A stretch of DNA of 64,000 nucleotides, from positions 33,153-97,152 of the forward strand of contig CANSRH010000001.1 in assembly GCA_947649365.1 (NCBI GenBank), read 5' to 3'. The position numbers and the translations under genes were made by a program. This document shows, one piece after another, positions 1-64,000 of the stretch (the stretch's first letter is position 1; each line of letters starts with the position of its first letter). The notes beneath the pieces are model-generated. The model made no database searches. It was not told where the DNA came from and saw only the letters and a list, made by a program, of their open reading frames with translations. Origin of the DNA: an uncultured Mycoplasmatota bacterium (GTDB lineage Bacteria; Bacillota_I; Bacilli_A; RF39; UBA660).

Positions 1-362
1 TTCTTACCCTTTGCTACTCCAATTAATAGCTTGGCTTTTCCATGGTGTAAATACATTTTTAATGGAACAATACTATATCCTTCTTTGGTCGTTGCTTCTT
101 TTAGTTTTTTGATTTCTTTTTTGTGTAGTAAAAGTTTTCTCGTTCTTCGCTCTTCGTGGTTAAATTGATTTCCTTCTTCGTATTTTGCTATATACATATT
201 TAGTAAAAATGCTTCGCCATTTTTTATCACACAATAACTATCTTTTAATTGTGCAGAACCTTTTCTAACACTTTTAATTTCTGTTCCTACAAGTTCAATT
301 CCTGCTTCTAGCTCATTTTCAATAAAGTAATCAAAGTAGGCTTTTTTATTTTTTATTTCCAT
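1..362 (-). CDS. smpB: SsrA-binding protein SmpB (3' end cut by window edge)
   Basis: The first 120 residues of SmpB are visible. SmpB binds tmRNA and brings it to stalled ribosomes for trans-translation. The translation begins [21 protein letters not shown] and carries the family core: [31 protein letters not shown], then [18 protein letters not shown] and [14 protein letters not shown], ending LIGVAKGK at the edge. It is missing from the ORF track only because its stop lies outside. Its ATG overlaps the last 17 bases of rnr, so the two are probably co-transcribed, matching the common secG-rnr-smpB order. The C-terminal tail is not visible. Confidence 0.96.
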
Positions 363-2472
363 CTTGTTTTTCTTCTCTTTCTTCTTTTGCTATTTCAAAA
401 TCTATTTGAGCCGTTGCTTTGGATGCCGCAGTTACTTTAATTTTCACTTTGTCTCCAATACGATATTCTATTTTGGTATTACTTCCAATCATGGCTAATT
501 TTTCTGGAATGTAATTGTAAAAATCTCCTTTTAATGTACTTACATGAACAAGTCCTTCTACCATGTTGGGAAGTTCTACAAAGAAACCAAAATTCGTAAC
601 TGTAGTTATAATTCCTTCATGGATTTCCCCAATATGAGTTTCCATATATTCGGCCATTTTCATGTCTAATACATCTCGTTCTGCATTAACGCTTCCTACT
701 TCTTTCATACTCGAGTGTTCAGCAATTTCTACAAGGGCACTATCATAGTAGCTAATGGTAGACATGGATAAATCTTTTTCAACTAAATATTTTTTTAGTA
801 AACGATGGACAGTAAGGTCTGGAAATCTTCTAATCGGACTTGTGAAATGAGTATACGCTTTACTTGCTAGACCAAAATGTCCGATGTTGTCTTTACTATA
901 TTCGGCTTTTTTCATACTTCGTAGTAACATACTGGATAGAATACTAAATTCTTCTTTGTCTCCTAATTCTCGTAATAGTTTTTGCATGGAAATTGATGTT
1001 AAATCAGTGATTTTAGTTTGTAGTTCATAACCTAATAGTTTCACTAAATTGACAAAATCATCGACTTTTTCATTGTTTGGAGTCCCATGAATACGATAAA
1101 TAAATGGTAGATCCATATGGTAAATATGATTTGCTACTGTTTCATTGGCAGTTATCATAAAGTCTTCAATTAATTTTTCCCCATCTTCTCTTTCTCTTTT
1201 GATAATGTCTATTGCTCGTCCTTCTTCGTCTTGCACTACTTCTGCTTCGTCTAAATCAAAGTCAATGTATCCGCGTGATTCTTTTTCTTTTCTTAAGATA
1301 TGAGCAAGTTCTTGCATTTCTTTTAACATGTTTACAAAAGATTCATAGCCTGGTGCTACAATCTCTCGCATGATGATGTCATTCACTGCTTCGTAAGTCA
1401 TTTTCTTTTTGCTTTTGATATAGCTTGGAAAAATATCGTAACTTACTACTTTTCCTTTTTTATCTATTTTCATGACACAACTCATTGTTAGACGAATGAC
1501 TCCCTCGTTTAGTGAACATATCCCATTGGATAGTTTATGCGGTATCATAGGGATAACTGTGTCCGCTAGATAACAAGAGGTTCCTCTTTCGTAAGCGGCA
1601 TCCCCTAGTGCTGTGTTTTCTTTAACATAATGTGAAACATCGGCAATGTGAACCCCTAAAATATAAAAGTTTTCTTCTTTTTCTATACTGATGGCATCAT
1701 CGATGTCTTTGGTGCGAGCCCCATCAATGGTCACTATTTCTTTTTCAGTTAAATCTGTACGTCCTATTAATTCTTTTGAATCTACTTCTGTCGGGATGTC
1801 TAGTAATTCTTTTTCTACTTCTTTTCCAAATTCTGTTTCAATCGCATATTTGTAAGCGATTGATAAAATGTCTACTCCAGGATCGTCTTTGTGTCCTAGT
1901 ATGCGAACAACTTCTGCTAGGTATTTTTTTGGCCCCAATTCTTTTTTTAGTCTTATGATTACTTTATGCCCAGGAACACAATTTTTAAAACTTTCTTTTT
2001 TGATTACAAGGTCAATGTCTTTTTTATCATCGTCTAAGTCAACGTACATTTTGTTGTTTTTAACAATAATTTCTCCTACCATGTCATTGATTTCTCGCCG
2101 AACAATTTTTAAAACTTTTCCTTCTTTTTTTACTCCATTACGAATTATTTCTGCTAGTACAATATCGTCATGAATGGCACCATTTAAGTTATCGCTTGCT
2201 ATATACAAATCGTCTTCTTTTTCTAGTATGACAAAACCATATCCCTTTTTATTGACTGTTAGTCTGCCTAGTTTCATACTTGGACAATTTTTTAGTAAAA
2301 TGTATTTTTCTTTTTTACTTTTGTAAACAATACATTCCTCTACTAATTCTTCTAATGCTGTAACGACTTCTTTGTATTCCTCCGCAGTTTTTAATTCTAA
2401 TAAATCATTGATTTCTATTGCTTCTTTGGCTTCATATATATTTTCTAATACTTTTTTTATGTCTTCTTTCAT
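346..2472 (-). CDS. rnr: Ribonuclease R
   Basis: A 3'-5' exoribonuclease of the RNase II/RNB family, 708 aa, a normal length. In order: an N-terminal winged-helix-like segment (about 1-65), a cold-shock domain with [10 protein letters not shown] (about 67-130), a second OB segment, the RNB catalytic domain with [15 protein letters not shown] (about residue 250, Mg-binding aspartates) and [18 protein letters not shown] (about 565), then a C-terminal S1 domain with [18 protein letters not shown] lysine-rich tail ends the protein. The ATG has an AGGAGG site 5 bases upstream, embedded in the end of the pseudopilin gene. It acts with SmpB/tmRNA in decay of non-stop mRNA and structured RNA. Confidence 0.97.
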
Positions 2473-2480
2473 AGAACCTC

Positions 2481-2846
2481 CTAAGCTCCCATTTCACAAG
2501 TTTTTACATTGTCTTTCCAACTGACTTTTACTTGGTATTTTTCTTTTTCTTTTGTTACAAACTCTCCAGTGCTAGGGTCTTTTAGAGTGTCTTCAATGTA
2601 ACCTTTTTGAATTAATTGTTCGATCGAAATGGTACATCCTGTTGCTCTGCAATTTTCTTTATTATATAGTTCTACATATATGCATGCAGAATCTTCTATT
2701 TTCTTTTTGAATGCTTCGTATTCTTCGTCGTTTTGCTTGCTAAAAAGACCTGCCATATTGGTTGCTATAATGATTCCTATTAAGGCCATCAAACCAATGG
2801 TTATAATAAGCTCTACTAAGGTAAATCCTTTTTTACTTTGTTTCAT
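2481..2846 (-). CDS. Type IV pilin-like (prepilin-type N-methylation) protein
   Basis: 121 aa with a textbook class III signal: short basic leader, KKGFTLVELIITIGLMALIG, cleavage expected after the glycine and Glu at +5 of the mature protein. A hydrophobic helix follows, then a small extracellular domain with four cysteines (DSACIYVELYNKENCRATGC and a late TCEMGA) that probably form disulfides. No prepilin peptidase or assembly ATPase is in this window. The gene sits between secG and rnr, 8 bases from rnr, and follows its own TATAAT-like element and a terminator behind secG. It may be a ComGC/pseudopilin relative or a lineage-specific small surface protein; substrate and partners cannot be read from the sequence. 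Confidence 0.8.
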   Translation of the reverse strand: MKQSKKGFTLVELIITIGLMALIGIIIATNMAGLFSKQNDEEYEAFKKKIEDSACIYVELYNKENCRATGCTISIEQLIQKGYIEDTLKDPSTGEFVTKEKEKYQVKVSWKDNVKTCEMGA

Positions 2847-2888
2847 ACTATCACCATTCTTCTTTTTTATTATACCCTAGAATTTGGC

Positions 2889-2913
2889 AAAAAAAAAGAA
2901 AGTTCCTACTTTC
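2889..2913 (-). terminator. Intrinsic terminator after secG
   Basis: Read on the minus strand, GAAAGT-AGGA-ACTTTC is followed by nine T. It lies just downstream of secG and before the pilin-like gene, so the two may be separate transcripts. Confidence 0.7.
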
Positions 2914-2945
2914 TATCATGGAATTGACAAAAAAGTAAGGAGTCT

Positions 2946-3164
2946 TTACTTAATAAACAATACAAATGATATAATAAAAAAGATAATTCCTAATGCTAAT
3001 GTAATTCTACTGATTAATAATTCAATACCACGTTCTTTTGTATTTTGAAATAAACTTTCGTTTCCACCACTAATGATTTGACTTGCTCCATCGGCACGAT
3101 TGCTTTGTAAAAGTACAATGGCAATCAATAAGACTGATACGATTAATAATATATTTTCTAACAT
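2946..3164 (-). CDS. secG: Preprotein translocase subunit SecG
   Basis: 72 aa, the usual SecG length. There are two membrane helices (ILLIVSVLLIAIVLLQS and ITLALGIIFFIISFVLFI) joined by the conserved cytoplasmic loop, which here reads SNRADGASQIISGGNESLFQ. SecG assists SecYE during post-translational export. An upstream TTGCCT-N17-TAAATT is a plausible promoter. The order secG ... rnr, smpB is a standard Firmicutes arrangement; here a pilin-like gene is interposed. Confidence 0.93.
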   Translation of the reverse strand: MLENILLIVSVLLIAIVLLQSNRADGASQIISGGNESLFQNTKERGIELLISRITLALGIIFFIISFVLFIK

Positions 3165-3223
3165 ATTTTTTCACATCCATTCGCTATTTAATTTAACATA
3201 AAACCAAAAAAAAGGCAAGAAAA

Positions 3224-3805
3224 CTATAGGTAAGATGCTAAAATTTCATAAATTTCTTCTCTTCCTTTTTTGGTTATGGTAGAAAAAGGAATGAAATTTT
3301 CATTTTCATTTAGTTTTAGCGTGTCACGAATAAGTTTGTCTTGTTTGATTCGATTGTTTTTTGTTACTTTGTCATATTTGGTTGTCACAATGGTTATTTT
3401 TAAATTGTAGTATTTTAAGAAGTTTAACATAAGTACATCATCTTCTGTTGGTTTGTGTCTATAGTCAACAAGTAAAAAAACATGTTTTAGATTTTCTCTA
3501 TTTTTCAAATACTCTTCTATCATAAGTCCCATTTTTTTGCTTGTTGCTTTATCTACTTTTGCATAGCCATAACCAGGTACATCAATTAAATAGAATTTTT
3601 CATTGATGTGATAAAAGTTTAATGTCTGGGTTTTTCCTGGCTTTGAACTGGTTCTTGCAAAGTTTTTTCGATTGATTAATGTGTTGATAAAACTTGATTT
3701 TCCAACATTACTGCGTCCTACTAGTAAAAATTCAGGATTATTATCTGTTGGGTATTGACTTTGACGAACTGCAATATTTTTTAATTCTACTGTGTCAATT
3801 TTCAT
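3224..3805 (-). CDS. engB: Ribosome biogenesis GTPase YsxC/EngB
   Basis: 193 aa TRAFAC GTPase needed for 50S assembly. Motifs: G1 GRSNVGKSSF (about 31), G2 region with PGKTQTLNFYH, G3 DVPGYGYAKV (about 75), G4 TTKYDKV (about 142) and G5-like PFSTITKKG near the end. Length and motif spacing match YsxC/YihA. The start ATG follows AGGTGAT. It lies upstream of secG on the same strand and diverges from the FemAB gene across an about 130-bp promoter region. Confidence 0.97.
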   Translation of the reverse strand: MKIDTVELKNIAVRQSQYPTDNNPEFLLVGRSNVGKSSFINTLINRKNFARTSSKPGKTQTLNFYHINEKFYLIDVPGYGYAKVDKATSKKMGLMIEEYLKNRENLKHVFLLVDYRHKPTEDDVLMLNFLKYYNLKITIVTTKYDKVTKNNRIKQDKLIRDTLKLNENENFIPFSTITKKGREEIYEILASYL

Positions 3806-3883
3806 TGTAAATCACCTAAGGCTATTATATCGTAGAAGTGGTTTTTTGGCAAATTTCTATTCCTTTTTCTTCTTTTCTTTTTC

Positions 3884-3911
3884 TTGCAAACCTTAAAAGT
3901 TATGTTATAAT
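3884..3911 (+). promoter_or_regulatory. SigmaA-type promoter of the FemAB gene
   Basis: TTGCAA (-35), 16-base spacer, TATAAT (-10), ending 25 bases before the FemAB start codon. The RBS GAGGG follows. Confidence 0.7.
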
Positions 3912-3936
3912 AAATTTTCGTAAATGAGGGAATGTC

Positions 3937-5178
3937 ATGCAGATTAAAGAAATAACGAATGAACAATTTGAAAATTTTATGGATACTATGCCAATTGGTA
4001 GTTTTTATCAATCTCTTTCTTATGCACATTTTATGCAAAAAAATGGATATAACTATGAACTGATTGGTTACTTAGATGAAAAGAATCAGATTCGTGCTGC
4101 TTCTTTTGTTTTTTTTAAAAAGTTGAATTATCTTTTTCAATATGGATATGTACCAAAAGGTTTTATTTTGGATTATTTTGATCAACATTTATTAAGAATG
4201 TTTACTACCGATTTAATTTCTTATTATAAAAAAAAGCGCGTGGTTTTTCTTAAAATGAATCCAGAAATTGCTACTGCTACTATTGATACAAAAACATTTT
4301 TTAAAAAATACAATCAAAATATTGAAATTAAAAGTCATTTGATTGATGTGGGTTTTAAAAAGTTAAAAGACAATTTGTATTTTGAATCTATGATTCCTCG
4401 ATACAATGCAATCGTTCCTTTAAAATCTTTTTCCATCAATTCCTTACAAAAAAATACACGAAATAAAGTAAAGAGAGCTACCAATAAAGGGCTACAATTT
4501 GAAGTAGCTGATGTTTCTGGAATTGGAATTCTGTATGATTTTATTAAAAGAAAAAAGGAAATGTTTTCTTACCAAGACTTTTATGATGCTTTTTCTGATT
4601 CCAACAGGGTTGATTATTTTTTGGTTTCTATTGATTCCCATTTATTTTTAGAAAATGCAAAAAAGAGTTATGAAGAAGAGTTGGATAGGAATTGTAGACT
4701 TTCAGAACTTTTAGCAAAATCCAATTCTAAGAATATTAGCAATAAGAAAATGCATTCTGATCAAACCTTACTGGCATACAAAAATGATGTGATGGACGCA
4801 AAAAATATCCTTGCTCAGTCGTCAAAAGTTTATATTGCAGGAGCTCTTGTTGTCAAGTATAAGAATAGAATTAGTATTGTTTTTAGTGGCTATGATAAAA
4901 AATATAAACGTTTTTTACCTAACTATTTTTTACATTATGAGATTTTAAAATATTATCAAAAACATTATGATTTTGCAGATTTGAATGGACTTACAGGAGA
5001 TTTTACGAAGGAAAATCCTTATTATGGCTTAAATGCGTTTAAATTGGGTTTCCAACCGCACGTTTATGAATTTTTAGGAGAATTTGATTTGCCAATTTTA
5101 CCTGTTGTGTATCAAACAATGCTAAGAAATGGTAAGTTAGCAAAAATATTTAATAAAAATTATTGCAAATTAAAATAG
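3937..5178 (+). CDS. FemAB-family peptidoglycan interpeptide-bridge aminoacyltransferase
   Basis: 413 aa, typical for FemA/FemX proteins, which add amino acids from aminoacyl-tRNA to the lipid II stem peptide. Family features: N-terminal GNAT-like half with GSFYQSLSYAHFMQKNGY, a central NTRNKVKRATNKGL segment, a helical insertion rich in charged residues (about 220-300, the tRNA-synthetase-like coiled-coil arm), and the C-terminal signature NPYYGLNAFKLGFQP followed by EFLGEFDLPI. It is one of the few plus-strand genes, with its own promoter and a bidirectional terminator. It implies a crosslinked wall with an interpeptide bridge; which amino acid is added is not visible. Confidence 0.92.
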   Translation: MQIKEITNEQFENFMDTMPIGSFYQSLSYAHFMQKNGYNYELIGYLDEKNQIRAASFVFFKKLNYLFQYGYVPKGFILDYFDQHLLRMFTTDLISYYKKKRVVFLKMNPEIATATIDTKTFFKKYNQNIEIKSHLIDVGFKKLKDNLYFESMIPRYNAIVPLKSFSINSLQKNTRNKVKRATNKGLQFEVADVSGIGILYDFIKRKKEMFSYQDFYDAFSDSNRVDYFLVSIDSHLFLENAKKSYEEELDRNCRLSELLAKSNSKNISNKKMHSDQTLLAYKNDVMDAKNILAQSSKVYIAGALVVKYKNRISIVFSGYDKKYKRFLPNYFLHYEILKYYQKHYDFADLNGLTGDFTKENPYYGLNAFKLGFQPHVYEFLGEFDLPILPVVYQTMLRNGKLAKIFNKNYCKLK

Positions 5179-5202
5179 GATATAGAAAAGTTATCCTATT
5201 TT
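5172..5202. terminator. Bidirectional terminator between convergent genes
   Basis: An 11-bp stem AAAATAGGATA / TATCCTATTTT with a 9-base loop lies between the converging FemAB and serine hydrolase genes, with T-runs on both exits. Confidence 0.8.
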
Positions 5203-6230
5203 TAATTGCCATATATTTCTACGTGACAATTGTTTTCTCTCGTTTGATAAAATAAATTTTGTAATTCTATGATTTGTTGGTGTATATTTTGTACAACTTC
5301 TTGGTAATTACTATTTTCATGTAAAGTAAGTATAGAAATCGCATAGGGATGTTCTTCTAGGTTTAAGCCAATATCATGATAATAATAAGGATCACATGCA
5401 CCGTATTTGTGATATATTTTTATTCCTTGTGTATTGAAGGAATTTCTAACATTGTTGTCCATAATTTCTTTTAAAAAAGGACCATACTCTTCATTTTCTG
5501 TAATGATTCGATAAGCTTCTTTTAAATACAAATTGGTATCTTTGGCGGATTGATTTCCAAATTTGTCTGTTCCAGCAGTTAATATATTTTTTGCTCCTAA
5601 ACTTTGACCAAAAGCTCTTAGTTTTTCTCTTCCTATGTAGTCATATAACATCATATGAGCAGAGTTGTCACTTACACTAATTGCATACAAGATCAAGTTT
5701 TTTAGAGAAACTGCTTCTCCAAATTGATGCATTTTCATTCCACTACTATATGCTTTTTTGTACTCTTCTTTATAAACAATGGTTTCTTTCTCTAAATCTA
5801 TATTCCCATCCATTGCCTGGTTGATTAAATAAAGGGCGTCGACAAGTTTTATAAGACTTGCTCCATAATATACGGTTTCTGGTTTGTAGGTATAAGTAAA
5901 TCCTGTTTTTATATCTTCATAATAAACAGAAACTTTGTAATGATTGTTATTAATAGTACTATTAATAACTTGCTTCTTTGAAGCAAGTTCCTCAGTCAAT
6001 TCTTCTTCACTGAATGGTTTGTTTATACAAGCATTGTAGGCATTTTCTTTTTCTATTCTTTCTCTTTCTTCTTTTTCTTTTTGTTCTTTTTTTTCGTTTT
6101 CATGAAATAATGGAAGATCGATTCCATCTTCTTGTTTTGTGAAATACATATAACTTAGGAGAACCAAAATAACAATACATCCTAATTGAAATCCTTTTTT
6201 TAGTTTGATTTTCTTTTTTTGTTTTGCCAT
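5202..6230 (-). CDS. Membrane-anchored beta-lactamase-fold serine hydrolase
   Basis: About 342 aa. A lysine-rich N-terminus and one membrane helix (LGCIVILVLLSYMYF) are followed by a charged linker and a class A beta-lactamase-like domain. Catalytic motifs: SLIK (SxxK) in YYGASLIKLVDALYL, SDN in ISVSDNSAHMML, and HKYG in place of KTG near the C-terminus, followed by YYHDIGL. The start was moved from the track's GTG to ATG 6230, because the GTG is part of the AGGTGAG ribosome site. Probable role: a D,D-peptidase or wall-related hydrolase rather than resistance, judged from the membrane anchor and neighbours; this is inference. Confidence 0.82.
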   Translation of the reverse strand: MAKQKKKIKLKKGFQLGCIVILVLLSYMYFTKQEDGIDLPLFHENEKKEQKEKEERERIEKENAYNACINKPFSEEELTEELASKKQVINSTINNNHYKVSVYYEDIKTGFTYTYKPETVYYGASLIKLVDALYLINQAMDGNIDLEKETIVYKEEYKKAYSSGMKMHQFGEAVSLKNLILYAISVSDNSAHMMLYDYIGREKLRAFGQSLGAKNILTAGTDKFGNQSAKDTNLYLKEAYRIITENEEYGPFLKEIMDNNVRNSFNTQGIKIYHKYGACDPYYYHDIGLNLEEHPYAISILTLHENSNYQEVVQNIHQQIIELQNLFYQTRENNCHVEIYGN

Positions 6231-6274
6231 TTTTCTCACCTACTTCTTTTCTTTATTTTAACATAATTTAGGCA

Positions 6275-6300
6275 AAAGAAAAAGCGAAGAAAAACTTCGC
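6275..6300 (-). terminator. Terminator of the str operon (after tuf)
   Basis: On the minus strand GCGAAG-TTTTT-CTTCGC is followed by TTTTTCTTTT, 14 bases after the tuf stop. Confidence 0.85.
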
Positions 6301-6313
6301 TATTCTTAAATTA

Positions 6314-7480
6314 TTATTCAATAATTTCTGAAACTACACCAGCACCAACAGTACGTCCACCTTCACGGATAGAGAATTTTGTACCGTTTTCAAGAGCAAC
6401 TGGAGCAATTAGTTCTACTGTCATGTCAACATTGTCACCAGGCATTACCATTTCAACTCCACTTGGAAGTTCAATAACACCAGTAACATCTGTTGTACGG
6501 AAATAGAATTGTGGTCTGTAGTTTGAGAAGAATGGAGTATGACGTCCGCCTTCTTCTTTGCTTAGTACATATACACTAGCTTTGAATTTATGATGTGGAG
6601 TAACACTTCCCGGTTTAGCAAGCACTTGTCCACGTTCTACTTCATCACGAGCAACACCACGTAGTAATACACCAGCGTTGTCTCCTGCTTGAGCAAAGTC
6701 TAGTTGTTTTCTAAACATTTCAATTCCTGTACAAACAGTTTTAGTTGTATCTCTAAGACCAACGATTTCAACTTCATCATTCAAATTTAGTTGTCCACGT
6801 TCTACACGTCCTGTAACAACAGTTCCACGTCCTGAAATTGTGAATACGTCTTCAATACTCATTAGGAATGGTTTATCTGTATCACGAACTGGTGAGTCGA
6901 TGTAATCATCAACAGCAGCCATCAAGTCGCGAATAGATTGAGCATTTGCTTCATCCCCTTCAAGAGCTTTAAGAGCAGAACCACGGATGATAGGACATTC
7001 TGAATCAAAATTGTATTCTCCAAGTAATTCTCTGATTTCCATTTCTACTAAGTCTAATAGTTCTGGATCATCAACTTGATCACATTTGTTCATAAATACA
7101 ACAATTTTAGGAACTCCCACTTGACGAGATAACAAAATATGTTCTCTAGTTTGTGGCATAGGTCCATCTGCTGCAGATACTACAAGGATAGCACCATCCA
7201 TTTGTGCAGCACCAGTAATCATGTTTTTAACATAGTCAGCATGTCCTGGGCAGTCTACATGAGCATAATGACGTTTGTCTGTTTCATACTCAACGTGAGA
7301 AGTATTGATTGTAATACCTCTTTCTCTTTCTTCTGGTGCTTTGTCGATATCAGCATAATCAACAAAGTTTCCAAAGTATTTTGTAATCGCAGCTGTTAAT
7401 GTTGTTTTTCCATGGTCTACGTGACCAATAGTTCCAATATTAACGTGTTCTTTTGAACGATCGTATTTTTCTTTTGCCAT
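6314..7480 (-). CDS. tuf: Elongation factor Tu
   Basis: 388 aa GTPase that delivers aminoacyl-tRNA to the ribosome. G1 [11 protein letters not shown]3 [21 protein letters not shown]4 NKCDQVDD and G5 GSALKALEG are all present, followed by the domain II/III sequence ending [10 protein letters not shown]. It is last in the rpsL-rpsG-fusA-tuf order. The ATG has AAAGGAG 7 bases upstream. A weak inverted repeat (CTTGAA/TTCAAG) lies in the fusA-tuf gap but lacks a T-run. Confidence 0.99.
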
Positions 7481-7548
7481 TGTTTTTTTCTCCTTTCAAT
7501 ATACTATTTTATTTTATCTAATGCTTGAATGTTTTTCAAGTATTATTT

Positions 7549-9621
7549 TTAGTTAATGCTGTTTTTCTTTATGATTTCATCAGCAATTGATTTTGGAACT
7601 TCTTCGTAATGGTCTTTTTCCATTTGGAAGTTTCCACGTCCTTGTGTATTACTTCTTAAATCGGTTGCATAACCAAACATTTCTGATAATGGTACCATAG
7701 CAATTATTCTTAAAGTATTACCAATTGACTCTTGTCCCATAGGACGTCCACGACGAGAGGTTAAGTCTCCCATAACATTTCCCATGTATTCTTCTGGAAC
7801 ATCCACTACTACTTTCATGATTGGTTCTAGAAGAACTGGTTTACATTTGTTTTTCGCTTCTTTTAAAGCCATAGATGCAGCAATCTTGAATGCCATTTCA
7901 CTGGAATCGACATCATGATAACTTCCATCGTAAAGAGTAGCTTTTACATCAACAAGTGGATAACCAGCAAGTATTCCACCCGCCATTGCTTCTTGTAGTC
8001 CTTTGTCTGTTACTGGAATGTATTCACGTGGAACCACTCCACCAACAATTGCATCCACAAATTCGTATCCTTTTTCTGGATTTGGTTCAAATTTAACCCA
8101 AACATGTCCATATTGTCCACGTCCACCAGATTGTTTAATATACTTACCTTCGCATTCACCCATTTGTGTAATGGTTTCACGATAAGCAACTTGTGGTCTA
8201 CCTTTGTTGCATTCTACGTTAAACTCACGTTTCATACGGTCTACAATAATGTCTAAGTGAAGTTCTCCCATTCCAGATAAAACTGTTTGACCTGTTTCTG
8301 TATCTGTTTTAACACGAAGAGTTGGATCTTCTTCTACTAGTTTTGCTATTGCAATCGCCATTTTGTCTTGATCATTTTTAGACTTTGGTTCAATTGCAAT
8401 GTCAATTACTGGTTCTGGGAACTCCATACCTTTCATAATACAGAAATTCTTTTCATCACATAATGTATCTGCTGTTGTTGTATTTTTAAGTCCTACTGCA
8501 GCAGCAATTTCTCCAGCATACACTTCGGTGATTTCTTTTCTTTGGTTTGCATGCATTTGCAAAATACGTCCTATACGTTCTTTTTCTCCTTTTGTTGAGT
8601 TTAGAACATAAGAACCACTTTTTAATACTCCTGAGTACACACGGAAGAAAGAAAGTCTTCCTACAAATGGGTCAGTCATAATTTTGAATGCAAGTGCTGT
8701 AAATGGTTCTGAATCACTTGGATGACGTTTTACGTCATTACCAGACTTATCTGTACAGTCAATAGCTTCTACATCTGTAGGTGCAGGTAAGTAATCAATA
8801 ACTGCATCAAGCATTAATTTAATACCTTTATTTCCAAGTGCTGTAGCACATAATACTGGGAAGAATTGTACTGATAATGTTGCACGACGAATTGCTGGTT
8901 TTAATAATTCTGGTGTGATTTCTTGACCATCAAGGTAAGCCATCATTAACTCTTCATCGCTATCAGCAACTGCTTCAATCAATGTTGTTCTGTATTCTTC
9001 CACTTTGTCCTTCATGTCTGCTGGAATTTCAATTTCAATTGGTTCTTCTGCTTCTGCACCATCATATTGGTAAGCTTTACGTGTTACTAAGTCAATAATT
9101 CCTGTAAATTCAGCTTCTGCACCAATAGGTAGTTGAATAGCAGCAGCGTTTGCACCAAGTCTATCTTTAATTGTTCCTAAACTGAAGTAGAAGTCTGCTC
9201 CTAATTTATCCATTTTGTTTGCACAAATCATTCTTGGAACTTTGTATTCGTTTGCTTGTCTCCAAACAGTTTCTGTTTGAGGTTCAACACCAGCTTGGGC
9301 ATCGATTAATGCAACAGCACCATCAAGTACACGAAGTGAACGTTGTACTTCAATGGTGAAGTCTACGTGTCCTGGAGTATCGATAATATTTAATCGGTAT
9401 CCTTTCCAGTGTGCAGTTGTTGCAGCACTAGTAATAGTAATACCTCTTTCTTTTTCTTGGTCCATCCAGTCCATTTGAGATTCTCCATCATGAGTCTCTC
9501 CAATTTTATGAGTAATTCCTGTATGGAATAATACTCTTTCTGTGGTAGTTGTTTTACCAGCATCGATATGGGCCATAATCCCAAAATTTCTTAATTTGTC
9601 AATAGAAACATCTCTTGCCAT
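7549..9621 (-). CDS. fusA: Elongation factor G
   Basis: 690 aa translocase GTPase. G1 [19 protein letters not shown], switch region [12 protein letters not shown]3 [21 protein letters not shown]4 [10 protein letters not shown]. Domain IV has [15 protein letters not shown] and domain V ends with [20 protein letters not shown]. Length and motifs are typical of the housekeeping EF-G, not a tetracycline-protection paralogue. The start follows AGGAGG directly behind rpsG. Confidence 0.99.
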
Positions 9622-9630
9622 AGAATCCTC

Positions 9631-10098
9631 CTACCATCTATAGTGAGCAAATGCTTTATTTGCTTCAGCCATCTTGTGTGTATCTTCACGTTTTTTTACT
9701 GCGCCACCGGTTCCTTCAGCAGCGTCCATAAGTTCTTGGGCTAAATTGATAGCCATTCCTTTACCATTTCTTAATTTGGCATAATTTACAATCCAACGTA
9801 AGGCAAGTGTTTGACTTTTTTCATCACTTACTTCAATTGGTACTTGGTAATTGGATCCACCTACACGACGTGATTTTACTTCTAATGCAGGACGCACATT
9901 TTCTAAAGCTGCATTATAAACGTCCATTGGTTCTTTACCTGTTTTTTCTTTTATAATATCAAATGCTTCATAAAGAATTTTTTGTGCTGTTCCTTTTTTC
10001 CCGTCTAGCATAATTTGGTTTACTAGCTTTGTTACTACTTTTGAATTGTACACGGGATCCGGTAATACATCTCTTTTTATCGCTCTTCTTTTACGCAT
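9631..10098 (-). CDS. rpsG: 30S ribosomal protein S7
   Basis: 155 aa, normal length. It begins [20 protein letters not shown] and contains [29 protein letters not shown] and the end [15 protein letters not shown], all S7 hallmarks. It binds the 3' major domain of 16S rRNA. It sits between rpsL and fusA with a strong AGGAGG site. Confidence 0.99.
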
Positions 10099-10119
10099 TT
10101 TTATTTCCTCCTTTGTCTA

Positions 10120-10533
10120 TTATTTTTTTGGTTTTTTTGTTCCATATTTACTACGTCCTTGTGCTCTATTTTGAACACCTTGAGTATCAAGTGTTCCACG
10201 CACAATGTGATAACGTACACCGATTAGGTCTTTTACACGTCCACCACGTACTAAAACTACACTATGTTCTTGTAAGTTGTGTCCTTCTCCTGGAATATAT
10301 GCATCGATTTCTTTTCCATTAGAAAGTCTAACACGCGCATATTTACGAAGGGCTGAGTTCGGTTTTTTAGGGGTTTTCGTTCCTACACGAGTACATACTC
10401 CTCTTTTTTGTGGACTTTTTTGGTCAGTTTGTTTTCTTTCTAGCGTATTTAGTCCTACGTTTAAAACAGGGCTTTTGCTTTTTCTCGTTTTCTTTTTTCT
10501 CTTTGTTGTAACAAGTTGATTGATTGTAGCCAT
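10120..10533 (-). CDS. rpsL: 30S ribosomal protein S12
   Basis: 137 aa from [15 protein letters not shown]. The decoding-centre loops [20 protein letters not shown] and [20 protein letters not shown] are conserved, including the lysines tied to streptomycin sensitivity in other bacteria. The track starts 7 codons earlier, but ATG 10533 has AAAGGAG correctly spaced and matches the family N-terminus. First gene of the str operon. Confidence 0.99.
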
Positions 10534-10627
10534 AATATCTCCTTTCATTAACACACATCCTGGTGTATCAAATATTTCATTAAATTAGGTCCTACCATAG
10601 ATAGAACCACATTTAAAATGCAAAAAT

Positions 10628-10657
10628 AATATATCACTAGTACTATATGAAAGTCAA
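10628..10657 (-). promoter_or_regulatory. Promoter of the rpsL-rpsG-fusA-tuf operon
   Basis: TTGACT, 18-base spacer, TATATT on the minus strand, leaving a leader of roughly 90 bases before the rpsL ATG. The leader contains ACACCAGGATGTGTGT, a possible small hairpin. Confidence 0.7.
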
Positions 10658-10673
10658 GAAATTTTATGCATAT

Positions 10674-12266
10674 TTAGGTTTCCATTACTAAATAATTTTT
10701 AAAGGAATACACTTTGTATTTTTCTAGCTCAAGTTTTTCTTGTTCTTCTTTTTTGATAATATAGACAGCATTTTTTTGAATTTCTGTATTTTCTATGTCT
10801 ATAAAGTGAAAGTTACCAAATGATACTACATGTTTGAATGGCGCTTTTTCATCTTCATATACGACGGTTTCTACAAATTTTCTTGTGTCGTATTTTGTAT
10901 AAAATAATACGTGAATGTAACTGGATTGAATTTTTTCCGTAATATAAATCTCTTTGTTTTCCCATTGATTTGCAAATGCAATCACTTCTTCTAAATGACC
11001 TTCAAAAGTTCCATAGGTAGTAAAGTCTTCTTGGGTGTAATTGTAAAGAAAGCTACAAAAGGAAACAACGTAGAGAGTCAGAATTACATAAAAATACTTT
11101 TTTATTTTTAAACTTACTAAATACAAACCAACGATTGTATAATAAAGAAGTGGAGGTATTAGAATGTTCAACCGATTAATGTTGGGTTCACAAATGAATG
11201 TTAGAATGATTCCTACAACAAGCCAAATTTGAAATAAATAGTCGTATTTTATTGTTATTTTTTTCTTTTTTTTGCAACTATGAATGATTCCTACACATGT
11301 AAATAGACTCGAGTAAAGATACTGAATTCCATACCATTTCATGGCATTCCAAGGTAAGTAGTCATTTTGCGTGATGAGGATACGAATACTTTGTAAAAAA
11401 TTAGAGAGGCTGTTTATAAAAAAGTTCCCTTTAAAAATAGAAGTGATTTCTTGGTAACGATTGACTTCTAATTTTGGTATTGTTAAAAAAGGGAATGCTA
11501 TTTCTTTTAAGTTGAAGGTGTTTATGAGGACATAGAATATAATTGGTAAAGAAACAATTCCTACAATAGTAAGAGAATATATTGCTTGTTTTAATGATAT
11601 TTTTTTCTTGTAGTACGTGTAGCCGAGTAATGGAATTAAAAATATGGGTAAAAAGTAGTAAGAGGTTCCATACGAATATGCAGATATTCCAGCAAGTAGA
11701 AATGAGAAATAATAACAATATTTGTTTTTTTCTTCTATTCCTTTGATAAAGAAGAATGCAAACCATATCATTATATCCGGAAATAAATTTGATTCTAATC
11801 CCCATCGACTTTTCATGATATGCCAAGGGCAAATGGTGAAAAAGAAGAATGCAAGTAGTCCTAATTTTTGATTACCAATTTTTTTGAATAAAAAATAAAC
11901 TAAAGGTAAGGAAATACATCCTACTAGAGCTAGAGGTAATCTTACAGAAAGTGTGTTTAGTCCAAATAGTTGAATAAATGGAATAATTAGGTAAGTTAAT
12001 AAGGCGTTTTGTCCTCCTCCCCAAGCAATTAAGAAGACAGGAAAATGTTTTCCATTCCGATCGATTCCATAGTTAAGAAGTGAGAAAGCTTCGTATCCCG
12101 ATGATGCCTCATCACAATTTAGAGCATTAGGAAATTTTGAGATTCCTATCGTTCTTATAAGAATTCCTATCAATAACAATGCAAAAAAAAGAAAAGTATA
12201 GGTTGTAACGTTTTTCTTATTTCTGTTTATCTTTTCTTTTATCCATTGCATTTTTTTCGTCTTCAT
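10674..12266 (-). CDS. Integral-membrane GT-C family glycosyltransferase (ArnT/PMT-like)
   Basis: 530 aa with about a dozen hydrophobic helices. After the first helix comes the extracytoplasmic loop FPNALNCDEASSGYEAFSLL, whose acidic DE pair matches the catalytic loop of lipid-phosphosugar-dependent GT-C enzymes (PMT/ArnT/GT83-like). GIDRNGKHFPVFLIAWGGGQ is also typical of that group. A soluble C-terminal tail of about 120 residues follows the last helices. It probably transfers sugar from a polyprenyl-phosphate donor to an acceptor outside the membrane. The adjacent small anchored and large surface proteins are possible acceptors, but this is inference. The start lacks a strong SD; translation may be coupled to the preceding gene, which ends 3 bases away. 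Confidence 0.75.
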   Translation of the reverse strand: MKTKKMQWIKEKINRNKKNVTTYTFLFFALLLIGILIRTIGISKFPNALNCDEASSGYEAFSLLNYGIDRNGKHFPVFLIAWGGGQNALLTYLIIPFIQLFGLNTLSVRLPLALVGCISLPLVYFLFKKIGNQKLGLLAFFFFTICPWHIMKSRWGLESNLFPDIMIWFAFFFIKGIEEKNKYCYYFSFLLAGISAYSYGTSYYFLPIFLIPLLGYTYYKKKISLKQAIYSLTIVGIVSLPIIFYVLINTFNLKEIAFPFLTIPKLEVNRYQEITSIFKGNFFINSLSNFLQSIRILITQNDYLPWNAMKWYGIQYLYSSLFTCVGIIHSCKKKKKITIKYDYLFQIWLVVGIILTFICEPNINRLNILIPPLLYYTIVGLYLVSLKIKKYFYVILTLYVVSFCSFLYNYTQEDFTTYGTFEGHLEEVIAFANQWENKEIYITEKIQSSYIHVLFYTKYDTRKFVETVVYEDEKAPFKHVVSFGNFHFIDIENTEIQKNAVYIIKKEEQEKLELEKYKVYSFKNYLVMET

Positions 12267-12269
12267 AAG

Positions 12270-12629
12270 CTATTCTTTTTCATATCCTTTGGTTGTGTAA
12301 TTGTCACATTTTACGTATCCTTTGTATTCATAAACTGTTTTATTATGAGTAACAGTCGCATAACCTGTACATTCTTCGTTTTCTACTTCTAAATTGTCTA
12401 AAAAAGATTCTTCTATTAACGTTGTTGCTTCTGTTTTTAACACTTTTCCTTTTTCGGGGTAGGCAAAATGCGCATCGGCATATTTCTTTTCTGCTTCTAC
12501 TAATTTATTTTCTAGTTCCTTATAAACATTTGATTTGTTTTTATATAAAAATCCAAAAAACGTTAGTACAACAAAAAGGATGACAATGACCATTCCCCAA
12601 ACGATTGTTAGTTTTTTCATTTTATTCAT
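12270..12629 (-). CDS. Small single-pass membrane protein, CxGYA/YxKCxNY family (copy 1)
   Basis: 119 aa: one N-terminal helix (IVWGMVIVILFVVLTFFGFLY), a short coiled-coil-prone stretch (KELENKLVEAEKKYADAHF) and an extracellular tail with ECTGYATV and GYVKCDNYTTKGY. The next gene encodes a paralogue with the same C-terminal pattern, so the two cysteines probably form a disulfide in a shared fold. The ATG follows GGTGAG at the end of the paralogue, implying coupled translation. Function unknown; a minor-pilin-like or surface-assembly role is only a guess. Confidence 0.6.
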   Translation of the reverse strand: MNKMKKLTIVWGMVIVILFVVLTFFGFLYKNKSNVYKELENKLVEAEKKYADAHFAYPEKGKVLKTEATTLIEESFLDNLEVENEECTGYATVTHNKTVYEYKGYVKCDNYTTKGYEKE

Positions 12630-12631
12630 AA

Positions 12632-13060
12632 TTACTCACCAATTCTCCAACTTTGATAGTTTTTTGTTTCATAATTGTTGCATTTTATATAACTTTCTGC
12701 AAGTAAAGTCCCATTGTTCTTTTTTATCAGTGCATAGCCTTTGCAGCTATCTTTTTCACTTGTTATTAAATCGCTTTCATTTAACATTTGAAATTTTAAT
12801 AAATTGCCTGTTGTTACCGTAATTGTACCTAGTCCTATTTCTTCTTTGTAATATTTTTCTATGTAGGCTAATGATTTTTCTACTAGATTCTTTTCTATCG
12901 TAGAGTAGGTAATATTTCCTTTGATGCTGTCTTTAAAAACATCTCCTAATCCTTCTCTTGCTTGTCTACTAAAAACAACGATAAAAAAGATTGCAATTAT
13001 AATTACAACACTATATAAGATTAAATATTTTAATCCTAATCCATGATTATTTAATTTCAT
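12632..13060 (-). CDS. Small single-pass membrane protein, CxGYA/YxKCxNY family (copy 2)
   Basis: 142 aa with one helix (YLILYSVVIIIAIFFIVVFS) near the N-terminus and an extracellular domain ending CKGYALIKKNNGTLL...YIKCNNYETKNY. The spacing between the two cysteines and the surrounding residues matches copy 1. The start has GGGGGA 4 bases upstream. Together with copy 1 and the glycosyltransferase it forms a tightly spaced transcription unit. No enzymatic motif is visible. Confidence 0.6.
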   Translation of the reverse strand: MKLNNHGLGLKYLILYSVVIIIAIFFIVVFSRQAREGLGDVFKDSIKGNITYSTIEKNLVEKSLAYIEKYYKEEIGLGTITVTTGNLLKFQMLNESDLITSEKDSCKGYALIKKNNGTLLAESYIKCNNYETKNYQSWRIGE

Positions 13061-13120
13061 AAAAATCCCCCAATTGCTGTTTTATTATATAGTATGATTT
13101 TTATTTTGGCAAATTCCTAG

Positions 13121-13384
13121 TTATTCACATTGTCTTTCCTTAATGATAAATGGTCCAAATTCTGTAGCTTTTAAACATTCTCGGTCGTATTTAATCATTT
13201 TGTATCCTAATCCATGGCATATCGTATTTGATCCATCGTTATAAGATTTGGTTTCTTTTTTGATACAAAACAGTGGGTCTTTGCTTTGACGTACTCTAAA
13301 ATAATCTGTGAATACTATCACTATCCAAATAAATAAAATCACCAATATTGCTATTTTTAATATGGTTATTATTGTTTTTTTCAT
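13121..13384 (-). CDS. Small membrane protein with cysteine-containing tail
   Basis: 87 aa from ATG 13384, which follows AGGTGAAG; the track's upstream GTG lies in that ribosome site. One helix (ILKIAILVILFIWIVIVF) precedes a tail containing QSKDPLFCIKKETKSYNDGS and CHGLGYKMIKYDRECLK, ending IIKERQCE. The four cysteines and the CHGLGYK motif suggest a small secreted-side domain. I believe similar hypothetical proteins occur across gut Firmicutes, but no function is known to me. Confidence 0.6.
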   Translation of the reverse strand: MKKTIITILKIAILVILFIWIVIVFTDYFRVRQSKDPLFCIKKETKSYNDGSNTICHGLGYKMIKYDRECLKATEFGPFIIKERQCE

Positions 13385-13445
13385 ATGCTTCACCTACTTT
13401 ATATTATATCGAATTGTTTTTTTTAATTCAATCCTCTTTTTTAAC

Positions 13446-13466
13446 TAAAAAAAGGCTTTACGCCTT
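13446..13466 (-). terminator. Terminator after the poly-G surface gene
   Basis: AAGGC-GTAAA-GCCTT followed by TTTTTAG on the minus strand, just past the stop of the surface protein gene. Confidence 0.75.
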
Positions 13467-13470
13467 AGAT

Positions 13471-14711
13471 TTAAATCATCACACGATAAGGATTTTCCAT
13501 CGTTCCATCCCCATTTTTTAATAAAACATCTGCTTTTAAATAAAAAGCGGGGCGAATACTATTAGTATTATTATTTGCATCTTGGTAAGATATATTTCCA
13601 GAACTATTTATTGTTTTATTCATTGCATGATAATAACTATTAAAAGCACTATCCCTAGTAATTGTCCATTCTGTTATTTTATTATTAAGCCAGGCATTCG
13701 TAAGATAGGATGCGGCATTGGAATCAACACTCCCCTCCCAATAACTTTTTGAAATTGAATAGGCATAATCGCTGGGATAAAGCAATGCTATTTTAGCAAT
13801 ATTATAATATGCAGATAAGCCATAACCTACAGACGTGTTTCTTTCCCCATTATAATATTGATTTGGAGTAAACGAACTATCATTATTCCAGTAAATAGCC
13901 CCCCAATACCATTTGGAGTTTTCTATATATTTTTGGTATTCTCCTAAACTATCCAAATATGTAGTATTTAAAATGTTGGAAGCTGTATATAAAACATCTC
14001 CTATATAATAGGTTTGTTCAGTATATTTTTTGGCTTTAATTAGTTTTACTCGATTTTCATATTCTCCATCCACAGTACTTTGGGTAGGTAGGACTCCTAT
14101 CACTCGATATAAATTCTCTTCTGTACATTCTTCTTCACATCCAAAGTAGACATAGTTATTTGGGTTCGCTCCAGTATAACGATAATCTTCTAATGCTGGG
14201 GTCTGTTCTGTTGCTTCATGACTTACTTTTTCTATTTCAGAAGATGTTTCACTTAACTTCACAATGTAATCGCTTAATTTGGAGCCTGTTGTAAATTCAA
14301 TCAAACATTTCACTTTGGAAGCTGTTATATTTCGAATATTGGGTCCCCATTCTTCATAATCCCAATATCCTTCTGCTCCTTTATCACAAGTTATACTTAC
14401 GTTGTATGAACCTTTATTTGGAATAGTACTTGATGTTTCTCCATCGACACTAATGGCTAATTCTGTATCTCCTTTTGCAAATGCAGGTACTTGGCCTCTT
14501 AGGACATTGAATGTCTTTTCTTCTTTGTATAAGGCATAGCTTTTTAATAGAACTATACTTCCTATTAAAAGTACAATTCCTATTATACAAAATATAACTC
14601 TTTTCTTATTTTGGTTTTTATAAAATCTTTCCAGTTCGTTAGATTCTTTTCCTAACGCCCCCCCCCCCGACGAACTTGTCTGGTTGGGAGAATATTTCTT
14701 TTCCTTTTCAT
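13471..14711 (-). CDS. Phase-variable membrane-anchored surface protein, out of frame as assembled (11-G tract)
   Basis: The ORF track shows only the last 280 aa from an internal GTG. The same frame is open upstream to the G tract, encoding LGKESNELERF, one helix (FCIIGIVLLIGSIVLL), KSYALYKEEKTFNVLRG and an ectodomain. The only start with a good ribosome site (AAGGAG, ATG 14711) is in another frame: with 11 G it reads 17 more codons and hits TAG. With 12 (or 9) G it runs through to give about 413 aa. The body frame has TAA just before the ATG and no usable start of its own. Ectodomain motifs: ANPNNYVYFGC, NLYRVIGVLPTQS, SIRPAFYLKADV and a GDGTMENPYRV end, a DUF6273-like pattern. Coordinates cover the inferred full gene. 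Confidence 0.75.
14658..14668 (-). repeat. Homopolymeric G tract (11 G) in the coding 5' end
   Basis: Eleven consecutive C on the plus strand, hence G11 in the coding strand, about 15 codons into the gene. Such tracts slip during replication; a change of +1 or -2 restores the frame. In an AT-rich genome an 11-bp G run is very unlikely by chance. The length may be misassembled. Confidence 0.9.
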
Positions 14712-14738
14712 TTTAGTCTCCTTCTATTTTCTATTCTT

Positions 14739-14767
14739 ATTATAATTTGTAACAATAAAAAAGACAA
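14739..14767 (-). promoter_or_regulatory. Promoter of the poly-G surface gene
   Basis: TTGTCT, 17-base spacer, TATAAT on the minus strand, about 30 bases upstream of the ATG. The gene therefore has its own promoter directly behind the 661-aa surface gene. Confidence 0.65.
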
Positions 14768-14787
14768 GTTTTTTTACAACTTCTCTT

Positions 14788-16773
14788 TTATATTCCTATC
14801 CGATATGGATTCTCTATACTTCCTTCCCCATATAAATATGTTACATCTGATCTGAGATAGAAAGTTGGACGAATTTCATAGCAATTTGAATTATTAGACA
14901 TTGGATTGGAATTGATTGCTCCATTTGAATTAATATACCAAGCACGTCCAGAGGTTGCAACACTTTCTGGTACAATTGTCCATTCATAATATTTATTTTC
15001 TAAATTATACAACCAAGAACTATTACTATATTTGTTAAAATTACTGTTTATAGTATTTTCTGCATATTGTCCTCCTAAGGCATAACCATAATCTGAAAGA
15101 GACATTAATCCTATATTTCCAACAAATCTTGTTTTTCCTCCACTATATCCAGAGGTATTTCCTCTTTCAATCGAATATAATTGATTTGTTGAATAAGAAC
15201 TTGCTTTTGCATAATTAGGCGCTCCTAAATACCATACTGCTGGATCTATATAGTTTTTAAAATCAGCTAAACTATTATAATAAATATTATTTAAAACAGT
15301 CGTTTGTAAATTAACTGTTGCCCATTGATTATAATTACTACTATTCCATCGATATCCTTTTCCACTTCTCGTTGTTACAGTACCATCTTCTGGAATTTTA
15401 TATAAATTACTTATATTTTCTCCATAATAGTTTGCTTTAATTAATTTTACTCGATTAATATACTCTCCGCCTTCACTTGATTGTGTTGGTATGACTCCAA
15501 TAATTCGATATAAATTGTCTTCTGTACAATTATCACTACAGCCAAAATAAACATAGTTATTTGGATTTGCTCCTACATATCGATAATCTGTTAGTTCTGG
15601 AGTTTGTTCTGTTGCAGAATGTTCTAGTTTTTCTATTGTTGTATCTGTATTACTTTTGTTTATTAAGTATTCATTCAAATACTCGTCTTCCATACTTATT
15701 CGATATGGATTAGCAATCGTACCATTTCCTCCAGTTTTTAATACATTTTCTTTTAAATAAAAGGTTGGACGAATACCATAGATATAAGCCGCATATTGAT
15801 AATAAATTACACTACTTTGTAAATATCCATCTTTGGTAAGACTCCAAGCATAAACATAACTGTGTCCTTGTTCTGGATTTAATATCCATTCATAATACTT
15901 ATTTTCTAAATTATATAACCAGGCATTGTTAATATAATTGTTTGCATCATTATAAACAGATAATTCATTATTTGTTTTTCCTACAGAATAAGCATAATCA
16001 CTTGGATACATTAAACCTATATTAGCTACAAAACTAATTGCTCCTTTGCTATATCCCGTTATATTACTTCTTTCAATATTATAAAATTGATCGGGTGTAT
16101 AAGTGGTATAATTACTATGTATTGGTGCACCCAAATACCATTTAGCTGATTCTACATAACTTTGGTATTCTCTTAAAGAATTCCAATATACCTCATTTAA
16201 TACCTTGCTTTGTAATGTACTATCTTCCCATTTATTATTAACCTTTCTATCCCAATAATAACCTTTTCCTGTTCCACCACCTGCTAAAAAATCTCCCCAA
16301 GAAGAAGTTAATAAACCACTTTCTTCTTCCGTATAATAATCAGCTTTAATTAATTTTACTCGATTAATATACTCTCCGCTTTCACTTGATTGTGTTGGTA
16401 TGACTCCAATAATTCTGTATAAATTATTTTCTGTACAATTATCACTACAGCCAAAATAAACATAGTTATTTGGATTTGCTCCAACATAACGATAATCTGT
16501 TAGTTCTGGAGTTTGTTCTGTTGCAGAATGTTCTAGTTTTTCAATTGTGGTATCTTTACTACTTTTATTGATTATAAATTCATTTAATCGTTCTTCTTTC
16601 AAAAAATCTGGAACTACACCTTGTAGAACATTAAACGATTTTTCTTCTTTATAAAGGGCATAGCTTTTATAAAGAAGAATACCTCCGATTAAAAAAATCA
16701 ATAAAAATATAGATATTGCTATATTACGTTTACTTTTGTCTTGTTTTAAATCTTTAAATTTTTTTAAATTCAT
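14788..16773 (-). CDS. Two-repeat membrane-anchored surface protein
   Basis: 661 aa. A lysine-rich cytoplasmic start and one helix (IAISIFLLIFLIGGILLY) lead into KSYALYKEEKSFNVLQG, the same junction as in the two poly-G proteins. Two homologous ectodomain units follow, about residues 65-360 and 365-661. Each contains IEKLEHSATEQTPELTDYRY, GANPNNYVYFGCSDNC, LYRIIGVIPTQSS, INRVKLIKA and a late RPTFYL...NPYRI motif resembling DUF6273. The FGCSDNC cysteines may be disulfide-bonded. There is no LPXTG, so anchoring is by the N-terminal helix. Strong TAGGAGG before the ATG; no homopolymer tract. Role unknown, likely adhesion or recognition. Confidence 0.72.
   Translation of the reverse strand: MNLKKFKDLKQDKSKRNIAISIFLLIFLIGGILLYKSYALYKEEKSFNVLQGVVPDFLKEERLNEFIINKSSKDTTIEKLEHSATEQTPELTDYRYVGANPNNYVYFGCSDNCTENNLYRIIGVIPTQSSESGEYINRVKLIKADYYTEEESGLLTSSWGDFLAGGGTGKGYYWDRKVNNKWEDSTLQSKVLNEVYWNSLREYQSYVESAKWYLGAPIHSNYTTYTPDQFYNIERSNITGYSKGAISFVANIGLMYPSDYAYSVGKTNNELSVYNDANNYINNAWLYNLENKYYEWILNPEQGHSYVYAWSLTKDGYLQSSVIYYQYAAYIYGIRPTFYLKENVLKTGGNGTIANPYRISMEDEYLNEYLINKSNTDTTIEKLEHSATEQTPELTDYRYVGANPNNYVYFGCSDNCTEDNLYRIIGVIPTQSSEGGEYINRVKLIKANYYGENISNLYKIPEDGTVTTRSGKGYRWNSSNYNQWATVNLQTTVLNNIYYNSLADFKNYIDPAVWYLGAPNYAKASSYSTNQLYSIERGNTSGYSGGKTRFVGNIGLMSLSDYGYALGGQYAENTINSNFNKYSNSSWLYNLENKYYEWTIVPESVATSGRAWYINSNGAINSNPMSNNSNCYEIRPTFYLRSDVTYLYGEGSIENPYRIGI
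15436..15660 (-). repeat. Direct repeat, distal copy, within the 661-aa surface gene
   Basis: About 225 bp encoding the start of ectodomain unit 2, with only about a dozen or so mismatches by eye to the copy at 16345-16570. The copies are 909 bp (303 codons) apart, so recombination between them would keep the frame. Confidence 0.8.
16345..16570 (-). repeat. Direct repeat, proximal copy, within the 661-aa surface gene
   Basis: Encodes the start of ectodomain unit 1. Long identical blocks with the distal copy include the stretch encoding NNYVYFGCSDNC and HSATEQTPELTDYRY. Confidence 0.8.
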
Positions 16774-16913
16774 AACTAGCCTCCTATAATACTATTAAAA
16801 TGATACCATTTTCGATTTCTTTTAGCAATATTATATTTTAAAAGTTTTTTGGTTGAGCTGGAAAAACTTTTTCTTTTTTAATTTAATTTTGTTTGATTGG
16901 AATCATTTTAAAC

Positions 16914-16938
16914 AAAAAAAAGAGTGAATTCTCACTCT
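16914..16938 (-). terminator. Terminator after rplL
   Basis: AGAGTGA-GAAT-TCACTCT followed by TTTTTTTG on the minus strand, directly after the rplL stop. It separates the ribosomal genes from the surface genes; no rpoB follows. Confidence 0.9.
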
Positions 16939-16945
16939 TATTTCC

Positions 16946-17314
16946 TTAAGCTAATTCGATTTCTGCTCCAGCTTCTTCAAGTTGTGCTTTAATTTGATTT
17001 GCTTCATCACTAGCAATGTTTTCTTTGATGTTTCCACCATTATCAGCTAATGCTTTTGCTTCTACTAGTCCAAGACCAGTAATTTCTTTTAATAGTTTAA
17101 TAACTGCAATTTTATTTCCACCAGCATTTTTTAGTACAACTGTTTTTGTACTAGAACCAGCGTCTTCACTTGCACCAGCAGGAGCAGCAGCAACTGCAAC
17201 AGCACTTGGATCTACTCCAAATTCTTCTTTCATCATATCTACCAATTCTTTTACTTCAAGAATTGTTTTTTCTTTTAAAGCTTCGATAATATCTTTGTTT
17301 TCAATTTTAGCCAT
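16946..17314 (-). CDS. rplL: 50S ribosomal protein L7/L12
   Basis: 122 aa. N-terminal dimerisation domain (IIEALKEKTILEVKELVDMMKEEFGV), an Ala-rich hinge (AVAVAAAPAGASEDAG) and a C-terminal domain with KTVVLKNAGGNKIAVIKLLK and GLGLVEAKALADNGG. Forms the multicopy stalk on L10 that recruits translation factors. AGGAGG site 6 bases upstream; 18 bases after rplJ. Confidence 0.99.
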   Translation of the reverse strand: MAKIENKDIIEALKEKTILEVKELVDMMKEEFGVDPSAVAVAAAPAGASEDAGSSTKTVVLKNAGGNKIAVIKLLKEITGLGLVEAKALADNGGNIKENIASDEANQIKAQLEEAGAEIELA

Positions 17315-17332
17315 CTTTTTTTCCTCCTATTT

Positions 17333-17827
17333 TTAATTTTCTTCTTTTTGTTCTGCTAATAAGTTTAATCCAATTGCTAAATTACGAACATGTTCAATTA
17401 AACCACCAGCAAACATTGTAAGTAATCCGTCTCTTGATGGAATACTTGCATATTCTTCTATAGTTTTGATATCAGCAACACTTCCACTGATAATTCCTAC
17501 ACGAATTTCCATTTTTTCGTGTTCTTTTGCAAAATCTGCAATGACCTTGATTGGTTCTAGTAAGTCTTTACCAAAAAGAATTGCATTTGGTCCTTCTAGA
17601 AATCCATCTAGGCTAAGGTTAAGATCATCAATTGCTCTTTTAAGTAACGTATTTTTATATACTTTTACTTCGGCATTGGCATCTCTTAATTTTCCTCTTA
17701 ATGTACTTAAATCAGAAACGGTTAATCCTTGGTATTGGAACAATATTACAGATTCACTATTTTTAATTTTATCTGTAATTTCTGCAACCACTTCTTTTTT
17801 TGCATTAAGAACTTTTGCACTTGCCAT
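17333..17827 (-). CDS. rplJ: 50S ribosomal protein L10
   Basis: 164 aa. Typical features are VILFQYQGLTVSDLSTLRGKLRDANAEVKVYKNTLLKRAI, the PNAILFG motif and a C-terminal helical L12-binding region (LTMFAGGLIEHVRNLAIGLN). Anchors L7/L12 to 23S rRNA and normally represses its own mRNA through the leader upstream, which is present here. Confidence 0.98.
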   Translation of the reverse strand: MASAKVLNAKKEVVAEITDKIKNSESVILFQYQGLTVSDLSTLRGKLRDANAEVKVYKNTLLKRAIDDLNLSLDGFLEGPNAILFGKDLLEPIKVIADFAKEHEKMEIRVGIISGSVADIKTIEEYASIPSRDGLLTMFAGGLIEHVRNLAIGLNLLAEQKEEN

Positions 17828-17842
17828 ATTGTCCTCCTTTTT

Positions 17843-17971
17843 TTATTTTCAATAGAAAAGCTCTTTTTGGGGAAAAAGAGCTTAAAAGTATAAGTAATCT
17901 ATTTCCCTCGGTAGGATTATTAAAACTGTTTGTCCCCTACTGTCTTTGGTATTCTCGCTTTTCTATTTCGT
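17843..17971 (-). ncRNA. Ribosomal protein L10 leader
   Basis: The mRNA leader between the promoter and rplJ contains the conserved segment TTAATAATCCTACCGAGG, a signature of the L10 leader family that binds L10/L12. Downstream is a strong hairpin AAGCTCTTTTT-CCCC-AAAAAGAGCTT followed by TTTTC, which can act as attenuator or terminator. The region is not coding on either strand in a way that resembles neighbours. Confidence 0.85.
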
Positions 17972-18000
17972 ATTATAGTAAAAAACGAATTAAATGTCAA
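17972..18000 (-). promoter_or_regulatory. Promoter of rplJ-rplL
   Basis: A consensus TTGACA-N17-TATAAT on the minus strand, whose -35 box lies inside the last codons of rplA. It lets rplJL be transcribed independently of rplKA. Confidence 0.85.
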
Positions 18001-18688
18001 AAGAATTTTTGTCTATTTTAATTCCAGGTCCCATTGTTGATGCAATGGTGATTGAACTTAGAAATTTTCCTTTTACACTTGCTGGTTTTAATTTAGAAAT
18101 TGTTGTTACAATGTATTCTAAATTTTCTTGTAGTTTTTGTTCTTCAAAAGAAACTTTTCCAATTACGCTGTGTACATTTCCATAAGTATCCGTTTTGTAA
18201 CTAACCATTCCTTTTTTTACATCTTCGATAGCAGATGTTACATTGGTTGTTACTGTATTGGTTTTTGGATTTGGCATTAATCCTTTTGGTCCTAAAATTT
18301 TACCAATTTTACCTAATTCTGGCATCATATCTGGAGTTGCAATAATTACATCATAATCAAACCAATTTTCTTTTTGGATTTTTTCAATCATGTCTTTTTC
18401 TCCAACATAATCTGCTCCAGCCGCTTTTGCAGCTTCTGCTTGTGCACCCTTAGCAATTACCAAAATTTTCTTTGTTTTTCCTGTACCATTTGGAAGAACA
18501 AATGAACCTCTTAATTGTTGGTCAGCTTTTTTAGGATCAACGTTTAGTTTGATAGCTACATCAATTGTACTATCAAATTTAGTAATTGATGTCTCTTTTA
18601 CTAATTTAATTGCTTCTGCAAGTGAATACTCTTTATTTTTTTCCACTTTGTTTGAAGCTTCCACATACTTTTTTCCAAACTTCTTCAT
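17990..18688 (-). CDS. rplA: 50S ribosomal protein L1
   Basis: 232 aa, normal length. Begins MKKFGKKYVEASNKVEKNKEYSLAEAI and contains LNVDPKKADQQLRGSFVLPNGTGK, GKIGKILGPKGLMPNPKTNT and MVSYKTDTYGNVHSVIGK. Forms the L1 stalk and is the usual translational repressor of the rplKA operon. It lies 55 bases downstream of rplK. Confidence 0.99.
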   Translation of the reverse strand: MKKFGKKYVEASNKVEKNKEYSLAEAIKLVKETSITKFDSTIDVAIKLNVDPKKADQQLRGSFVLPNGTGKTKKILVIAKGAQAEAAKAAGADYVGEKDMIEKIQKENWFDYDVIIATPDMMPELGKIGKILGPKGLMPNPKTNTVTTNVTSAIEDVKKGMVSYKTDTYGNVHSVIGKVSFEEQKLQENLEYIVTTISKLKPASVKGKFLSSITIASTMGPGIKIDKNSFDI

Positions 18689-18743
18689 AATTTCCTCCTA
18701 ACTGTGGTTTATTAGCGGATTTTTTATTTTTTATTTCTTTTTA

Positions 18744-19334
18744 TTATTCTTCTGTTTTTTCTTCGTCAGTAGCTACTGGAACTTCTACGTTACCGCTTGC
18801 TAGTTCAGCTGCTTCAGATACCATTTCTGCTAGTTCTTCATCTCTTTTAGCCATTTCTGCTTCATGAACTGCTGCTTCTTTTGCTTGTTCTTTTAGTTCT
18901 GCATCATTGACACCTTCAATTGCAATTCCCATGTTTCTTGCAGTTCCTTCAATGATATTCATTGCAGATTCTACATCATAGGCATTTAAATCAGGTAATT
19001 TGGTTTCAGCAATTTTTCTAAGTTCTTCTTTGGAAATAGTAGCCACAATTTCATTGGCTCCTTTTTTGCTTCCTTTACTGATTTTAGCAGCTTTCTTTAA
19101 TAAGAATCCAGCAGGTGCTGTTTTTATAACAAAATCGAATGTTCTGTCTTCATAAACAGAGATTTCTACTGGTAGAACGTCTCCCATTTTGTCTCTGGTT
19201 GCTTCATTGTACTTTGAACAGAAATCTTGAATGTTGATTCCTGCAGGCCCTAAACATGTTCCAACTGGTGGAGCAGGTGTTGCCTTTCCCGCTTCGATTT
19301 GTAGTTTTATTTTCTTTACGACTTCTTTAGCCAC
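18744..19334 (-). CDS. rplK: 50S ribosomal protein L11 with C-terminal acidic extension
   Basis: About 196 aa. The first 140 residues are ordinary L11: [30 protein letters not shown], then [20 protein letters not shown] and the C-terminal rRNA-binding domain ending [15 protein letters not shown]. An extra tail of about 50 residues rich in Ala/Glu follows ([20 protein letters not shown]...ATDEEKTEE), absent from most L11 proteins of about 141 aa. The start was moved to GTG 19334, because the track's GTG at 19343 is part of the AGGAGGTG ribosome site. Confidence 0.97.
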
Positions 19335-19366
19335 GAAAAACACCTCCTATAAAAATATTCTTCGTT

Positions 19367-19402
19367 AAGTGGTTTTGGGCAAATCCGCATTTCCCTCCCA
19401 CT
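19367..19402 (-). ncRNA. Putative L1-binding leader of rplK-rplA
   Basis: The leader RNA reads AGTGGGAGGGAAATGCGG, then ATTTGCCCAAAACCACTT. Outer stem AGTGG/CCACT and inner GGG/CCC flank an asymmetric internal loop with GGGAGG, the layout of the L1 rRNA-mimic site used for autoregulation in other bacteria. Family assignment comes from memory of the motif, not a covariance search. Confidence 0.6.
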
Positions 19403-19442
19403 AAACAATCAATCTAACATAATATATGCGATTGCACCTAAG

Positions 19443-19471
19443 ATAATAGCATAAAATAAAGTCTTTGACAA
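19443..19471 (-). promoter_or_regulatory. Promoter of rplK-rplA
   Basis: TTGTCA, 17-base spacer, TATTAT on the minus strand, giving a leader of about 100 bases that includes the putative L1 site. It directly follows the stop of the 517-aa gene. Confidence 0.75.
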
Positions 19472-19495
19472 CCACTTTTTATTTTTTGGACTTGA

Positions 19496-21049
19496 TTAGA
19501 TTGTTTCTTTTTTTATTCTTTTTCTTTCTAATGTTTCTATAAAACAATTTTTAAATCTTTCCACTGCTTTTTTATTATCAAAAGAATCAAATTTATTTAC
19601 ATTTTTAAGAATTGCATTGTAAATGCTTTCTGATATTTTTCTATTTGCAATTGCATAAATTAAGTAAGTGCGCTGTACCCCTATTATCTTAGCAAAACTA
19701 TCCATAGTTATTCCTATAGTCTTTTGAAACCGCACAATTTCAAAAGATAAATCTTGTCCAGGTTTTAAAATACAATTTAATAAATCACAACACGCTTTTA
19801 TGTTTTCTAGCTGATCAGTTGTTAAATTTTTTGTTGCTTTATAAGTTTCATATTGATTTATTACTAAATTTGCTTCTTCTTCACTTAAAATGGAAATGGA
19901 GGAAAAACTGTCACTTGATAAGCCTAAACTAATATTTGTCTGTATTATGATTTCTTCTCTTAATTTTTCTTTTAAAATATTTTGTTTCAATATTTCTTTT
20001 AATTTATTTATTCCATTTTGTTCTACTTCTAATATATATTCTTTCTCTTCTATTTTTTCTATCTCTTTATAAATTTCTAGTTGCTTAGCAATCGAAATCT
20101 GGTTTGTTGGAACTTTATTTTTTACAACACGATATTTTTTAAAAAAGGCAAAAGCTAAAACACGATTTTCACCATTGTTTAAAGAAAAGAAAGCACATAA
20201 TTTTTGTAAGAAATAATTTAAAGCATCTTGAAAGCCTAAAGATTGTTCTAGGTTATTGTATAAATTTTCTATATTTGAATCTTTTTGTGATTCTTCTGTT
20301 CTTTCTATAAGAGCTATCATTTTTAATGCAACAAGAGGAGTTAATACATATAAATTGTTTTCTATATGATTGTAGTTATCAGTCGTCATACATAAAATTT
20401 TTCCCATTTCTTGCTTGGACAAATGCAATTTATAGCGTAAGTATACCAAAAGACTTTTTCTAGACATTGGATTTAAAATCAAAGTTTTTGGTTCTAACTT
20501 TATTTTTTCTTGAAAATGTCTGGCTTTTATTTTAGGCCCTTTTTCTTTTTTCCAATTTTTATTTGGTTTTTTATCGTATTTAATTTGTCCTAAATAGCCA
20601 TCTTTTTTTAATCGTATTTTTAATTCAATCAGTTTGTCAAAAAGGAATTGTTCTTTTGGTGTTAAATGTATTTCTCGTTTTTCTACAGCAAGAATAAATT
20701 TATACATTTCTCTATCATTGCTAAAATAATACTCGTTTTCTTTTGGAAAACGCTTTTGTTCTAAAATTACTTTATATAATTCTTGTAATTGTTCTGTTAC
20801 TGTCAAAGAAATTATTTCTTTTATCTTATTTATTTTTTCTATTTGTTCTTCAGTTAAAGTGAAGTATTTTAACTTTTCTTTATTTTTTATATTATACATT
20901 TGAGTAATAAACCATTTTCTCATGTCGATTCCGTCTTGGAATTTTCTTTCTCCTACTTGTGGTAATCTTTTGTATTTGATTACGTATTCATTTAGTTCGT
21001 TGTATTTTTTATTCCATTTCACTCTTTTTTGCGTTTGTTCTGATGGCAT
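19496..21049 (-). CDS. Large helical protein with helicase-associated-like repeats and HTH-like segments
   Basis: 517 aa, no signal peptide or membrane helix. Residues 8-75 (VKWNKKYNELNEYVIKYKRL...MRKWFITQMYNI) resemble a helicase-associated (HA) three-helix repeat; about 80-150 looks like a second, degenerate copy. A lysine-rich linker follows. HTH-like helices occur near 205-230 (LRYKLHLSKQEMGKILCM) and near 455-480 (ITMDSFAKIIGVQRTYLIYA). It is probably DNA-binding and sits between spo0A and the rplKA promoter, where nusG and secE might be expected. No enzymatic motif is seen; function unknown. Confidence 0.6.
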   Translation of the reverse strand: MPSEQTQKRVKWNKKYNELNEYVIKYKRLPQVGERKFQDGIDMRKWFITQMYNIKNKEKLKYFTLTEEQIEKINKIKEIISLTVTEQLQELYKVILEQKRFPKENEYYFSNDREMYKFILAVEKREIHLTPKEQFLFDKLIELKIRLKKDGYLGQIKYDKKPNKNWKKEKGPKIKARHFQEKIKLEPKTLILNPMSRKSLLVYLRYKLHLSKQEMGKILCMTTDNYNHIENNLYVLTPLVALKMIALIERTEESQKDSNIENLYNNLEQSLGFQDALNYFLQKLCAFFSLNNGENRVLAFAFFKKYRVVKNKVPTNQISIAKQLEIYKEIEKIEEKEYILEVEQNGINKLKEILKQNILKEKLREEIIIQTNISLGLSSDSFSSISILSEEEANLVINQYETYKATKNLTTDQLENIKACCDLLNCILKPGQDLSFEIVRFQKTIGITMDSFAKIIGVQRTYLIYAIANRKISESIYNAILKNVNKFDSFDNKKAVERFKNCFIETLERKRIKKETI

Positions 21050-21103
21050 TTTTCTTCCCCCTTTTTAGAAGTTTTATTATCTTACCATGTTATTTAAAAA
21101 AAT

Positions 21104-21140
21104 CAATAAAAAAAAATAGAATAACTTTTATTGGTTATCC
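21104..21140 (-). terminator. Terminator overlapping the end of spo0A
   Basis: GGATAAC / GTTATTC stem (one G-T pair) with an 8-base loop, followed by TATTTTTTTTTATTG on the minus strand. The stem includes the last codons of spo0A. Confidence 0.65.
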
Positions 21141-21905
21141 CATGTTTACTACTTGTTTATTTAATCTTAAATTATCTGCTATTGTTGCAATGAATTCTGA
21201 ATTTGTAGGTTTACTTCTATCATAATCTACGCTGTGACCAAATAATTCTTCCATTAGTTCATAGTCTCCTCTAGACCAACTTACTTCAATTGCATGACGT
21301 ATTGCTCTTTCTACTCGACTAGCTGTTGTATCAAAACGAAGAGCTATTTCTGGATATATGCATTTGGTGATTCCACCGATCATATCTGGATTTTCATACA
21401 TCATGTATACACTTTCTCTTATGTATTGATATCCTCTTATGTGTGATGGAATGCCTAGGGAATGAAGTAGCTTACTGATTTCAATTTCTACTTTGGTATT
21501 TTTTGTTTCTACTTCTTCTTCTGTACTAGGATTCACAATATCCATGATTCTTTGTTCTAAAGCTTTCATTTCAAATGGCTTTAGCATATAATAATCAACA
21601 TCGTATTGGCTAACCATTTTTATCGTTGATTCTTTCTTGTAGCTTGTTAGAATAAGAACATTCTTTTTAATATCGTTCTTTTTCATCTCTTCTAAAATTG
21701 TTAATCCATCTACTTCTGGCATGATGATGTCCATGATTACCACATCATAATCATTTTGGTTCTTTAGAATGTATTCTAAGGCCTCTTTTCCATTGTTGAT
21801 TGTTTTTACTACATTTATAACTGCGTGACTACTAAAATACTGCACTGTCTTATTTGTGATTGCTGCGCTATCGTCAATCATAAGTACGTTAATAGTTGAT
21901 TTCAT
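21135..21905 (-). CDS. spo0A: Stage 0 sporulation protein A (response regulator)
   Basis: 256 aa master regulator of sporulation. Receiver domain (1-125): acidic pair in MIDDSA, phospho-acceptor Asp in DVVIMDIIMPEVDG, Thr/Ser switch ILTSYK and the conserved Lys in YYMLKPF. A variable linker leads to the Spo0A C-terminal DNA-binding domain with IRGYQYIRESVYMMYENP and SRVERAIRHAIEVSWSRGD, then KPTNSEFIATIADNLRL, which are specific to Spo0A. AAGGAG lies before the ATG. Its presence, with gerQ, indicates a spore-forming lineage or recent ancestry of one. Confidence 0.96.
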   Translation of the reverse strand: MKSTINVLMIDDSAAITNKTVQYFSSHAVINVVKTINNGKEALEYILKNQNDYDVVIMDIIMPEVDGLTILEEMKKNDIKKNVLILTSYKKESTIKMVSQYDVDYYMLKPFEMKALEQRIMDIVNPSTEEEVETKNTKVEIEISKLLHSLGIPSHIRGYQYIRESVYMMYENPDMIGGITKCIYPEIALRFDTTASRVERAIRHAIEVSWSRGDYELMEELFGHSVDYDRSKPTNSEFIATIADNLRLNKQVVNMG

Positions 21906-22026
21906 TTTTTTCTCCTTCTTTTACTTATTTTTACTGCACGCAAGTTAATTATAAAACAAAGAAAACCCAAAATACTAGAAAATCTTTTGTAATGTTGTGT
22001 CAAGTCGTGTCTAATGCTGTCATTTT

Positions 22027-22728
22027 TTAAAAGTTTACAAGAATTTGTCTAATATTTTCGGGGTTATTCGCACTATTTCCAATCAAAAAACCATCCAATT
22101 TGTCTATCTTTGTGAGTATTTTGCAATTTTCTGGAGTAATTCCTCCACCATAAAGAAATGGAGTGTCGAGATGAAAATTATTTTTTATATATTCTTTGGT
22201 AGTTTGACAGATTTTTGCTAATTTTTCTGGCGGAATGGTTTCTGTTTTTCCAATGAGCGAAGGAGGTTCGTAAGCTAGTAGGATGTTTTCTTGTTCTTGT
22301 TTTTTTAATGGCGCTACTATCAATGTTAGAAAGTTTATTATTTCTTGTGTTATTTTTTCTTCGCTCTTTTCTTCTGTTGTTCCAATACACAAAACCACTT
22401 TTATTTTTGCTTTTGTGGCATTTTTTATTTTTACTTTTATATTTTCTATGGTGTCTTTTGTTTCTGCATGATTTAAAAGGCAGTAGGATACTTTTAAACT
22501 TGCTATGTCTTTTGCTAAAATTTCACCTGTATGGGCACCATTTTCATAAATGGATAAATTTTGACTTCCTATTTTGTAAGGTGCATCATAAAAAAAAGCT
22601 AGAAAGGGAGAAGAAGGAAAAACGACCATTTCTATTTGTTCCGCCAAGAATTCCTTTAGTTTCTTCTTATATTCTAGTATTTCGTTTACATTTTTGTTTG
22701 TTTTTAAGTTAATCATCAAGTACTTCAA
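22027..22728 (-). CDS. tpiA: Triosephosphate isomerase (divergent, TTG start)
   Basis: 233 aa, slightly shorter than usual TIM (about 250). Catalytic residues are kept: Lys in MINLKTN (normally GNWKMN), His in LLNHAETKDT (normally GHSERR) and Glu in LLAYEPPSLIGKTET (loop 6 normally YEPVWAIGTG). The phosphate loop is FLYGGGITPENC, and FLIGNSANNPE replaces the usual LVGGAS. The TTG start is supported by GGAGG nine bases upstream and by the distance to the NLK motif. It overlaps pgk by 20 bases. Interconverts DHAP and GAP, completing a tpi-pgk-gap cluster. Confidence 0.88.
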   Translation of the reverse strand: MKYLMINLKTNKNVNEILEYKKKLKEFLAEQIEMVVFPSSPFLAFFYDAPYKIGSQNLSIYENGAHTGEILAKDIASLKVSYCLLNHAETKDTIENIKVKIKNATKAKIKVVLCIGTTEEKSEEKITQEIINFLTLIVAPLKKQEQENILLAYEPPSLIGKTETIPPEKLAKICQTTKEYIKNNFHLDTPFLYGGGITPENCKILTKIDKLDGFLIGNSANNPENIRQILVNF

Positions 22729-23920
22729 TTTGCTTAGCCTCCATAATACTTTCTATTCCTACTAAGGAACCTTTTGTTAAATATTCTAGTGTTGCTCCAC
22801 CACCACAGGAAAGGTAGGTAAATTCGTTTTGGTATCCTAGCCGTTTTACTGCTCCCACAGAGTCTCCTCCACCAACAACTACAATTGCATTTTGATTTTT
22901 TAAAATATTGAATAATTCTTTTGTACCATTCGAAAAACGGATGTCTTCATAAAAGCCCATGGTTCCATTTAAGAATATTGTTTTACTAGCAGCAATTGCC
23001 GTTTTGTATTTTTCTAATGTTTTGACTCCTATATCTAATATGACATCGTTGTCGCCGATTTCATTTATTTTTTTGTATCTGGCATAGGATTCGTCATACG
23101 TACTTCCAACGACTGCGTCTAAGGGTAACATTAGTTTTTCTCGATAGTTTAACATAATTTGTTTTAATTTTTCCATGGTGTATTCACTTTCAGTCGCTAA
23201 GGAAGAACCAATATTAAAGTTGAGTGTTTTTAAGAAACTATTGGCTAGTCCTCCTGCTAGTAGTAAGTGGTCGCATTTTGGAAGAAGAGTCTCGATTAGT
23301 TTTAGTTTGTCTTCTACTTTTGCTCCCCCCATAATGACTGTGAAAGGATGTTCTGGATTTTTTAAGAATCGTTCTAAAGAGGCTAGTTCTCTTTCGACAG
23401 AGAACCCGATACAACTTGGTAAAAATTTGGTTATTCCTACGGTCGATGCATGTTCTCTATGTGCACTTGCAAAAGCATCCATGACAAATACATCTGCTAA
23501 AGAGGCAAAAAAGGCTGCAAGTTGAATGTTGTTGTTGCTTTCTAATTTGTTTGGAACATCTAAAAATCTTGTGTTCTCCAGTAATAAAATATCTCTTGGG
23601 AGCATCATTTGAATTCTTTCTGGTAGTGAGGGATCCATGACTTCTTTATTAAAGTACACTTCTCTTCCTACCAATTCTTTTAATCGTTTTGCGACTGGTT
23701 CTAAAGAGTGATAGTATTTATCTTGTTCCGTCCTAACTTTTCCTAAATGACTTAAAAGGATTATTTTACAATTGTTTTTGATTAAATACCGAATGGTTTC
23801 TAAACTTTCTACAATTTTTGTGTCGTCTAAAATGATTCCATTTTGTATAGGAATATTATAATCGCAACGAACGATTACTCGTTTGTCTTTTAAGTCCATA
23901 TTTTCAATTCTTTGTTTCAT
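22709..23920 (-). CDS. pgk: Phosphoglycerate kinase
   Basis: About 403 aa. Begins MKQRIENMDLKDKRVIVRCDYNIP (substrate-binding RxDxN-type segment), followed by ILLSHLGKV, DILLLENTRF, a nucleotide region with PFTVIMGGAKVEDKLKLI, and the C-terminal VVVGGGDSVGAVKRLG and STGGGA-like SCGGGATLEYL. Transfers phosphate from 1,3-bisphosphoglycerate to ADP. The start was placed at ATG 23920, downstream of the track's TTG, because GGTGAT precedes it. Directly downstream of gap. Confidence 0.97.
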   Translation of the reverse strand: MKQRIENMDLKDKRVIVRCDYNIPIQNGIILDDTKIVESLETIRYLIKNNCKIILLSHLGKVRTEQDKYYHSLEPVAKRLKELVGREVYFNKEVMDPSLPERIQMMLPRDILLLENTRFLDVPNKLESNNNIQLAAFFASLADVFVMDAFASAHREHASTVGITKFLPSCIGFSVERELASLERFLKNPEHPFTVIMGGAKVEDKLKLIETLLPKCDHLLLAGGLANSFLKTLNFNIGSSLATESEYTMEKLKQIMLNYREKLMLPLDAVVGSTYDESYARYKKINEIGDNDVILDIGVKTLEKYKTAIAASKTIFLNGTMGFYEDIRFSNGTKELFNILKNQNAIVVVGGGDSVGAVKRLGYQNEFTYLSCGGGATLEYLTKGSLVGIESIMEAKQIEVLDD

Positions 23921-23972
23921 ATGCATCACCAATTTTCTAGAATAATCTATCTTTTTTCATAAGTAAAGTTTT

Positions 23973-24983
23973 TTATTTGTTTTCAAACATTTTTTTAGCC
24001 GTACGAAGCATTTGACAGGTGTAACCAGTTTCATTATCGTACCAAGAAGCGATTTTCACTAGTTGTTTTCCGTCACTTTCTACTACTTTCGTTAGAGAAG
24101 CATCGACAAGGGAACCACATTTTTTTCCAATGATATCACTAGATACAATTGGGTCAAAGGTTACTTTTAAGGTTTCATTTTGAGCACTTATAAGAGCAGT
24201 ATTGATTTCTTCTATAGTTACATTTCTTTTTAATTCTAAGACCAAATCACATAATGAACCATCACTTACTGGTACACGATAAGCAAGTCCATCTACTTTT
24301 CCCATCAGCTTAGGAATCACTTCTCCGATTGCTTTTGTTACTCCTGTTGAGGTAGGAATAATATTTTGCGCAGCAGCACGACCTCTTCTTTCTTTGATTC
24401 CTTTTTTGTGAGGGATATCAAGTGTTGCTTGGTCATTGGTGTACGCATGAATAGTGCTCATAAAACATTTTTCTATACCAAAGTTATCTTCTATCACTTT
24501 TAAGACAGGAGCTAAGCAGTTCGTTGTACAAGAAGCACCTGAAATAATTTGATCTTCGTTTGTTAGAATGTTATCGTTTACATTGTAAACAATGGTTTTA
24601 ATATTGTCTTTTGCAGGAGCAGAGATGAGTACTTTTTTGGCTCCCGCTTTTCTATGTTTCTTTGCTCCTTCTATATTTGTAAATAAACCTGTACATTCTA
24701 GCACTAAGTCGATTCCTAATTCTCCCCATGGTAAGTTTTCTGGGTCTTTTTCTTTGTATACTTTGATTCTCTTTTTGTTGTTGATTACGAGTTCATCGTT
24801 ATCAAATTTGATTAAGTCTTCATGAAATGCACGATGATTTGTGTCATATTTTAAGAGATAAGCAAGCTCTTCTGGGTCTGTTAAGTCATTGATTGCTATG
24901 ATGTCAAAATCAGTTCCCGTTATCATTTCTCGAAATGCTACTCTTCCTATTCTTCCAAATCCATTAATTGCTACTTTTATCAT
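23973..24983 (-). CDS. gap: Glyceraldehyde-3-phosphate dehydrogenase
   Basis: 336 aa. NAD-binding INGFGRIGR at the N-terminus, active site SGASCTTNCLAPVLKV with catalytic Cys, then RRGRAAAQNIIPTSTGVTKAIG and the end WYDNETGYTCQMLRT. NAD-dependent glycolytic type by position in the gap-pgk-tpi cluster. It precedes pgk by about 50 bases. Confidence 0.98.
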   Translation of the reverse strand: MIKVAINGFGRIGRVAFREMITGTDFDIIAINDLTDPEELAYLLKYDTNHRAFHEDLIKFDNDELVINNKKRIKVYKEKDPENLPWGELGIDLVLECTGLFTNIEGAKKHRKAGAKKVLISAPAKDNIKTIVYNVNDNILTNEDQIISGASCTTNCLAPVLKVIEDNFGIEKCFMSTIHAYTNDQATLDIPHKKGIKERRGRAAAQNIIPTSTGVTKAIGEVIPKLMGKVDGLAYRVPVSDGSLCDLVLELKRNVTIEEINTALISAQNETLKVTFDPIVSSDIIGKKCGSLVDASLTKVVESDGKQLVKIASWYDNETGYTCQMLRTAKKMFENK

Positions 24984-25003
24984 TTTTTCTTTTTCCTTTC
25001 TTG

Positions 25004-26644
25004 TTATCCAATAAATTCTCTTAATATGGAATCTTTACTAATGTATTCACTTGGAATCGGATAAAAACCTTGTAAAGATTTTATAAGTCTTCTTGCTTCT
25101 TCATAATAAGGGGAGTCTAGTCCTACTGAGTAGAGTAGTGGCTCTACAAATACTTTTAGTACTCCTACTTCAAATACATAAGCGGTATTTATTACAGTAT
25201 CTGCTTGATGCACGTATGGGAAGATGTATTTTTCTTCTCCTTCTCTAACACTTTGCCACAGCTCTATGGTTTTTGCGACATCTGTTCCACGAGTACGATT
25301 GTCTCTTATGATTCTTCTTAATAGTCGTAAGTCTACTGTCGATACATAGTTATGTCTATCAATTCCTAAAGGAATAAATGGACTTAAGTAAATTTTATAT
25401 TTGTATTTTTCTTCAATGTCTGGAGTTAATTCATCGTTTAGGCAGTGTAAGCCTTCTATTAGAAGAATACTGTTTTCTTCCATTTTTACACCGTTTGCTC
25501 TTCTATTTTTTTTACCTATCACAAAATCATAGATGGGCAAATGAACTTCTTCTCCTTCTAATAAAGCCTTTAAGTCTTTATTAAATAAATGGGTATCTAT
25601 TGCTTCTAAGCATTCAAAGTCATATTCGCCCTTTTTGTTTTTGGGAGTCTCTTCATGGTCTTTGTAGTAATCATCAACAGAAATAGGAATGGTATTAAAT
25701 CCCAAAGATTTTAGATAGCTAGCCAGTCTTTTGGTAGTGGTTGTTTTTCCTGTAGAAGAAGGGCCAGAAATTAAAATAATTTTTTTCTCTTTGCTTTCTT
25801 TTATTCTTCTTGCAACATGGGCGATTTCTTCATTAAATACAAGCTCATTGGCTTCAATGATTTCTTTGATTTTACTTTCACTGATTTGTTTATTTAAATC
25901 AGCAAGATAAGGGATATGCATTATATCTAACCATTTTTTCCCTTCATTAAATGTAGCAATAATATTTTCATAGTGAACATATTCTGGTACTAAGCCTTCC
26001 GTTCTACTGCTTGGATAGACTAAAACGATTTTATTATTTCCTAAATAAACTAAATCAAATTTACTAATTTTTCGTGAATTGTAAGGCAATTCTGTATAGT
26101 AATAATTGTAGTAATTTTTTAATTTTTGAAATGTTACTACATCGGTGTTTGTGTTATGAATATTGGTAGCTTTTTCTATTTGCCCCTGTTTTTTAAAATA
26201 TTGTATGGCTTCTTTCTTATTCACATTGTATCTTTCTATCTTTTCATTTTCACCAATGATTTTAGACATAGCTGCTTTTATTTTATTTAAATCTTCTTTG
26301 ATAACGGAATGTGGTCCAATAATTTCGGTCATTATTCCTTTTGGTACACTATGTAAAAATTCTACTTCTACGTCTTTCATTGTTTCTTTTACTGCCACTT
26401 CAAAAATAAATTTCAAAGCTGCTTGGTACATGCGGTATCCATAGGGATCCAAAACATCAATGAATTCTATTGTGCAGGATTTCGTTAATTTGGATGTCAT
26501 TGCTACAATTTCATTCCCTATTTTGGCACCTAAAATGATATGTGGCATTTTGTTTTGGTAATATTCCGCTACTTCATACAAAATTGTTCCTATTGGAAAA
26601 TTTTTAGATGTTCCATCTTTAAAGGTTATAATTATTTCTTGCAT
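25004..26644 (-). CDS. Nucleoside (uridine-type) kinase with ThrRS-like N-terminal domains
   Basis: 546 aa. The N-terminal 60 residues (EIIITFKDGTSKNFPIGTIL) form a TGS domain and the next about 150 resemble the threonyl-tRNA synthetase second additional domain (FEVAVKETMKDVEVEFLHSV). The C-terminal half is a P-loop uridine kinase/phosphoribulokinase domain: Walker A SGPSSTGKTTTTKRLASYL (about 295), SVDDYYKDHEETP, and LIEGLHCLNDELTP. This architecture is known in Firmicutes; the physiological substrate is uncertain. GAGGGG precedes the ATG. It lies upstream of gap, possibly in the same transcript. Confidence 0.88.
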   Translation of the reverse strand: MQEIIITFKDGTSKNFPIGTILYEVAEYYQNKMPHIILGAKIGNEIVAMTSKLTKSCTIEFIDVLDPYGYRMYQAALKFIFEVAVKETMKDVEVEFLHSVPKGIMTEIIGPHSVIKEDLNKIKAAMSKIIGENEKIERYNVNKKEAIQYFKKQGQIEKATNIHNTNTDVVTFQKLKNYYNYYYTELPYNSRKISKFDLVYLGNNKIVLVYPSSRTEGLVPEYVHYENIIATFNEGKKWLDIMHIPYLADLNKQISESKIKEIIEANELVFNEEIAHVARRIKESKEKKIILISGPSSTGKTTTTKRLASYLKSLGFNTIPISVDDYYKDHEETPKNKKGEYDFECLEAIDTHLFNKDLKALLEGEEVHLPIYDFVIGKKNRRANGVKMEENSILLIEGLHCLNDELTPDIEEKYKYKIYLSPFIPLGIDRHNYVSTVDLRLLRRIIRDNRTRGTDVAKTIELWQSVREGEEKYIFPYVHQADTVINTAYVFEVGVLKVFVEPLLYSVGLDSPYYEEARRLIKSLQGFYPIPSEYISKDSILREFIG

Positions 26645-26723
26645 ACTTTACCCCTCGTATTCTCTTTTATTTTATCATAAAATTGATTATTTTGTCATAA
26701 AAACATATAGTCAAAATAAAACA

Positions 26724-26754
26724 AAAACTTTGTTTTTTATTCAAACAAAGTTTT
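26724..26754 (-). terminator. Strong intrinsic terminator after the 139-aa gene
   Basis: A 12-bp stem AAAACTTTGTTT / AAACAAAGTTTT with a 7-base loop, followed by TGTTTTATTTT on the minus strand. Confidence 0.85.
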
Positions 26755-26770
26755 CTCTCTTTTTCTTTCA

Positions 26771-27190
26771 TTATCGTATAGGTGATTCTGAATTGTTTTC
26801 ACTTATTCTTGCTTCATTTTGATAGTTTAAAAAGACATTCGTTTTATCAAACACAATTGTTCCTTTTACTAATTGTTCTAGTAAACCTGGCATCAAATTC
26901 ATACAATCATCTACTTGAGAACTAGCAAATGCAAGTTTGATTCCTGTCGTAGCTTTTAGGAAAGATTTTAATTCTTCTCCAACTTGAGAAATTGCTTCTG
27001 TTGGTTTTTTTGTTATAACCCAAACTTGAATCGTTTGAATCTGATTTTTTGCATCTCTTTTTATCTGATACTCTTCTTCTTCTGTTATTATAACGTCACT
27101 GCTTAAAAATTTTGTATAAAATGCACAAAGTATATTTTCATCTGTTTCAAACAATTTAGAAACTATCATGTTTATATATTTTTCTTGCAT
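26771..27190 (-). CDS. Hypothetical cytosolic protein (139 aa)
   Basis: No signal peptide or membrane helix. Contains FLSSDVIITEEEEYQIKRDAKNQ, IQVWVITKKPTEA and SSQVDDCMNLMPGLLEQLVKGTIVFDK. The beta-strand then acidic pattern loosely recalls a minimal nucleotidyltransferase-like fold, but the GS motif is absent, so no function is assigned. It has its own consensus promoter and terminator, and GGGGGA before the ATG. It diverges from clpP. Confidence 0.6.
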   Translation of the reverse strand: MQEKYINMIVSKLFETDENILCAFYTKFLSSDVIITEEEEYQIKRDAKNQIQTIQVWVITKKPTEAISQVGEELKSFLKATTGIKLAFASSQVDDCMNLMPGLLEQLVKGTIVFDKTNVFLNYQNEARISENNSESPIR

Positions 27191-27217
27191 ATTTATCCCC
27201 CTTTCTTTTGAGAGCTT

Positions 27218-27246
27218 ATTCTAGCAAAATACTTTTCTTCTGTCAA
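27218..27246 (-). promoter_or_regulatory. Promoter of the 139-aa gene
   Basis: TTGACA-N17-TAGAAT on the minus strand, 28 bases upstream of the start codon. Confidence 0.75.
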
Positions 27247-27329
27247 TTATTATTTTATTGCACAATTAGACATCTTTTTTTCGTATATTCTTATTTCTTT
27301 TATCTATGATAGTAATAGGTGATGCAAAA

Positions 27330-27893
27330 ATGAATATTATTCCAACTGTTATTGAAAAAAGCAGTAATCGGGAGTACGCTTTTGATTTGTATTCTAGACT
27401 TTTAAAGGACCGCATCGTGTTTTTAACAGGAGAAATCAATATGGAGTCTGCTAATGTAGTGATTAGTGAGCTTTTGTATTTGGATTCTTTAAACCATGAA
27501 GAAATTTGTTTGTATATCAATAGTCCTGGTGGAGAAGTTTGCAGTGGATTTGCTATTTTTGATACTATGGCTTTTATAAAGAGCAATGTAAGAACAATTG
27601 TGGTTGGTATGGCCGCTAGTATGGCTGCCTTCTTACTTGCTTGTGGCGATACAAGATGTGCACTTAAAAATGCTGAGGTTATGATCCATCAACCTCTTGG
27701 TGGCATTCAAGGTCAAGCAACGGATATTAAGATTGTTGCTGATCATATTTTAAAAACTAAGAAAAAATTGATTGATATTTTGGCAAAGAAAACCAAGAAA
27801 AAAACCTCTATTTTAGAGGCCGATATGGAGCGGGATTATTACATGGATAGTAAAGAAGCTTTGGATTATGGAATTATTGATGAAATTCTTTAA
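27330..27893 (+). CDS. clpP: ATP-dependent Clp protease proteolytic subunit
   Basis: About 187 aa serine protease that forms tetradecameric chambers with ClpX/ClpC. Catalytic Ser in VVGMAASMAAFLLACGD, His in EVMIHQPLGGIQGQATD and Asp in the ERDYYMDSKEALDYGIID segment. Also INSPGGEVCSGFAIFDTM. The Ser motif reads GMAASMAAF rather than GxAASMG. The start is placed at ATG 27330 after AGGTGA; the track's ATG is 8 codons earlier. Plus strand, converging on the next gene with only 8 bases between. Confidence 0.95.
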   Translation: MNIIPTVIEKSSNREYAFDLYSRLLKDRIVFLTGEINMESANVVISELLYLDSLNHEEICLYINSPGGEVCSGFAIFDTMAFIKSNVRTIVVGMAASMAAFLLACGDTRCALKNAEVMIHQPLGGIQGQATDIKIVADHILKTKKKLIDILAKKTKKKTSILEADMERDYYMDSKEALDYGIIDEIL

Positions 27894-27901
27894 TTCCTTT
27901 T

Positions 27902-28537
27902 TTATTTTTCACAAATTTCCCTTAGTTCTTGTTTAGTTAAGTGTTTCATTCTTGTTACTACGTCTTCTTTTTTAGTACTTTCTAGTAATTCTTTAAAATA
28001 ATAAAGTTGCAAACGATTGTATTTTTCTGTAGCTGATCCTTTTGTAATTACTTCTAAACTTTTGCTATTGTAATGATAAGTTTCTTCTTTTGGCGAATAA
28101 TCTGGTAACCAAATTACATTCATTAGGTGAGCCCATTCGTTTATGGTATTGTCTTCAAATAAAACAGGATGATTCGTTTCTAAATCACAAAATAACGCAT
28201 AGTTATGCATGCCATTTGGCATTGTTTCTTGTTTCTTTTTCCAATCAATGCTCACAAAATCGGGTTGACCATCGTTAATCGTATCATTCAATCTTGCTAT
28301 ATGATTAATATAAACTAGTAAATTGCTACTTTCTTTTGTTTCTTGAAATACAGATAAATAGGTATTTCTTAAAATGACGTCATTTGTTATTGCATTAACT
28401 TTTTCTTTGTCTACATTAAAATAATTGAAAGCAAATTTATTATTTAGAGATCCATTGAAAAAATATATCAGTCTTTTTTTACCTTCTATTAGCTCTTTGT
28501 ACTCTTTTTTAGCTTTTGATAATTCCATATCTGTCAT
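27902..28537 (-). CDS. Hypothetical protein (211 aa)
   Basis: Soluble, acidic-to-neutral, with no recognised motif. Notable stretches are KKRLIYFFNGSLNNKFAFNYF, GQPDFVSIDWKKKQETMPNG and VLFEDNTINEWAHLMNVIWL. AAGGAAA precedes the first ATG. It lies between clpP and whiA but is not translationally coupled to either. Base composition resembles the neighbours. Confidence 0.55.
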   Translation of the reverse strand: MTDMELSKAKKEYKELIEGKKRLIYFFNGSLNNKFAFNYFNVDKEKVNAITNDVILRNTYLSVFQETKESSNLLVYINHIARLNDTINDGQPDFVSIDWKKKQETMPNGMHNYALFCDLETNHPVLFEDNTINEWAHLMNVIWLPDYSPKEETYHYNSKSLEVITKGSATEKYNRLQLYYFKELLESTKKEDVVTRMKHLTKQELREICEK

Positions 28538-28593
28538 TTGTTTTCCTTCTTTCTTAAGTGATTATTCTATCATTCTGTTGTTATGCTGTAAAT

Positions 28594-29514
28594 TTATTTT
28601 TTGTATTGTTCTATTATTTTTTTTATTTTAATAAAATGATGGTTGATTCCTGATTTCCCTATTTTATAATCCGTTTCTAAAGAAATGATTTCTGCTAGTT
28701 CTGCATAGGAAGATTCGGGATATTTGTATCGGTATTCTAGTACAATTTTGGTGTGTTCATCAAACAAGTCCATTAAGTCATTTTCTTTTAAGTAGGTAAT
28801 GTCTTCTATCTGCTTCATTCCTGTTGTTGTTGTTTTTTCTTGGTTGGCAATTTCACAGTTGTTTAAGCGATTGACCATATTTTTGTGGTCTCTATAGATT
28901 CGTATATCTTCAAAATAGAATAGTGATTGAATTGCATTAAACATTTTTATTAAATCACTTATAGCTTCTGCACTTTTGATATAGGTTATGTATCGATTGT
29001 TTCTTTTTAACACTTTGGCTTCTAAGTTTAAACTTTTTAGTAATTTTTTTATAAAGTCTGCGTCTGTTTTGGTTAAAAATGTAAATTCTAAATGATACCC
29101 ACTTGTACTTGGGTCGTTTATAGAACCAGTGGTTAGAAAGGCTCCTTTTAAAAAAGCTACTTTTTCTTCAAAGGAATCGTAATAGTTTTCATTGACTTTT
29201 CGTTTTTTTCCTTTGTCAAAAATGTACAATGCTTCTAAAATGAATTCCAATTTTTCTTTTATTTCTAAAATATAAATTTGTTTGACGCGAAAACGTTTTT
29301 GATTTCGAATGATTATTGTGATGTTGATGCCAAATATTTCTTTTAAATAGGAATAAATTCTTCTTGCTATTTTGGCATTTTCACTCGTGATAGTCATTTT
29401 TTCTTTTGTGATTTTTGCATCGTATCGTACTATGGCGGAGAGTTCTGCTCTTTTTTCTATTTGATTTCCTTCTAAACTGGTAATTTCTTCTTTTAAACGA
29501 CTTGAAAATGTCAT
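28594..29514 (-). CDS. whiA: DNA-binding protein WhiA
   Basis: 306 aa. N-terminal degenerate LAGLIDADG domain (SFSSRLKEEI-like start, AELSAIVRYDAKI, FLKGAFLTTGSINDPSTSGYHLEF) and a C-terminal HTH (EHTKIVLEYRYKYPESSYAELAEI...KSGINHHFIKI). In Firmicutes it affects cell division and chromosome segregation; in actinomycetes it controls sporulation. The usual partners yvcJ and yvcK are not adjacent here. GGAAGA precedes the ATG. Confidence 0.93.
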   Translation of the reverse strand: MTFSSRLKEEITSLEGNQIEKRAELSAIVRYDAKITKEKMTITSENAKIARRIYSYLKEIFGINITIIIRNQKRFRVKQIYILEIKEKLEFILEALYIFDKGKKRKVNENYYDSFEEKVAFLKGAFLTTGSINDPSTSGYHLEFTFLTKTDADFIKKLLKSLNLEAKVLKRNNRYITYIKSAEAISDLIKMFNAIQSLFYFEDIRIYRDHKNMVNRLNNCEIANQEKTTTTGMKQIEDITYLKENDLMDLFDEHTKIVLEYRYKYPESSYAELAEIISLETDYKIGKSGINHHFIKIKKIIEQYKK

Positions 29515-29560
29515 GGTATCTTCCTTTCTAGTAATAGTGGTATCTTGTTAGGTTTCCTTT

Positions 29561-30103
29561 TCATTTTTTCATTAAAATGGTTTGTAGGATTCTACTGATT
29601 CCTGTTTTTAAGTCATATTTTTTCTTGTATGGTTCTACTAAAATCGTTACAAGTTCGTATTTGTTTCCAAATACAATGTCACTTAACATTTGGTCTCCTA
29701 TCATGGCTGTATTGTTTTTTTTAATCTGTATTTCTTTTTTTATTTTTTTGTATGCGGTTTTGGTAGGTTTGCTTGCATTCGCAATCCCTTTTACTTGTAA
29801 CTTTTCAGCAACTGGCTTTACTCTGGATTCTTTATTATTGGATAATAGACAAATAGTAAATTCTTTTTTTAAGTGTTCAAAAAAATGTTCTAGTTCTACT
29901 GTTACTTTTGTTTCGTTGACGGGCATTATGGTGTTATCAATATCAAAAATCAAATGCTTTATTCCTTGTTGTTTTAATTGTTTGTAGTTGATGCTATAGA
30001 TGTCTTTTACATAGTGATGAGGAGTGATTAAAAAAATGGCTTGTTTGTTGTTCTTCCATGCACCCCAAAATATAGTTAGCATTTCTTTGTTTGGCTTTTT
30101 CAA
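29561..30103 (-). CDS. yqeG: YqeG-family HAD phosphatase
   Basis: 180 aa HAD class IIIA phosphatase. Motif I is LIFDIDNTIMPV (DxDNT), motif II LLSNN, then SKPTKTAYKKI (motif III Lys) and motif IV MIGDQMLSDIVFGNK. The family fits YqeG, often found beside yqeH/aroE in Bacilli, though those genes are absent here. The TTG start has AAGGGA eight bases upstream; ATG seven codons in has no ribosome site. Substrate unknown. Confidence 0.85.
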   Translation of the reverse strand: MKKPNKEMLTIFWGAWKNNKQAIFLITPHHYVKDIYSINYKQLKQQGIKHLIFDIDNTIMPVNETKVTVELEHFFEHLKKEFTICLLSNNKESRVKPVAEKLQVKGIANASKPTKTAYKKIKKEIQIKKNNTAMIGDQMLSDIVFGNKYELVTILVEPYKKKYDLKTGISRILQTILMKK

Positions 30104-30193
30104 TTGATGGTTCCCTTCTTTTCTTTTCTTAAAATTTTAAGGTATTCATTTTTCTTTTTTAGAACACCTCTTTTATTATTATATCTTTGCCAC

Positions 30194-30218
30194 TAAAAAA
30201 AAGAAACTAAATTGTTTC
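30194..30218 (-). terminator. Terminator after the triple-repeat gene
   Basis: GAAAC-AATTTA-GTTTC followed by eight T on the minus strand, immediately after the stop codon. Confidence 0.6.
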
Positions 30219-30220
30219 CT

Positions 30221-30916
30221 TTATCTTGCGCTGGTATGTTGATTTTTATTTTCTACAATCATGGAACGACCTTCTTCAATATCTATCTTTTCTTCTGGAG
30301 ATATTACCATCACACGGATATTTAATAAACAATTTTCTAGAGCGGTTCGCTCTTCTGATTGCCATTCACTTCCTAACAAATATAAATCATAGCCTTCTTT
30401 CCAACGCTGATAGTTCAATATTGTTGGTTTTTTCAAATATCGATTTATTATTTTTTTGTAACTTTGCTCCAAATCTTGGAATTGTTCCGTAGAGGCTAAT
30501 CGTATTTTTAATAAAGATTCTGCTAGTTGTTTATATTCACTCCTATGTAATTCTCGACCCAAGCAATATAAATCATAACCAGCTACCATTTGCTTAGAGT
30601 TACTTGAATCCAATGAAACATCAAGTAAATATCGATTTACCATTCTATTGTAGATTTGTTCTTTTTGATCCATTAAACTTTCTTGAATATCAGTGACTTG
30701 GAAAGCATCATCAGTAGTTATCATCTCAACATCCGCTTTTTTTATAAATTGTGATATTATATTGGCAAGGTCTTGATAAGACTCTTTTCCTTGACAATAG
30801 AGTTGATACCCGTATAGGAACTCCTCCATTGACATTTTCCTACAATCATTTTTAATTATGAAATCATAGACGCTTTTTTTATATTCTTGGTTTGTAGAAA
30901 TTTCTTCATTTTCCAT
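30221..30916 (-). CDS. Protein with three helical repeats (unknown function)
   Basis: 231 aa, soluble, with three tandem units of about 65 aa: EFLYGYQLYCQGKESYQDLANI, then VAGYDLYCLGRELHRSEYKQLAESLLKIR, then KEGYDLYLLGSEWQSEERTALENCLLNIR. Each has a GY(D/Q)LYxxG core followed by an amphipathic helix. The pattern suggests helical-hairpin scaffolding, but I do not recognise the family. It has a strong promoter of its own and a GGGGG ribosome site in a short leader that could form a small CCCT/AGGG hairpin. Confidence 0.6.
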   Translation of the reverse strand: MENEEISTNQEYKKSVYDFIIKNDCRKMSMEEFLYGYQLYCQGKESYQDLANIISQFIKKADVEMITTDDAFQVTDIQESLMDQKEQIYNRMVNRYLLDVSLDSSNSKQMVAGYDLYCLGRELHRSEYKQLAESLLKIRLASTEQFQDLEQSYKKIINRYLKKPTILNYQRWKEGYDLYLLGSEWQSEERTALENCLLNIRVMVISPEEKIDIEEGRSMIVENKNQHTSAR

Positions 30917-30941
30917 ACAAAAACCCCCTTATTGAGAGGGT

Positions 30942-30970
30942 ATTATATACTATGAGTTCTTTCATGTCAA
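30942..30970 (-). promoter_or_regulatory. Consensus promoter of the triple-repeat gene
   Basis: Perfect TTGACA-N17-TATAAT on the minus strand. The predicted leader is only about 20 bases and starts with ACCCTCTCAATAAGGGGGTTTTT, which could act as a small attenuating hairpin. Confidence 0.85.
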
Positions 30971-30974
30971 CTTT

Positions 30975-32231
30975 CTATTTATAAAATGCTGTTCTGGTGG
31001 TCCAACTGTATCCTTTTGCATTTCTAAATCCTGGGGGAACAATGACTTTGGAAGCAGGAGTTCCTTCTTTTGCTGAATAAAAACCATTTTTCACTCCAAA
31101 ATGAAGATGTGCTCCTGTGGAACAAGTATCTATCTTTTTACCTGCTGCCCTAGCGGCCGCTTGGGCTCTTGGTCCACCACCAACGGTACCTATAATAGTA
31201 TTATGATCTACAGGATCTCCTACTTTTACATTGATTGTCAATAAGTGATAATAATAGGTTGTATAAGGTTTACCATCTACTACAACGTCAATATATAGCA
31301 TATTTCCACCACAATAATAGAAAGGAACGATACCTGATACGGTTCCTCCTGCTGCTGCATAGACAGGAGTTCCTTCGGAATTTCCACCAATATCTATACC
31401 ACTATGAAAACTATATTTTTGTCCTGTCACTGGATGGGTTCGATACCCTTGTGGACTTGTAACTGTTCCTCTAATCAATGGTTTTAACCAACTACTATTT
31501 GCCATTAATTCTATAATTAATGCATCTTTTTTTATTGTACCAAATATTTTTTTGCTTAATTCTTCATACATTTTAACGTTTGTTTCTGCTGTTTTAATTT
31601 TTGTATCTATGTCTAATTCATGCATATCATACGACTCTAAATTTCCATACAAACTTTCAATGGCACTTTGGTATTCTGGAATTTTCTTTTCTAAATACTT
31701 TTGTTTTTCTGCTAAGTCTTTTTTTAGTTGTTCATTTTGTTTAATTAATGCTTTTAATTCTTCTAAATTTTTTTGATTGGAAGAGGTAATTTGTTCAATA
31801 GCAGAAATACGCATGACAAGGTCTGTAATGGAGGATGCATCTGAAACGTATTCTACATATACATTTTTACTTTGTAATTGTTGTAACGCTTTCATTATCT
31901 TTTCTGTTTGCTCTTTTAAGCCTTCAATTTTTTTATTAGAAGCAACAATTTTTTCTTCTGCTTCTTCTATATCTTTTTCTGCTTGGGCAATGTCTTTTTC
32001 TGCTTGGGCAATTGCATCTTTCTTGGCTTGGATTTGCTTTTTTGTCTCTTCTTTTTGTGATTCGATTTCTCTTTTTTGACGTCTTAAATCTTCTAATTCT
32101 TTTTGTTTGTCTCCTAATGTTTCTTCTGCATCCGTTTTAGCAATGACTGGTGCAGGGTTCACAAAATAAGAAAACATTATAGAAAAGATCATTAAAAAGA
32201 CAAATGTTCCTTTCATTAATTTCTTTATCAT
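30975..32231 (-). CDS. Secreted coiled-coil M23 peptidase (FtsEX effector, PcsB/EnvC-like)
   Basis: 418 aa. Signal peptide (LMKGTFVFLMIFSIMFSYFVNPAPVIA), then a long coiled coil (about 35-250) including the near-repeat AIAQAEKDIAQAEKDIEEAE, and a C-terminal lysostaphin-like M23 domain. Zinc motifs: SFHSGIDIGG (HxxxD) and GAHLHFGVKNG (HxH). It starts within the ftsX stop (ATGA overlap), so it is the likely peptidoglycan hydrolase partner controlled by FtsEX during division. Confidence 0.9.
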   Translation of the reverse strand: MIKKLMKGTFVFLMIFSIMFSYFVNPAPVIAKTDAEETLGDKQKELEDLRRQKREIESQKEETKKQIQAKKDAIAQAEKDIAQAEKDIEEAEEKIVASNKKIEGLKEQTEKIMKALQQLQSKNVYVEYVSDASSITDLVMRISAIEQITSSNQKNLEELKALIKQNEQLKKDLAEKQKYLEKKIPEYQSAIESLYGNLESYDMHELDIDTKIKTAETNVKMYEELSKKIFGTIKKDALIIELMANSSWLKPLIRGTVTSPQGYRTHPVTGQKYSFHSGIDIGGNSEGTPVYAAAGGTVSGIVPFYYCGGNMLYIDVVVDGKPYTTYYYHLLTINVKVGDPVDHNTIIGTVGGGPRAQAAARAAGKKIDTCSTGAHLHFGVKNGFYSAKEGTPASKVIVPPGFRNAKGYSWTTRTAFYK

Positions 32232-33121
32232 ATTTTTAAATATCTCCTTACTGCTCTGTAACTTCCAAACATTCCTATAATGGCTCCTATAATAGCAAGT
32301 AGGCCTGATACGTAGAATATAAAGTTGAATGGTTCTACTAAACGAATGATGGCTGTGAATAAGTGTCCGTTAAAGTGGTCATACAGTAAAACGTATCCAT
32401 AAATGGTGACTAGAATTGGAATGATGCTTCCAAGAATTCCTAAAATTAATCCTTCAAATAGAAATGGCAAACGAATAGAAATGTTGCTTGCACCTACTAA
32501 ACGCATGATGTCTATTTCTCCACGACGAGAGAAAATAGTAAGTTTTATGGTGTTTCCAATTAAGAAGGCAGTGACGAGTACTAGGGCAATTACAATAATA
32601 ATTGTTACTTTTTCTACAACGTTAAATATGGCAACTAAGTTTTCAGCCATTCCTTCTCCGTAGTCAGCACTCGCTACAAAATCATAGGTTTTGATTTGTT
32701 CTGTGGTTTCTTTTAGAAGTTTTACATCTTTTACAAAAACTGTGATAGAGTCTAATAAAGGATTGGCATCTAAAAATTCTAAAGCTTGAGAAAATGTATC
32801 AGAGTATTCTTTCATTTCTAGTTTCCATTCCTCTTTGCTTTTGTATTCTCTTTTTTCTACATTTTGCATGTGTTCTAAATCGTTTAGGATGGTTGCTACT
32901 TGGTCTTCTGTTCTGTTTTCTTTTAAGTAGACAACAATCGTTAGTTCTTTTTCTAAGTTTGTTGTGATATTTTTGATGTTGTAAGAGATAATCATTGCTA
33001 CTGCTACTAATATTAGGGTGATACTACTACATGTAATGGCGGCAGTTGATAAACTAAAATTTCTAAATACACTTTTTAAGGCATCTCGTATGCCACGCGT
33101 TAAAATTCTAATTGCTTTCAT
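32228..33121 (-). CDS. ftsX: Cell division protein FtsX
   Basis: 297 aa ABC-type permease without transport role. Helix near 22-45, extracellular domain with VEKREYKSKEEWKLEMKEYSD, then three C-terminal helices with FSRRGEIDIMRLVGASNISIRLPFLFEG, the FtsX signature. It relays FtsE ATP hydrolysis to the M23 enzyme encoded downstream. Overlaps ftsE by 14 bases. Confidence 0.95.
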   Translation of the reverse strand: MKAIRILTRGIRDALKSVFRNFSLSTAAITCSSITLILVAVAMIISYNIKNITTNLEKELTIVVYLKENRTEDQVATILNDLEHMQNVEKREYKSKEEWKLEMKEYSDTFSQALEFLDANPLLDSITVFVKDVKLLKETTEQIKTYDFVASADYGEGMAENLVAIFNVVEKVTIIIVIALVLVTAFLIGNTIKLTIFSRRGEIDIMRLVGASNISIRLPFLFEGLILGILGSIIPILVTIYGYVLLYDHFNGHLFTAIIRLVEPFNFIFYVSGLLAIIGAIIGMFGSYRAVRRYLKI

Positions 33122-33809
33122 GAACTTTATAACTTCCTTTCGCGTAGTCTTTTGCTAGTACCCCATTTTCTATGTACAATACTCTTTTTTTCATTTTTTC
33201 CACAATTTCTCTATCATGGGTTGCCATGATGATTGTTGTTCCAAATTCTTTGTTTACATTTTCTAATATGTTTACTATTTCTTGGGAAATGTCTGGGTCT
33301 AGGTTTCCTGTTGGTTCATCACAGATTAATAGTTTTGGATTGTTTACTATAGCTCTTGCTATACATACTCGTTGTTGTTCTCCACCCGATAATTGATTAG
33401 GAAAACTTCTTGCTTTGTCTTTTAATCCAACGTTTTCTAACGCTTTTACTACTTTTGGTCTTATTTCTTTGCTGTGCATTCCAATGGCTTCTAATGCAAA
33501 AGCTACATTTTCATAGACAGTTAATTTTGGTAATAATTTAAAGTCCTGAAATACAATTCCTATTTTTCTTCTTAGTTTGTATACTTTGGAATTTCTAAGT
33601 TTTGCTACATTGATTCCACCGACAATGACACTTCCATTTGTAGGTCGCTCTTCTCGGTATAACATTTTTATGAATGTAGATTTTCCACTCCCTGATGCTC
33701 CAATGACAAAAATAAATTCTCCTTTTTCGATAGATACATTGAAGTCAGCTACAGCTGTGACTCCATTGTTGTATACTTTGTAACAATTTTTGACTTCTAT
33801 TAAATTCAT
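33108..33809 (-). CDS. ftsE: Cell division ATP-binding protein FtsE
   Basis: 233 aa ABC ATPase. Walker A GASGSGKSTFIKML, Q-loop VFQDFKLLPKLTVYEN, signature LSGGEQQRVCIARAI, Walker B LLICDEPTGNLDP and switch His in MATHDREIV. Strong GAGGTG before ATG; TATAAT upstream. First gene of ftsE-ftsX-M23 peptidase. Confidence 0.97.
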   Translation of the reverse strand: MNLIEVKNCYKVYNNGVTAVADFNVSIEKGEFIFVIGASGSGKSTFIKMLYREERPTNGSVIVGGINVAKLRNSKVYKLRRKIGIVFQDFKLLPKLTVYENVAFALEAIGMHSKEIRPKVVKALENVGLKDKARSFPNQLSGGEQQRVCIARAIVNNPKLLICDEPTGNLDPDISQEIVNILENVNKEFGTTIIMATHDREIVEKMKKRVLYIENGVLAKDYAKGSYKVHESN

Positions 33810-33875
33810 TACTACACCTCGTATTCTTTTATTATATCATTGGTTTTGGTTTAAATAAATGGTAAATTCTTCTTT

Positions 33876-34853
33876 TTATAAACCGGGACCTTGTGTTTCT
33901 AATTTTTCTTTCAAGGTAGCAATAAAATCTTTTATCGTGGTTTCTAAATCCGTAGTCATTATTTGTCCAGAAGCAATCTGATTTAAAAATTCATATAATT
34001 CTATCGGAATTGATTCTCCATTTAATAACGCATGAAAAATATCTGTTTCTTCTTCAACGATAGGGATTCTCTCTGTTTCTTTTATATTTTCGTTATAATA
34101 AGCATTGAATTGTTCCATAGGAGAGATAAATGTTCCTTCTTCATTTGTATATTTTTTTACTAAAAGTCTAGCAAAAAAAGACACCCTTCCTACTATATCA
34201 TTGAATTCATAACAATTTTTAAATCGTGTTAGTAATTGATTGTTGGTATCAAAATAAGAAAATATATCTGCTCTCGTTTCATCTATAAATCTATCATGGT
34301 AACGATTATCGTAATCTTCTTCCCCAACTATTCCTCTCAAATGATGATTTCTTATTTCTCTATTTACGACTTTATTGGTTGTTACTATGTTTATAAACTC
34401 TTCATTTTCTTTGTTTTTTGTAATTTCTAAATATTCTTTCATATCAATCGCATGATGCAACTCATGTGAAAGCATTGGTAGCATAAGTATGTTTATTGTA
34501 TCATTTAATTCTTTTTCTGGTATTTTACCTCTGTATTTTTCAAATGAACTCATTAAATCTTCGTAATTTATTTTGAGTGTTCCATTTTTACCAATATCCC
34601 CCAATAACGTATAGCGTCCTAAGCTATAATTGCCCCCGAAAGTAACAATAACATCTTTGCATATATTTCTTAAATTTAATTCTTTTGTGCGGAAAAGCAG
34701 ATAAAATTCAACCATTTTGGGTGTTAAGACTTCATGATTTTTCATCTGTATTCTTAGTATTTCAAAAGCACTTTCTATGCTTACACAAGACATTGGAAAG
34801 CTATCCATATTTTTTATAATCTCATCTAAGTAACGTTGAATTAAAGAATACAT
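33876..34853 (-). CDS. Predicted HExxH zinc metallopeptidase
   Basis: 325 aa, no signal peptide. LPMLSHELHHAIDMKEY carries HExxH; about 60 residues later FIDETRADIFSYFDT offers a Glu as third zinc ligand, as in gluzincins. The reading frame is open for 52 further codons upstream of ATG 34853, back to the stop of the 117-aa gene in the same frame, but that stretch has no ATG, GTG or TTG. It encodes a coiled-coil-like sequence (LEKELFLVENNVKQLDTIG). So the gene may be the C-terminal part of a longer protein. Substrate unknown; the SD before ATG is weak (GAAGAA). Confidence 0.65.
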   Translation of the reverse strand: MYSLIQRYLDEIIKNMDSFPMSCVSIESAFEILRIQMKNHEVLTPKMVEFYLLFRTKELNLRNICKDVIVTFGGNYSLGRYTLLGDIGKNGTLKINYEDLMSSFEKYRGKIPEKELNDTINILMLPMLSHELHHAIDMKEYLEITKNKENEEFINIVTTNKVVNREIRNHHLRGIVGEEDYDNRYHDRFIDETRADIFSYFDTNNQLLTRFKNCYEFNDIVGRVSFFARLLVKKYTNEEGTFISPMEQFNAYYNENIKETERIPIVEEETDIFHALLNGESIPIELYEFLNQIASGQIMTTDLETTIKDFIATLKEKLETQGPGL

Positions 34854-35005
34854 TTCTTCTTTTTCTTCTTGTTTTTTGGATTTATTTATTAGTTTTATTA
34901 TTTCTGTTCCAATAGTATCTAATTGTTTTACATTGTTCTCTACTAAAAAGAGTTCCTTTTCTAAGGATATGATTTGTATACTGATTCCTAATTCTTTTGT
35001 TTTTT

Positions 35006-35031
35006 CTTCTTATAGATACTTCTTATAGATA
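35006..35031. repeat. Perfect 13-bp tandem duplication at a gene junction
   Basis: Two consecutive copies of CTTCTTATAGATA (plus strand). The stop codon of the 117-aa gene lies inside the copy nearest the metallopeptidase gene. Confidence 0.9.
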
Positions 35032-35363
35032 TTACTTTCGATAAGAGAGAGCATGATTTCTTCTTCATATATGCCATTATATAAAAACTCAACAAATTCT
35101 TCGTAAGTAAATGTTTCTATGTGTTTTAAATAGTATGGTAAGATCTTACTATCTTCTAACCAACTAAATACATTTATAAAAGCTTGGTTGTTTAGTTTTC
35201 TTATTCTTTCATAGCCTTTTTCTAGTATTGTTCCTTTTACGGAAATATTTATTTTGTCATGATTAAAAATAGTTTCTATTTCTTCATCACTTAAGTTTTC
35301 TAATCGATTTAAAATGCTTTCTATCTTTGTATCTTCTTTTAATTCCTTTATTCGTTCTTCCAT
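35010..35363 (-). CDS. Hypothetical protein (117 aa), possible N-terminal part of the HExxH protein
   Basis: Soluble, highly charged and helical; begins MEERIKELKEDTKIESILNRL and ends SLIESNIYKKYL. It is in the same frame as the metallopeptidase downstream, separated only by one TAA and 52 open codons. The stop sits in a 13-bp tandem duplication. The start codon lies one base before the stop codon of yitT, so translation is probably coupled. Either a genuine small protein or the front of a disrupted about 495-aa protein. Confidence 0.55.
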   Translation of the reverse strand: MEERIKELKEDTKIESILNRLENLSDEEIETIFNHDKINISVKGTILEKGYERIRKLNNQAFINVFSWLEDSKILPYYLKHIETFTYEEFVEFLYNGIYEEEIMLSLIESNIYKKYL

Positions 35364-35364
35364 C

Positions 35365-36282
35365 TTAATCCATCCTAAAATGATCCACTATATTCTTTCT
35401 GCCCATTCCTCCGGCTACTTCATAGCAATCGTTGATTACAAAGAAGGCATTTGGATCAAATTCTAACACTTTTTCTTTGAATAAGTAATAGTCTTTGTTG
35501 GCTACTACACACATTAAAACATGATTTTCCTCTTTTGTGAAACCGCCTTTGGCTTGTAAGAGTGTCACGCCTGTTTTTAAGTCGTGCATTAAAAAATGTT
35601 TTATTTTTTCTTCTTCTTTGGTATAAATGAAGAAAAGTTTGCTATTGGATACTCCTATTAAAATACGATCAATCATGGTTGTGTTAATCCATAAGACGAT
35701 GATGGAATATATGAATTGGTTGACCCCAAAAAGGATGCATGCAAATACCATGATGATACTATTGATGGAAAATATCGCTTTTCCTTCTGGTAATTTTCCA
35801 TATTTATTGACAATTTTCATTAAAATGTCACTGCCACCCGTGGTGAAACCTGTTTTGTAAATGAGTCCATTGGCAAGTCCACAAATGGAACCACCGATAA
35901 TGGCTAGAAGCAAGGTACTGTCTAATTGTAATAATGGAAAAATTTTATTAGCAAGTGGAGAGGTTAGAGAAACAAATAATGGATAGAGAATGGCTCCTAT
36001 GATTGCTCGACTGGTTTCCTTCCATCCTAAAAATACAAGGGCTAGAATCATTAATATTGCTCCAGAAACTCCAATAAAAATGGCTGTATCCAGGTGAAAT
36101 AATTGCTTTATGATGATGGCAAGTCCACTTGTTCCTCCAATTACAAAGTTATTGGGCACTAAAAAAAGATTGTAGTTGAACGCTAGTAAGGCTACACTTA
36201 AAATAAAAAAGATTAGTTTTAAATAAACATTTTTTTTGCTTAGTGTCTTTTTTATATTTTTTAAATAGGAATTCAAATCCAT
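35365..36282 (-). CDS. YitT-family membrane protein
   Basis: About 305 aa. Five or six hydrophobic helices with FVIGGTSGLAIIIKQLF and YKTGFTTGGSDILMKI (GGTSG and TGG motifs of the YitT/DUF161 domain), then a C-terminal cytosolic DUF2179 domain (THLLQAKGGFT-like GVTLLQAKGGFTKEENHVLM). Start moved to ATG 36282 after AGGTGAGGG. Transport substrate is unknown for most members of the family. Confidence 0.9.
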   Translation of the reverse strand: MDLNSYLKNIKKTLSKKNVYLKLIFFILSVALLAFNYNLFLVPNNFVIGGTSGLAIIIKQLFHLDTAIFIGVSGAILMILALVFLGWKETSRAIIGAILYPLFVSLTSPLANKIFPLLQLDSTLLLAIIGGSICGLANGLIYKTGFTTGGSDILMKIVNKYGKLPEGKAIFSINSIIMVFACILFGVNQFIYSIIVLWINTTMIDRILIGVSNSKLFFIYTKEEEKIKHFLMHDLKTGVTLLQAKGGFTKEENHVLMCVVANKDYYLFKEKVLEFDPNAFFVINDCYEVAGGMGRKNIVDHFRMD

Positions 36283-36320
36283 AACCCTCACCTATTCTTT
36301 ATTTATTATACTAAATATCT

Positions 36321-36349
36321 GTCATAATTACAATGTGGACTCATATGTA
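36321..36349 (+). promoter_or_regulatory. Possible sporulation (SigE/SigK-like) promoter of gerQ
   Basis: GTCATAAT, about 13 bases, CATATGTATT. The -10 resembles the CATAnnnT motif of mother-cell sigma factors and no good sigmaA box lies nearby. It fits expression of a coat protein, but the match is loose. Confidence 0.4.
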
Positions 36350-36370
36350 TTAATGAGGTGAAATTATATA

Positions 36371-36754
36371 ATGAATGGTAGTTATTATCAAAATCCAACT
36401 TTTCCGGGAGCCAGTGATGTAAATAATTTTAATTCTCAAAACTATGCAACTGCTACGACCCCTCCTGGAAATTTGAGTTATAACCAAGATTTGGATATGG
36501 AACAGAGTTATATTGAGAATATTTTAAGATTGAATAAAGGAAAACGTGTGAAAGCTTTTTTCTCTTATCCGGATTCTGTGGAGTGGAAAGATAGAATTTA
36601 TAATGGTATCGTGGAGGAAGCAGGAAGAGACCACTTGATTTTAAGCGACCCCAATACTGGTAAATGGTTTTTACTTCGTCTGATTTATCTTAATTATGTG
36701 GAATTTGATGAACGGATTAATTATAGCCATGCTTATTCTGAAAAAACATTTTAA
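36371..36754 (+). CDS. gerQ: GerQ-type spore coat protein
   Basis: 127 aa. A low-complexity Asn/Tyr/Pro-rich N-terminus is followed by the conserved domain EQSYIENILRLNKGKRVKAFF, YNGIVEEAGRDHLILSDPNTGKWFLLRLIYLNYVEFDERI, matching GerQ (YwdL). In Bacillus it is crosslinked into the coat and needed for normal germination through CwlJ. Own promoter and terminator on the plus strand; GAGGTG before the ATG. Together with spo0A it supports a sporulation programme. Confidence 0.9.
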   Translation: MNGSYYQNPTFPGASDVNNFNSQNYATATTPPGNLSYNQDLDMEQSYIENILRLNKGKRVKAFFSYPDSVEWKDRIYNGIVEEAGRDHLILSDPNTGKWFLLRLIYLNYVEFDERINYSHAYSEKTF

Positions 36755-36761
36755 TTTAAAA

Positions 36762-36791
36762 AACTCGTAATTTATTTTACGGGTTCTTTTT
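36762..36791 (+). terminator. Terminator after gerQ
   Basis: AACTCGTAA-TTTATT-TTACGGGTT (one G-T pair) followed by CTTTTTT. Confidence 0.75.
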
Positions 36792-36836
36792 TACGTGATT
36801 TCCCTTTTAGAGATTATGGGATTATGATTTAAAACT

Positions 36837-37337
36837 TTAAAAGTAATATTGAAAATTGTTTTTTTCTCTTCCTAGTGTAGTGATAGGTCCATGTCCTGGA
36901 TAAATGATTGTTTCATTTGGAAAATTGGAAATTGTTTCTAGAGAGTTTTTCATTTTATTTTCATTTCCTGTTGGTAAGTCCATTCTACCAATGGCTCCAT
37001 TAAAAATAAAGTCTCCTGTAAACATTATTTTTTCTTTTTCAAAATAAAACGTTAGAGAATCACTAGAATGCCCTGGAGTTTTTAGTATTTTGTAATCGAA
37101 TTCTTTTATTGGTTCATTGTGCTTTGTATGGTATTTTTGTTCAAAATGTGTTAGAGCTCCCGTATGGTCAAAATGATTGTGGGTAAGTAGTATTCCTACT
37201 ACCTGTAAATCGTTTAGCTGATTTTCTATTTTTTCTTGTTCTGCCCCTGGATCAATTAAAATTGCTTCTTTTTTATGATTGATTACAATATAACAATTGG
37301 CTTGTAGCTCACCTACAGGAATACATTTTATGTTCAT
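36837..37337 (-). CDS. MBL-fold metallohydrolase (glyoxalase II-like)
   Basis: 166 aa, shorter than most YcbL/GloB-like enzymes (about 200). Metal motifs: THNHFDHTGAL (HxHxDH), TPGHSSDSLTFYF, MFTGDFIFNGAIGRMDLP and IYPGHGPITTLGREK. Probably hydrolyses a thioester or similar small substrate; the exact reaction is not decided by sequence. AAGGAA precedes the ATG. It converges on gerQ. Confidence 0.85.
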   Translation of the reverse strand: MNIKCIPVGELQANCYIVINHKKEAILIDPGAEQEKIENQLNDLQVVGILLTHNHFDHTGALTHFEQKYHTKHNEPIKEFDYKILKTPGHSSDSLTFYFEKEKIMFTGDFIFNGAIGRMDLPTGNENKMKNSLETISNFPNETIIYPGHGPITTLGREKNNFQYYF

Positions 37338-37477
37338 AAGTTCCTTCTTTCTAGTCTTTGGTGTATCTACTATATAATAAAATCTTATTTTTGAAAAGCC
37401 AGTTAGGATTTGATTAAGATTTTTATTAAAATTATTTCTAAATAATGATATACTATTTTATAGGATTAGGTGGTACT

Positions 37478-38023
37478 ATGAATTTGTTTTATATCTTGTT
37501 AATTTTTATTATTTTCTGTTCTACTTCTGGAATTGTTTATGTACTTTTTTTTAATAAAATGCAATATTTGAGAACAAAAATTGAGCAGGCAGAGGGAATC
37601 ATTGATGAAACATTAAGAAAAAGATATGATGCTCTTGTACGAGCAGATAATATTATTAAAACTTCCTTACAGGATGGAAAAGACTATTTTAAAGAGTTTC
37701 TTGCTTTGAAAAACAAAAAGATTAGTAATTTTGAAATGGATAGAAAGTTAAAAGAAGCGTTTGCTTTGCTTTATAAATTTAAAGATGACTATCCAGATCT
37801 TGGAACGAATAAAGAGTTAAAAGAAATTTTTTCTACTATCAAAGAAACTGATGAAAAAATAGCAGCATTTACAAGTTATTATAATAAAAATACAACTGAA
37901 TTGAATGAAATGATTCGTAAGTTTCCTTCTAATATGATTGGCAAAATTCATCATTTTCAATTAAGTGCTTTCTTCGATGGTAAGAATATGAACGACGATA
38001 TTTATGATGATTTTAAATTATAA
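37478..38023 (+). CDS. LemA-family protein
   Basis: About 181 aa. One N-terminal helix (LFYILLIFIIFCSTSGIVYVL), then a helical cytosolic or extracellular bundle with RTKIEQAEGIIDETLRKRYDALVRAD and KETDEKIAAFTSYYNKNTTELNEMIRKFPSNMIGK, the last part being a LemA hallmark. Start moved to ATG 37478 after AGGTGG. TATACT upstream may be the -10. Function of the family is poorly defined. Confidence 0.85.
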   Translation: MNLFYILLIFIIFCSTSGIVYVLFFNKMQYLRTKIEQAEGIIDETLRKRYDALVRADNIIKTSLQDGKDYFKEFLALKNKKISNFEMDRKLKEAFALLYKFKDDYPDLGTNKELKEIFSTIKETDEKIAAFTSYYNKNTTELNEMIRKFPSNMIGKIHHFQLSAFFDGKNMNDDIYDDFKL

Positions 38024-38025
38024 AA

Positions 38026-38057
38026 AAAACAACCTTAAATTTTTTACTGGTTGTTTT
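38026..38057. terminator. Bidirectional terminator between lemA and ung
   Basis: AAAACAACC / GGTTGTTTT stem (9 bp) with a 14-base loop and T-runs at both exits, serving two convergent genes. Confidence 0.8.
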
Positions 38058-38715
38058 TTAAATTCCAATCAATTGGTTCAAGTCCGTTTTGTTTTAAATA
38101 TTCATTGGTTTTGGAAAAAGGTTTGCTTCCAAAAAAACCATAACTTGCAGAAAAAGGACTTGGATGTGCAGAGGTAAGAATTAAGTGTTTTGGATTAGTA
38201 ATGTATTTTTGTTTTTCTTTTGCAAAGTTGCCCCATAAAATAAAAACGACTGGTTCTTCTTTGTTATTTAGTGTTTTAATTATATAATCGGTTAATCTTT
38301 CCCAACCTAAATTTCTGTGAGAGGCTGGCTTGTCCTTTTCTACTGTTAATACGGCATTTAAAAGTAAAACTCCTTGACGGGCCCAGTAAGATAAATCTCC
38401 TTCTGGAAATGGTTGTATTCCCAAATCACTTTCTAATTCTTTATAAATATTTTTTAGTGATGGTGGTACTTTTATTCCTTTTTGAACCGAGAAAGAAAGA
38501 CCATGCGCTTCTCCCACTCCATGATAGGGGTCTTGACCTACTATTACTACTTTTACATTTTTGTAGGGAGTTAATTTTAAAGCATTAAAAATATAATCTT
38601 TTGGAGGAAAAATCGTTTTTGTTTTGTATTCTTCTTCTACGACATGATAAAACTTTTTAAAGCCTTCTCCTTCAAAAACTACTTTTAATACTTGATCCCA
38701 ATCGTTATTTAACAT
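38044..38715 (-). CDS. ung: Uracil-DNA glycosylase
   Basis: 223 aa, family 1 UDG. Catalytic water-activating loop VGQDPYHGVGEAHGLSFSV with the Asp, PPSLKNIYKEL, and the minor-groove loop TSAHPSPFSASYGFFG with His. Removes uracil from DNA at the start of base-excision repair. Overlaps the upstream MFS gene by 11 bases. Confidence 0.97.
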   Translation of the reverse strand: MLNNDWDQVLKVVFEGEGFKKFYHVVEEEYKTKTIFPPKDYIFNALKLTPYKNVKVVIVGQDPYHGVGEAHGLSFSVQKGIKVPPSLKNIYKELESDLGIQPFPEGDLSYWARQGVLLLNAVLTVEKDKPASHRNLGWERLTDYIIKTLNNKEEPVVFILWGNFAKEKQKYITNPKHLILTSAHPSPFSASYGFFGSKPFSKTNEYLKQNGLEPIDWNLKNNQ

Positions 38716-39916
38716 ATTTTAACCTACTTTCTTTATTTCTTAAATACAATGCATAAAAGGCAAAAATGATTTGTAAAGCTATAAATAGACTACTTACTAA
38801 AAAGATGTATCGTAATCCATATACTAATATTGTTCCACATAAGAATACACCCACTGCTGTTCCAATATATTCTATCATTTCTTTTAAATTATTGAAAGAA
38901 AGTTGTTCTTCGCTATCATATCGATTGATATAAGGCGCGTGCGCAATGTCAAGGAAAGCGTCTGAACTTAGCTTTATAAATACAAATGCTAGTAACATAC
39001 AAAGTTTTGAATTAGAGAAAAATGCAATTGTATAAAGAAGAAAACGAACTCCATATTTTAAAAATATATTGATGTAATTATTTTTAAACGTTAATTTGGA
39101 AATGACTAGAGAACCAATGATAACACTCGCAAGCCCTAAGATAATATTCATGTTAGAGATGGCTGATGCTTCAAAGTGAAAGTAATCCGCTAGAAGAAGG
39201 ACTTGCATTTCGATAAGACAACTATAAGAAATTTCTCCAAAAATAACAAATAATAAATATATTTTTGATATTTTGTCTTTTCTTATCGTCTTTATTATCT
39301 TATTTAATTGATTGGTGTACTTATTCTTCTCTTCTTTTTGGGTATATTTTTCTAAATTGGTTTTTGTTAGTAGAAGGAAAGGGATAAAGGTTAATATACA
39401 TGCAATGAATATATAGAAATTATAATTGATATTTAATCCTCCAATGCTTTTTCCAAGTAAAATTCCTGTTAAAAATACCCCGAAATAGTAACCTGCATCA
39501 TAAAGTATATCTTTCATTGCATAAATTTTATCGTCTTTTTTTATTAACGTAATGAGCGGATATAAGGATATCCATAGTTCTACATCAATTACATAATCTA
39601 GCATAATTAAAAATTTGATAGGTATGTTGTATCCGGTTTCGTTTAATAAAAATAAAAGAAACATCGTGATACTTTTTCCTAAAAATAAAGAACAAGTAAA
39701 TTTTTTCAATTTGTTTTTGGTAATGAAATTAGAGCTTAAAAAAATGACAGAAACGGATAGTATGGAGCATAAGCTAAATACAATGCTTATGGTTCCTATT
39801 GATAACTGATTGTCTGCCATCCATAATTCTTGAAACATGTAAAAAATACCATCTGCTAAAGAGTAAAGTCCTAAAACTAGAAATAACCTTCTTAATTCCT
39901 TATTTATTTTTTTCAT
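38705..39916 (-). CDS. MFS-type membrane transporter
   Basis: 403 aa, about 12 hydrophobic helices. The loop between helices 2 and 3 (SSNFITKNKLKKF) is a loose form of the MFS motif A, and a charged central loop separates two halves (KTNLEKYTQKEEKNKYTNQL). Substrate unknown. Ribosome site AGAAAG is modest. It overlaps ung by 11 bases and follows rlmH closely, so it may belong to the walJ-rlmH transcript. Confidence 0.75.
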   Translation of the reverse strand: MKKINKELRRLFLVLGLYSLADGIFYMFQELWMADNQLSIGTISIVFSLCSILSVSVIFLSSNFITKNKLKKFTCSLFLGKSITMFLLFLLNETGYNIPIKFLIMLDYVIDVELWISLYPLITLIKKDDKIYAMKDILYDAGYYFGVFLTGILLGKSIGGLNINYNFYIFIACILTFIPFLLLTKTNLEKYTQKEEKNKYTNQLNKIIKTIRKDKISKIYLLFVIFGEISYSCLIEMQVLLLADYFHFEASAISNMNIILGLASVIIGSLVISKLTFKNNYINIFLKYGVRFLLYTIAFFSNSKLCMLLAFVFIKLSSDAFLDIAHAPYINRYDSEEQLSFNNLKEMIEYIGTAVGVFLCGTILVYGLRYIFLVSSLFIALQIIFAFYALYLRNKESRLKYVK

Positions 39917-39929
39917 AGTTTACTTCTTT

Positions 39930-40367
39930 CTATTTATGATATGTTTCATTGTTTTGAATTTTAAATGCTCGATAGATTTGTTCTAATAGGATTCCCCGAA
40001 AAAGTCCATGGGGATAAGTCATTTTGGAAAAAGAAAGCGCATAGTTACTTCTTTTTTTTATGTTATCTGATAAACCATCTGAACTACCTATAATAAAAGT
40101 AATTGTACTTTTGGTTATAAACGTTGTTTCTATAAAATTAGCAAATTCTTTACTCGTTTTTTCTTTTCCTTCTATTTCTAAAGTAACTACATAGTCTTTC
40201 CAGTCAATATGTTTTAATATGCTTTGTTCTTCTTTTATTAAGTTGTTTTCGTCTTTTAATTCTATGATTTCTAGTTTATGGTATCGATTGATTCTTTTTT
40301 GATAATCATGAATTAAATCGACTAGATAGTTTTCTTTTATTTTTCCTAAACATATTATTTTAATCAT
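39930..40367 (-). CDS. rlmH: 23S rRNA (pseudouridine-1915 N3)-methyltransferase RlmH
   Basis: 145 aa SPOUT methyltransferase, slightly shorter than the usual 159. MIKIICLGKIKENYLVDLIHDYQKRI at the start; SAM-knot region TFIIGSSDGLSDNIKKRSNYALSFSKMTYPHGLFRGILLEQIYRAFKI. It lies downstream of walJ with a 4-base ATGA overlap, a classic Firmicutes arrangement. Confidence 0.97.
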   Translation of the reverse strand: MIKIICLGKIKENYLVDLIHDYQKRINRYHKLEIIELKDENNLIKEEQSILKHIDWKDYVVTLEIEGKEKTSKEFANFIETTFITKSTITFIIGSSDGLSDNIKKRSNYALSFSKMTYPHGLFRGILLEQIYRAFKIQNNETYHK

Positions 40368-41125
40368 GATATAACCTCTGTAATCTCAGAACGTTTGGCA
40401 CAACTTATGTCATTAAATTCTATTTCGTATTCTTTTAAGGTAGTGTGTAACATTTCTAATGCTTTTTCTTCTGTGTTGTTGATATGACTTAGATGCATTA
40501 GAATTATTTTTTGTGTGTGCGGACCAATGAGTTTGCTTAAATAAAATGCTGCATCTTTGTTGGATAAATGTCCATAACTTCCAACGACTCGGGTTTTTAG
40601 CCATTTTGGATAGGGTCCATTTAAGAGCATTTCAATATCATGATTGCTTTCAAATAAATAAATTTCTTTGTCTTTTAACTGATTAAAGTATTTACGATTG
40701 ACATATCCTGTATCTGTTACGTAGACTACTGATTCTCCTTTGTTTTCTAATATAAAGTTTCTGGCATCTGGAGCATCATGAGACGATTTGATGGTTGCAA
40801 TTTTTAAATCTTTTAGATACATATCGTCATCATAGATGATAATATTTTCGTATTCTTTTATTTCTTCTAAATCGTAAAACATTTTTTGACTGAGTAATAC
40901 CGCTGTTTTGTATTTGTTAACAAACGTTTTTAAGGCACTTGTATGGTCTTTGTGGGTATGACTAATTAAGATGTAATCTATTTCTTCAGGATTTACACCA
41001 ATGCTATTTAAGTGTTCTTTTATGTATTTGGCATTTCTACCTATATCTATGAGTAATTTTACTTCTTTTGTTTCTATGTAGGTAGAGTTTCCGTCCGATC
41101 CACTAGCAAGTACAACAACACGCAT
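40364..41125 (-). CDS. walJ: WalJ (YycJ)-type MBL-fold nuclease
   Basis: 253 aa metallo-beta-lactamase fold. Motifs VLASGSDGNSTYIETKEVKLLID, ILISHTHKDHTSAL (HxHxDH), VTDTGYV and GHLSNKDAAFYL, HLSHINN. Orthologues act with the WalRK wall regulon or as a DNase in mismatch repair. Here walR and walK are not adjacent. Start codon overlaps the stop of the M23/LysM gene by one base. Confidence 0.92.
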   Translation of the reverse strand: MRVVVLASGSDGNSTYIETKEVKLLIDIGRNAKYIKEHLNSIGVNPEEIDYILISHTHKDHTSALKTFVNKYKTAVLLSQKMFYDLEEIKEYENIIIYDDDMYLKDLKIATIKSSHDAPDARNFILENKGESVVYVTDTGYVNRKYFNQLKDKEIYLFESNHDIEMLLNGPYPKWLKTRVVGSYGHLSNKDAAFYLSKLIGPHTQKIILMHLSHINNTEEKALEMLHTTLKEYEIEFNDISCAKRSEITEVIS

Positions 41126-42633
41126 TATCTAAATACACTCCAAGGATTTAACCACGTACCATGATCTGGCTCTCCTCTTGAGACACCAAAGTGTAAGTGG
41201 GCTCCTGTTGAAGAACCACTGCTTCCCATATATCCAACGACTTGTCCACGAGAGACTTTGTCTCCAACATTTACAGCTACGTTTTGTAGAAGATGGGCAT
41301 ATATGGTGTAATAACCATCCCCATGATTGATTACAACAAAGTTTCCATAGGTTCTACCACAAGTATTTCTATAAGAACCTACATTGGCACATATGGTATT
41401 TATTTCTGTCACTGTTCCTTCACGTGATGCATAAATAGGAGACCCCATTCCTGTTCCAGAGATATCTAGAGCATTGTGAAACGATCCCCAACGCCATTCG
41501 AAACCAGAGGTTATAACATATGGACGATTGGTTGGCCATCCCCATTTTTTTCCGTTGTCTACATAATTTCCTTTTGGTTTGGATCCACCTTTGGTTGTAA
41601 TTTGATTTTGTTTTTCTCGAATGGTTACTGTGTTTATTGTTTCTACACTTTGTGATTGTTCTCCATTGATAATTTGTTTTTTCGTTGTTATTCTGTCAAT
41701 CCCTGTAATTCCTGTTTGAGTCACTTCGTTGAAAGATACTGGTCTTGTTTCATCATATTGCGTTTCACTATCGTATTCTTGTTCTTGGTCTTCTACTGAA
41801 TGAATACTTTCTACTAGAGTAAGTATTGGATTAATTAGGGCAATGTTTACTTGGTCACCAATTGCTAAAATACTATTTTCATTTCTGAATTTTGGATTGG
41901 CAACTAAGAATTCTTTGGGGTTTAGTTTGTTATTTTCTGAAATTGATGCAATAGTATCTCCATTATTTACTACATATTTTGATTGTTCTTTGGAAGAACC
42001 AAACAGTAAGTATTGGGTAAGTTCGTTGGCATTAGTGAATATCTTTTCATTGACACTAATGTGTGCTTCTTTGATGGTAATGGTTTCTTGAAAATACATG
42101 TTTTCAATCAATGTTCCCACTGTTTCAATCGCTTCTTGGGTGTTGTTTATGTAGGATTTATAGTCTTCTTCGTTTACAAATGAGGTAATTACACTTTTGA
42201 TTGCTTCTTCAAATATTTCTTTGTTTAATACATTTAGAGTAATGTCTTCTTTTTCTTCTTCATTGAATTTAATCTTAATTGTATATCCTTGTATCGTAAA
42301 ATCGTCTTCATCTTTTATTTTTTCGTAAATGTCTTTGGCACTGGTAATTTTTTCATTGTAAGTATGATATTCTTTGATGACAAACCCATTGGGTGGATAA
42401 ACAGTTTCTACTTCATAGGCTTCTTTGATGTCTTTTTGCTCTTCATTTATTAGAGCATACAATTCTTGTTGGTTTTTAATTAGGCCTAGTTTGTTTCCAT
42501 TTAGGTAAACTTGATATACTTTGTTTGCATAATTAAAATTACGGTCTGTTAATCCAATGATTAAAAATAAGACTCCTATGATACTTGTAATTAATATAGT
42601 TTTTATACAATCCTTTTTTTTCAATTTGATCAC
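41125..42633 (-). CDS. Membrane-anchored LysM/G5-like/M23 peptidase
   Basis: 502 aa. One N-terminal helix (TILITSIIGVLFLIIGL), a long extracellular region, a LysM-like domain (YVVNNGDTIASISENNKLNP, about 225-270), a G5-like segment (TGITGIDRITTKKQIINGE) and a C-terminal M23 domain with SFHNALDISGTG (HxxxD), INHGDGYYTIYAHLL and GAHLHFGVSRG (HLH). Zinc ligands are complete. Cleaves peptidoglycan crosslinks outside the membrane. It sits between dnaB and walJ; 5 bases after dnaB. Confidence 0.9.
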   Translation of the reverse strand: MIKLKKKDCIKTILITSIIGVLFLIIGLTDRNFNYANKVYQVYLNGNKLGLIKNQQELYALINEEQKDIKEAYEVETVYPPNGFVIKEYHTYNEKITSAKDIYEKIKDEDDFTIQGYTIKIKFNEEEKEDITLNVLNKEIFEEAIKSVITSFVNEEDYKSYINNTQEAIETVGTLIENMYFQETITIKEAHISVNEKIFTNANELTQYLLFGSSKEQSKYVVNNGDTIASISENNKLNPKEFLVANPKFRNENSILAIGDQVNIALINPILTLVESIHSVEDQEQEYDSETQYDETRPVSFNEVTQTGITGIDRITTKKQIINGEQSQSVETINTVTIREKQNQITTKGGSKPKGNYVDNGKKWGWPTNRPYVITSGFEWRWGSFHNALDISGTGMGSPIYASREGTVTEINTICANVGSYRNTCGRTYGNFVVINHGDGYYTIYAHLLQNVAVNVGDKVSRGQVVGYMGSSGSSTGAHLHFGVSRGEPDHGTWLNPWSVFR

Positions 42634-42638
42634 CTTTT

Positions 42639-43994
42639 TTAAAATTCTTCTGCTGGTTCTACTTTTAAGTAATTTTTGAAACAGCTTTTGTTTAGCTCGA
42701 ATAGTATTTGTATCGCTCCCGTTGAACCACTTCTGTGTTTCGCTATGATTAAATCAACTGGTACAATGGTTAGTTTTTGTTCTGCGGTTTTGTCTTCATG
42801 ATAATCTTGACGATTTAAAAACATAACTATGTCTGCATCTTGCTCGATTGAACCAGACTCACGCAAATCTACTAGTCTTGGCTGATTGGTATCTTTTCTT
42901 TGCTCTGCACCACGAGTTAATTGAGCAAGAGCAATGACTGGAACATTTAGTTCAATAGCCATTTTCTTTAATGACCTTGAAATTTCTGATACTTCTATTT
43001 GACGAGATTCTGCTCTTCCACCTGTTGTTACTAACTGCAAATAGTCAATAACTACTAGAGCAAGGCCTTTTTCACTGTTTGCTAATCTTCGGCATTTGGC
43101 TCTAATTTCAGGAGCTGTGACTGCCACATTGTCTTCAATATAAATATTGGTGTCTGCTAGTTGGCTCATGGCCTCGTTGTATTTCTTCCAATCACTATGG
43201 TCAAGCATTCCTGTTTTTAATTTTTCTCCTTCAATTCCTCCGACAGCACTAATCATACGATTTACTAGTTGTTCACTGGCCATTTCTAAATTGAATACAG
43301 CAACTGCTTTGTCTGTTGTCATAGCAGCATTGGTTGCAATATTTAAGGCAAAAGCTGTTTTACCCATGGCAGGACGGGCTCCCAAAATTATGAGTTCTCC
43401 TCCATGTAGGCCACTCGTTGCTTTATCTAAATCATAAAAACCTGTTTCTAATCCTGTGATTACACTTTTGTTTTTTGCTAATTGTTCTAGATTTTCTTGC
43501 GCCCGTCTTAATACTTCTGAAATGGGTGTAAGTTCTGATGTTACTCTAGATTTTGCAACGTCCAAAATTTTTCTTTCAGAGTTGTCTAATAAGTACGCTA
43601 AATCTTTGTCTTCTTCATACGTTGCTTCAATAATATTGGTTGCTGTGTCAATTAGGTTACGTCGGATGGATTTTTCTTTTATGATTTTTATGTAAGAATC
43701 TAAGTTTGCAATGGTTGCTACAGAGTCAATTACATCCGTTAAATAATCAATTCCTCCAATAGCATTTAAGTTTTTTTGCTTGTCTAGTTCGTTTTTTATA
43801 GTGGTTATATCTACTGGTGTACTTGTTTTGTGTAGTTCCACTAAAGCTTCAAAGATTTTTTTATTGGCTTCTTTGTAAAACATAGTTGGTGTTACTTCTT
43901 CTACTACTTTTTCTAAAGCATATTTATTTAGAAAACATACACCTAGGACACTCATTTCTGCTTCTTCATTTTGGGGCATTTGTTTTACAGCCAT
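42639..43994 (-). CDS. dnaB: Replicative DNA helicase DnaB (DnaC in B. subtilis)
   Basis: 451 aa. N-terminal helical domain (QNEEAEMSVLGVCFLNKYAL), RecA-like ATPase with Walker A LGARPAMGKTAFALNIA, Walker B LVVIDYLQLV, and HRSGSTGAIQILF near the end. AAGGTG before ATG. It follows rplI as in many Firmicutes near oriC. Confidence 0.98.
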   Translation of the reverse strand: MAVKQMPQNEEAEMSVLGVCFLNKYALEKVVEEVTPTMFYKEANKKIFEALVELHKTSTPVDITTIKNELDKQKNLNAIGGIDYLTDVIDSVATIANLDSYIKIIKEKSIRRNLIDTATNIIEATYEEDKDLAYLLDNSERKILDVAKSRVTSELTPISEVLRRAQENLEQLAKNKSVITGLETGFYDLDKATSGLHGGELIILGARPAMGKTAFALNIATNAAMTTDKAVAVFNLEMASEQLVNRMISAVGGIEGEKLKTGMLDHSDWKKYNEAMSQLADTNIYIEDNVAVTAPEIRAKCRRLANSEKGLALVVIDYLQLVTTGGRAESRQIEVSEISRSLKKMAIELNVPVIALAQLTRGAEQRKDTNQPRLVDLRESGSIEQDADIVMFLNRQDYHEDKTAEQKLTIVPVDLIIAKHRSGSTGAIQILFELNKSCFKNYLKVEPAEEF

Positions 43995-44006
43995 TGTTTC
44001 ACCTTC

Positions 44007-44450
44007 TTACTTTTCTTTGATTTTTATTGTTAGTTTTGTCTTTACTTTTTTATGTAGTTCTAGTTCGATTTCATGACATCCTAATGTATCAATGACTCCA
44101 TCAATGTGAATGCATTTTTTATCTATGTTAAATCCTTGACGTTTTAATTCTTCATTGATTTGTTTCGTTGAAATGGAACCAAACGTTTTGCCATCTTTTC
44201 CTGCTTTCGTTAAGAAGATAAACTCCTTTGTTTGGATTTTATTTGCTATTTCTTGACATTCTTTTATTTTTGCGTCTTCCTCTTGTCTTCTAGTTTCTAG
44301 CTCACTTTCTAATACTTCTTTACTTTTTTTAGAGTAAGGAACGGCTAGTTTGTTTTTGATTAAAAAGTTATTGGCATACCCATCACTGACTTCTAGGATG
44401 TCGTCTTTTTTTCCTTGTTTTTTTACATCTTGTAATAGGATTACTTTCAT
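44007..44450 (-). CDS. rplI: 50S ribosomal protein L9
   Basis: 147 aa. [37 protein letters not shown] is the standard N-terminal domain; a long connecting helix with [22 protein letters not shown] leads to the C-terminal domain [21 protein letters not shown] site 7 bases upstream. rplI usually follows rpsR (or a DHH gene); here a 4.8-kb insert separates them. Confidence 0.98.
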
Positions 44451-44498
44451 TTTTAAACCCTCCCATTCGTTATCTATTATAGCATGTTTTTCTTTGCG

Positions 44499-45350
44499 TT
44501 AGCAACGGAAATTGCCTTTCATGATGGCATCTATCGCTTGTAAATTATTTTTTACTTCTAATGAGAGTACTCGTTTTATGCCTTCTAACACATTTTCTTT
44601 TGTTTGCTCTTTTATATCCATAAATACTTCATTGAATTGAATTTCTTTTATTTTTTCTAGATATTCTTTTAAAACACTTATTTCTTTATAGGATCCATTT
44701 TTTAGAAAATTTTCTATTGTTAGAGAGGCTGGTGGTGTATTTCTTGTTAATGGTGTATCTTGGTATTGCAATTTGTATCCGTTTTCATTCTCGTCTTGAA
44801 TTCTAATTGTTCCGTAGAGTCCAAAGTCATAAAAAGGAGAAAAATGAAGAAAGGAATCTTCTACATAGGTTTCTAAATTGGCTGGTTTTAAATCACTATT
44901 GCCTAATAAAATTTGAATAATGAATCGCTCTAATAATTCTTGTTCTATCTCTTTACTATAAATTAAATGATTTTTTAAACAATACCATTGTAGTAAAACT
45001 TTTAAATCTGTTACAGTATACAAAGGTTTATTAGAAAAATAATTGCAATACTCTTTCATCATATCATAGATATTTTTTATTTCTTTTTTTTGCATCGTAT
45101 AGTCTTCTGATATTATCCCTTTTTGATTTTTTCTTTTGGCCAGATCATTTCTTACAACAGGCAAGTCTAGTTTGGCTATAATACGCGGATAAAATAGTTC
45201 TCGATAGCTCATCAAAATATCTTGTATTTTAAATAATTTAATTGATTGTCTATTTGTATACCATCCTTCACAATAGTCTCCTTGTTTCCAGTTCAATTTA
45301 TCAATCGGTTTATAATTATCAATAATACAATACCCATTTCTTCTTTTCAT
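44499..45350 (-). CDS. HipA-like serine/threonine kinase domain protein (copy 1)
   Basis: About 283 aa, no signal peptide. The catalytic half matches HipA/PI-kinase-like enzymes: FIIQILLGNSDLKPANLETY (GNxDxxxxN catalytic loop) followed by FSPFYDFGLYG (Mg-binding DFG-like Asp). Upstream, SYRELFYPRIIAKLDLPVVRNDLA and GIISEDY correspond to the N-lobe and hinge. HipA proteins of E. coli phosphorylate a glutamyl-tRNA synthetase. There is no HipB-type repressor next to it. The start may be ATG 45350 or GTG 45359; predicted leaders are very short. A paralogue lies 3 kb upstream. Confidence 0.7.
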   Translation of the reverse strand: MKRRNGYCIIDNYKPIDKLNWKQGDYCEGWYTNRQSIKLFKIQDILMSYRELFYPRIIAKLDLPVVRNDLAKRKNQKGIISEDYTMQKKEIKNIYDMMKEYCNYFSNKPLYTVTDLKVLLQWYCLKNHLIYSKEIEQELLERFIIQILLGNSDLKPANLETYVEDSFLHFSPFYDFGLYGTIRIQDENENGYKLQYQDTPLTRNTPPASLTIENFLKNGSYKEISVLKEYLEKIKEIQFNEVFMDIKEQTKENVLEGIKRVLSLEVKNNLQAIDAIMKGNFRC

Positions 45351-45367
45351 AACTATCACAAATGTCT

Positions 45368-45395
45368 ATTTTAACATAGGTTGCTTTTCTTGCAA
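45368..45395 (-). promoter_or_regulatory. Promoter of HipA-like copy 1
   Basis: TTGCAA-N16-TAAAAT on the minus strand. The -10 ends 17 bases before ATG 45350, so the mRNA would have a leader of about 10 bases, or start at the GTG. Confidence 0.65.
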
Positions 45396-45404
45396 AATAA
45401 AAAG

Positions 45405-46397
45405 CTATTCTTTTTCAATAACTTCTTTATTTATCACATTTTGACATGGATTGTTGTTTAAAATTTGTATTAAGTTTTCGATACACATCTTTTTAACTCT
45501 TTCTAATCCTTCCACCGCATTATAACCTGTATGAGGAGTTAACAAAAACTTTCCATTTGGTAATGTTAAAAGTTTTGCTTCTTTTGAGTTTAGATTGATA
45601 GGTTCACTATAGAATCCATCAAAAGCACACCCCGCTATTTTATTATTTTTTAATAATTTATAAAGTGCTTCTGCATCCACTATTTCTGCTCTTGCAGTAT
45701 TAATAAAATAAGCTGTTTCTTTCATTTTAAAAAGTTCTTTTTCTCCTATTAAATTGCGTGTACTATCCGTAAGGGGTAAATGCAGAGAAACAACATCCGA
45801 TTTTTCCATTAATTCTTCTAGTGATGTTCTTTTTGCATAATAGTTTTTTTCTTGTTCTAGTTTATTTTCTTTATCATAATATAAAATATTCGCATGGAAA
45901 GCATTGTACATTATGTTTGCAAAATAAGATCCTATGTGGCCCATGCCGATTATTCCTATTGTTTTATCTTTTAAATCAAAGAAAGATTTTTCACGCCAGT
46001 TTCCTTTTTTAGTTTCTTCATTGTGCTGTATTATTTTTTGATTTAATGCGAATATTAATCCTAGTGTAAATTCTGCAACTGAGTAAGAATTTACTTTTGG
46101 AGTATTTGCTATTATTTTTCCATATTTGTTGGCAATTTCCATATCAATACATTTTTGATATCCTATACCAAAAAATTGTATAACTTTTAGATTTTCACAT
46201 TGTTTTAAGATGTTTTCTGTATAATATTCTTCTCCGTTTACAATAACAGCTTCATAATTTTGAAGAATTTTTATTAATTCTTGCTCTTTTATATGCGGAG
46301 GCACAATCGTAATTTCTAATCCTAATTTTTTTAATTTTTCTAATTCTTCTTTAGTAAAAATATTTTCTCCTCCAGTAAAAAGTATTTTATGCATCAT
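45405..46397 (-). CDS. D-2-hydroxyacid dehydrogenase family protein
   Basis: 330 aa NAD(P)-dependent oxidoreductase. Rossmann motif GIIGMGHIGSYFANIMY, STRNLIGEKELFKMKETAYFINTAR (Arg-type substrate loop), an AFDGFYSEP segment and HTGYNAVEG with the catalytic His. Substrate (D-lactate, glycerate, phosphoglycerate) is not evident. GAGGA before the first ATG. Sits in the insert between rpsR and rplI, so probably accessory. Confidence 0.9.
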   Translation of the reverse strand: MMHKILFTGGENIFTKEELEKLKKLGLEITIVPPHIKEQELIKILQNYEAVIVNGEEYYTENILKQCENLKVIQFFGIGYQKCIDMEIANKYGKIIANTPKVNSYSVAEFTLGLIFALNQKIIQHNEETKKGNWREKSFFDLKDKTIGIIGMGHIGSYFANIMYNAFHANILYYDKENKLEQEKNYYAKRTSLEELMEKSDVVSLHLPLTDSTRNLIGEKELFKMKETAYFINTARAEIVDAEALYKLLKNNKIAGCAFDGFYSEPINLNSKEAKLLTLPNGKFLLTPHTGYNAVEGLERVKKMCIENLIQILNNNPCQNVINKEVIEKE

Positions 46398-46492
46398 TTG
46401 TTCCTCTTTTCTACATCTATTATAATCAAATTATTTTATAGTTGCAAAAAATATTACATTTTAAAATTATTTTGTTTTTTATAAATTAAAAA

Positions 46493-46512
46493 AACATTCC
46501 ATAAAGAATGTT
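46493..46512 (-). terminator. Terminator after the 552-aa gene
   Basis: AACATTC-TTTATG-GAATGTT followed by TTTTTTAA on the minus strand, close to the stop codon. Confidence 0.8.
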
Positions 46513-46516
46513 CCTA

Positions 46517-48169
46517 TTAAGCAGCTTCTTGATTTCTTATCATTTCTGGATTGAATGTAGGTATTTCTTCTATCGTTCTTTCTGGTGTATTATCTAATCC
46601 TGGAAATAAGTCATCTTTGTTTTCACGTGATGCATATCTTTGGTCACTTTCTAGTTTTTCAGCCCAAATTGATAAATAACTTTCTGCTGATTCTTCTCCT
46701 CTTGTACGAATAAATTGTTTTAGGTAAGCTACTCCTCCTAATTTTTCTATAGTATCTGCAGAATAGATTTGTAACCAATCTGGTAGTTCTAAATTGTTTC
46801 TTTTGAATGTAAATAAGTTTTTCATTTGTTCCATTGTTACATTGGATTTTTGAATGGTTCCTCCATCTCTTACAAAGGAAATGTCTTCCATTACATTTTC
46901 GATATGATCTTCTGCCCATTTCATTACTTCTAATGTATCTTTTGCACTTATTCTAGATATCAATTCTGTTAATTTATTAGCAAAAATTGTTTGGTATTCT
47001 TTTAGTATTTCACTTAGTTTGTTTCTTAATTCTGGAGTATAGTATTGACTACTTAAGGCAAGTCCCATCACTTGGAACCAATCATTTGTATTATAACTTG
47101 ACCAGTGCCCATAAATAATACGTTCTTTTTCACTTTCTAGTTGTTTACTTAAATTAGCTAGTTTGTCTGGTAGTAAATTCGCGAGTGTTATACCAAAAAT
47201 ATTTTTGTATTCTCCTACTCTCCAATCAGATGCTATACATCCTGCTTCTTCATAACGATTGTAAACACCCATGCAGCCATCAATCATATCAACTGTTACT
47301 TCAATACCTTCTTTGTCATAACTTATTTCAGATGTTGGTCTTGTATAAACATCAAAGGCCGGATAATTTCTGCAATCACATATTAAAGACATTGTTGCAC
47401 CATAGTATCCTAATTTTTGTTTGTCTGGATATGGGTCTTTGTTTCCAAAGATACTTACAACAATTTCTTCTTCATTCACTGGCAAGCTTTCTTTTAATTT
47501 TACGTTTGCTGAGCCGTTGAATAAGAAATATTCGTGTAGTTTTTCATGAATTTCTTTTTCTTGTATGTCTGTTATGGTATGGTATCCTAGTTGAAAGCCT
47601 TTTACTCCTATTAAATAATGATATAATAATTGCACTGGCATATCTTCTGTCGTATCAAAATTTTCATATGCAAAACGTGTTTTTTTATTTTTAATGTTTA
47701 CTTTGTCTTTTTTGCTCCACCAATCATATGCTTCTTTTAAAGTAGAAGGTTTTACATAAGAAGGTAATTCTTCTATATTTTCTCCATAAATGCTGAATTT
47801 TTTCTTGTATGGAAATTCAGAAATATGGTGCATTTCTATTTCCCCTGATGCATTTGCCGTTTGGTATAAAACAGTATTTCCTTCTTCATCTTCATAAACA
47901 TTTATGATTTGGTATTCTCTATTGTTGATACTTACATCAATTAATTTGCTTACATCAAATTCTGCTTCTAAATATTCTACTGGATTTTGCAAAATAGATT
48001 GATAATTTCCTAAATTAACACGAATATTCGCACAACTATTTAATATTTCTGGTTGCACTTGTTGCCATTCAGGACGACCACTCTCTAAATTGTCAACATC
48101 AACAATTAGCATTTGGTATGGTTCTTGTTCATTTCTTAATCCATTGGATAAACCGACTAATATTTTCAT
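46517..48169 (-). CDS. Large soluble protein of unknown function (about 550 aa)
   Basis: No signal peptide, no membrane helix, no motif I recognise. N-terminal part: MKILVGLSNGLRNEQEPYQM and LGNYQSILQNPVEYLEAEF. Middle: IFGNKDPYPDKQKLGYYGATMSLICDCRNYPAFDVY and VTVDMIDGCMGVYNRYEEAGCI. C-terminal helical region and a Glu/Pro-rich tail. Start at ATG 48169 after GAGGTT; the track uses a TTG two codons earlier. It lies between the two HipA-like genes but has its own promoter, so a functional link is speculative. A substrate or effector of the kinases is one possibility. Confidence 0.55.
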   Translation of the reverse strand: MKILVGLSNGLRNEQEPYQMLIVDVDNLESGRPEWQQVQPEILNSCANIRVNLGNYQSILQNPVEYLEAEFDVSKLIDVSINNREYQIINVYEDEEGNTVLYQTANASGEIEMHHISEFPYKKKFSIYGENIEELPSYVKPSTLKEAYDWWSKKDKVNIKNKKTRFAYENFDTTEDMPVQLLYHYLIGVKGFQLGYHTITDIQEKEIHEKLHEYFLFNGSANVKLKESLPVNEEEIVVSIFGNKDPYPDKQKLGYYGATMSLICDCRNYPAFDVYTRPTSEISYDKEGIEVTVDMIDGCMGVYNRYEEAGCIASDWRVGEYKNIFGITLANLLPDKLANLSKQLESEKERIIYGHWSSYNTNDWFQVMGLALSSQYYTPELRNKLSEILKEYQTIFANKLTELISRISAKDTLEVMKWAEDHIENVMEDISFVRDGGTIQKSNVTMEQMKNLFTFKRNNLELPDWLQIYSADTIEKLGGVAYLKQFIRTRGEESAESYLSIWAEKLESDQRYASRENKDDLFPGLDNTPERTIEEIPTFNPEMIRNQEAA

Positions 48170-48233
48170 TTTCAACCTCTTCCTATTCTTAGTAAAATTT
48201 ATTACCTTTACTAGTTTCTTCTTATTCTTTTTT

Positions 48234-48263
48234 ATTATATCATAATTTTTTTATTTTCTACAA
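48234..48263 (-). promoter_or_regulatory. Promoter of the 552-aa gene
   Basis: TTGTAG, 18-base spacer, TATAAT on the minus strand; leader about 60 bases. Confidence 0.6.
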
Positions 48264-48373
48264 TATTCCTTACATTTTAGTGTAAATTGCTTTCTTTTTT
48301 GCTTTATTAGACATTTTTTGTCACTTTTTTACAGAGTATAATAATTTTTATTGCTATTTTTATTATTGCTTTC

Positions 48374-49264
48374 CTATTCTTTTTTATTACACAATTCATA
48401 AATATTTGTTAAATTCTTTTTTAACTTTTTTCTTACATATTTTGCCATATCCTTTGATACATGCTTACCAATTTGGTCTTCTATTTCTTCTTCAATATAT
48501 ATAGTTTTTGCTGCTTCTTCTCTCGCTTTTTCTAAATATTCATTTAATAATTCAATTTCTTTTTTAGTTGCGTTGTCTAAAAATTGCTTTAGCGTTTCTT
48601 TTGGTTTTATTATTTCTCCTTCTTTTGTTGTTTTATATTGAAAGCGATAAGGATAGCTTTTTTTGCCTTTTATATTTATTTCCCCATATTCTCCAAAATC
48701 GTATAATGGAGAAAATTTTGCTGTTTTTTCTATCACAATTTCTAGATTCCTAGCATGCAAATCTATACTTCCTCCAATAATTTGGGCAATAAATTGTAAA
48801 AGACTTTCTTCTTGCATATGAGGACTTTGGATATTTTTATTATCTAGTAAAAATAAGTCTATGATTCCAGGAAGTCGTTCTAAATTATAATCATGTTCGT
48901 AGCTAATTGTTGATGCTAAATAATATTTTTGTTCTTTATTAATTCGTCTAATTTTTTCGTCCCAAAACTTATTTAATATTTGCTCTACTGAATAAATGGG
49001 AAATTGGTTAGGATTGTAGTTTTTTGCTATTACTCCAAATTGACTCCCTAAAACCGCTAAGTCTATTTCAACTGTTCTGAAATTTATTTTTCTCATAAAA
49101 TAAGAATAAAAAAGTTCTTTGTATGCTTTGTAATTACTTACTACTTTAAACAAATATTCGTTTTCTCCATCACTATACCATGATTTTGCAAATAACGAGC
49201 ATGCTATTTGACGATTTAATTTTTTATATTCTCCTATATTTCTATAGCCATTGATTCGTTCCAT
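48374..49264 (-). CDS. HipA-like serine/threonine kinase domain protein (copy 2)
   Basis: About 296 aa. FIAQIIGGSIDLHARNLEIV (catalytic loop with Asp, His and Asn, closer to HipA than copy 1) and FSPLYDFGEYG (Mg-binding). N-lobe YKELFYSYFMRKINFRTVEIDLAVLGSQFGVIAKNY aligns with copy 1. A C-terminal Lys-rich helix follows. The frame also opens at a GTG three codons earlier (49273). TAAAAT lies about 17 bases before the ATG, as in copy 1. No HipB-like HTH is nearby; toxin, bodyguard or signalling role is open. Confidence 0.7.
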   Translation of the reverse strand: MERINGYRNIGEYKKLNRQIACSLFAKSWYSDGENEYLFKVVSNYKAYKELFYSYFMRKINFRTVEIDLAVLGSQFGVIAKNYNPNQFPIYSVEQILNKFWDEKIRRINKEQKYYLASTISYEHDYNLERLPGIIDLFLLDNKNIQSPHMQEESLLQFIAQIIGGSIDLHARNLEIVIEKTAKFSPLYDFGEYGEINIKGKKSYPYRFQYKTTKEGEIIKPKETLKQFLDNATKKEIELLNEYLEKAREEAAKTIYIEEEIEDQIGKHVSKDMAKYVRKKLKKNLTNIYELCNKKE

Positions 49265-49281
49265 AATTCTCACAATTTGTT

Positions 49282-49287
49282 ATTTTA
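49282..49287 (-). promoter_or_regulatory. -10 element of HipA-like copy 2
   Basis: TAAAAT in the context TATGTTAAAATA, shared with the promoter of copy 1. The -35 is poor and overlaps the rpsR terminator. Confidence 0.45.
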
Positions 49288-49300
49288 ACATAAAGACAGA

Positions 49301-49323
49301 AAAAAAACATTCTTTTTGGAATG
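49301..49323 (-). terminator. Terminator of rpsF-ssb-rpsR
   Basis: CATTC-CAAAAA-GAATG followed by eight T on the minus strand, directly after rpsR. Confidence 0.75.
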
Positions 49324-49324
49324 C

Positions 49325-49540
49325 TTATTTTACAAATGGTATTAATGCCATAAATCTTGCATATTTGATTTGCTCAGCAATATGTCTTTGGTGTTTTGCA
49401 CATGCACCAGTCATACGTCTAGGTAAAATTTTACCTTTTTCATTTATGTATTTATTAATAATCATTACATCTTTATAATCAACGCTTTTCCCAGCACACA
49501 TTTGGCATATTTTTTTCTTTTTTCTACGAAATTCTGCCAT
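49325..49540 (-). CDS. rpsR: 30S ribosomal protein S18
   Basis: 71 aa. RRKKKKICQMCAGKSVDYKDV includes the CxxC pair of zinc-type S18, then INEKGKILPRRMTGACAKHQRHIAEQIKYARFMALIPF. AAAGGAG before the ATG; third gene of the rpsF-ssb-rpsR unit. Confidence 0.98.
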   Translation of the reverse strand: MAEFRRKKKKICQMCAGKSVDYKDVMIINKYINEKGKILPRRMTGACAKHQRHIAEQIKYARFMALIPFVK

Positions 49541-49557
49541 TTTTAGTATCTCCTTTC

Positions 49558-50046
49558 TTAGAATGGTAAGTCATCATCGCTTAATGCAATTTCTTCTCCA
49601 AAGTCTTTGAATGGATCTTCTGATATGTCAGAAGTAGGCATGTCTCCGCCTTGGTTTGCGTTGTAACTTTGGTCATTATAACTATTGTTGTTATTAAAGT
49701 TATTGTAACCACTATTGTTGTTAGCATCGCTTTTTGAACCTAAGAATGTTACATTGTCGCAGATGATATCTGTTGTATATCTTTTTGATCCATCTTGTGC
49801 GTCGTATGATCCTGTTTGGATTCTTCCATCTACTGCTACTTGTGTTCCTTTGGTACAATACTTTGCTATATTTTCTGCTTGTTTGCGCCACGCAACACAA
49901 TTGATAAAGTCTGCTCCTCTTTCTCCATTTTGGTCTTGGTAAGTTCGAGTTACTGCAATCGTAAATCTTGTTACATTCATTCCACTCATGGTCGTACGCA
50001 TTTCTGGATCTCTTGCGAGTCTTCCTATTAAAATTACCTTATTCAT
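49558..50046 (-). CDS. ssb: Single-stranded DNA-binding protein
   Basis: 162 aa. OB fold MNKVILIGRLARDPEMRTTMSGMNVTRFTIAVTRTYQDQNGERGADFINCVAWRKQAENIAKYC, a low-complexity Asn/Ser/Tyr-rich linker, and the acidic C-terminal tip EIALSDDDLPF that recruits partners. AGGAG before the ATG, directly behind rpsF. Confidence 0.98.
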   Translation of the reverse strand: MNKVILIGRLARDPEMRTTMSGMNVTRFTIAVTRTYQDQNGERGADFINCVAWRKQAENIAKYCTKGTQVAVDGRIQTGSYDAQDGSKRYTTDIICDNVTFLGSKSDANNNSGYNNFNNNNSYNDQSYNANQGGDMPTSDISEDPFKDFGEEIALSDDDLPF

Positions 50047-50050
50047 ATTT

Positions 50051-50341
50051 TTACTCCTCGTCTAATCGAATGATTAGATGTCTTAAAATGTTTTCATTAA
50101 TTAACGCTTTTCGATTTAACTCGCTGATTGCACTATTTTCTGCTTCAATGTTCATTACATAATAATAACCACTGATTTCTTTTTTGATTGGATACGCTAA
50201 TTTTTTTTCTCCTAGTTCATTAAATTCTGTAACACGCCCTTTGTTGTCAGTGATAATTTTTTTCATTGTTTCTGCAGTTTTTTTAATTTCTTCGCTTTCT
50301 TGCGCAGATTTTACAATGAACATTACTTCGTATTTCTTCAT
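50051..50341 (-). CDS. rpsF: 30S ribosomal protein S6
   Basis: 96 aa. MKKYEVMFIVKSAQESEEIKKTAE, then LGEKKLAYPIKKEISGYYYVMNIEAENSAISELNRKALINENILRHLIIRL, the S6 hallmark. AGGAGGTG precedes the ATG. Partner of S18. Confidence 0.98.
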   Translation of the reverse strand: MKKYEVMFIVKSAQESEEIKKTAETMKKIITDNKGRVTEFNELGEKKLAYPIKKEISGYYYVMNIEAENSAISELNRKALINENILRHLIIRLDEE

Positions 50342-50344
50342 TAT

Positions 50345-50407
50345 CTACACCTCCTTATGGTCTATTTGGCTTTAGTTTTTCTAAAGCAAGGAGTAATTCA
50401 TTACTCG
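50345..50407 (-). ncRNA. Structured leader of rpsF-ssb-rpsR
   Basis: The leader folds as GGTC ... GACC outer stem enclosing two hairpins: GAGTAA-TGAA-TTACTC and CTTTAG-AAAAA-CTAAAG. S6:S18 leaders exist in many bacteria, but I cannot place their conserved CCG bulge here, so autoregulation is only suggested. Confidence 0.5.
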
Positions 50408-50413
50408 ACCTAG

Positions 50414-50442
50414 ATTATAACAGAAAAAGTAAACTGTGTAAA
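50414..50442 (-). promoter_or_regulatory. Promoter of rpsF-ssb-rpsR
   Basis: TTTACA-N17-TATAAT on the minus strand, upstream of the structured leader. Confidence 0.8.
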
Positions 50443-50489
50443 TGTTTATTTTTCTGTTATATTGTATTCTTTTCAATCATTTCTATGTT

Positions 50490-51164
50490 TTAATTATCCA
50501 CATAGGGAAGTCGTTCTTTTCTGATTAATGCATTTTGCTCGATTTCTTTTTTCTTTTTTTCCTGTGCAGGTATTGCTCTTTTAAAACTTTCTAAAGTCAT
50601 CTCTTCTTCATTTTGTAAAAGATATCTTGCAATTTGAAAAAATCGTCTTTTTTGTTTGAAATTTTCAAGCATTGAAATAAGAATAGAAGGCTTAATAGTT
50701 ATAAAAGCGCTGATTTCTAGTTGCTCTAATATATATGGCGCACAATCCAAAAAAAGAGATTCATAACTTTCTTCTTGGATACATTCTTTATCTAATTTGT
50801 ACAATCGTACTAAATTTCCTGTTGCCATTCTTTTTAATAATAAGTCTTCTGTTTTTATATAGATATTTTTGTAGGTTGTATTTTGGAACAATGGTACGAT
50901 TTCTCTTTTTCCTTTTTTTATATAGATTCCTAGCAATTCTATATCAATAATTTCTAAAACTATACCATAGACTTCTCTTCTTTTATTTAAGCTTTCTATT
51001 AATTCTTGTTTTTTTTCTTTAAAAAATTCTCTTTCATTTTTATAATTAAAAGTCATTTTATCTAATTCTTCTATAAAGTCGGTTTTATATGGGTATTCTA
51101 TTTCTACCTCTTGTAAGCTATATGCTTTTATAGATAGTATCAAAGGATAAAAATTTCCATTCAT
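50490..51164 (-). CDS. Hypothetical protein (224 aa)
   Basis: Soluble, charged and largely helical. Contains LILSIKAYSLQEVEIEYPYKTDF, EREFFKEKKQELIESLNKRREVYGIVLEIIDIELLG and ENFKQKRRFFQIARYLLQNEEEM. No motif is recognised. The start overlaps the DUF218 stop (ATGA), so translation is coupled and the two probably act together. Confidence 0.55.
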   Translation of the reverse strand: MNGNFYPLILSIKAYSLQEVEIEYPYKTDFIEELDKMTFNYKNEREFFKEKKQELIESLNKRREVYGIVLEIIDIELLGIYIKKGKREIVPLFQNTTYKNIYIKTEDLLLKRMATGNLVRLYKLDKECIQEESYESLFLDCAPYILEQLEISAFITIKPSILISMLENFKQKRRFFQIARYLLQNEEEMTLESFKRAIPAQEKKKKEIEQNALIRKERLPYVDN

Positions 51165-51883
51165 TTTCTTGTTCGTCCCTCTTTTTGATTTAAATCAAAT
51201 ATTTTATTTTCTCGCGCTAAACGAATTAAATGATAGGCTTCAAAATTTATAATTTCTTTTCCAATCTTTGTTTTTTCATAGTTTTCACTTTCAAAATATC
51301 CAGTAGGTGCTGCTACTAGAGAGTAAGTTAGAGGAAGCGAAACGTATTTCAAAGCACTTGCTAAACATCTCTTTACATGATATTCTGATGTGATTAAAAT
51401 CAGATTTTCTCCTTCTTGTATTTGTATAAAAGATGTTATGTTTTGCAATGTTTCATTAGAGTTATTGGATAGACAATCTAATAAAATGTCTTCTTTTTTT
51501 ACTCCTAATTCTAAGGCATATTTTCCCATTCTTTCTGCTTCTGAGAATTCATCTTCTATGATATAGGATATTGTTCTATTTTCTTTTATTATTTCTTCTG
51601 GTGTTTGATTGTTTTTAGCATTTGAGATACCATTCTTTCCTCCTGTAAAAACTAATTTTTTTACACGTTTTTCTTTATATAATTGTACTGCTTTTTGTAC
51701 TCTTGCGTCCATTTCTATTTTTCGACTTGTTCCAAAAACGATTGCATAGGTTGCTGGTAAAAAATCATCTTCTATACCAGAGAACACAATTTCTTCTATT
51801 GTTTCTTTATCTAATTTTTCATTTTCATATCTTTTACTGGTTGCATTCCATACTGGTTCTATCAAAAATTCACTTAATCTCAT
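51161..51883 (-). CDS. DUF218/YdcF-family protein without membrane anchor
   Basis: 240 aa. Core motifs ATYAIVFGTSR, ARVQKAVQLYKEKRVKKLVFTGGKNG and LLDCLSNNSNETLQNITSF, then LILITSEYHVKRCLASALKY match the DUF218 (SanA/YdcF) fold. Unlike SanA it has no membrane helix. Some family members bind nucleotides; the reaction is unknown. GAGGAAG before ATG; consensus promoter upstream. Confidence 0.8.
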   Translation of the reverse strand: MRLSEFLIEPVWNATSKRYENEKLDKETIEEIVFSGIEDDFLPATYAIVFGTSRKIEMDARVQKAVQLYKEKRVKKLVFTGGKNGISNAKNNQTPEEIIKENRTISYIIEDEFSEAERMGKYALELGVKKEDILLDCLSNNSNETLQNITSFIQIQEGENLILITSEYHVKRCLASALKYVSLPLTYSLVAAPTGYFESENYEKTKIGKEIINFEAYHLIRLARENKIFDLNQKEGRTRK

Positions 51884-51903
51884 ATCTTCCTCACTTGTTT
51901 TTT

Positions 51904-51932
51904 ATTATAGAAAGTATTTTATTACATTGCAA
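51904..51932 (-). promoter_or_regulatory. Promoter of the DUF218 / 224-aa operon
   Basis: TTGCAA-N17-TATAAT on the minus strand, just ahead of the GAGGAAG ribosome site. Confidence 0.75.
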
Positions 51933-52000
51933 GCGCTAAAAATAGGTAAGTATTTATATAAAATAAAAAGGAAAGATACTTAATTCCTTCTTTTTTGATA

Positions 52001-53128
52001 CTATTTTACATTTAAACTGCTTGATAAAATTTTATTTCGTACTCTTGTTTGTTCTTCCCCTTCTACTATTCGAGGTTGATAATTATTTCTATCCTTTTCT
52101 CCTGATAGAGAACAAGGAATTATTTGTATTTCTGATGTCGTTATTTTTCCGCTATTAAAATGAAAAGTCTCTTGAAATATCATTGTATCTTTGTCACTTG
52201 GATTTTTATTTCCACCAAAAACAAAGTTGCCAAGAGAATATACTATGTGTTTTCCTTTGTAGTTTTCTATCCCTTGTAATACATGTGGATGATGTCCTAG
52301 TACTAAATCCGCTCCATAATCTATGGCAAATCTTGCTATATTTTCTTGAGTTGCATTTTGTCTGGATTCCCGTTCTATTCCCCAGTGATAAGAAATAATA
52401 ATCAAGTTCGTTTCTTGCTCTTTAAAAAAATCTATTGCTTTTTGTGTATTATCTTTTGCAGTTTGTTCGATCCAACCTTCTATACCAGCAAGTCCAATTT
52501 TCAAGCCTTTGATTTCGAGTATTTTATAATTATCGTAGCCAAATGATGGAATATTTGCTTTTTCTAAATTTTCTTTTGTTTCTTCGTATCCTTTTTCTCC
52601 ATAATCAAACATATGGTTATTAGCAAGATTGACTGCTTCAATACTTCCTTCTGCTAAAATATTTGTATAATCTGCTGGTCCTTTGAAATTAAATTTTTTG
52701 TCTACTCTATATTTTTCTATTGCTTCCCAATTTTCTAATGAAATTAATGTAGTTTCTAAGTTAGCAATTGATAAGTCATCTTGAGATACTATTGGATAAA
52801 CTTCTTTAAAAAAATAACTGTAATCTTCCTCTTGTTTAGCAAATACGTCAGGAAGTGTATTTTGTGGTCCAAAGTTTGTATCAGTTCCTAAAGTACAATC
52901 TCCTACCGCACTGATAGTGATAGCCACAACTTTACTTTTTTCTTTTATTTCTTCTACTACTTTTATAGTACAATCTATTGTTTTTTCTAAAATATCTTCA
53001 TTTGGAATTGGTTCTACTTTTGGCATAGATACATAATAGCTTTCTTTATTTGAAGAACATCCGCTTAGTAGAATCGTTGCACTTAAAGCTGTTAAAAGAC
53101 ATTTATATTGTGTTAATTTCCATTTCAT
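52001..53128 (-). CDS. CapA-family lipoprotein (poly-gamma-glutamate capsule-type metallophosphatase)
   Basis: 375 aa. Lipobox signal TALSATILLSGCSSN predicts lipid attachment at Cys. The PGA_cap/CapA calcineurin-like domain follows: ISAVGDCTLGTD (metal Asp), DDLSIANLETTL, NLANNHMFDYGEKGYEET, IIISYHWGIERES and LGHHPHVLQGIENYKGKHIVYSLGNFVFGG. It may remodel a capsule or other anionic polymer. No capBCE genes are in view. GAGGGG and TTGCAT-N16-TATGAT lie upstream. Confidence 0.88.
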   Translation of the reverse strand: MKWKLTQYKCLLTALSATILLSGCSSNKESYYVSMPKVEPIPNEDILEKTIDCTIKVVEEIKEKSKVVAITISAVGDCTLGTDTNFGPQNTLPDVFAKQEEDYSYFFKEVYPIVSQDDLSIANLETTLISLENWEAIEKYRVDKKFNFKGPADYTNILAEGSIEAVNLANNHMFDYGEKGYEETKENLEKANIPSFGYDNYKILEIKGLKIGLAGIEGWIEQTAKDNTQKAIDFFKEQETNLIIISYHWGIERESRQNATQENIARFAIDYGADLVLGHHPHVLQGIENYKGKHIVYSLGNFVFGGNKNPSDKDTMIFQETFHFNSGKITTSEIQIIPCSLSGEKDRNNYQPRIVEGEEQTRVRNKILSSSLNVK

Positions 53129-53154
53129 TGTTTCCCCTCTTTTGCATGAGGAGT

Positions 53155-53182
53155 ATCATAACACATTTTTCTATAAATGCAA
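53155..53182 (-). promoter_or_regulatory. Promoter of the CapA-type gene
   Basis: TTGCAT-N16-TATGAT on the minus strand, about 26 bases before the ATG. Confidence 0.6.
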
Positions 53183-53219
53183 AAATTTTTTCTTGATTTT
53201 AATTAAAATACAAACTATT

Positions 53220-53405
53220 TTATTTTTTTACTATTTTTATTTTTAAATGACATACATCTAATATTTTAATAAACAACTTTAATGGTATTTGATTTATTTT
53301 ACTTTCATATCGTTGGTATTGTTGCTGTTTTATTCCTAATTTTTCTGCTAGTTCTTTTTGAGTTAAATTTTTACTTTTACGAATTTCTCTTAAATCTACG
53401 TTCAT
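53220..53405 (-). CDS. Small XRE-family HTH regulator (downstream of the surface gene)
   Basis: 61 aa, a single HTH: LREIRKSKNLTQKELAEKLGIKQQQYQRYESKINQIP, followed by a short hydrophobic helix. It lies 9 bases after the surface protein gene on the same strand, so it is probably co-transcribed and could act on the operon promoter. The SD is weak, which would favour coupling. Confidence 0.8.
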   Translation of the reverse strand: MNVDLREIRKSKNLTQKELAEKLGIKQQQYQRYESKINQIPLKLFIKILDVCHLKIKIVKK

Positions 53406-53414
53406 TATTTCTTT

Positions 53415-54689
53415 TTAATACAAATACATTATGGGAACAGAAACATTAGTAATGTAATTCATTAAACCTCCAGAATGCATAGAAACTGCAATTCTTACAG
53501 CATTAGTTTCTTCTATACTTAAAATATTTTCCTCATTTTGATTACTGCAATTATAACTTGTTCCCCAGATTTCTCTACCATTTATTTTAACAAATGCATT
53601 TTGTTGACGATATTGACTTTGTACTCCACTACAAGTTCCATTTAAGGTATATCTAAAACCTATATTTTTATAATCATTTAAATTTAAATTTTCTATGTAG
53701 AGTTCTCCTCCCATATAATAAGAAGCTGAATCATCTGCAATATATAAAGAAGTAGTTGTACTTGCCGTGCCTTCTTTTACTTGTGAATTGTTGGGATAAA
53801 CTGTGTTCATGTAGTTTAGGTTTCTATTCCAAGTAAAACCGGTATTTCCATTTTTAAATAAATAAAATGGTAATCCTGCATTGTACTTTTCTCTTTCCGT
53901 AATAACTGTGGAATTCAATATTTGCTTTTTTATGGTATCTGTATAATGCTCACTATTTTTTAATTCCTCTTTTAAATACTCTGAGTTTGTAAGAAGTTCC
54001 ATTGCATCTTTACTTGAAATTATTTTATTTATATCTTCTGGATTTTGTAGTATGTCATTTACTTCCTTTGGATTTATGTCTATTATTTCTGCTAATTGCG
54101 TTAAATCTTCATGGAAAACAATTTCATTTTGTACAGCACTGATAACTACTTTACTATGAAATACTTTATTTTGTGATTCATTTCCAGCACTTTCGTCTAG
54201 CCACAATCGTAAACTATGTTCTTTGGTTTCTTTTGGATTTAGTTTTCCACTGTATAATTTATATGCTTCTATCGCTGTATATTCTGTTGTTTCTATTTTT
54301 TTTGTTTGAATATCACTTATCAGTATATCTTTTCGATTATCATCTATTTTTGCTGCTATATTATTGCTTGGTATTCTGTTTTCTACATCGATGACTTCTA
54401 AATTGACATTATAATCTACTCCAATGTCACATTCATTTTTTATTCTAAAACGATAGGGTTCTGTTTTTTGTCCTGCTTCCTCTGTCATTGGATAAATATC
54501 ATTTAAATTTATAGCATTGCTTGCGTCTATATAATTTATTTTTAAACAATTACTTCCTATTTTATTCATTTCTTTTTGATTTGCATAATAGGCAATATAG
54601 GCATAAGTAATCCCTATTATTATGAATACCATCCCTATAATTCCTATTCCTATTATTAGTACATTTCTTTTATCTTTCCATTTTTTCAT
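53415..54689 (-). CDS. Membrane-anchored surface protein with phage-virion-like C-terminal module
   Basis: About 424 aa. One helix (VLIIGIGIIGMVFIIIGITYAYIAYY), then a TasA/pilin-like beta domain with CDIGVDYNVNLEVIDVE and KEHSLRLWLDESAG, a helical stalk (DAMELLTNSEYLKEELKNSEHY) and ILNSTVITEREKYNAGLPFYLFKNG, then a C-terminal beta region ending NVSVPIMYLY. The stalk and YNAGLP motif are shared with the poly-G gene at 62 kb. Start at ATG 54689; the track's TTG is upstream. No LPXTG. A consensus promoter overlaps direct repeats. Confidence 0.68.
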   Translation of the reverse strand: MKKWKDKRNVLIIGIGIIGMVFIIIGITYAYIAYYANQKEMNKIGSNCLKINYIDASNAINLNDIYPMTEEAGQKTEPYRFRIKNECDIGVDYNVNLEVIDVENRIPSNNIAAKIDDNRKDILISDIQTKKIETTEYTAIEAYKLYSGKLNPKETKEHSLRLWLDESAGNESQNKVFHSKVVISAVQNEIVFHEDLTQLAEIIDINPKEVNDILQNPEDINKIISSKDAMELLTNSEYLKEELKNSEHYTDTIKKQILNSTVITEREKYNAGLPFYLFKNGNTGFTWNRNLNYMNTVYPNNSQVKEGTASTTTSLYIADDSASYYMGGELYIENLNLNDYKNIGFRYTLNGTCSGVQSQYRQQNAFVKINGREIWGTSYNCSNQNEENILSIEETNAVRIAVSMHSGGLMNYITNVSVPIMYLY

Positions 54690-54709
54690 ATGTATCACTC
54701 TTCCTTTTT

Positions 54710-54782
54710 GGGGCAAAGATGTCCATATATTTTATATACCATAATGGGGCATACTTGTCAACGTCCGTTTGAGGCAAACTTG
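54710..54782. promoter_or_regulatory. Three imperfect direct repeats (possible operators) between divergent genes
   Basis: GGGGCAAAGATG (54710), GGGGCATACTTG (54746) and GAGGCAAACTTG (54771) on the plus strand. The second lies in the spacer and edge of the -35 of the surface gene promoter. They are candidate binding sites for one of the XRE regulators. Confidence 0.45.
54733..54761 (-). promoter_or_regulatory. Promoter of the surface gene
   Basis: TTGACA-N17-TATATA on the minus strand, overlapped by the second direct repeat. Confidence 0.75.
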
Positions 54783-54806
54783 CTACAATTTTTTTAGGTG
54801 ACCTAC

Positions 54807-55031
54807 ATGTTAAAAGAATATAGAAAAAGAAAAAAAATCTCACAAGAGAAATTAGAGCAAATTACAGATATTGATAGAAAAACTATTTTTAGAATAGAAA
54901 ATGATTTAAATATGCCACTTTTGGATACTTTTGCTAAAATGGTTGTTGCATTAGAATTATCCGATAAGGAAATAGCAGTTGAGGTAAAAAAAACTTTAGA
55001 AATTACGAAAAATTCAAAAAAAAGCCAATAA
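54807..55031 (+). CDS. Small XRE-family HTH regulator (divergent)
   Basis: About 74 aa from ATG 54807, with AGGTG six bases upstream (the track's GTG is in that site). HTH: LKEYRKRKKISQEKLEQITDIDRKTIFRIENDLNMPLLDTF. A lysine-rich tail follows. It is divergent from the surface gene and shares the repeat-containing intergenic region, the usual layout of a repressor with its target. Confidence 0.82.
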   Translation: MLKEYRKRKKISQEKLEQITDIDRKTIFRIENDLNMPLLDTFAKMVVALELSDKEIAVEVKKTLEITKNSKKSQ

Positions 55032-55033
55032 AA

Positions 55034-55052
55034 AAAGAGTTTTTTACTCTTT
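55034..55052 (-). terminator. Terminator of the BI-1 gene
   Basis: AAAGAGT / ACTCTTT stem with a T-rich loop, followed by TTTTTATTGG on the minus strand, overlapping the stop codon. Confidence 0.65.
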
Positions 55053-55698
55053 AATCTTTTGAATTGCCTATTATACTTAGTAAATGTAAGAAAATATTGA
55101 TGTAATCTAAATATAAATTTAAAGCACTAACAATCGCTAAGTTTTCTTCTGGAACATCATCTTCGAGAGCTAAATTTTTAATTTTTTGCACATCATAAGC
55201 AGTAAAGCCTATGAATATTAAAATACAGATTATGGAAGTTACCATATCAAATGTTTCACTTCCTACAAAAATATTTATAATAAAACAAATAATTACTGCA
55301 AATAGTGCCATCATTAAATAGGTTCCTATTTTTGTTAAATCTAATTTTGTAAAATAACCAATAAGACCAAATATTAGAAAAATTATGGCTGCTAGTAAAA
55401 ACACATAAAGGATGGATGTTAATTTATAAATAACAAATACAGATGAAAATGTTAATCCTGAAACAAAACTATAAAGTAAAAAACTAATTCTAGCTGTATT
55501 TTTTCCCATTGTTCTTACTTTTGCAGATAAGAATATGACTAATACTAATTCTACTATGCATAATACCCAATAAATTGAATTTTTGAATATATTTACAATC
55601 ATTACCTCGTTATGTGCCACTGCAAATCCAGTTAAGAATGTTACAAGTAATCCTACAAACATCCATATAAAGGATTGACTCATAATTTTATTTTCCAT
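55051..55698 (-). CDS. Bax inhibitor-1 (BI-1/YccA) family membrane protein
   Basis: 215 aa with seven hydrophobic helices. RISFLLYSFVSGLTFSSVFVIY and the C-terminal ILIFIGFTAYDVQKIKNLALED carry family residues, including the acidic Asp of the last helices. Bacterial members behave as pH-sensitive calcium leak channels. AGGAGG before the ATG. Confidence 0.88.
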   Translation of the reverse strand: MENKIMSQSFIWMFVGLLVTFLTGFAVAHNEVMIVNIFKNSIYWVLCIVELVLVIFLSAKVRTMGKNTARISFLLYSFVSGLTFSSVFVIYKLTSILYVFLLAAIIFLIFGLIGYFTKLDLTKIGTYLMMALFAVIICFIINIFVGSETFDMVTSIICILIFIGFTAYDVQKIKNLALEDDVPEENLAIVSALNLYLDYINIFLHLLSIIGNSKD

Positions 55699-55768
55699 TT
55701 TTAAATTTCCTCCTTTAATAAAAGCTATATGCTTATTATATCATTTTTTTCTATATTATACACATTTT

Positions 55769-56869
55769 TCATACGTTGAATCGAAAATAAACGATATCTC
55801 CATCTTGCATTGTGTATTCTTTTCCTTCTAAGTTTAATTTCCCAGCTTCTTGTACTTTTTTTTCATCTTTTAATTCTTCTAAATCACTAAATTTCATAAC
55901 TTCTGCTTTTATAAACCCACGTTCAATATCGCTATGTATCAAACCGGCACATTTTTTAGCATTGGTTCCTTTTTTAAATGTCCAAGCTTTTACTTCATCA
56001 CTTCCTGCTGTAAAAAAAGTTTGCAATCCTAATAAATCGTATGTAGCAAAAATCAATTTATCTAGTCCACTATTCGAAATTCCTAAATCTTTCAAAAATT
56101 CTTTTTTTGCATTTTCTTCTAATTCTGCTAGTTCTGATTCTATTTTTGCACACATTACAATGACATTTGCTCGTTCTTGACTTGCATACTGAACAACTTG
56201 CTTTGTATATTCATTTTCCCCTAAAACGATATCGTCTTCTAAAACATTCGCAACATATATCATTGGTTTTAGAGTTATGAAATTAAATGGTTTTAAAATT
56301 ACTAATTCTTCTTCCTCAAAAGAAATTAATCGTAAGGCTTGATTATTTAATAGTGCCTCTTTCGCTTTTTTTAATGTTTCAACTTCTTTTAAAGCAACTT
56401 TATCTTTTGTGGTTTCTGCTTTTTTAGCTATTTTATCTATTCGATTTTCGATGATTTCCAAGTCAGCAAGAATTAGTTCTAAATTAATGATTTCAATGTC
56501 CCGAATTGGGTCAATTCCACCTTCCACATGAATAATGTTTTCTTCTTTAAAACAACGCACTACTTCAACAATCGCATCTACTTCACGAATATGGGATAAA
56601 AATTTGTTCCCTAATCCTTCCCCTTTAGAAGCACCTTTAACAAGTCCTGCTATGTCTGTAAATTCAAAAGTTGTTGGTACTACACTTTTTGGTAAATATA
56701 AGTTTTCTAAAAATTCTAAACGTTTGTCTGGAACAGTTACTACACCAACATTAGGATCAATGGTTGCGAATGGATAATTCGCAGCTAAGATATTTTTTTT
56801 TGTGATGGCATTAAATAAAGTGGATTTCCCAACATTAGGAAGTCCTACGATTCCTGCTTTTAATGACAT
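55769..56869 (-). CDS. ychF: Redox-regulated GTPase/ATPase YchF
   Basis: 366 aa Obg-family P-loop protein. G1 GLPNVGKSTLFNAIT, FATIDPNVG, G3 DIAGLVKGASKGEGLGNKFLSHIREVDAI, the altered G4 that favours ATP (YVANVLED), a coiled-coil insert and the C-terminal TGS domain with LEGKEYTMQDGDIVYFRFNV. Interacts with ribosomes; close to parAB-mscS in many Firmicutes. Confidence 0.97.
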   Translation of the reverse strand: MSLKAGIVGLPNVGKSTLFNAITKKNILAANYPFATIDPNVGVVTVPDKRLEFLENLYLPKSVVPTTFEFTDIAGLVKGASKGEGLGNKFLSHIREVDAIVEVVRCFKEENIIHVEGGIDPIRDIEIINLELILADLEIIENRIDKIAKKAETTKDKVALKEVETLKKAKEALLNNQALRLISFEEEELVILKPFNFITLKPMIYVANVLEDDIVLGENEYTKQVVQYASQERANVIVMCAKIESELAELEENAKKEFLKDLGISNSGLDKLIFATYDLLGLQTFFTAGSDEVKAWTFKKGTNAKKCAGLIHSDIERGFIKAEVMKFSDLEELKDEKKVQEAGKLNLEGKEYTMQDGDIVYFRFNV

Positions 56870-56886
56870 AATTTTTTCACCTCACA

Positions 56887-58431
56887 TTATAGTGTTGGAA
56901 ATGTTCCAACTCCTATTGGAAGTCCTACTATATACCAGACAATTACAATTGTCAACAAAAGGGCAAATGTAGCTATTCCAAATGGTAATTGATATTTGAT
57001 TGCTTTTAGAATATGAATTGTTTCTTTTTTTTGGTTGTATTTTTCAAGAAGTGCTAAATAGATTACAAAATAAGCAAATATAGGAGTTAATCCAATCATT
57101 GCAGATTCTCCAAAGCGAAATATAATTTGCGTAAATTCTGGAGATAATCCTGATTCCATAGATATTGGTATTGCAATGGCAGATAGTATTTGCCATCTTG
57201 CTAAGGAAGAAGGAACAAAAAGTGTTGCTAAGGCACTTACAAAAAACAACAAAATAATTAATGGAATAGCTGTAAAAGAGGTATTATTTAGTAAGTTAGT
57301 TAATTCAGTAACGATTACAGAACCCATGTTGGTATACTTGAAAACATTAATTAGAATAGACGCAAAGAAAATGGTTACAATCACTTGCCCTACACCATCT
57401 AAAGAATGACCAAAGTTTTCACATAATTCTCTGTGATTTTTAATAGTTCCTGCTCCCATTCCATAAAAACTTCCAATTAAAACCATTCCAAATGTAATGA
57501 TAAATACAAATCCTTTATTAAAGAAAGAGTTGTAACTAAATAATTTATCAATATAAAATACTTGACTTTGATCTAAGAAATTCCCTGAAAAAGGAAGCCC
57601 TGGGATAATATTATAAATAAAGATAAACATATAGACAACAAATGCTAAAAATGCTAAAGCAAGACCTTTTTTTTCTTTTTTTCCTAAAAATACTTCTTCT
57701 TCTATTTCAGACGTAGATATTTCATATTTATCTACTTTATAAATAATATACTTTTCAGTAATTTGTGTGATAAGATAAGCTAAAGCAAAAGTAACTACTA
57801 ACATAATAAATACAAATCCTGTAGTTTTCATTACATAATTCGGATCCACGATATTAGCAGCGAGTGTACTAAGAGAAAGTAAGGAAGAGTCCATACTTGT
57901 AAACATTATGTTTATGCCATATCCACAAGTTAAACCTGCAAAAGAAGCAATAATTCCAATGGTAGGATTTCTTTTTCCTACTTCAAATAAAATAGCACTG
58001 ATGGGAAGAAGAATAATAAATGATAAATCCCCAATAATTCCCAACAAAATGCTTATCAATACAAGAACAAATGTAACATTTACTTTTTTTGCATTTTTGG
58101 TTAACAATGTAAATACTACTTTTAAAAATCCACTTTTTTGCATTATTCCTATTCCTATTAATACAATAATAAAACTACTTAATGGCGCAAAAGACATAAA
58201 ATTACTAATTGTACTTGTAAAAATATATTTTAATCCGCTTAAACTAAAGAGCGAGGAAACTTCTGCAATATAAGTGTTGTATTCTAAAGAAGTCGTACTA
58301 ATGGTTTTAGAGGTTGCTTGAACACCTAAAGCTGCAAGTATTCCACTTAATACAATAGTGAATCCAATCATAATTAGAATCGCCATTATTGGATGTAAAG
58401 TTATTTTTTCTTTTAATTTATTTACATTCAT
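56887..58431 (-). CDS. AbgT-family transporter
   Basis: About 514 aa, a dozen hydrophobic helices. Family features: LHPIMAILIMIGFTIVLSG, FAPLSSFIIVLIGIGIMQKSGFL and GLTCGYGINIMFTSMDSSL, SSLARWQILSAIAIP. Characterised members carry p-aminobenzoyl-glutamate or export sulfonamides; the substrate here is not determined. The start was moved to ATG 58431, since the track's GTG is in the AGGTG site. Overlaps DUF951 by 14 bases. Confidence 0.85.
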   Translation of the reverse strand: MNVNKLKEKITLHPIMAILIMIGFTIVLSGILAALGVQATSKTISTTSLEYNTYIAEVSSLFSLSGLKYIFTSTISNFMSFAPLSSFIIVLIGIGIMQKSGFLKVVFTLLTKNAKKVNVTFVLVLISILLGIIGDLSFIILLPISAILFEVGKRNPTIGIIASFAGLTCGYGINIMFTSMDSSLLSLSTLAANIVDPNYVMKTTGFVFIMLVVTFALAYLITQITEKYIIYKVDKYEISTSEIEEEVFLGKKEKKGLALAFLAFVVYMFIFIYNIIPGLPFSGNFLDQSQVFYIDKLFSYNSFFNKGFVFIITFGMVLIGSFYGMGAGTIKNHRELCENFGHSLDGVGQVIVTIFFASILINVFKYTNMGSVIVTELTNLLNNTSFTAIPLIILLFFVSALATLFVPSSLARWQILSAIAIPISMESGLSPEFTQIIFRFGESAMIGLTPIFAYFVIYLALLEKYNQKKETIHILKAIKYQLPFGIATFALLLTIVIVWYIVGLPIGVGTFPTL

Positions 58432-58618
58432 TTTTTTCACCTAACACTTTTTTTAGCTTTTTTTCAAATTCCATACGATCCATCATGATTTCTCTTCCAC
58501 AATGAATACATTTTATTTTTATATCTACTCCCATACGAGTGATTTTCCATTCGTTGGTACCACATGCGTGTGGCTTTTTCATTATAACTATATCATTCAA
58601 ATTAAACTTCTTGTTCAT
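58418..58618 (-). CDS. DUF951 protein
   Basis: 66 aa. FNLNDIVIMKKPHACGTNEWKITRMGVDIKIKCIHCGREIMMDRMEFEKKLKKV matches the DUF951 family, with a probable zinc ribbon from the ACG and CIHC cysteines. It overlaps mscS by 17 bases and the AbgT gene. Members usually sit between parB/mscS and ychF near oriC; role unknown. Confidence 0.92.
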   Translation of the reverse strand: MNKKFNLNDIVIMKKPHACGTNEWKITRMGVDIKIKCIHCGREIMMDRMEFEKKLKKVLGEKNECK

Positions 58619-59417
58619 GGTGCACCTCGATTTGTGGATAGGGTATTTTTATTTTCTCTTTTTCATAAATCAATTTTATTATTTTTAAAGTTTCTCTTTT
58701 TATTTGCCATTGGTTATCTTGTGGACATATAATACTTATACTGTATTTTACGCAACTGTCGTCCAAAGAAGAAATCCCTAAATACGTTGGTTCTTTTTTT
58801 ATTCCTTCTATTTTTTTGATTTCGTTCAATATTTTTGTGATTGCTTTTTCTACTTTGGGTGTTTTTTCTTCGTATGCAGTAGGAATATCTATAACTACAT
58901 TGGCTGGCTTTTGACTTATATTTATTACTGCGTCTATGTTTCGATTCGCAATCACATATACTTCTCCTGTATATTTTTTTATTTTGGTTGTTTTTAATCC
59001 CATGTCAATTACTTCTCCAGTAAATTCTTTAAAAGTAACAATGTCTCCAACCACAAAATAATTATCCATAATCATTGTTATACCACTTATAAAATCTTTA
59101 ATGGTATCTTGCAAAGCAAGTCCAAGTACTGCTCCAACAACTCCAAAACTGGCAAGCAAAGCTTTCGTATCTACTCCATAAAGACCTAAAATAAAGAAAA
59201 TAGATATAACTAAAACTGCATACTTAAATATATTGGAGATTAAATTGACAATCGTTTTTCTTTTTTTTCTTTCGTAGACATCTTTTCCAGAAATGATTAT
59301 TTTTTCTATTAATTTGGTTCCCAAACGAAAGATAATTATAGAGATTAAAATAATAATAGCTAGCCCATACACTTCTTTTCTTGCTAAGAAAGATAAAATA
59401 CTTTCTGCTATTTTCAT
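58602..59417 (-). CDS. mscS: MscS-family mechanosensitive channel
   Basis: 271 aa. N-terminal helices, then the pore helix with LLASFGVVGAVLGLALQDTIKDFISGITMIMDNYFVVGDIV and the beta domain with GEVIDMGLKTTKIKKYTGEVYVIANRNI, followed by the alpha-beta C-terminal domain. Opens under membrane tension to release osmolytes. Its ATG abuts the parB stop codon. Confidence 0.92.
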   Translation of the reverse strand: MKIAESILSFLARKEVYGLAIIILISIIIFRLGTKLIEKIIISGKDVYERKKRKTIVNLISNIFKYAVLVISIFFILGLYGVDTKALLASFGVVGAVLGLALQDTIKDFISGITMIMDNYFVVGDIVTFKEFTGEVIDMGLKTTKIKKYTGEVYVIANRNIDAVINISQKPANVVIDIPTAYEEKTPKVEKAITKILNEIKKIEGIKKEPTYLGISSLDDSCVKYSISIICPQDNQWQIKRETLKIIKLIYEKEKIKIPYPQIEVHHEQEV

Positions 59418-60308
59418 CTAATCACCCACGATTTCTATTCCTAATATTTCTAATATTCTTTCTAAATCTTTTTCTCTATCAAATGGAATTTCAATTTTTC
59501 CATCTTTGATTTTTACTTTGGTACCTATTTTTTCACGCATTATATTTTCATATATAGTATAATGAATGTTTTTTTCATTTTCTTTTCGAACAATTTTATT
59601 GTTTTTTGGCATGTTTTCTTCCGCAATTAAACGTTCTAGTTCTCGAACACTTAAGTTATTTGTTAAAACCTGATCTGCTAAATTGTTTACTAAGTTTTCA
59701 TCACTAATTTTACTTAATGCTCTGGCATGACCCATACTTAGTTTATTTTTTTCTACTAAACTTTTTGTGGCCATTGGCAATTTTAATAGCCCTAACATAT
59801 TGGTTACATGACTACGGCTTTTCCCAAAACGAGTGGCAAATTCTTCTTGTGTCATATTGCCGAGTTCTATAATATTCAAGTAAGCTTGTGCTTCATCAAT
59901 TGGATTTAAGTCTTCTCTTTGAATATTTTCGATTAGAGCAATTTCCATCATTTCTTGGTCGTCAAATTCTTTTACGATTGCAGGAATTGTTTCTAATCCA
60001 GCTAGTCTCGCTGCTTTCGTACGTCGTTCTCCTGCAATTAGATAATAACCTTTGATGTTTTTCTTAACTATTATTGGTTGAACAATCCCATATTCTTTGA
60101 TACTTTCTGCTAGTTCTTTTAGTGATTCTTCATTAAAACTTTTTCTTGGTTGATAAGGATTGCTTTGAATTTCGTCTAAAGCTATTTCTATGATATCGTT
60201 TGCTTTGGCAGAAGAAATAACTTCTCGTTCAAAATTATCAAAATTTATTACTTCATTGGAGAATAATTGTTCTAGTCCTTTCCCTAATGCTTTTCTTTTA
60301 GTTTCCAT
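59418..60308 (-). CDS. parB: Chromosome-partition protein ParB (Spo0J)
   Basis: 296 aa. CTPase/parS-binding core SNPYQPRKSFNEESLKELAESIKEYGIVQPIIV, GYYLIAGERRTKAARLAGLETIPAIV and ENIQREDLNPIDEA, then HTH MTQEEFATRFGKSRSHVTNML. C-terminal dimerisation region present. Overlaps parA by 11 bases. No parS consensus was seen in this window. Confidence 0.97.
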   Translation of the reverse strand: METKRKALGKGLEQLFSNEVINFDNFEREVISSAKANDIIEIALDEIQSNPYQPRKSFNEESLKELAESIKEYGIVQPIIVKKNIKGYYLIAGERRTKAARLAGLETIPAIVKEFDDQEMMEIALIENIQREDLNPIDEAQAYLNIIELGNMTQEEFATRFGKSRSHVTNMLGLLKLPMATKSLVEKNKLSMGHARALSKISDENLVNNLADQVLTNNLSVRELERLIAEENMPKNNKIVRKENEKNIHYTIYENIMREKIGTKVKIKDGKIEIPFDREKDLERILEILGIEIVGD

Positions 60309-61083
60309 TTCGACTAATCACTTCCTTTGCTAGATTGGCGTAAGCAAGTGTGGCACGACAAGTTGGATCATACGCGTTGATTGGCTTGCCATGGCTTGGT
60401 GCTTCTACTAATCTTACGAGTCTTGGAATAATGGTATTAAATACTTTGTTTTTAAAACATTTTCTTACTTCTTCTATGACTTCTAATCCAATATTGGTTC
60501 TTCCATCTAACATCGTCAAAAGAACACCTTCTATTCTTAAGTCAGGATTCATATTGGATTGTACTAAAATAATGGAGTTCAATAGTTGTGTAATTCCTTC
60601 TAGAGCGTAGTATTCACATTGTACTGGAATAATCACCGAATCGCTTGCTACTAACGCATTCATAGTAGATATTCCTAAAGAAGGCTGGCAATCAATAATA
60701 ATGTAATCATAATTGTCTTTGATTTCTTCTAGTTTTGTTCTTAATTGTTCGTTTTGATGGAATGTAGTATCTTCTAACATTTTTTTTACAAATTCCACAT
60801 CGACTCCTGCTAAATTGATTGTGGAAGGAATGACAGATAAATTTTTAAATTTTGTTTTGATAATTGCCTTTTTCACTTCACAATTCCCTGTTATTACATC
60901 GTAAATATCACTTTCAAAGTCATTGGTGTTTAATCCTAGTCCACTAGAAGCATTTCCTTGCGAATCTAAATCTATCAAAAGCGTTTTTTTTCCTTCGGCT
61001 CCTAATGCAGCAGCTAAGTTAATACTTGTGGTTGTTTTTCCAACGCCTCCTTTTTGATTTACTAAAGAAATAACTTTTGCCAT
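60298..61083 (-). CDS. parA: Chromosome-partition ATPase ParA (Soj)
   Basis: 261 aa. Deviant Walker A NQKGGVGKTTTSINLAAALG, Walker A' IDLDSQGNASSGLG and Walker B DYIIIDCQPSLGI. AGGTGG before the ATG. Pairs with ParB in origin segregation and controls DnaA in relatives. The parAB-mscS-DUF951 order marks an oriC-proximal region. Confidence 0.98.
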   Translation of the reverse strand: MAKVISLVNQKGGVGKTTTSINLAAALGAEGKKTLLIDLDSQGNASSGLGLNTNDFESDIYDVITGNCEVKKAIIKTKFKNLSVIPSTINLAGVDVEFVKKMLEDTTFHQNEQLRTKLEEIKDNYDYIIIDCQPSLGISTMNALVASDSVIIPVQCEYYALEGITQLLNSIILVQSNMNPDLRIEGVLLTMLDGRTNIGLEVIEEVRKCFKNKVFNTIIPRLVRLVEAPSHGKPINAYDPTCRATLAYANLAKEVISRNGN

Positions 61084-61138
61084 AATACTCCACCTTTTTC
61101 AAATTTTAGTTACTATATGTATTTTAACACAATAATAA

Positions 61139-61624
61139 TTATTTGTCTTTATTTTCTTCTTTAACTATAAAGAGTATTTGTTTTATTTCTTCTTTGGAAA
61201 AGACTTCCATTTTTTCAAATAGTTTTTCTATTTCTTCTAATGTTTCACAAGAAAAAAGAGCAGCAATTAGAAATAATTTTGGATTTTTGTTTCGATGAGT
61301 ATAGACATAAGGACAATATATTTCCCAGTATCCAGGCATTAATAATTCGTGGGTTTGTTTTCCTTTTCGATAACTAAGATTAATGTAAAACTTTTTGGAT
61401 TCTTTAAATAGAAATTGTGTATCTTTTACAATAATTTTTAATGTATATTCTGTGTTGATTAGCAGTATAAATTCTAAGAGAATGTCTTCATCTTTTAAAG
61501 TATTTTGTTCTTCAATGGTATTTTCTATTCCAAAAAAATTTAAAATGATTCTATCTAATTTTCTTCGATAAGTGGGATTAGAAAATATTTCTATAAATTC
61601 CTTTTGTGTTATTCTTTTTTTCAT
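61139..61624 (-). CDS. Hypothetical protein (161 aa)
   Basis: The start is placed at ATG 61624 with AAGGAG eight bases upstream; the track starts 19 codons earlier without an SD. Soluble and charged: YRRKLDRIILNFFGIENT, DILLEFILLINTEYTLKIIVKDT, LSYRKGKQTHELLMPGYWEIYCPYVYTHRNKNPKLFLIAALF. The middle looks vaguely like a degenerate PD-(D/E)XK nuclease-type domain, but I would not assign it. Lies just upstream of parA on the same strand. Confidence 0.5.
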   Translation of the reverse strand: MKKRITQKEFIEIFSNPTYRRKLDRIILNFFGIENTIEEQNTLKDEDILLEFILLINTEYTLKIIVKDTQFLFKESKKFYINLSYRKGKQTHELLMPGYWEIYCPYVYTHRNKNPKLFLIAALFSCETLEEIEKLFEKMEVFSKEEIKQILFIVKEENKDK

Positions 61625-61803
61625 GCTGTTTTCTCCTTTCTTTTTATAGCATTTAAGTAATTGTTCTTTAGATTTTTTCATCTAAAAAAGGCGTTTGTTT
61701 TCTTATAAATAAAAATGTTTATAAATTTCAATTACAATCCAACTATAACAAAGAAAAAAAAGAGACGCAAATTACTAATTTTTTTGTTTTTAAGCAAAAT
61801 AAA

Positions 61804-61847
61804 AAGAATTGTTAATCAAATTCGATTGTTTGCTATAACAATTCTTT
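61804..61847 (-). terminator. Terminator after the second poly-G surface gene
   Basis: AAGAATTGTTA / TAACAATTCTT, an 11-bp stem with a 21-base loop, followed by TTTATTTTGC on the minus strand. Confidence 0.8.
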
Positions 61848-61887
61848 ATTTTATCCATTATGATTATTTTTTTAGTAAAAAAATTTT

Positions 61888-63037
61888 TTAATAAATAGCT
61901 ATTGTATATATATTTGTAGTAACTGTATTAACTGAAGATTGACCACCTTGTTTTGTTTTTATTTTCAGATATGCTTCTTCATTATAATTACTAATATTTG
62001 TAACCAAAGTAGTATTTGAGGCACTGCTATTGTAATTTTCAGAATTACTTATTTGAAAGCTATTTATTTCTTGATTTTCTCCAAATCCCAAAGTATTTGT
62101 TCCTGTTAAATTTGATGCATTGCTACTATGATTGGAATACATTTCCAAATATTTATAATTCTTTGTATTTAATTTTTTGTTGCTAATTGCAGTTACATAA
62201 CTATTGCCGTAGGAAGCATACATACTGTAAGATGAGCCCGTTTCTTTACTACCAGTTAACGATGGGGATTCAACAGCTAAATTATTTCCATAGTAGGATT
62301 TGGATAGAAATCCCCCTACAATGTTTTTACCATTTTTATATAAATAACATGGTAACCCTGCATTGTATTTTTCTTCTTCTGTAAGTACTGTAGAATTTAA
62401 AAATTTTTTTGCGAGGGCTGTTGTATATTTTTCACTGTTAAGTATTTCGTTTCTTAGATTTTCTTCTGAAGCTATTATTTTCATTGCATCTTCGTTTTTC
62501 ACTATATTTTCTATATTTGTGTTATTAGACATTAATTCTTCTACATTTTTTGCATCACTTTGTATAACAAAAACTAAACTTTCAAAACCATACTTCATAA
62601 AACTAAGCGTACAAGTTGTTCCACTCATTGTTAGATTGTTGATTGATAATGACCAAGTATCTTTGTTCCAACTTGCTTCTGCTTCATGATCACATGTTAC
62701 ACTTTTAAATATATATGGGTCTTGTTTTGTAGGAATTTTTGTTGTGTTTTTTTCATCTATCAAGGCAGCAATTGTTACATCCTTTACATTTTTTTCAAAT
62801 GGTGGAATTTGACCCCTTATTACGTTAAAGGTTTTTTCCTCTTTGTATAAAGCATAACTTCTTACTAAGACGAAACTGCCTATGAATAATAAGGTGACTA
62901 TTATACTAATTATTACTGCTTTCTTTTTCTTGGTATTTTTATTAAACCTTTCTAGTCCATCTGGGTTTCCTTTACTTAATATACCCCCCCCCCAGAAGTC
63001 TTGTTCTGGTTGGGAGGATTTTCTTTTCTTTTTTCAT
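61888..63037 (-). CDS. Phase-variable membrane-anchored surface protein, out of frame as assembled (10-G tract)
   Basis: The track shows only 291 aa from an internal TTG. The frame is open upstream to the G tract, encoding LSKGNPDGLERF, one helix (VIISIIVTLLFIGSFVLV), RSYALYKEEKTFNVIRG and the ectodomain. ATG 63037, with GAGGAGG five bases upstream, is in another frame: with 10 G it stops at TAA a few codons after the tract, and also at 11 G. With 12 (or 9) G it reads through to about 384 aa. The body frame has TGA upstream and no good start. The ectodomain has a helical part (NEDAMKIIASEENLRNEI), EEKYNAGLPCYLYKNG and a Ser/Asn-rich beta end, like the 54-kb gene. Coordinates give the inferred full gene. 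Confidence 0.75.
62984..62993 (-). repeat. Homopolymeric G tract (10 G) in the coding 5' end
   Basis: Ten C on the plus strand, ten G in the coding strand, about 15 codons after the ATG. It occupies the same position as the G11 tract of the 14-kb gene and is preceded by the similar CCTCCCAACCAGAACAAG. Confidence 0.9.
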
Positions 63038-63195
63038 TTTTTCCTCCTCTATTTTCTATATCATATCACATTTTTTTAAATTTTTTCTATTTGATAAAGT
63101 AATTTGTTAATTTTTAATTAATTTTGTAAAACAAATAAGAAATTTATTTAGATAAATAAACACTATTTTGCTATTACTGTAAATCTATTTTTAAA

Positions 63196-64000
63196 TTATC
63201 CTATTAAAAATCTAGGACGGACTCCATAGGTATGATTAGAAGCAACAGCTGCATCAGAAGCTCTACCAAAATTGACACGTGCAAAGCTATAGGAATCTGC
63301 AACCGCTTTTAGCCAAAACCCAAATCTTTCCTTTGTTCCATCACTATTTATCAATTCAGGTTTCAATTGAAATATGGCATATTGAGAATTATCAATTCCT
63401 GCATTGTAAGCGGTTGAAGAAAATATATCACTTCCATACACATTGACTTCACTCATTAAATCTATTTGACTTTCGTACCAAGCCCATCCATTTGCTGCTC
63501 CACTATTATTTCTTCCATATGCCGCACTTATTCTCTCTCTATCTACCGAATTTGTAAGCATGGTATTATAAGTCAAAATATGTTCTCCAAACACTGGTTT
63601 TATATATGCATTAAATAGATTCGGTAAAACTTCTTGTTTCATTTTGCTATTGTAATAGCCTCCTTCTGTTGTGTTCGTTTCATTCATTACTGCATTTTCT
63701 AAAGGTTTGGATGGTAGGATGGTTACATGATGTTTCGTTAATGCTCCTCCATTGCTTGCTCCTTCTTTATATCCTGTATACAAATAATTATCGATGTCTG
63801 CAACCAACCACTTCACATTGTTTGATTCTATATAATCTCCTACATAAATATCATCAAATCGACCACTACTTATCATTTCATACATACTTCCATCTGTATG
63901 ATAACTCGTAATATCTTTTCCTCGATACGTGTTTCTTCGGAGACTCTTTCCTGCTTCTATATACTTGTTGTATTCTTCTTCACTTAAGTTACTTGTAAAA
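63196..64000 (-). CDS. DUF6273/phage-fibre-like surface protein (5' end cut by window edge)
   Basis: At least 267 codons; the frame continues past the right edge, where it reads LSEEEYNKYIEAGKSLRRNTYRG before the track's Met. Then GRFDDIYVGDYIESNNVKWLVADIDNYLYTG, VTILPSKPLENAVMNETNTTEGGYYNSKM, LLTNSVDRE-type LTNSVDRERISAAYG, a GWAWYESQIDLMSEVNVYGS stretch and the end SDAAVASNHTYGVRPRFLIG. The pattern is familiar from DUF6273-containing phage and surface proteins of Firmicutes. The signal or anchor is not visible. No phage structural genes are nearby. Confidence 0.65.
   Translation of the reverse strand, partial: FTSNLSEEEYNKYIEAGKSLRRNTYRGKDITSYHTDGSMYEMISSGRFDDIYVGDYIESNNVKWLVADIDNYLYTGYKEGASNGGALTKHHVTILPSKPLENAVMNETNTTEGGYYNSKMKQEVLPNLFNAYIKPVFGEHILTYNTMLTNSVDRERISAAYGRNNSGAANGWAWYESQIDLMSEVNVYGSDIFSSTAYNAGIDNSQYAIFQLKPELINSDGTKERFGFWLKAVADSYSFARVNFGRASDAAVASNHTYGVRPRFLIG

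Follow-up and report, generated by a model that had tools for sequence, protein, structure and literature searches.

Two HipA-like core kinases without an adjoining antitoxin gene lie between rpsR and rplI in an uncultured gut bacterium

The window, a 64,000-nucleotide stretch of DNA (G000:C1:33153-97152), comes from a 1.47-Mb assembly in 43 contigs of an uncultured gut bacterium. On its minus strand, four genes separate rpsR (ribosomal protein S18; 49325..49540) from rplI (L9; 44007..44450), in the order rpsR, KIN_B, ORPH, HADH, KIN_A, and rplI. KIN_A (44499..45350) and KIN_B (48374..49264) encode HipA-like core kinases of 283 amino acids from an ATG at 45350 and 296 amino acids from an ATG at 49264, respectively. 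The frames are also open from GTG codons at 45359 and 49273, and for KIN_A the ATG is the likelier start. Both open reading frames lie where the initial annotation had placed them, with 49264 correct for the KIN_B ATG, and both products are, as it had remarked, shorter than classical HipA. HADH (45405..46397, minus strand) encodes a D-2-hydroxyacid dehydrogenase, and ORPH (46517..48175, minus strand) is a genus-level gene for a 552-amino-acid protein without a family match; both are considered here as kinase neighbours only. A promoter-like sequence, TTGCTA-18-TATAAT (44505-44476), lies just upstream of rplI. We infer that the ribosomal genes on either side form a site that tolerates insertions and are not functional partners of the kinases.

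HipA-type catalytic and Mg-binding motifs had been claimed for both proteins, and the claim was borne out by the motifs themselves (LLGNSDLKPANLE and FSPFYDFG in KIN_A; IGGSIDLHARNLE and FSPLYDFG in KIN_B), by profile searches, and by the predicted fold of KIN_A. The catalytic set of KIN_A, counted from the GTG, is K44, E54, D156, N161, and D178. In an alignment of 29 kinases from several genera, which are 16 to 35% identical to KIN_A, residues K44, G81, D156, and D178 were invariant, with almost no variation at E54, A74, and N161, and the K/E/D/N/D set was present with few exceptions among 44 kinases compared. A search against HipA_C, proposed earlier as a check, succeeded in part: KIN_A matched at an E value of 6e-4 and 20 bits, under the Pfam gathering cutoff of 30.5 bits, and KIN_B gave zero match in the Pfam search. 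The 29-sequence profile (A3) reached CtkA at 6.8e-14 and HipT at 8e-5, and PADLOC PDC-M03A matched KIN_A at 6.9e-8 and KIN_B at 2.4e-6. By profile match, PDC-M03A is the nearest described family of the window kinases.

Structure prediction from a nine-sequence alignment gave a confident KIN_A model with a kinase fold (pLDDT 88.3; pTM 0.88), the outcome on which the initial annotation had staked its kinase assignment. The best match to this fold in the PDB was CtkA (E value, 6.8e-10; TM score against chain 3akj_A, 0.67 to 0.69), followed by HipA and HipT, the latter at an E value of about 1e-6. A search of a viral structure library returned large proteins of phages and kinases of giant viruses, all as weak matches. 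The HipA-like assignment is secure despite the sub-threshold HipA_C score because of the combined profile, structural, and family evidence. In the alignment of 44 kinases, a Gly-rich loop with an adjacent Ser, present as YGGSERK in the HipM-type comparison kinases, was unrecognizable by sequence-based judgement in KIN_A, KIN_B, and their relatives in the genus, and nucleotide binding or regulation may therefore differ in the window kinases. We conclude that KIN_A and KIN_B are probably small, active protein kinases.

Neither kinase has a HipB-like helix-turn-helix (HTH) neighbour, as had been noted, and family searches of the window neighbours found no HipB (HTH), HipS, HipN, or HipP gene adjoining KIN_A or KIN_B. 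HipN, scanned for as PADLOC PDC-M03B, was not found in the window genome or in 19 further genomes of the family that carry a kinase, all considered as incomplete assemblies; the same scan matched both positive controls, the two-gene relatives in G261 (same family) and G038 (same class). That control-backed scan replaces a search with PDLC04346 alone, which matched nowhere and carries little weight. PDC-M03A/B fits the hipIN organization (PMC8262856) because PDC-M03B matches, at L153 and L167, carry a HIRAN domain, and on that basis we identify the PDC-M03A/B pair as looking like hipIN. A text search of the literature, preprints excluded, returned no paper on PDC-M03. Many genera of the family have core-only kinases with no HipA-type partner, which supports the earlier suggestion of a stand-alone kinase family.

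Other gene arrangements were seen at separate loci. At L203 (G005:C21), a hipBST-like set of three genes encodes an HTH protein, a 112-amino-acid protein that is HipS-like by eye, and a HipA_C kinase. At L156, L158, L170, and L154, a kinase gene is followed by a gene for a protein of 261 to 294 amino acids in an arrangement that resembles hipMP; three of the four downstream genes match PDC-M03B weakly, and a resolvase-like C terminus was seen by eye.

PDC-M03 is a candidate defence family, and one explanation is that the window kinases are single-component abortive-infection kinases, in which the A gene of a hipIN-like system needs no HIRAN partner and responds directly to infection. Of the 29 relatives, 28 are matched by PDC-M03A profiles (best, 1.4e-30), the two-gene relatives in G261 and G038 show the complete arrangement, and fast evolution and turnover, described below, would suit such a role. 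The defence function of PDC-M03 is itself a prediction, however, the window kinases score far more modestly than the best relative, and no recognized defence gene was found among the tested window neighbours. We consider this explanation unlikely. The initial annotation's suggestion of defence thus survives as a possibility attached to the PDC-M03A match and not to the four-gene group.

Sequence patterns predict an extended −10 element, TGTTAAAAT, upstream of both KIN_A (45368..45376, minus strand) and KIN_B (49282..49290, minus strand), and the predicted mRNA start of KIN_A lies about 9 to 11 nucleotides 5′ of the ATG. KIN_A and KIN_B have in common a 70-nucleotide stretch of 73% identity that spans the promoter-like region. 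Within the clade to which they belong (see below), TGNTANAAT was present 6 to 8 nucleotides 5′ of an in-frame GTG or ATG, and 15 to 17 nucleotides 5′ of the likely ATG, in seven of the eight intact kinases, which occupy three sites; the sole exception is the copy on contig C7. The pattern was found at the same spacing in 2 of 367 other open reading frames (Fisher P = 1.5e-12, a value that is overstated because the set of reading frames was mechanical, the copies are related, and the pattern was defined post hoc on the kinases). The promoter-like element predicted for the kinases of this clade is new here.

Folding searches also indicated terminator-like hairpins upstream of kinase copies. In the window, a hairpin with a T-run was predicted by single-sequence folding in the gap between rpsR and KIN_B (49306..49326, minus strand), and another was predicted by folding ahead of KIN_A, in the gap after HADH, whose 3′ end it overlaps (45398..45428, minus strand); both are unlisted by a consensus scan. 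Because they have their own promoter-like element and terminator-like hairpins upstream, the clade kinases are probably separate transcription units. A leaderless start at the GTG, suggested by a conserved GTGAT 6 to 8 nucleotides after the −10 element, was considered and rejected: GTGA 3 to 7 nucleotides before the ATG is common (79 of 375 open reading frames), and the GTG of G208 is out of frame. The GTGA is better read as a Shine-Dalgarno-like element, with a very short predicted leader remaining.

Kinase matches were found in 59 of 243 genomes of the family at an E value of ≤1e-3; a broader profile, used at 1e-6, found them in 63 of 395 genomes of the class. Within the genus, intact kinases are present in the window genome, G016, G014, G021, and G003. 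In G020, the closest species, KIN_B is apparently intact but split by a contig end and KIN_A is dead. Kinase remnants are present in G015 and G019, and the kinase of G005 is frameshifted and probably decayed, with assembly error also possible. In G009 and G011, rpsR directly adjoins rplI without an insert. Absences are soft because the genomes are metagenome bins, some of them incomplete. The survey therefore showed patchily distributed kinases and not single-copy core genes of the site, the alternative that the initial annotation had set against its reading.

Related kinases also occur outside the window in the same genome, at G000:C7:2263-3102 and G000:C6:24529-25383. The former copy (L045; G000:C7:1-12000) is the third and lies between spoIVA and serine hydrolase genes, with HTH genes further upstream. 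At G000:C12:46959-47402, a stretch that matches HipA_C and is interrupted by four stops is probably a decayed kinase. Separately, varied inserts were seen near rpsR or rplI in members of the genus (L037, L069, L035, L036, and L038), and the site appears insert tolerant; among the inserts are long surface-protein-like open reading frames adjoining ORPH or rplI and a protein of 121 to 132 amino acids upstream of ORPH.

The four genes had been proposed to form a mobile, defence, or persistence module, and this proposal was not supported. All four were seen together in the window genome and G020 only, and ORPH and HADH are distributed independently. ORPH is a separate gene of the genus, found in 14 of 22 genomes at 60 to 93% identity, mostly between rpsR and rplI and with or without a kinase; at 47 to 48% identity it was also found in two other bins, on stretches with no rpsR or rplI. 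HADH is rare (3 of 22 genomes) and lies at the rpsR-rplI site only in the window genome and G020. The block contains no mobility genes, KIN_B had no match among phage or plasmid records, and a scan for ORPH among viral contigs yielded no relatives. ORPH had no match above noise in Pfam, NCBIfam, PHROGs, PADLOC, or the PDB, and its structure model was poor (pLDDT 40). An ORPH product acting as an unrecognized regulator or antitoxin, such that kinase and ORPH form a functional unit, would account for their adjacency in the window, G021, and G014, where the pair lies at nusG. Intact kinases lacking ORPH in G003 and G016, the absence of ORPH beside the intact kinases of G073, G208, and G115, and the high identity that ORPH keeps in genomes whose kinase is missing or dead make such a unit highly improbable.

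The rpsR-rplI kinases of three genera, together with three copies at other sites in the genus, form one clade (support, 99/95), which also counts against a four-gene module. Because the kinases at rpsR-rplI belong to one supported clade, a single entry into the site is probable, after which the kinase was kept there, with later moves. Within the genus, the kinase gene has changed sites. KIN_A and KIN_B did not arise by a recent duplication, since they are only about 31% identical. Between the window genome and G020, the dN/dS ratio was 0.19 to 0.21 for KIN_B, 0.12 for elyC, and 0.03 to 0.08 for dnaB, ssb, rpsF, ORPH, HADH, and rplI; all of these ratios are rough because synonymous distances are near saturation. 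KIN_B is thus under purifying selection and changes about 2.5 to 7 times faster than most of its neighbours, and it is not the fastest gene nearby. In the same comparison, a 224-amino-acid protein encoded upstream of rpsF (50490-51164) had a dN/dS of 0.44, above that of KIN_B. Decayed copies in G015, G019, G020, and probably G005 indicate that the kinase gene is dispensable and turned over. Toxin and defence genes are often dispensable and turned over. We conclude that residence at rpsR-rplI is old and that, along the way, the kinase gene has been duplicated, relocated, left to decay, and lost. The window kinases are accessory copies, changing fast, of a kinase family found across the lineage.

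Another explanation is a nontoxic regulatory kinase that serves ordinary signalling by phosphorylating one host protein or a few, with no growth arrest or defence. The missing antitoxin, the promoter-like element, and the retained catalytic residues are compatible with such a kinase, and some kinases of other genera, which overlap nusB and xseA and look cotranscribed with these housekeeping genes, also fit a nontoxic role. As to housekeeping operons in general, an enrichment of kinases inside them was considered and rejected: codirectional neighbours on both sides were counted by eye for 22 of 26 kinases, which is no excess over the baseline of 369 of 447 genes (83%). Patchiness, several decayed copies, several copies per genome, and rapid divergence would be unusual for a core signalling kinase, and we regard this explanation as possible but doubtful, if less so than the abortive-infection kinase.

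The explanation that we tentatively prefer, at somewhat under even odds (a probability of roughly 0.45), is that KIN_A and KIN_B come from a branch of the HipA/HipI/HipM kinases that has only the core domain and no antitoxin, and that they act as reversible growth-arrest or phage-response kinases. It is supported by the kinase fold of KIN_A, the conserved catalytic residues, the lack of a recognized partner, the promoter-like element, the old residence with turnover, and the rapid yet constrained divergence. Such a kinase would move phosphate from ATP to a Ser or Thr of a host (or phage) protein; by analogy with HipA and HipT, the target would most likely be a component of translation, such as an aminoacyl-tRNA synthetase. 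Under stress or during infection, growth would then stop reversibly, and control without an antitoxin might come from low expression or from intrinsic inactivity until a trigger arrives. A more specific version, in which the kinases are single-gene growth-arrest effectors that are inactive alone, switched on by infection or stress, and moved together with their own compact promoter, is improbable as a whole. A widespread bare kinase core poses the question of how it is kept harmless without an antitoxin or extra domain, and KIN_A and KIN_B are small, expressible proteins for target finding.

Among known systems, CtkA of Helicobacter pylori (PDB 3akj, 3akk, and 3akl) is likewise a HipA-like Ser/Thr kinase that consists of a core of comparable length, and it is the best match of the 29-sequence profile and of the KIN_A fold, yet the identity is about 15%. 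CtkA is linked to a type IV secretion element that is mobile (PMC5536186), in contrast to KIN_B and its lack of phage or plasmid matches. HipI (hipIN) and HipM (hipMP) belong to clade XI of Gerdes et al. (2021) and are cores of 279 to 321 amino acids without the N-subdomain 1 of HipA (PMC8262856). The window kinases have in common with them a core without N-subdomain 1, the catalytic and Mg-binding motifs, and the match to PDC-M03A, but they lack an adjoining HipN (HipS-HIRAN) or HipP (resolvase-like) gene and, unlike HipM-type kinases, a recognizable Gly-rich loop with Ser. HipT of hipBST also lacks N-subdomain 1, but the window kinases have no adjoining HipB or HipS. The monocistronic HipH/YjjJ and HipL resemble the window kinases in having no antitoxin gene, but HipH begins with an HTH at its N terminus and HipL includes HipS-like and HIRAN domains (PMC8262856), whereas the window kinases have no extra domain. 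Each of the Hip kinase organizations described in that work has either an antitoxin gene or an extra domain. We conclude that KIN_A and KIN_B vary a known kind of kinase by being core-only and antitoxin-free, a novelty that is real but moderate.
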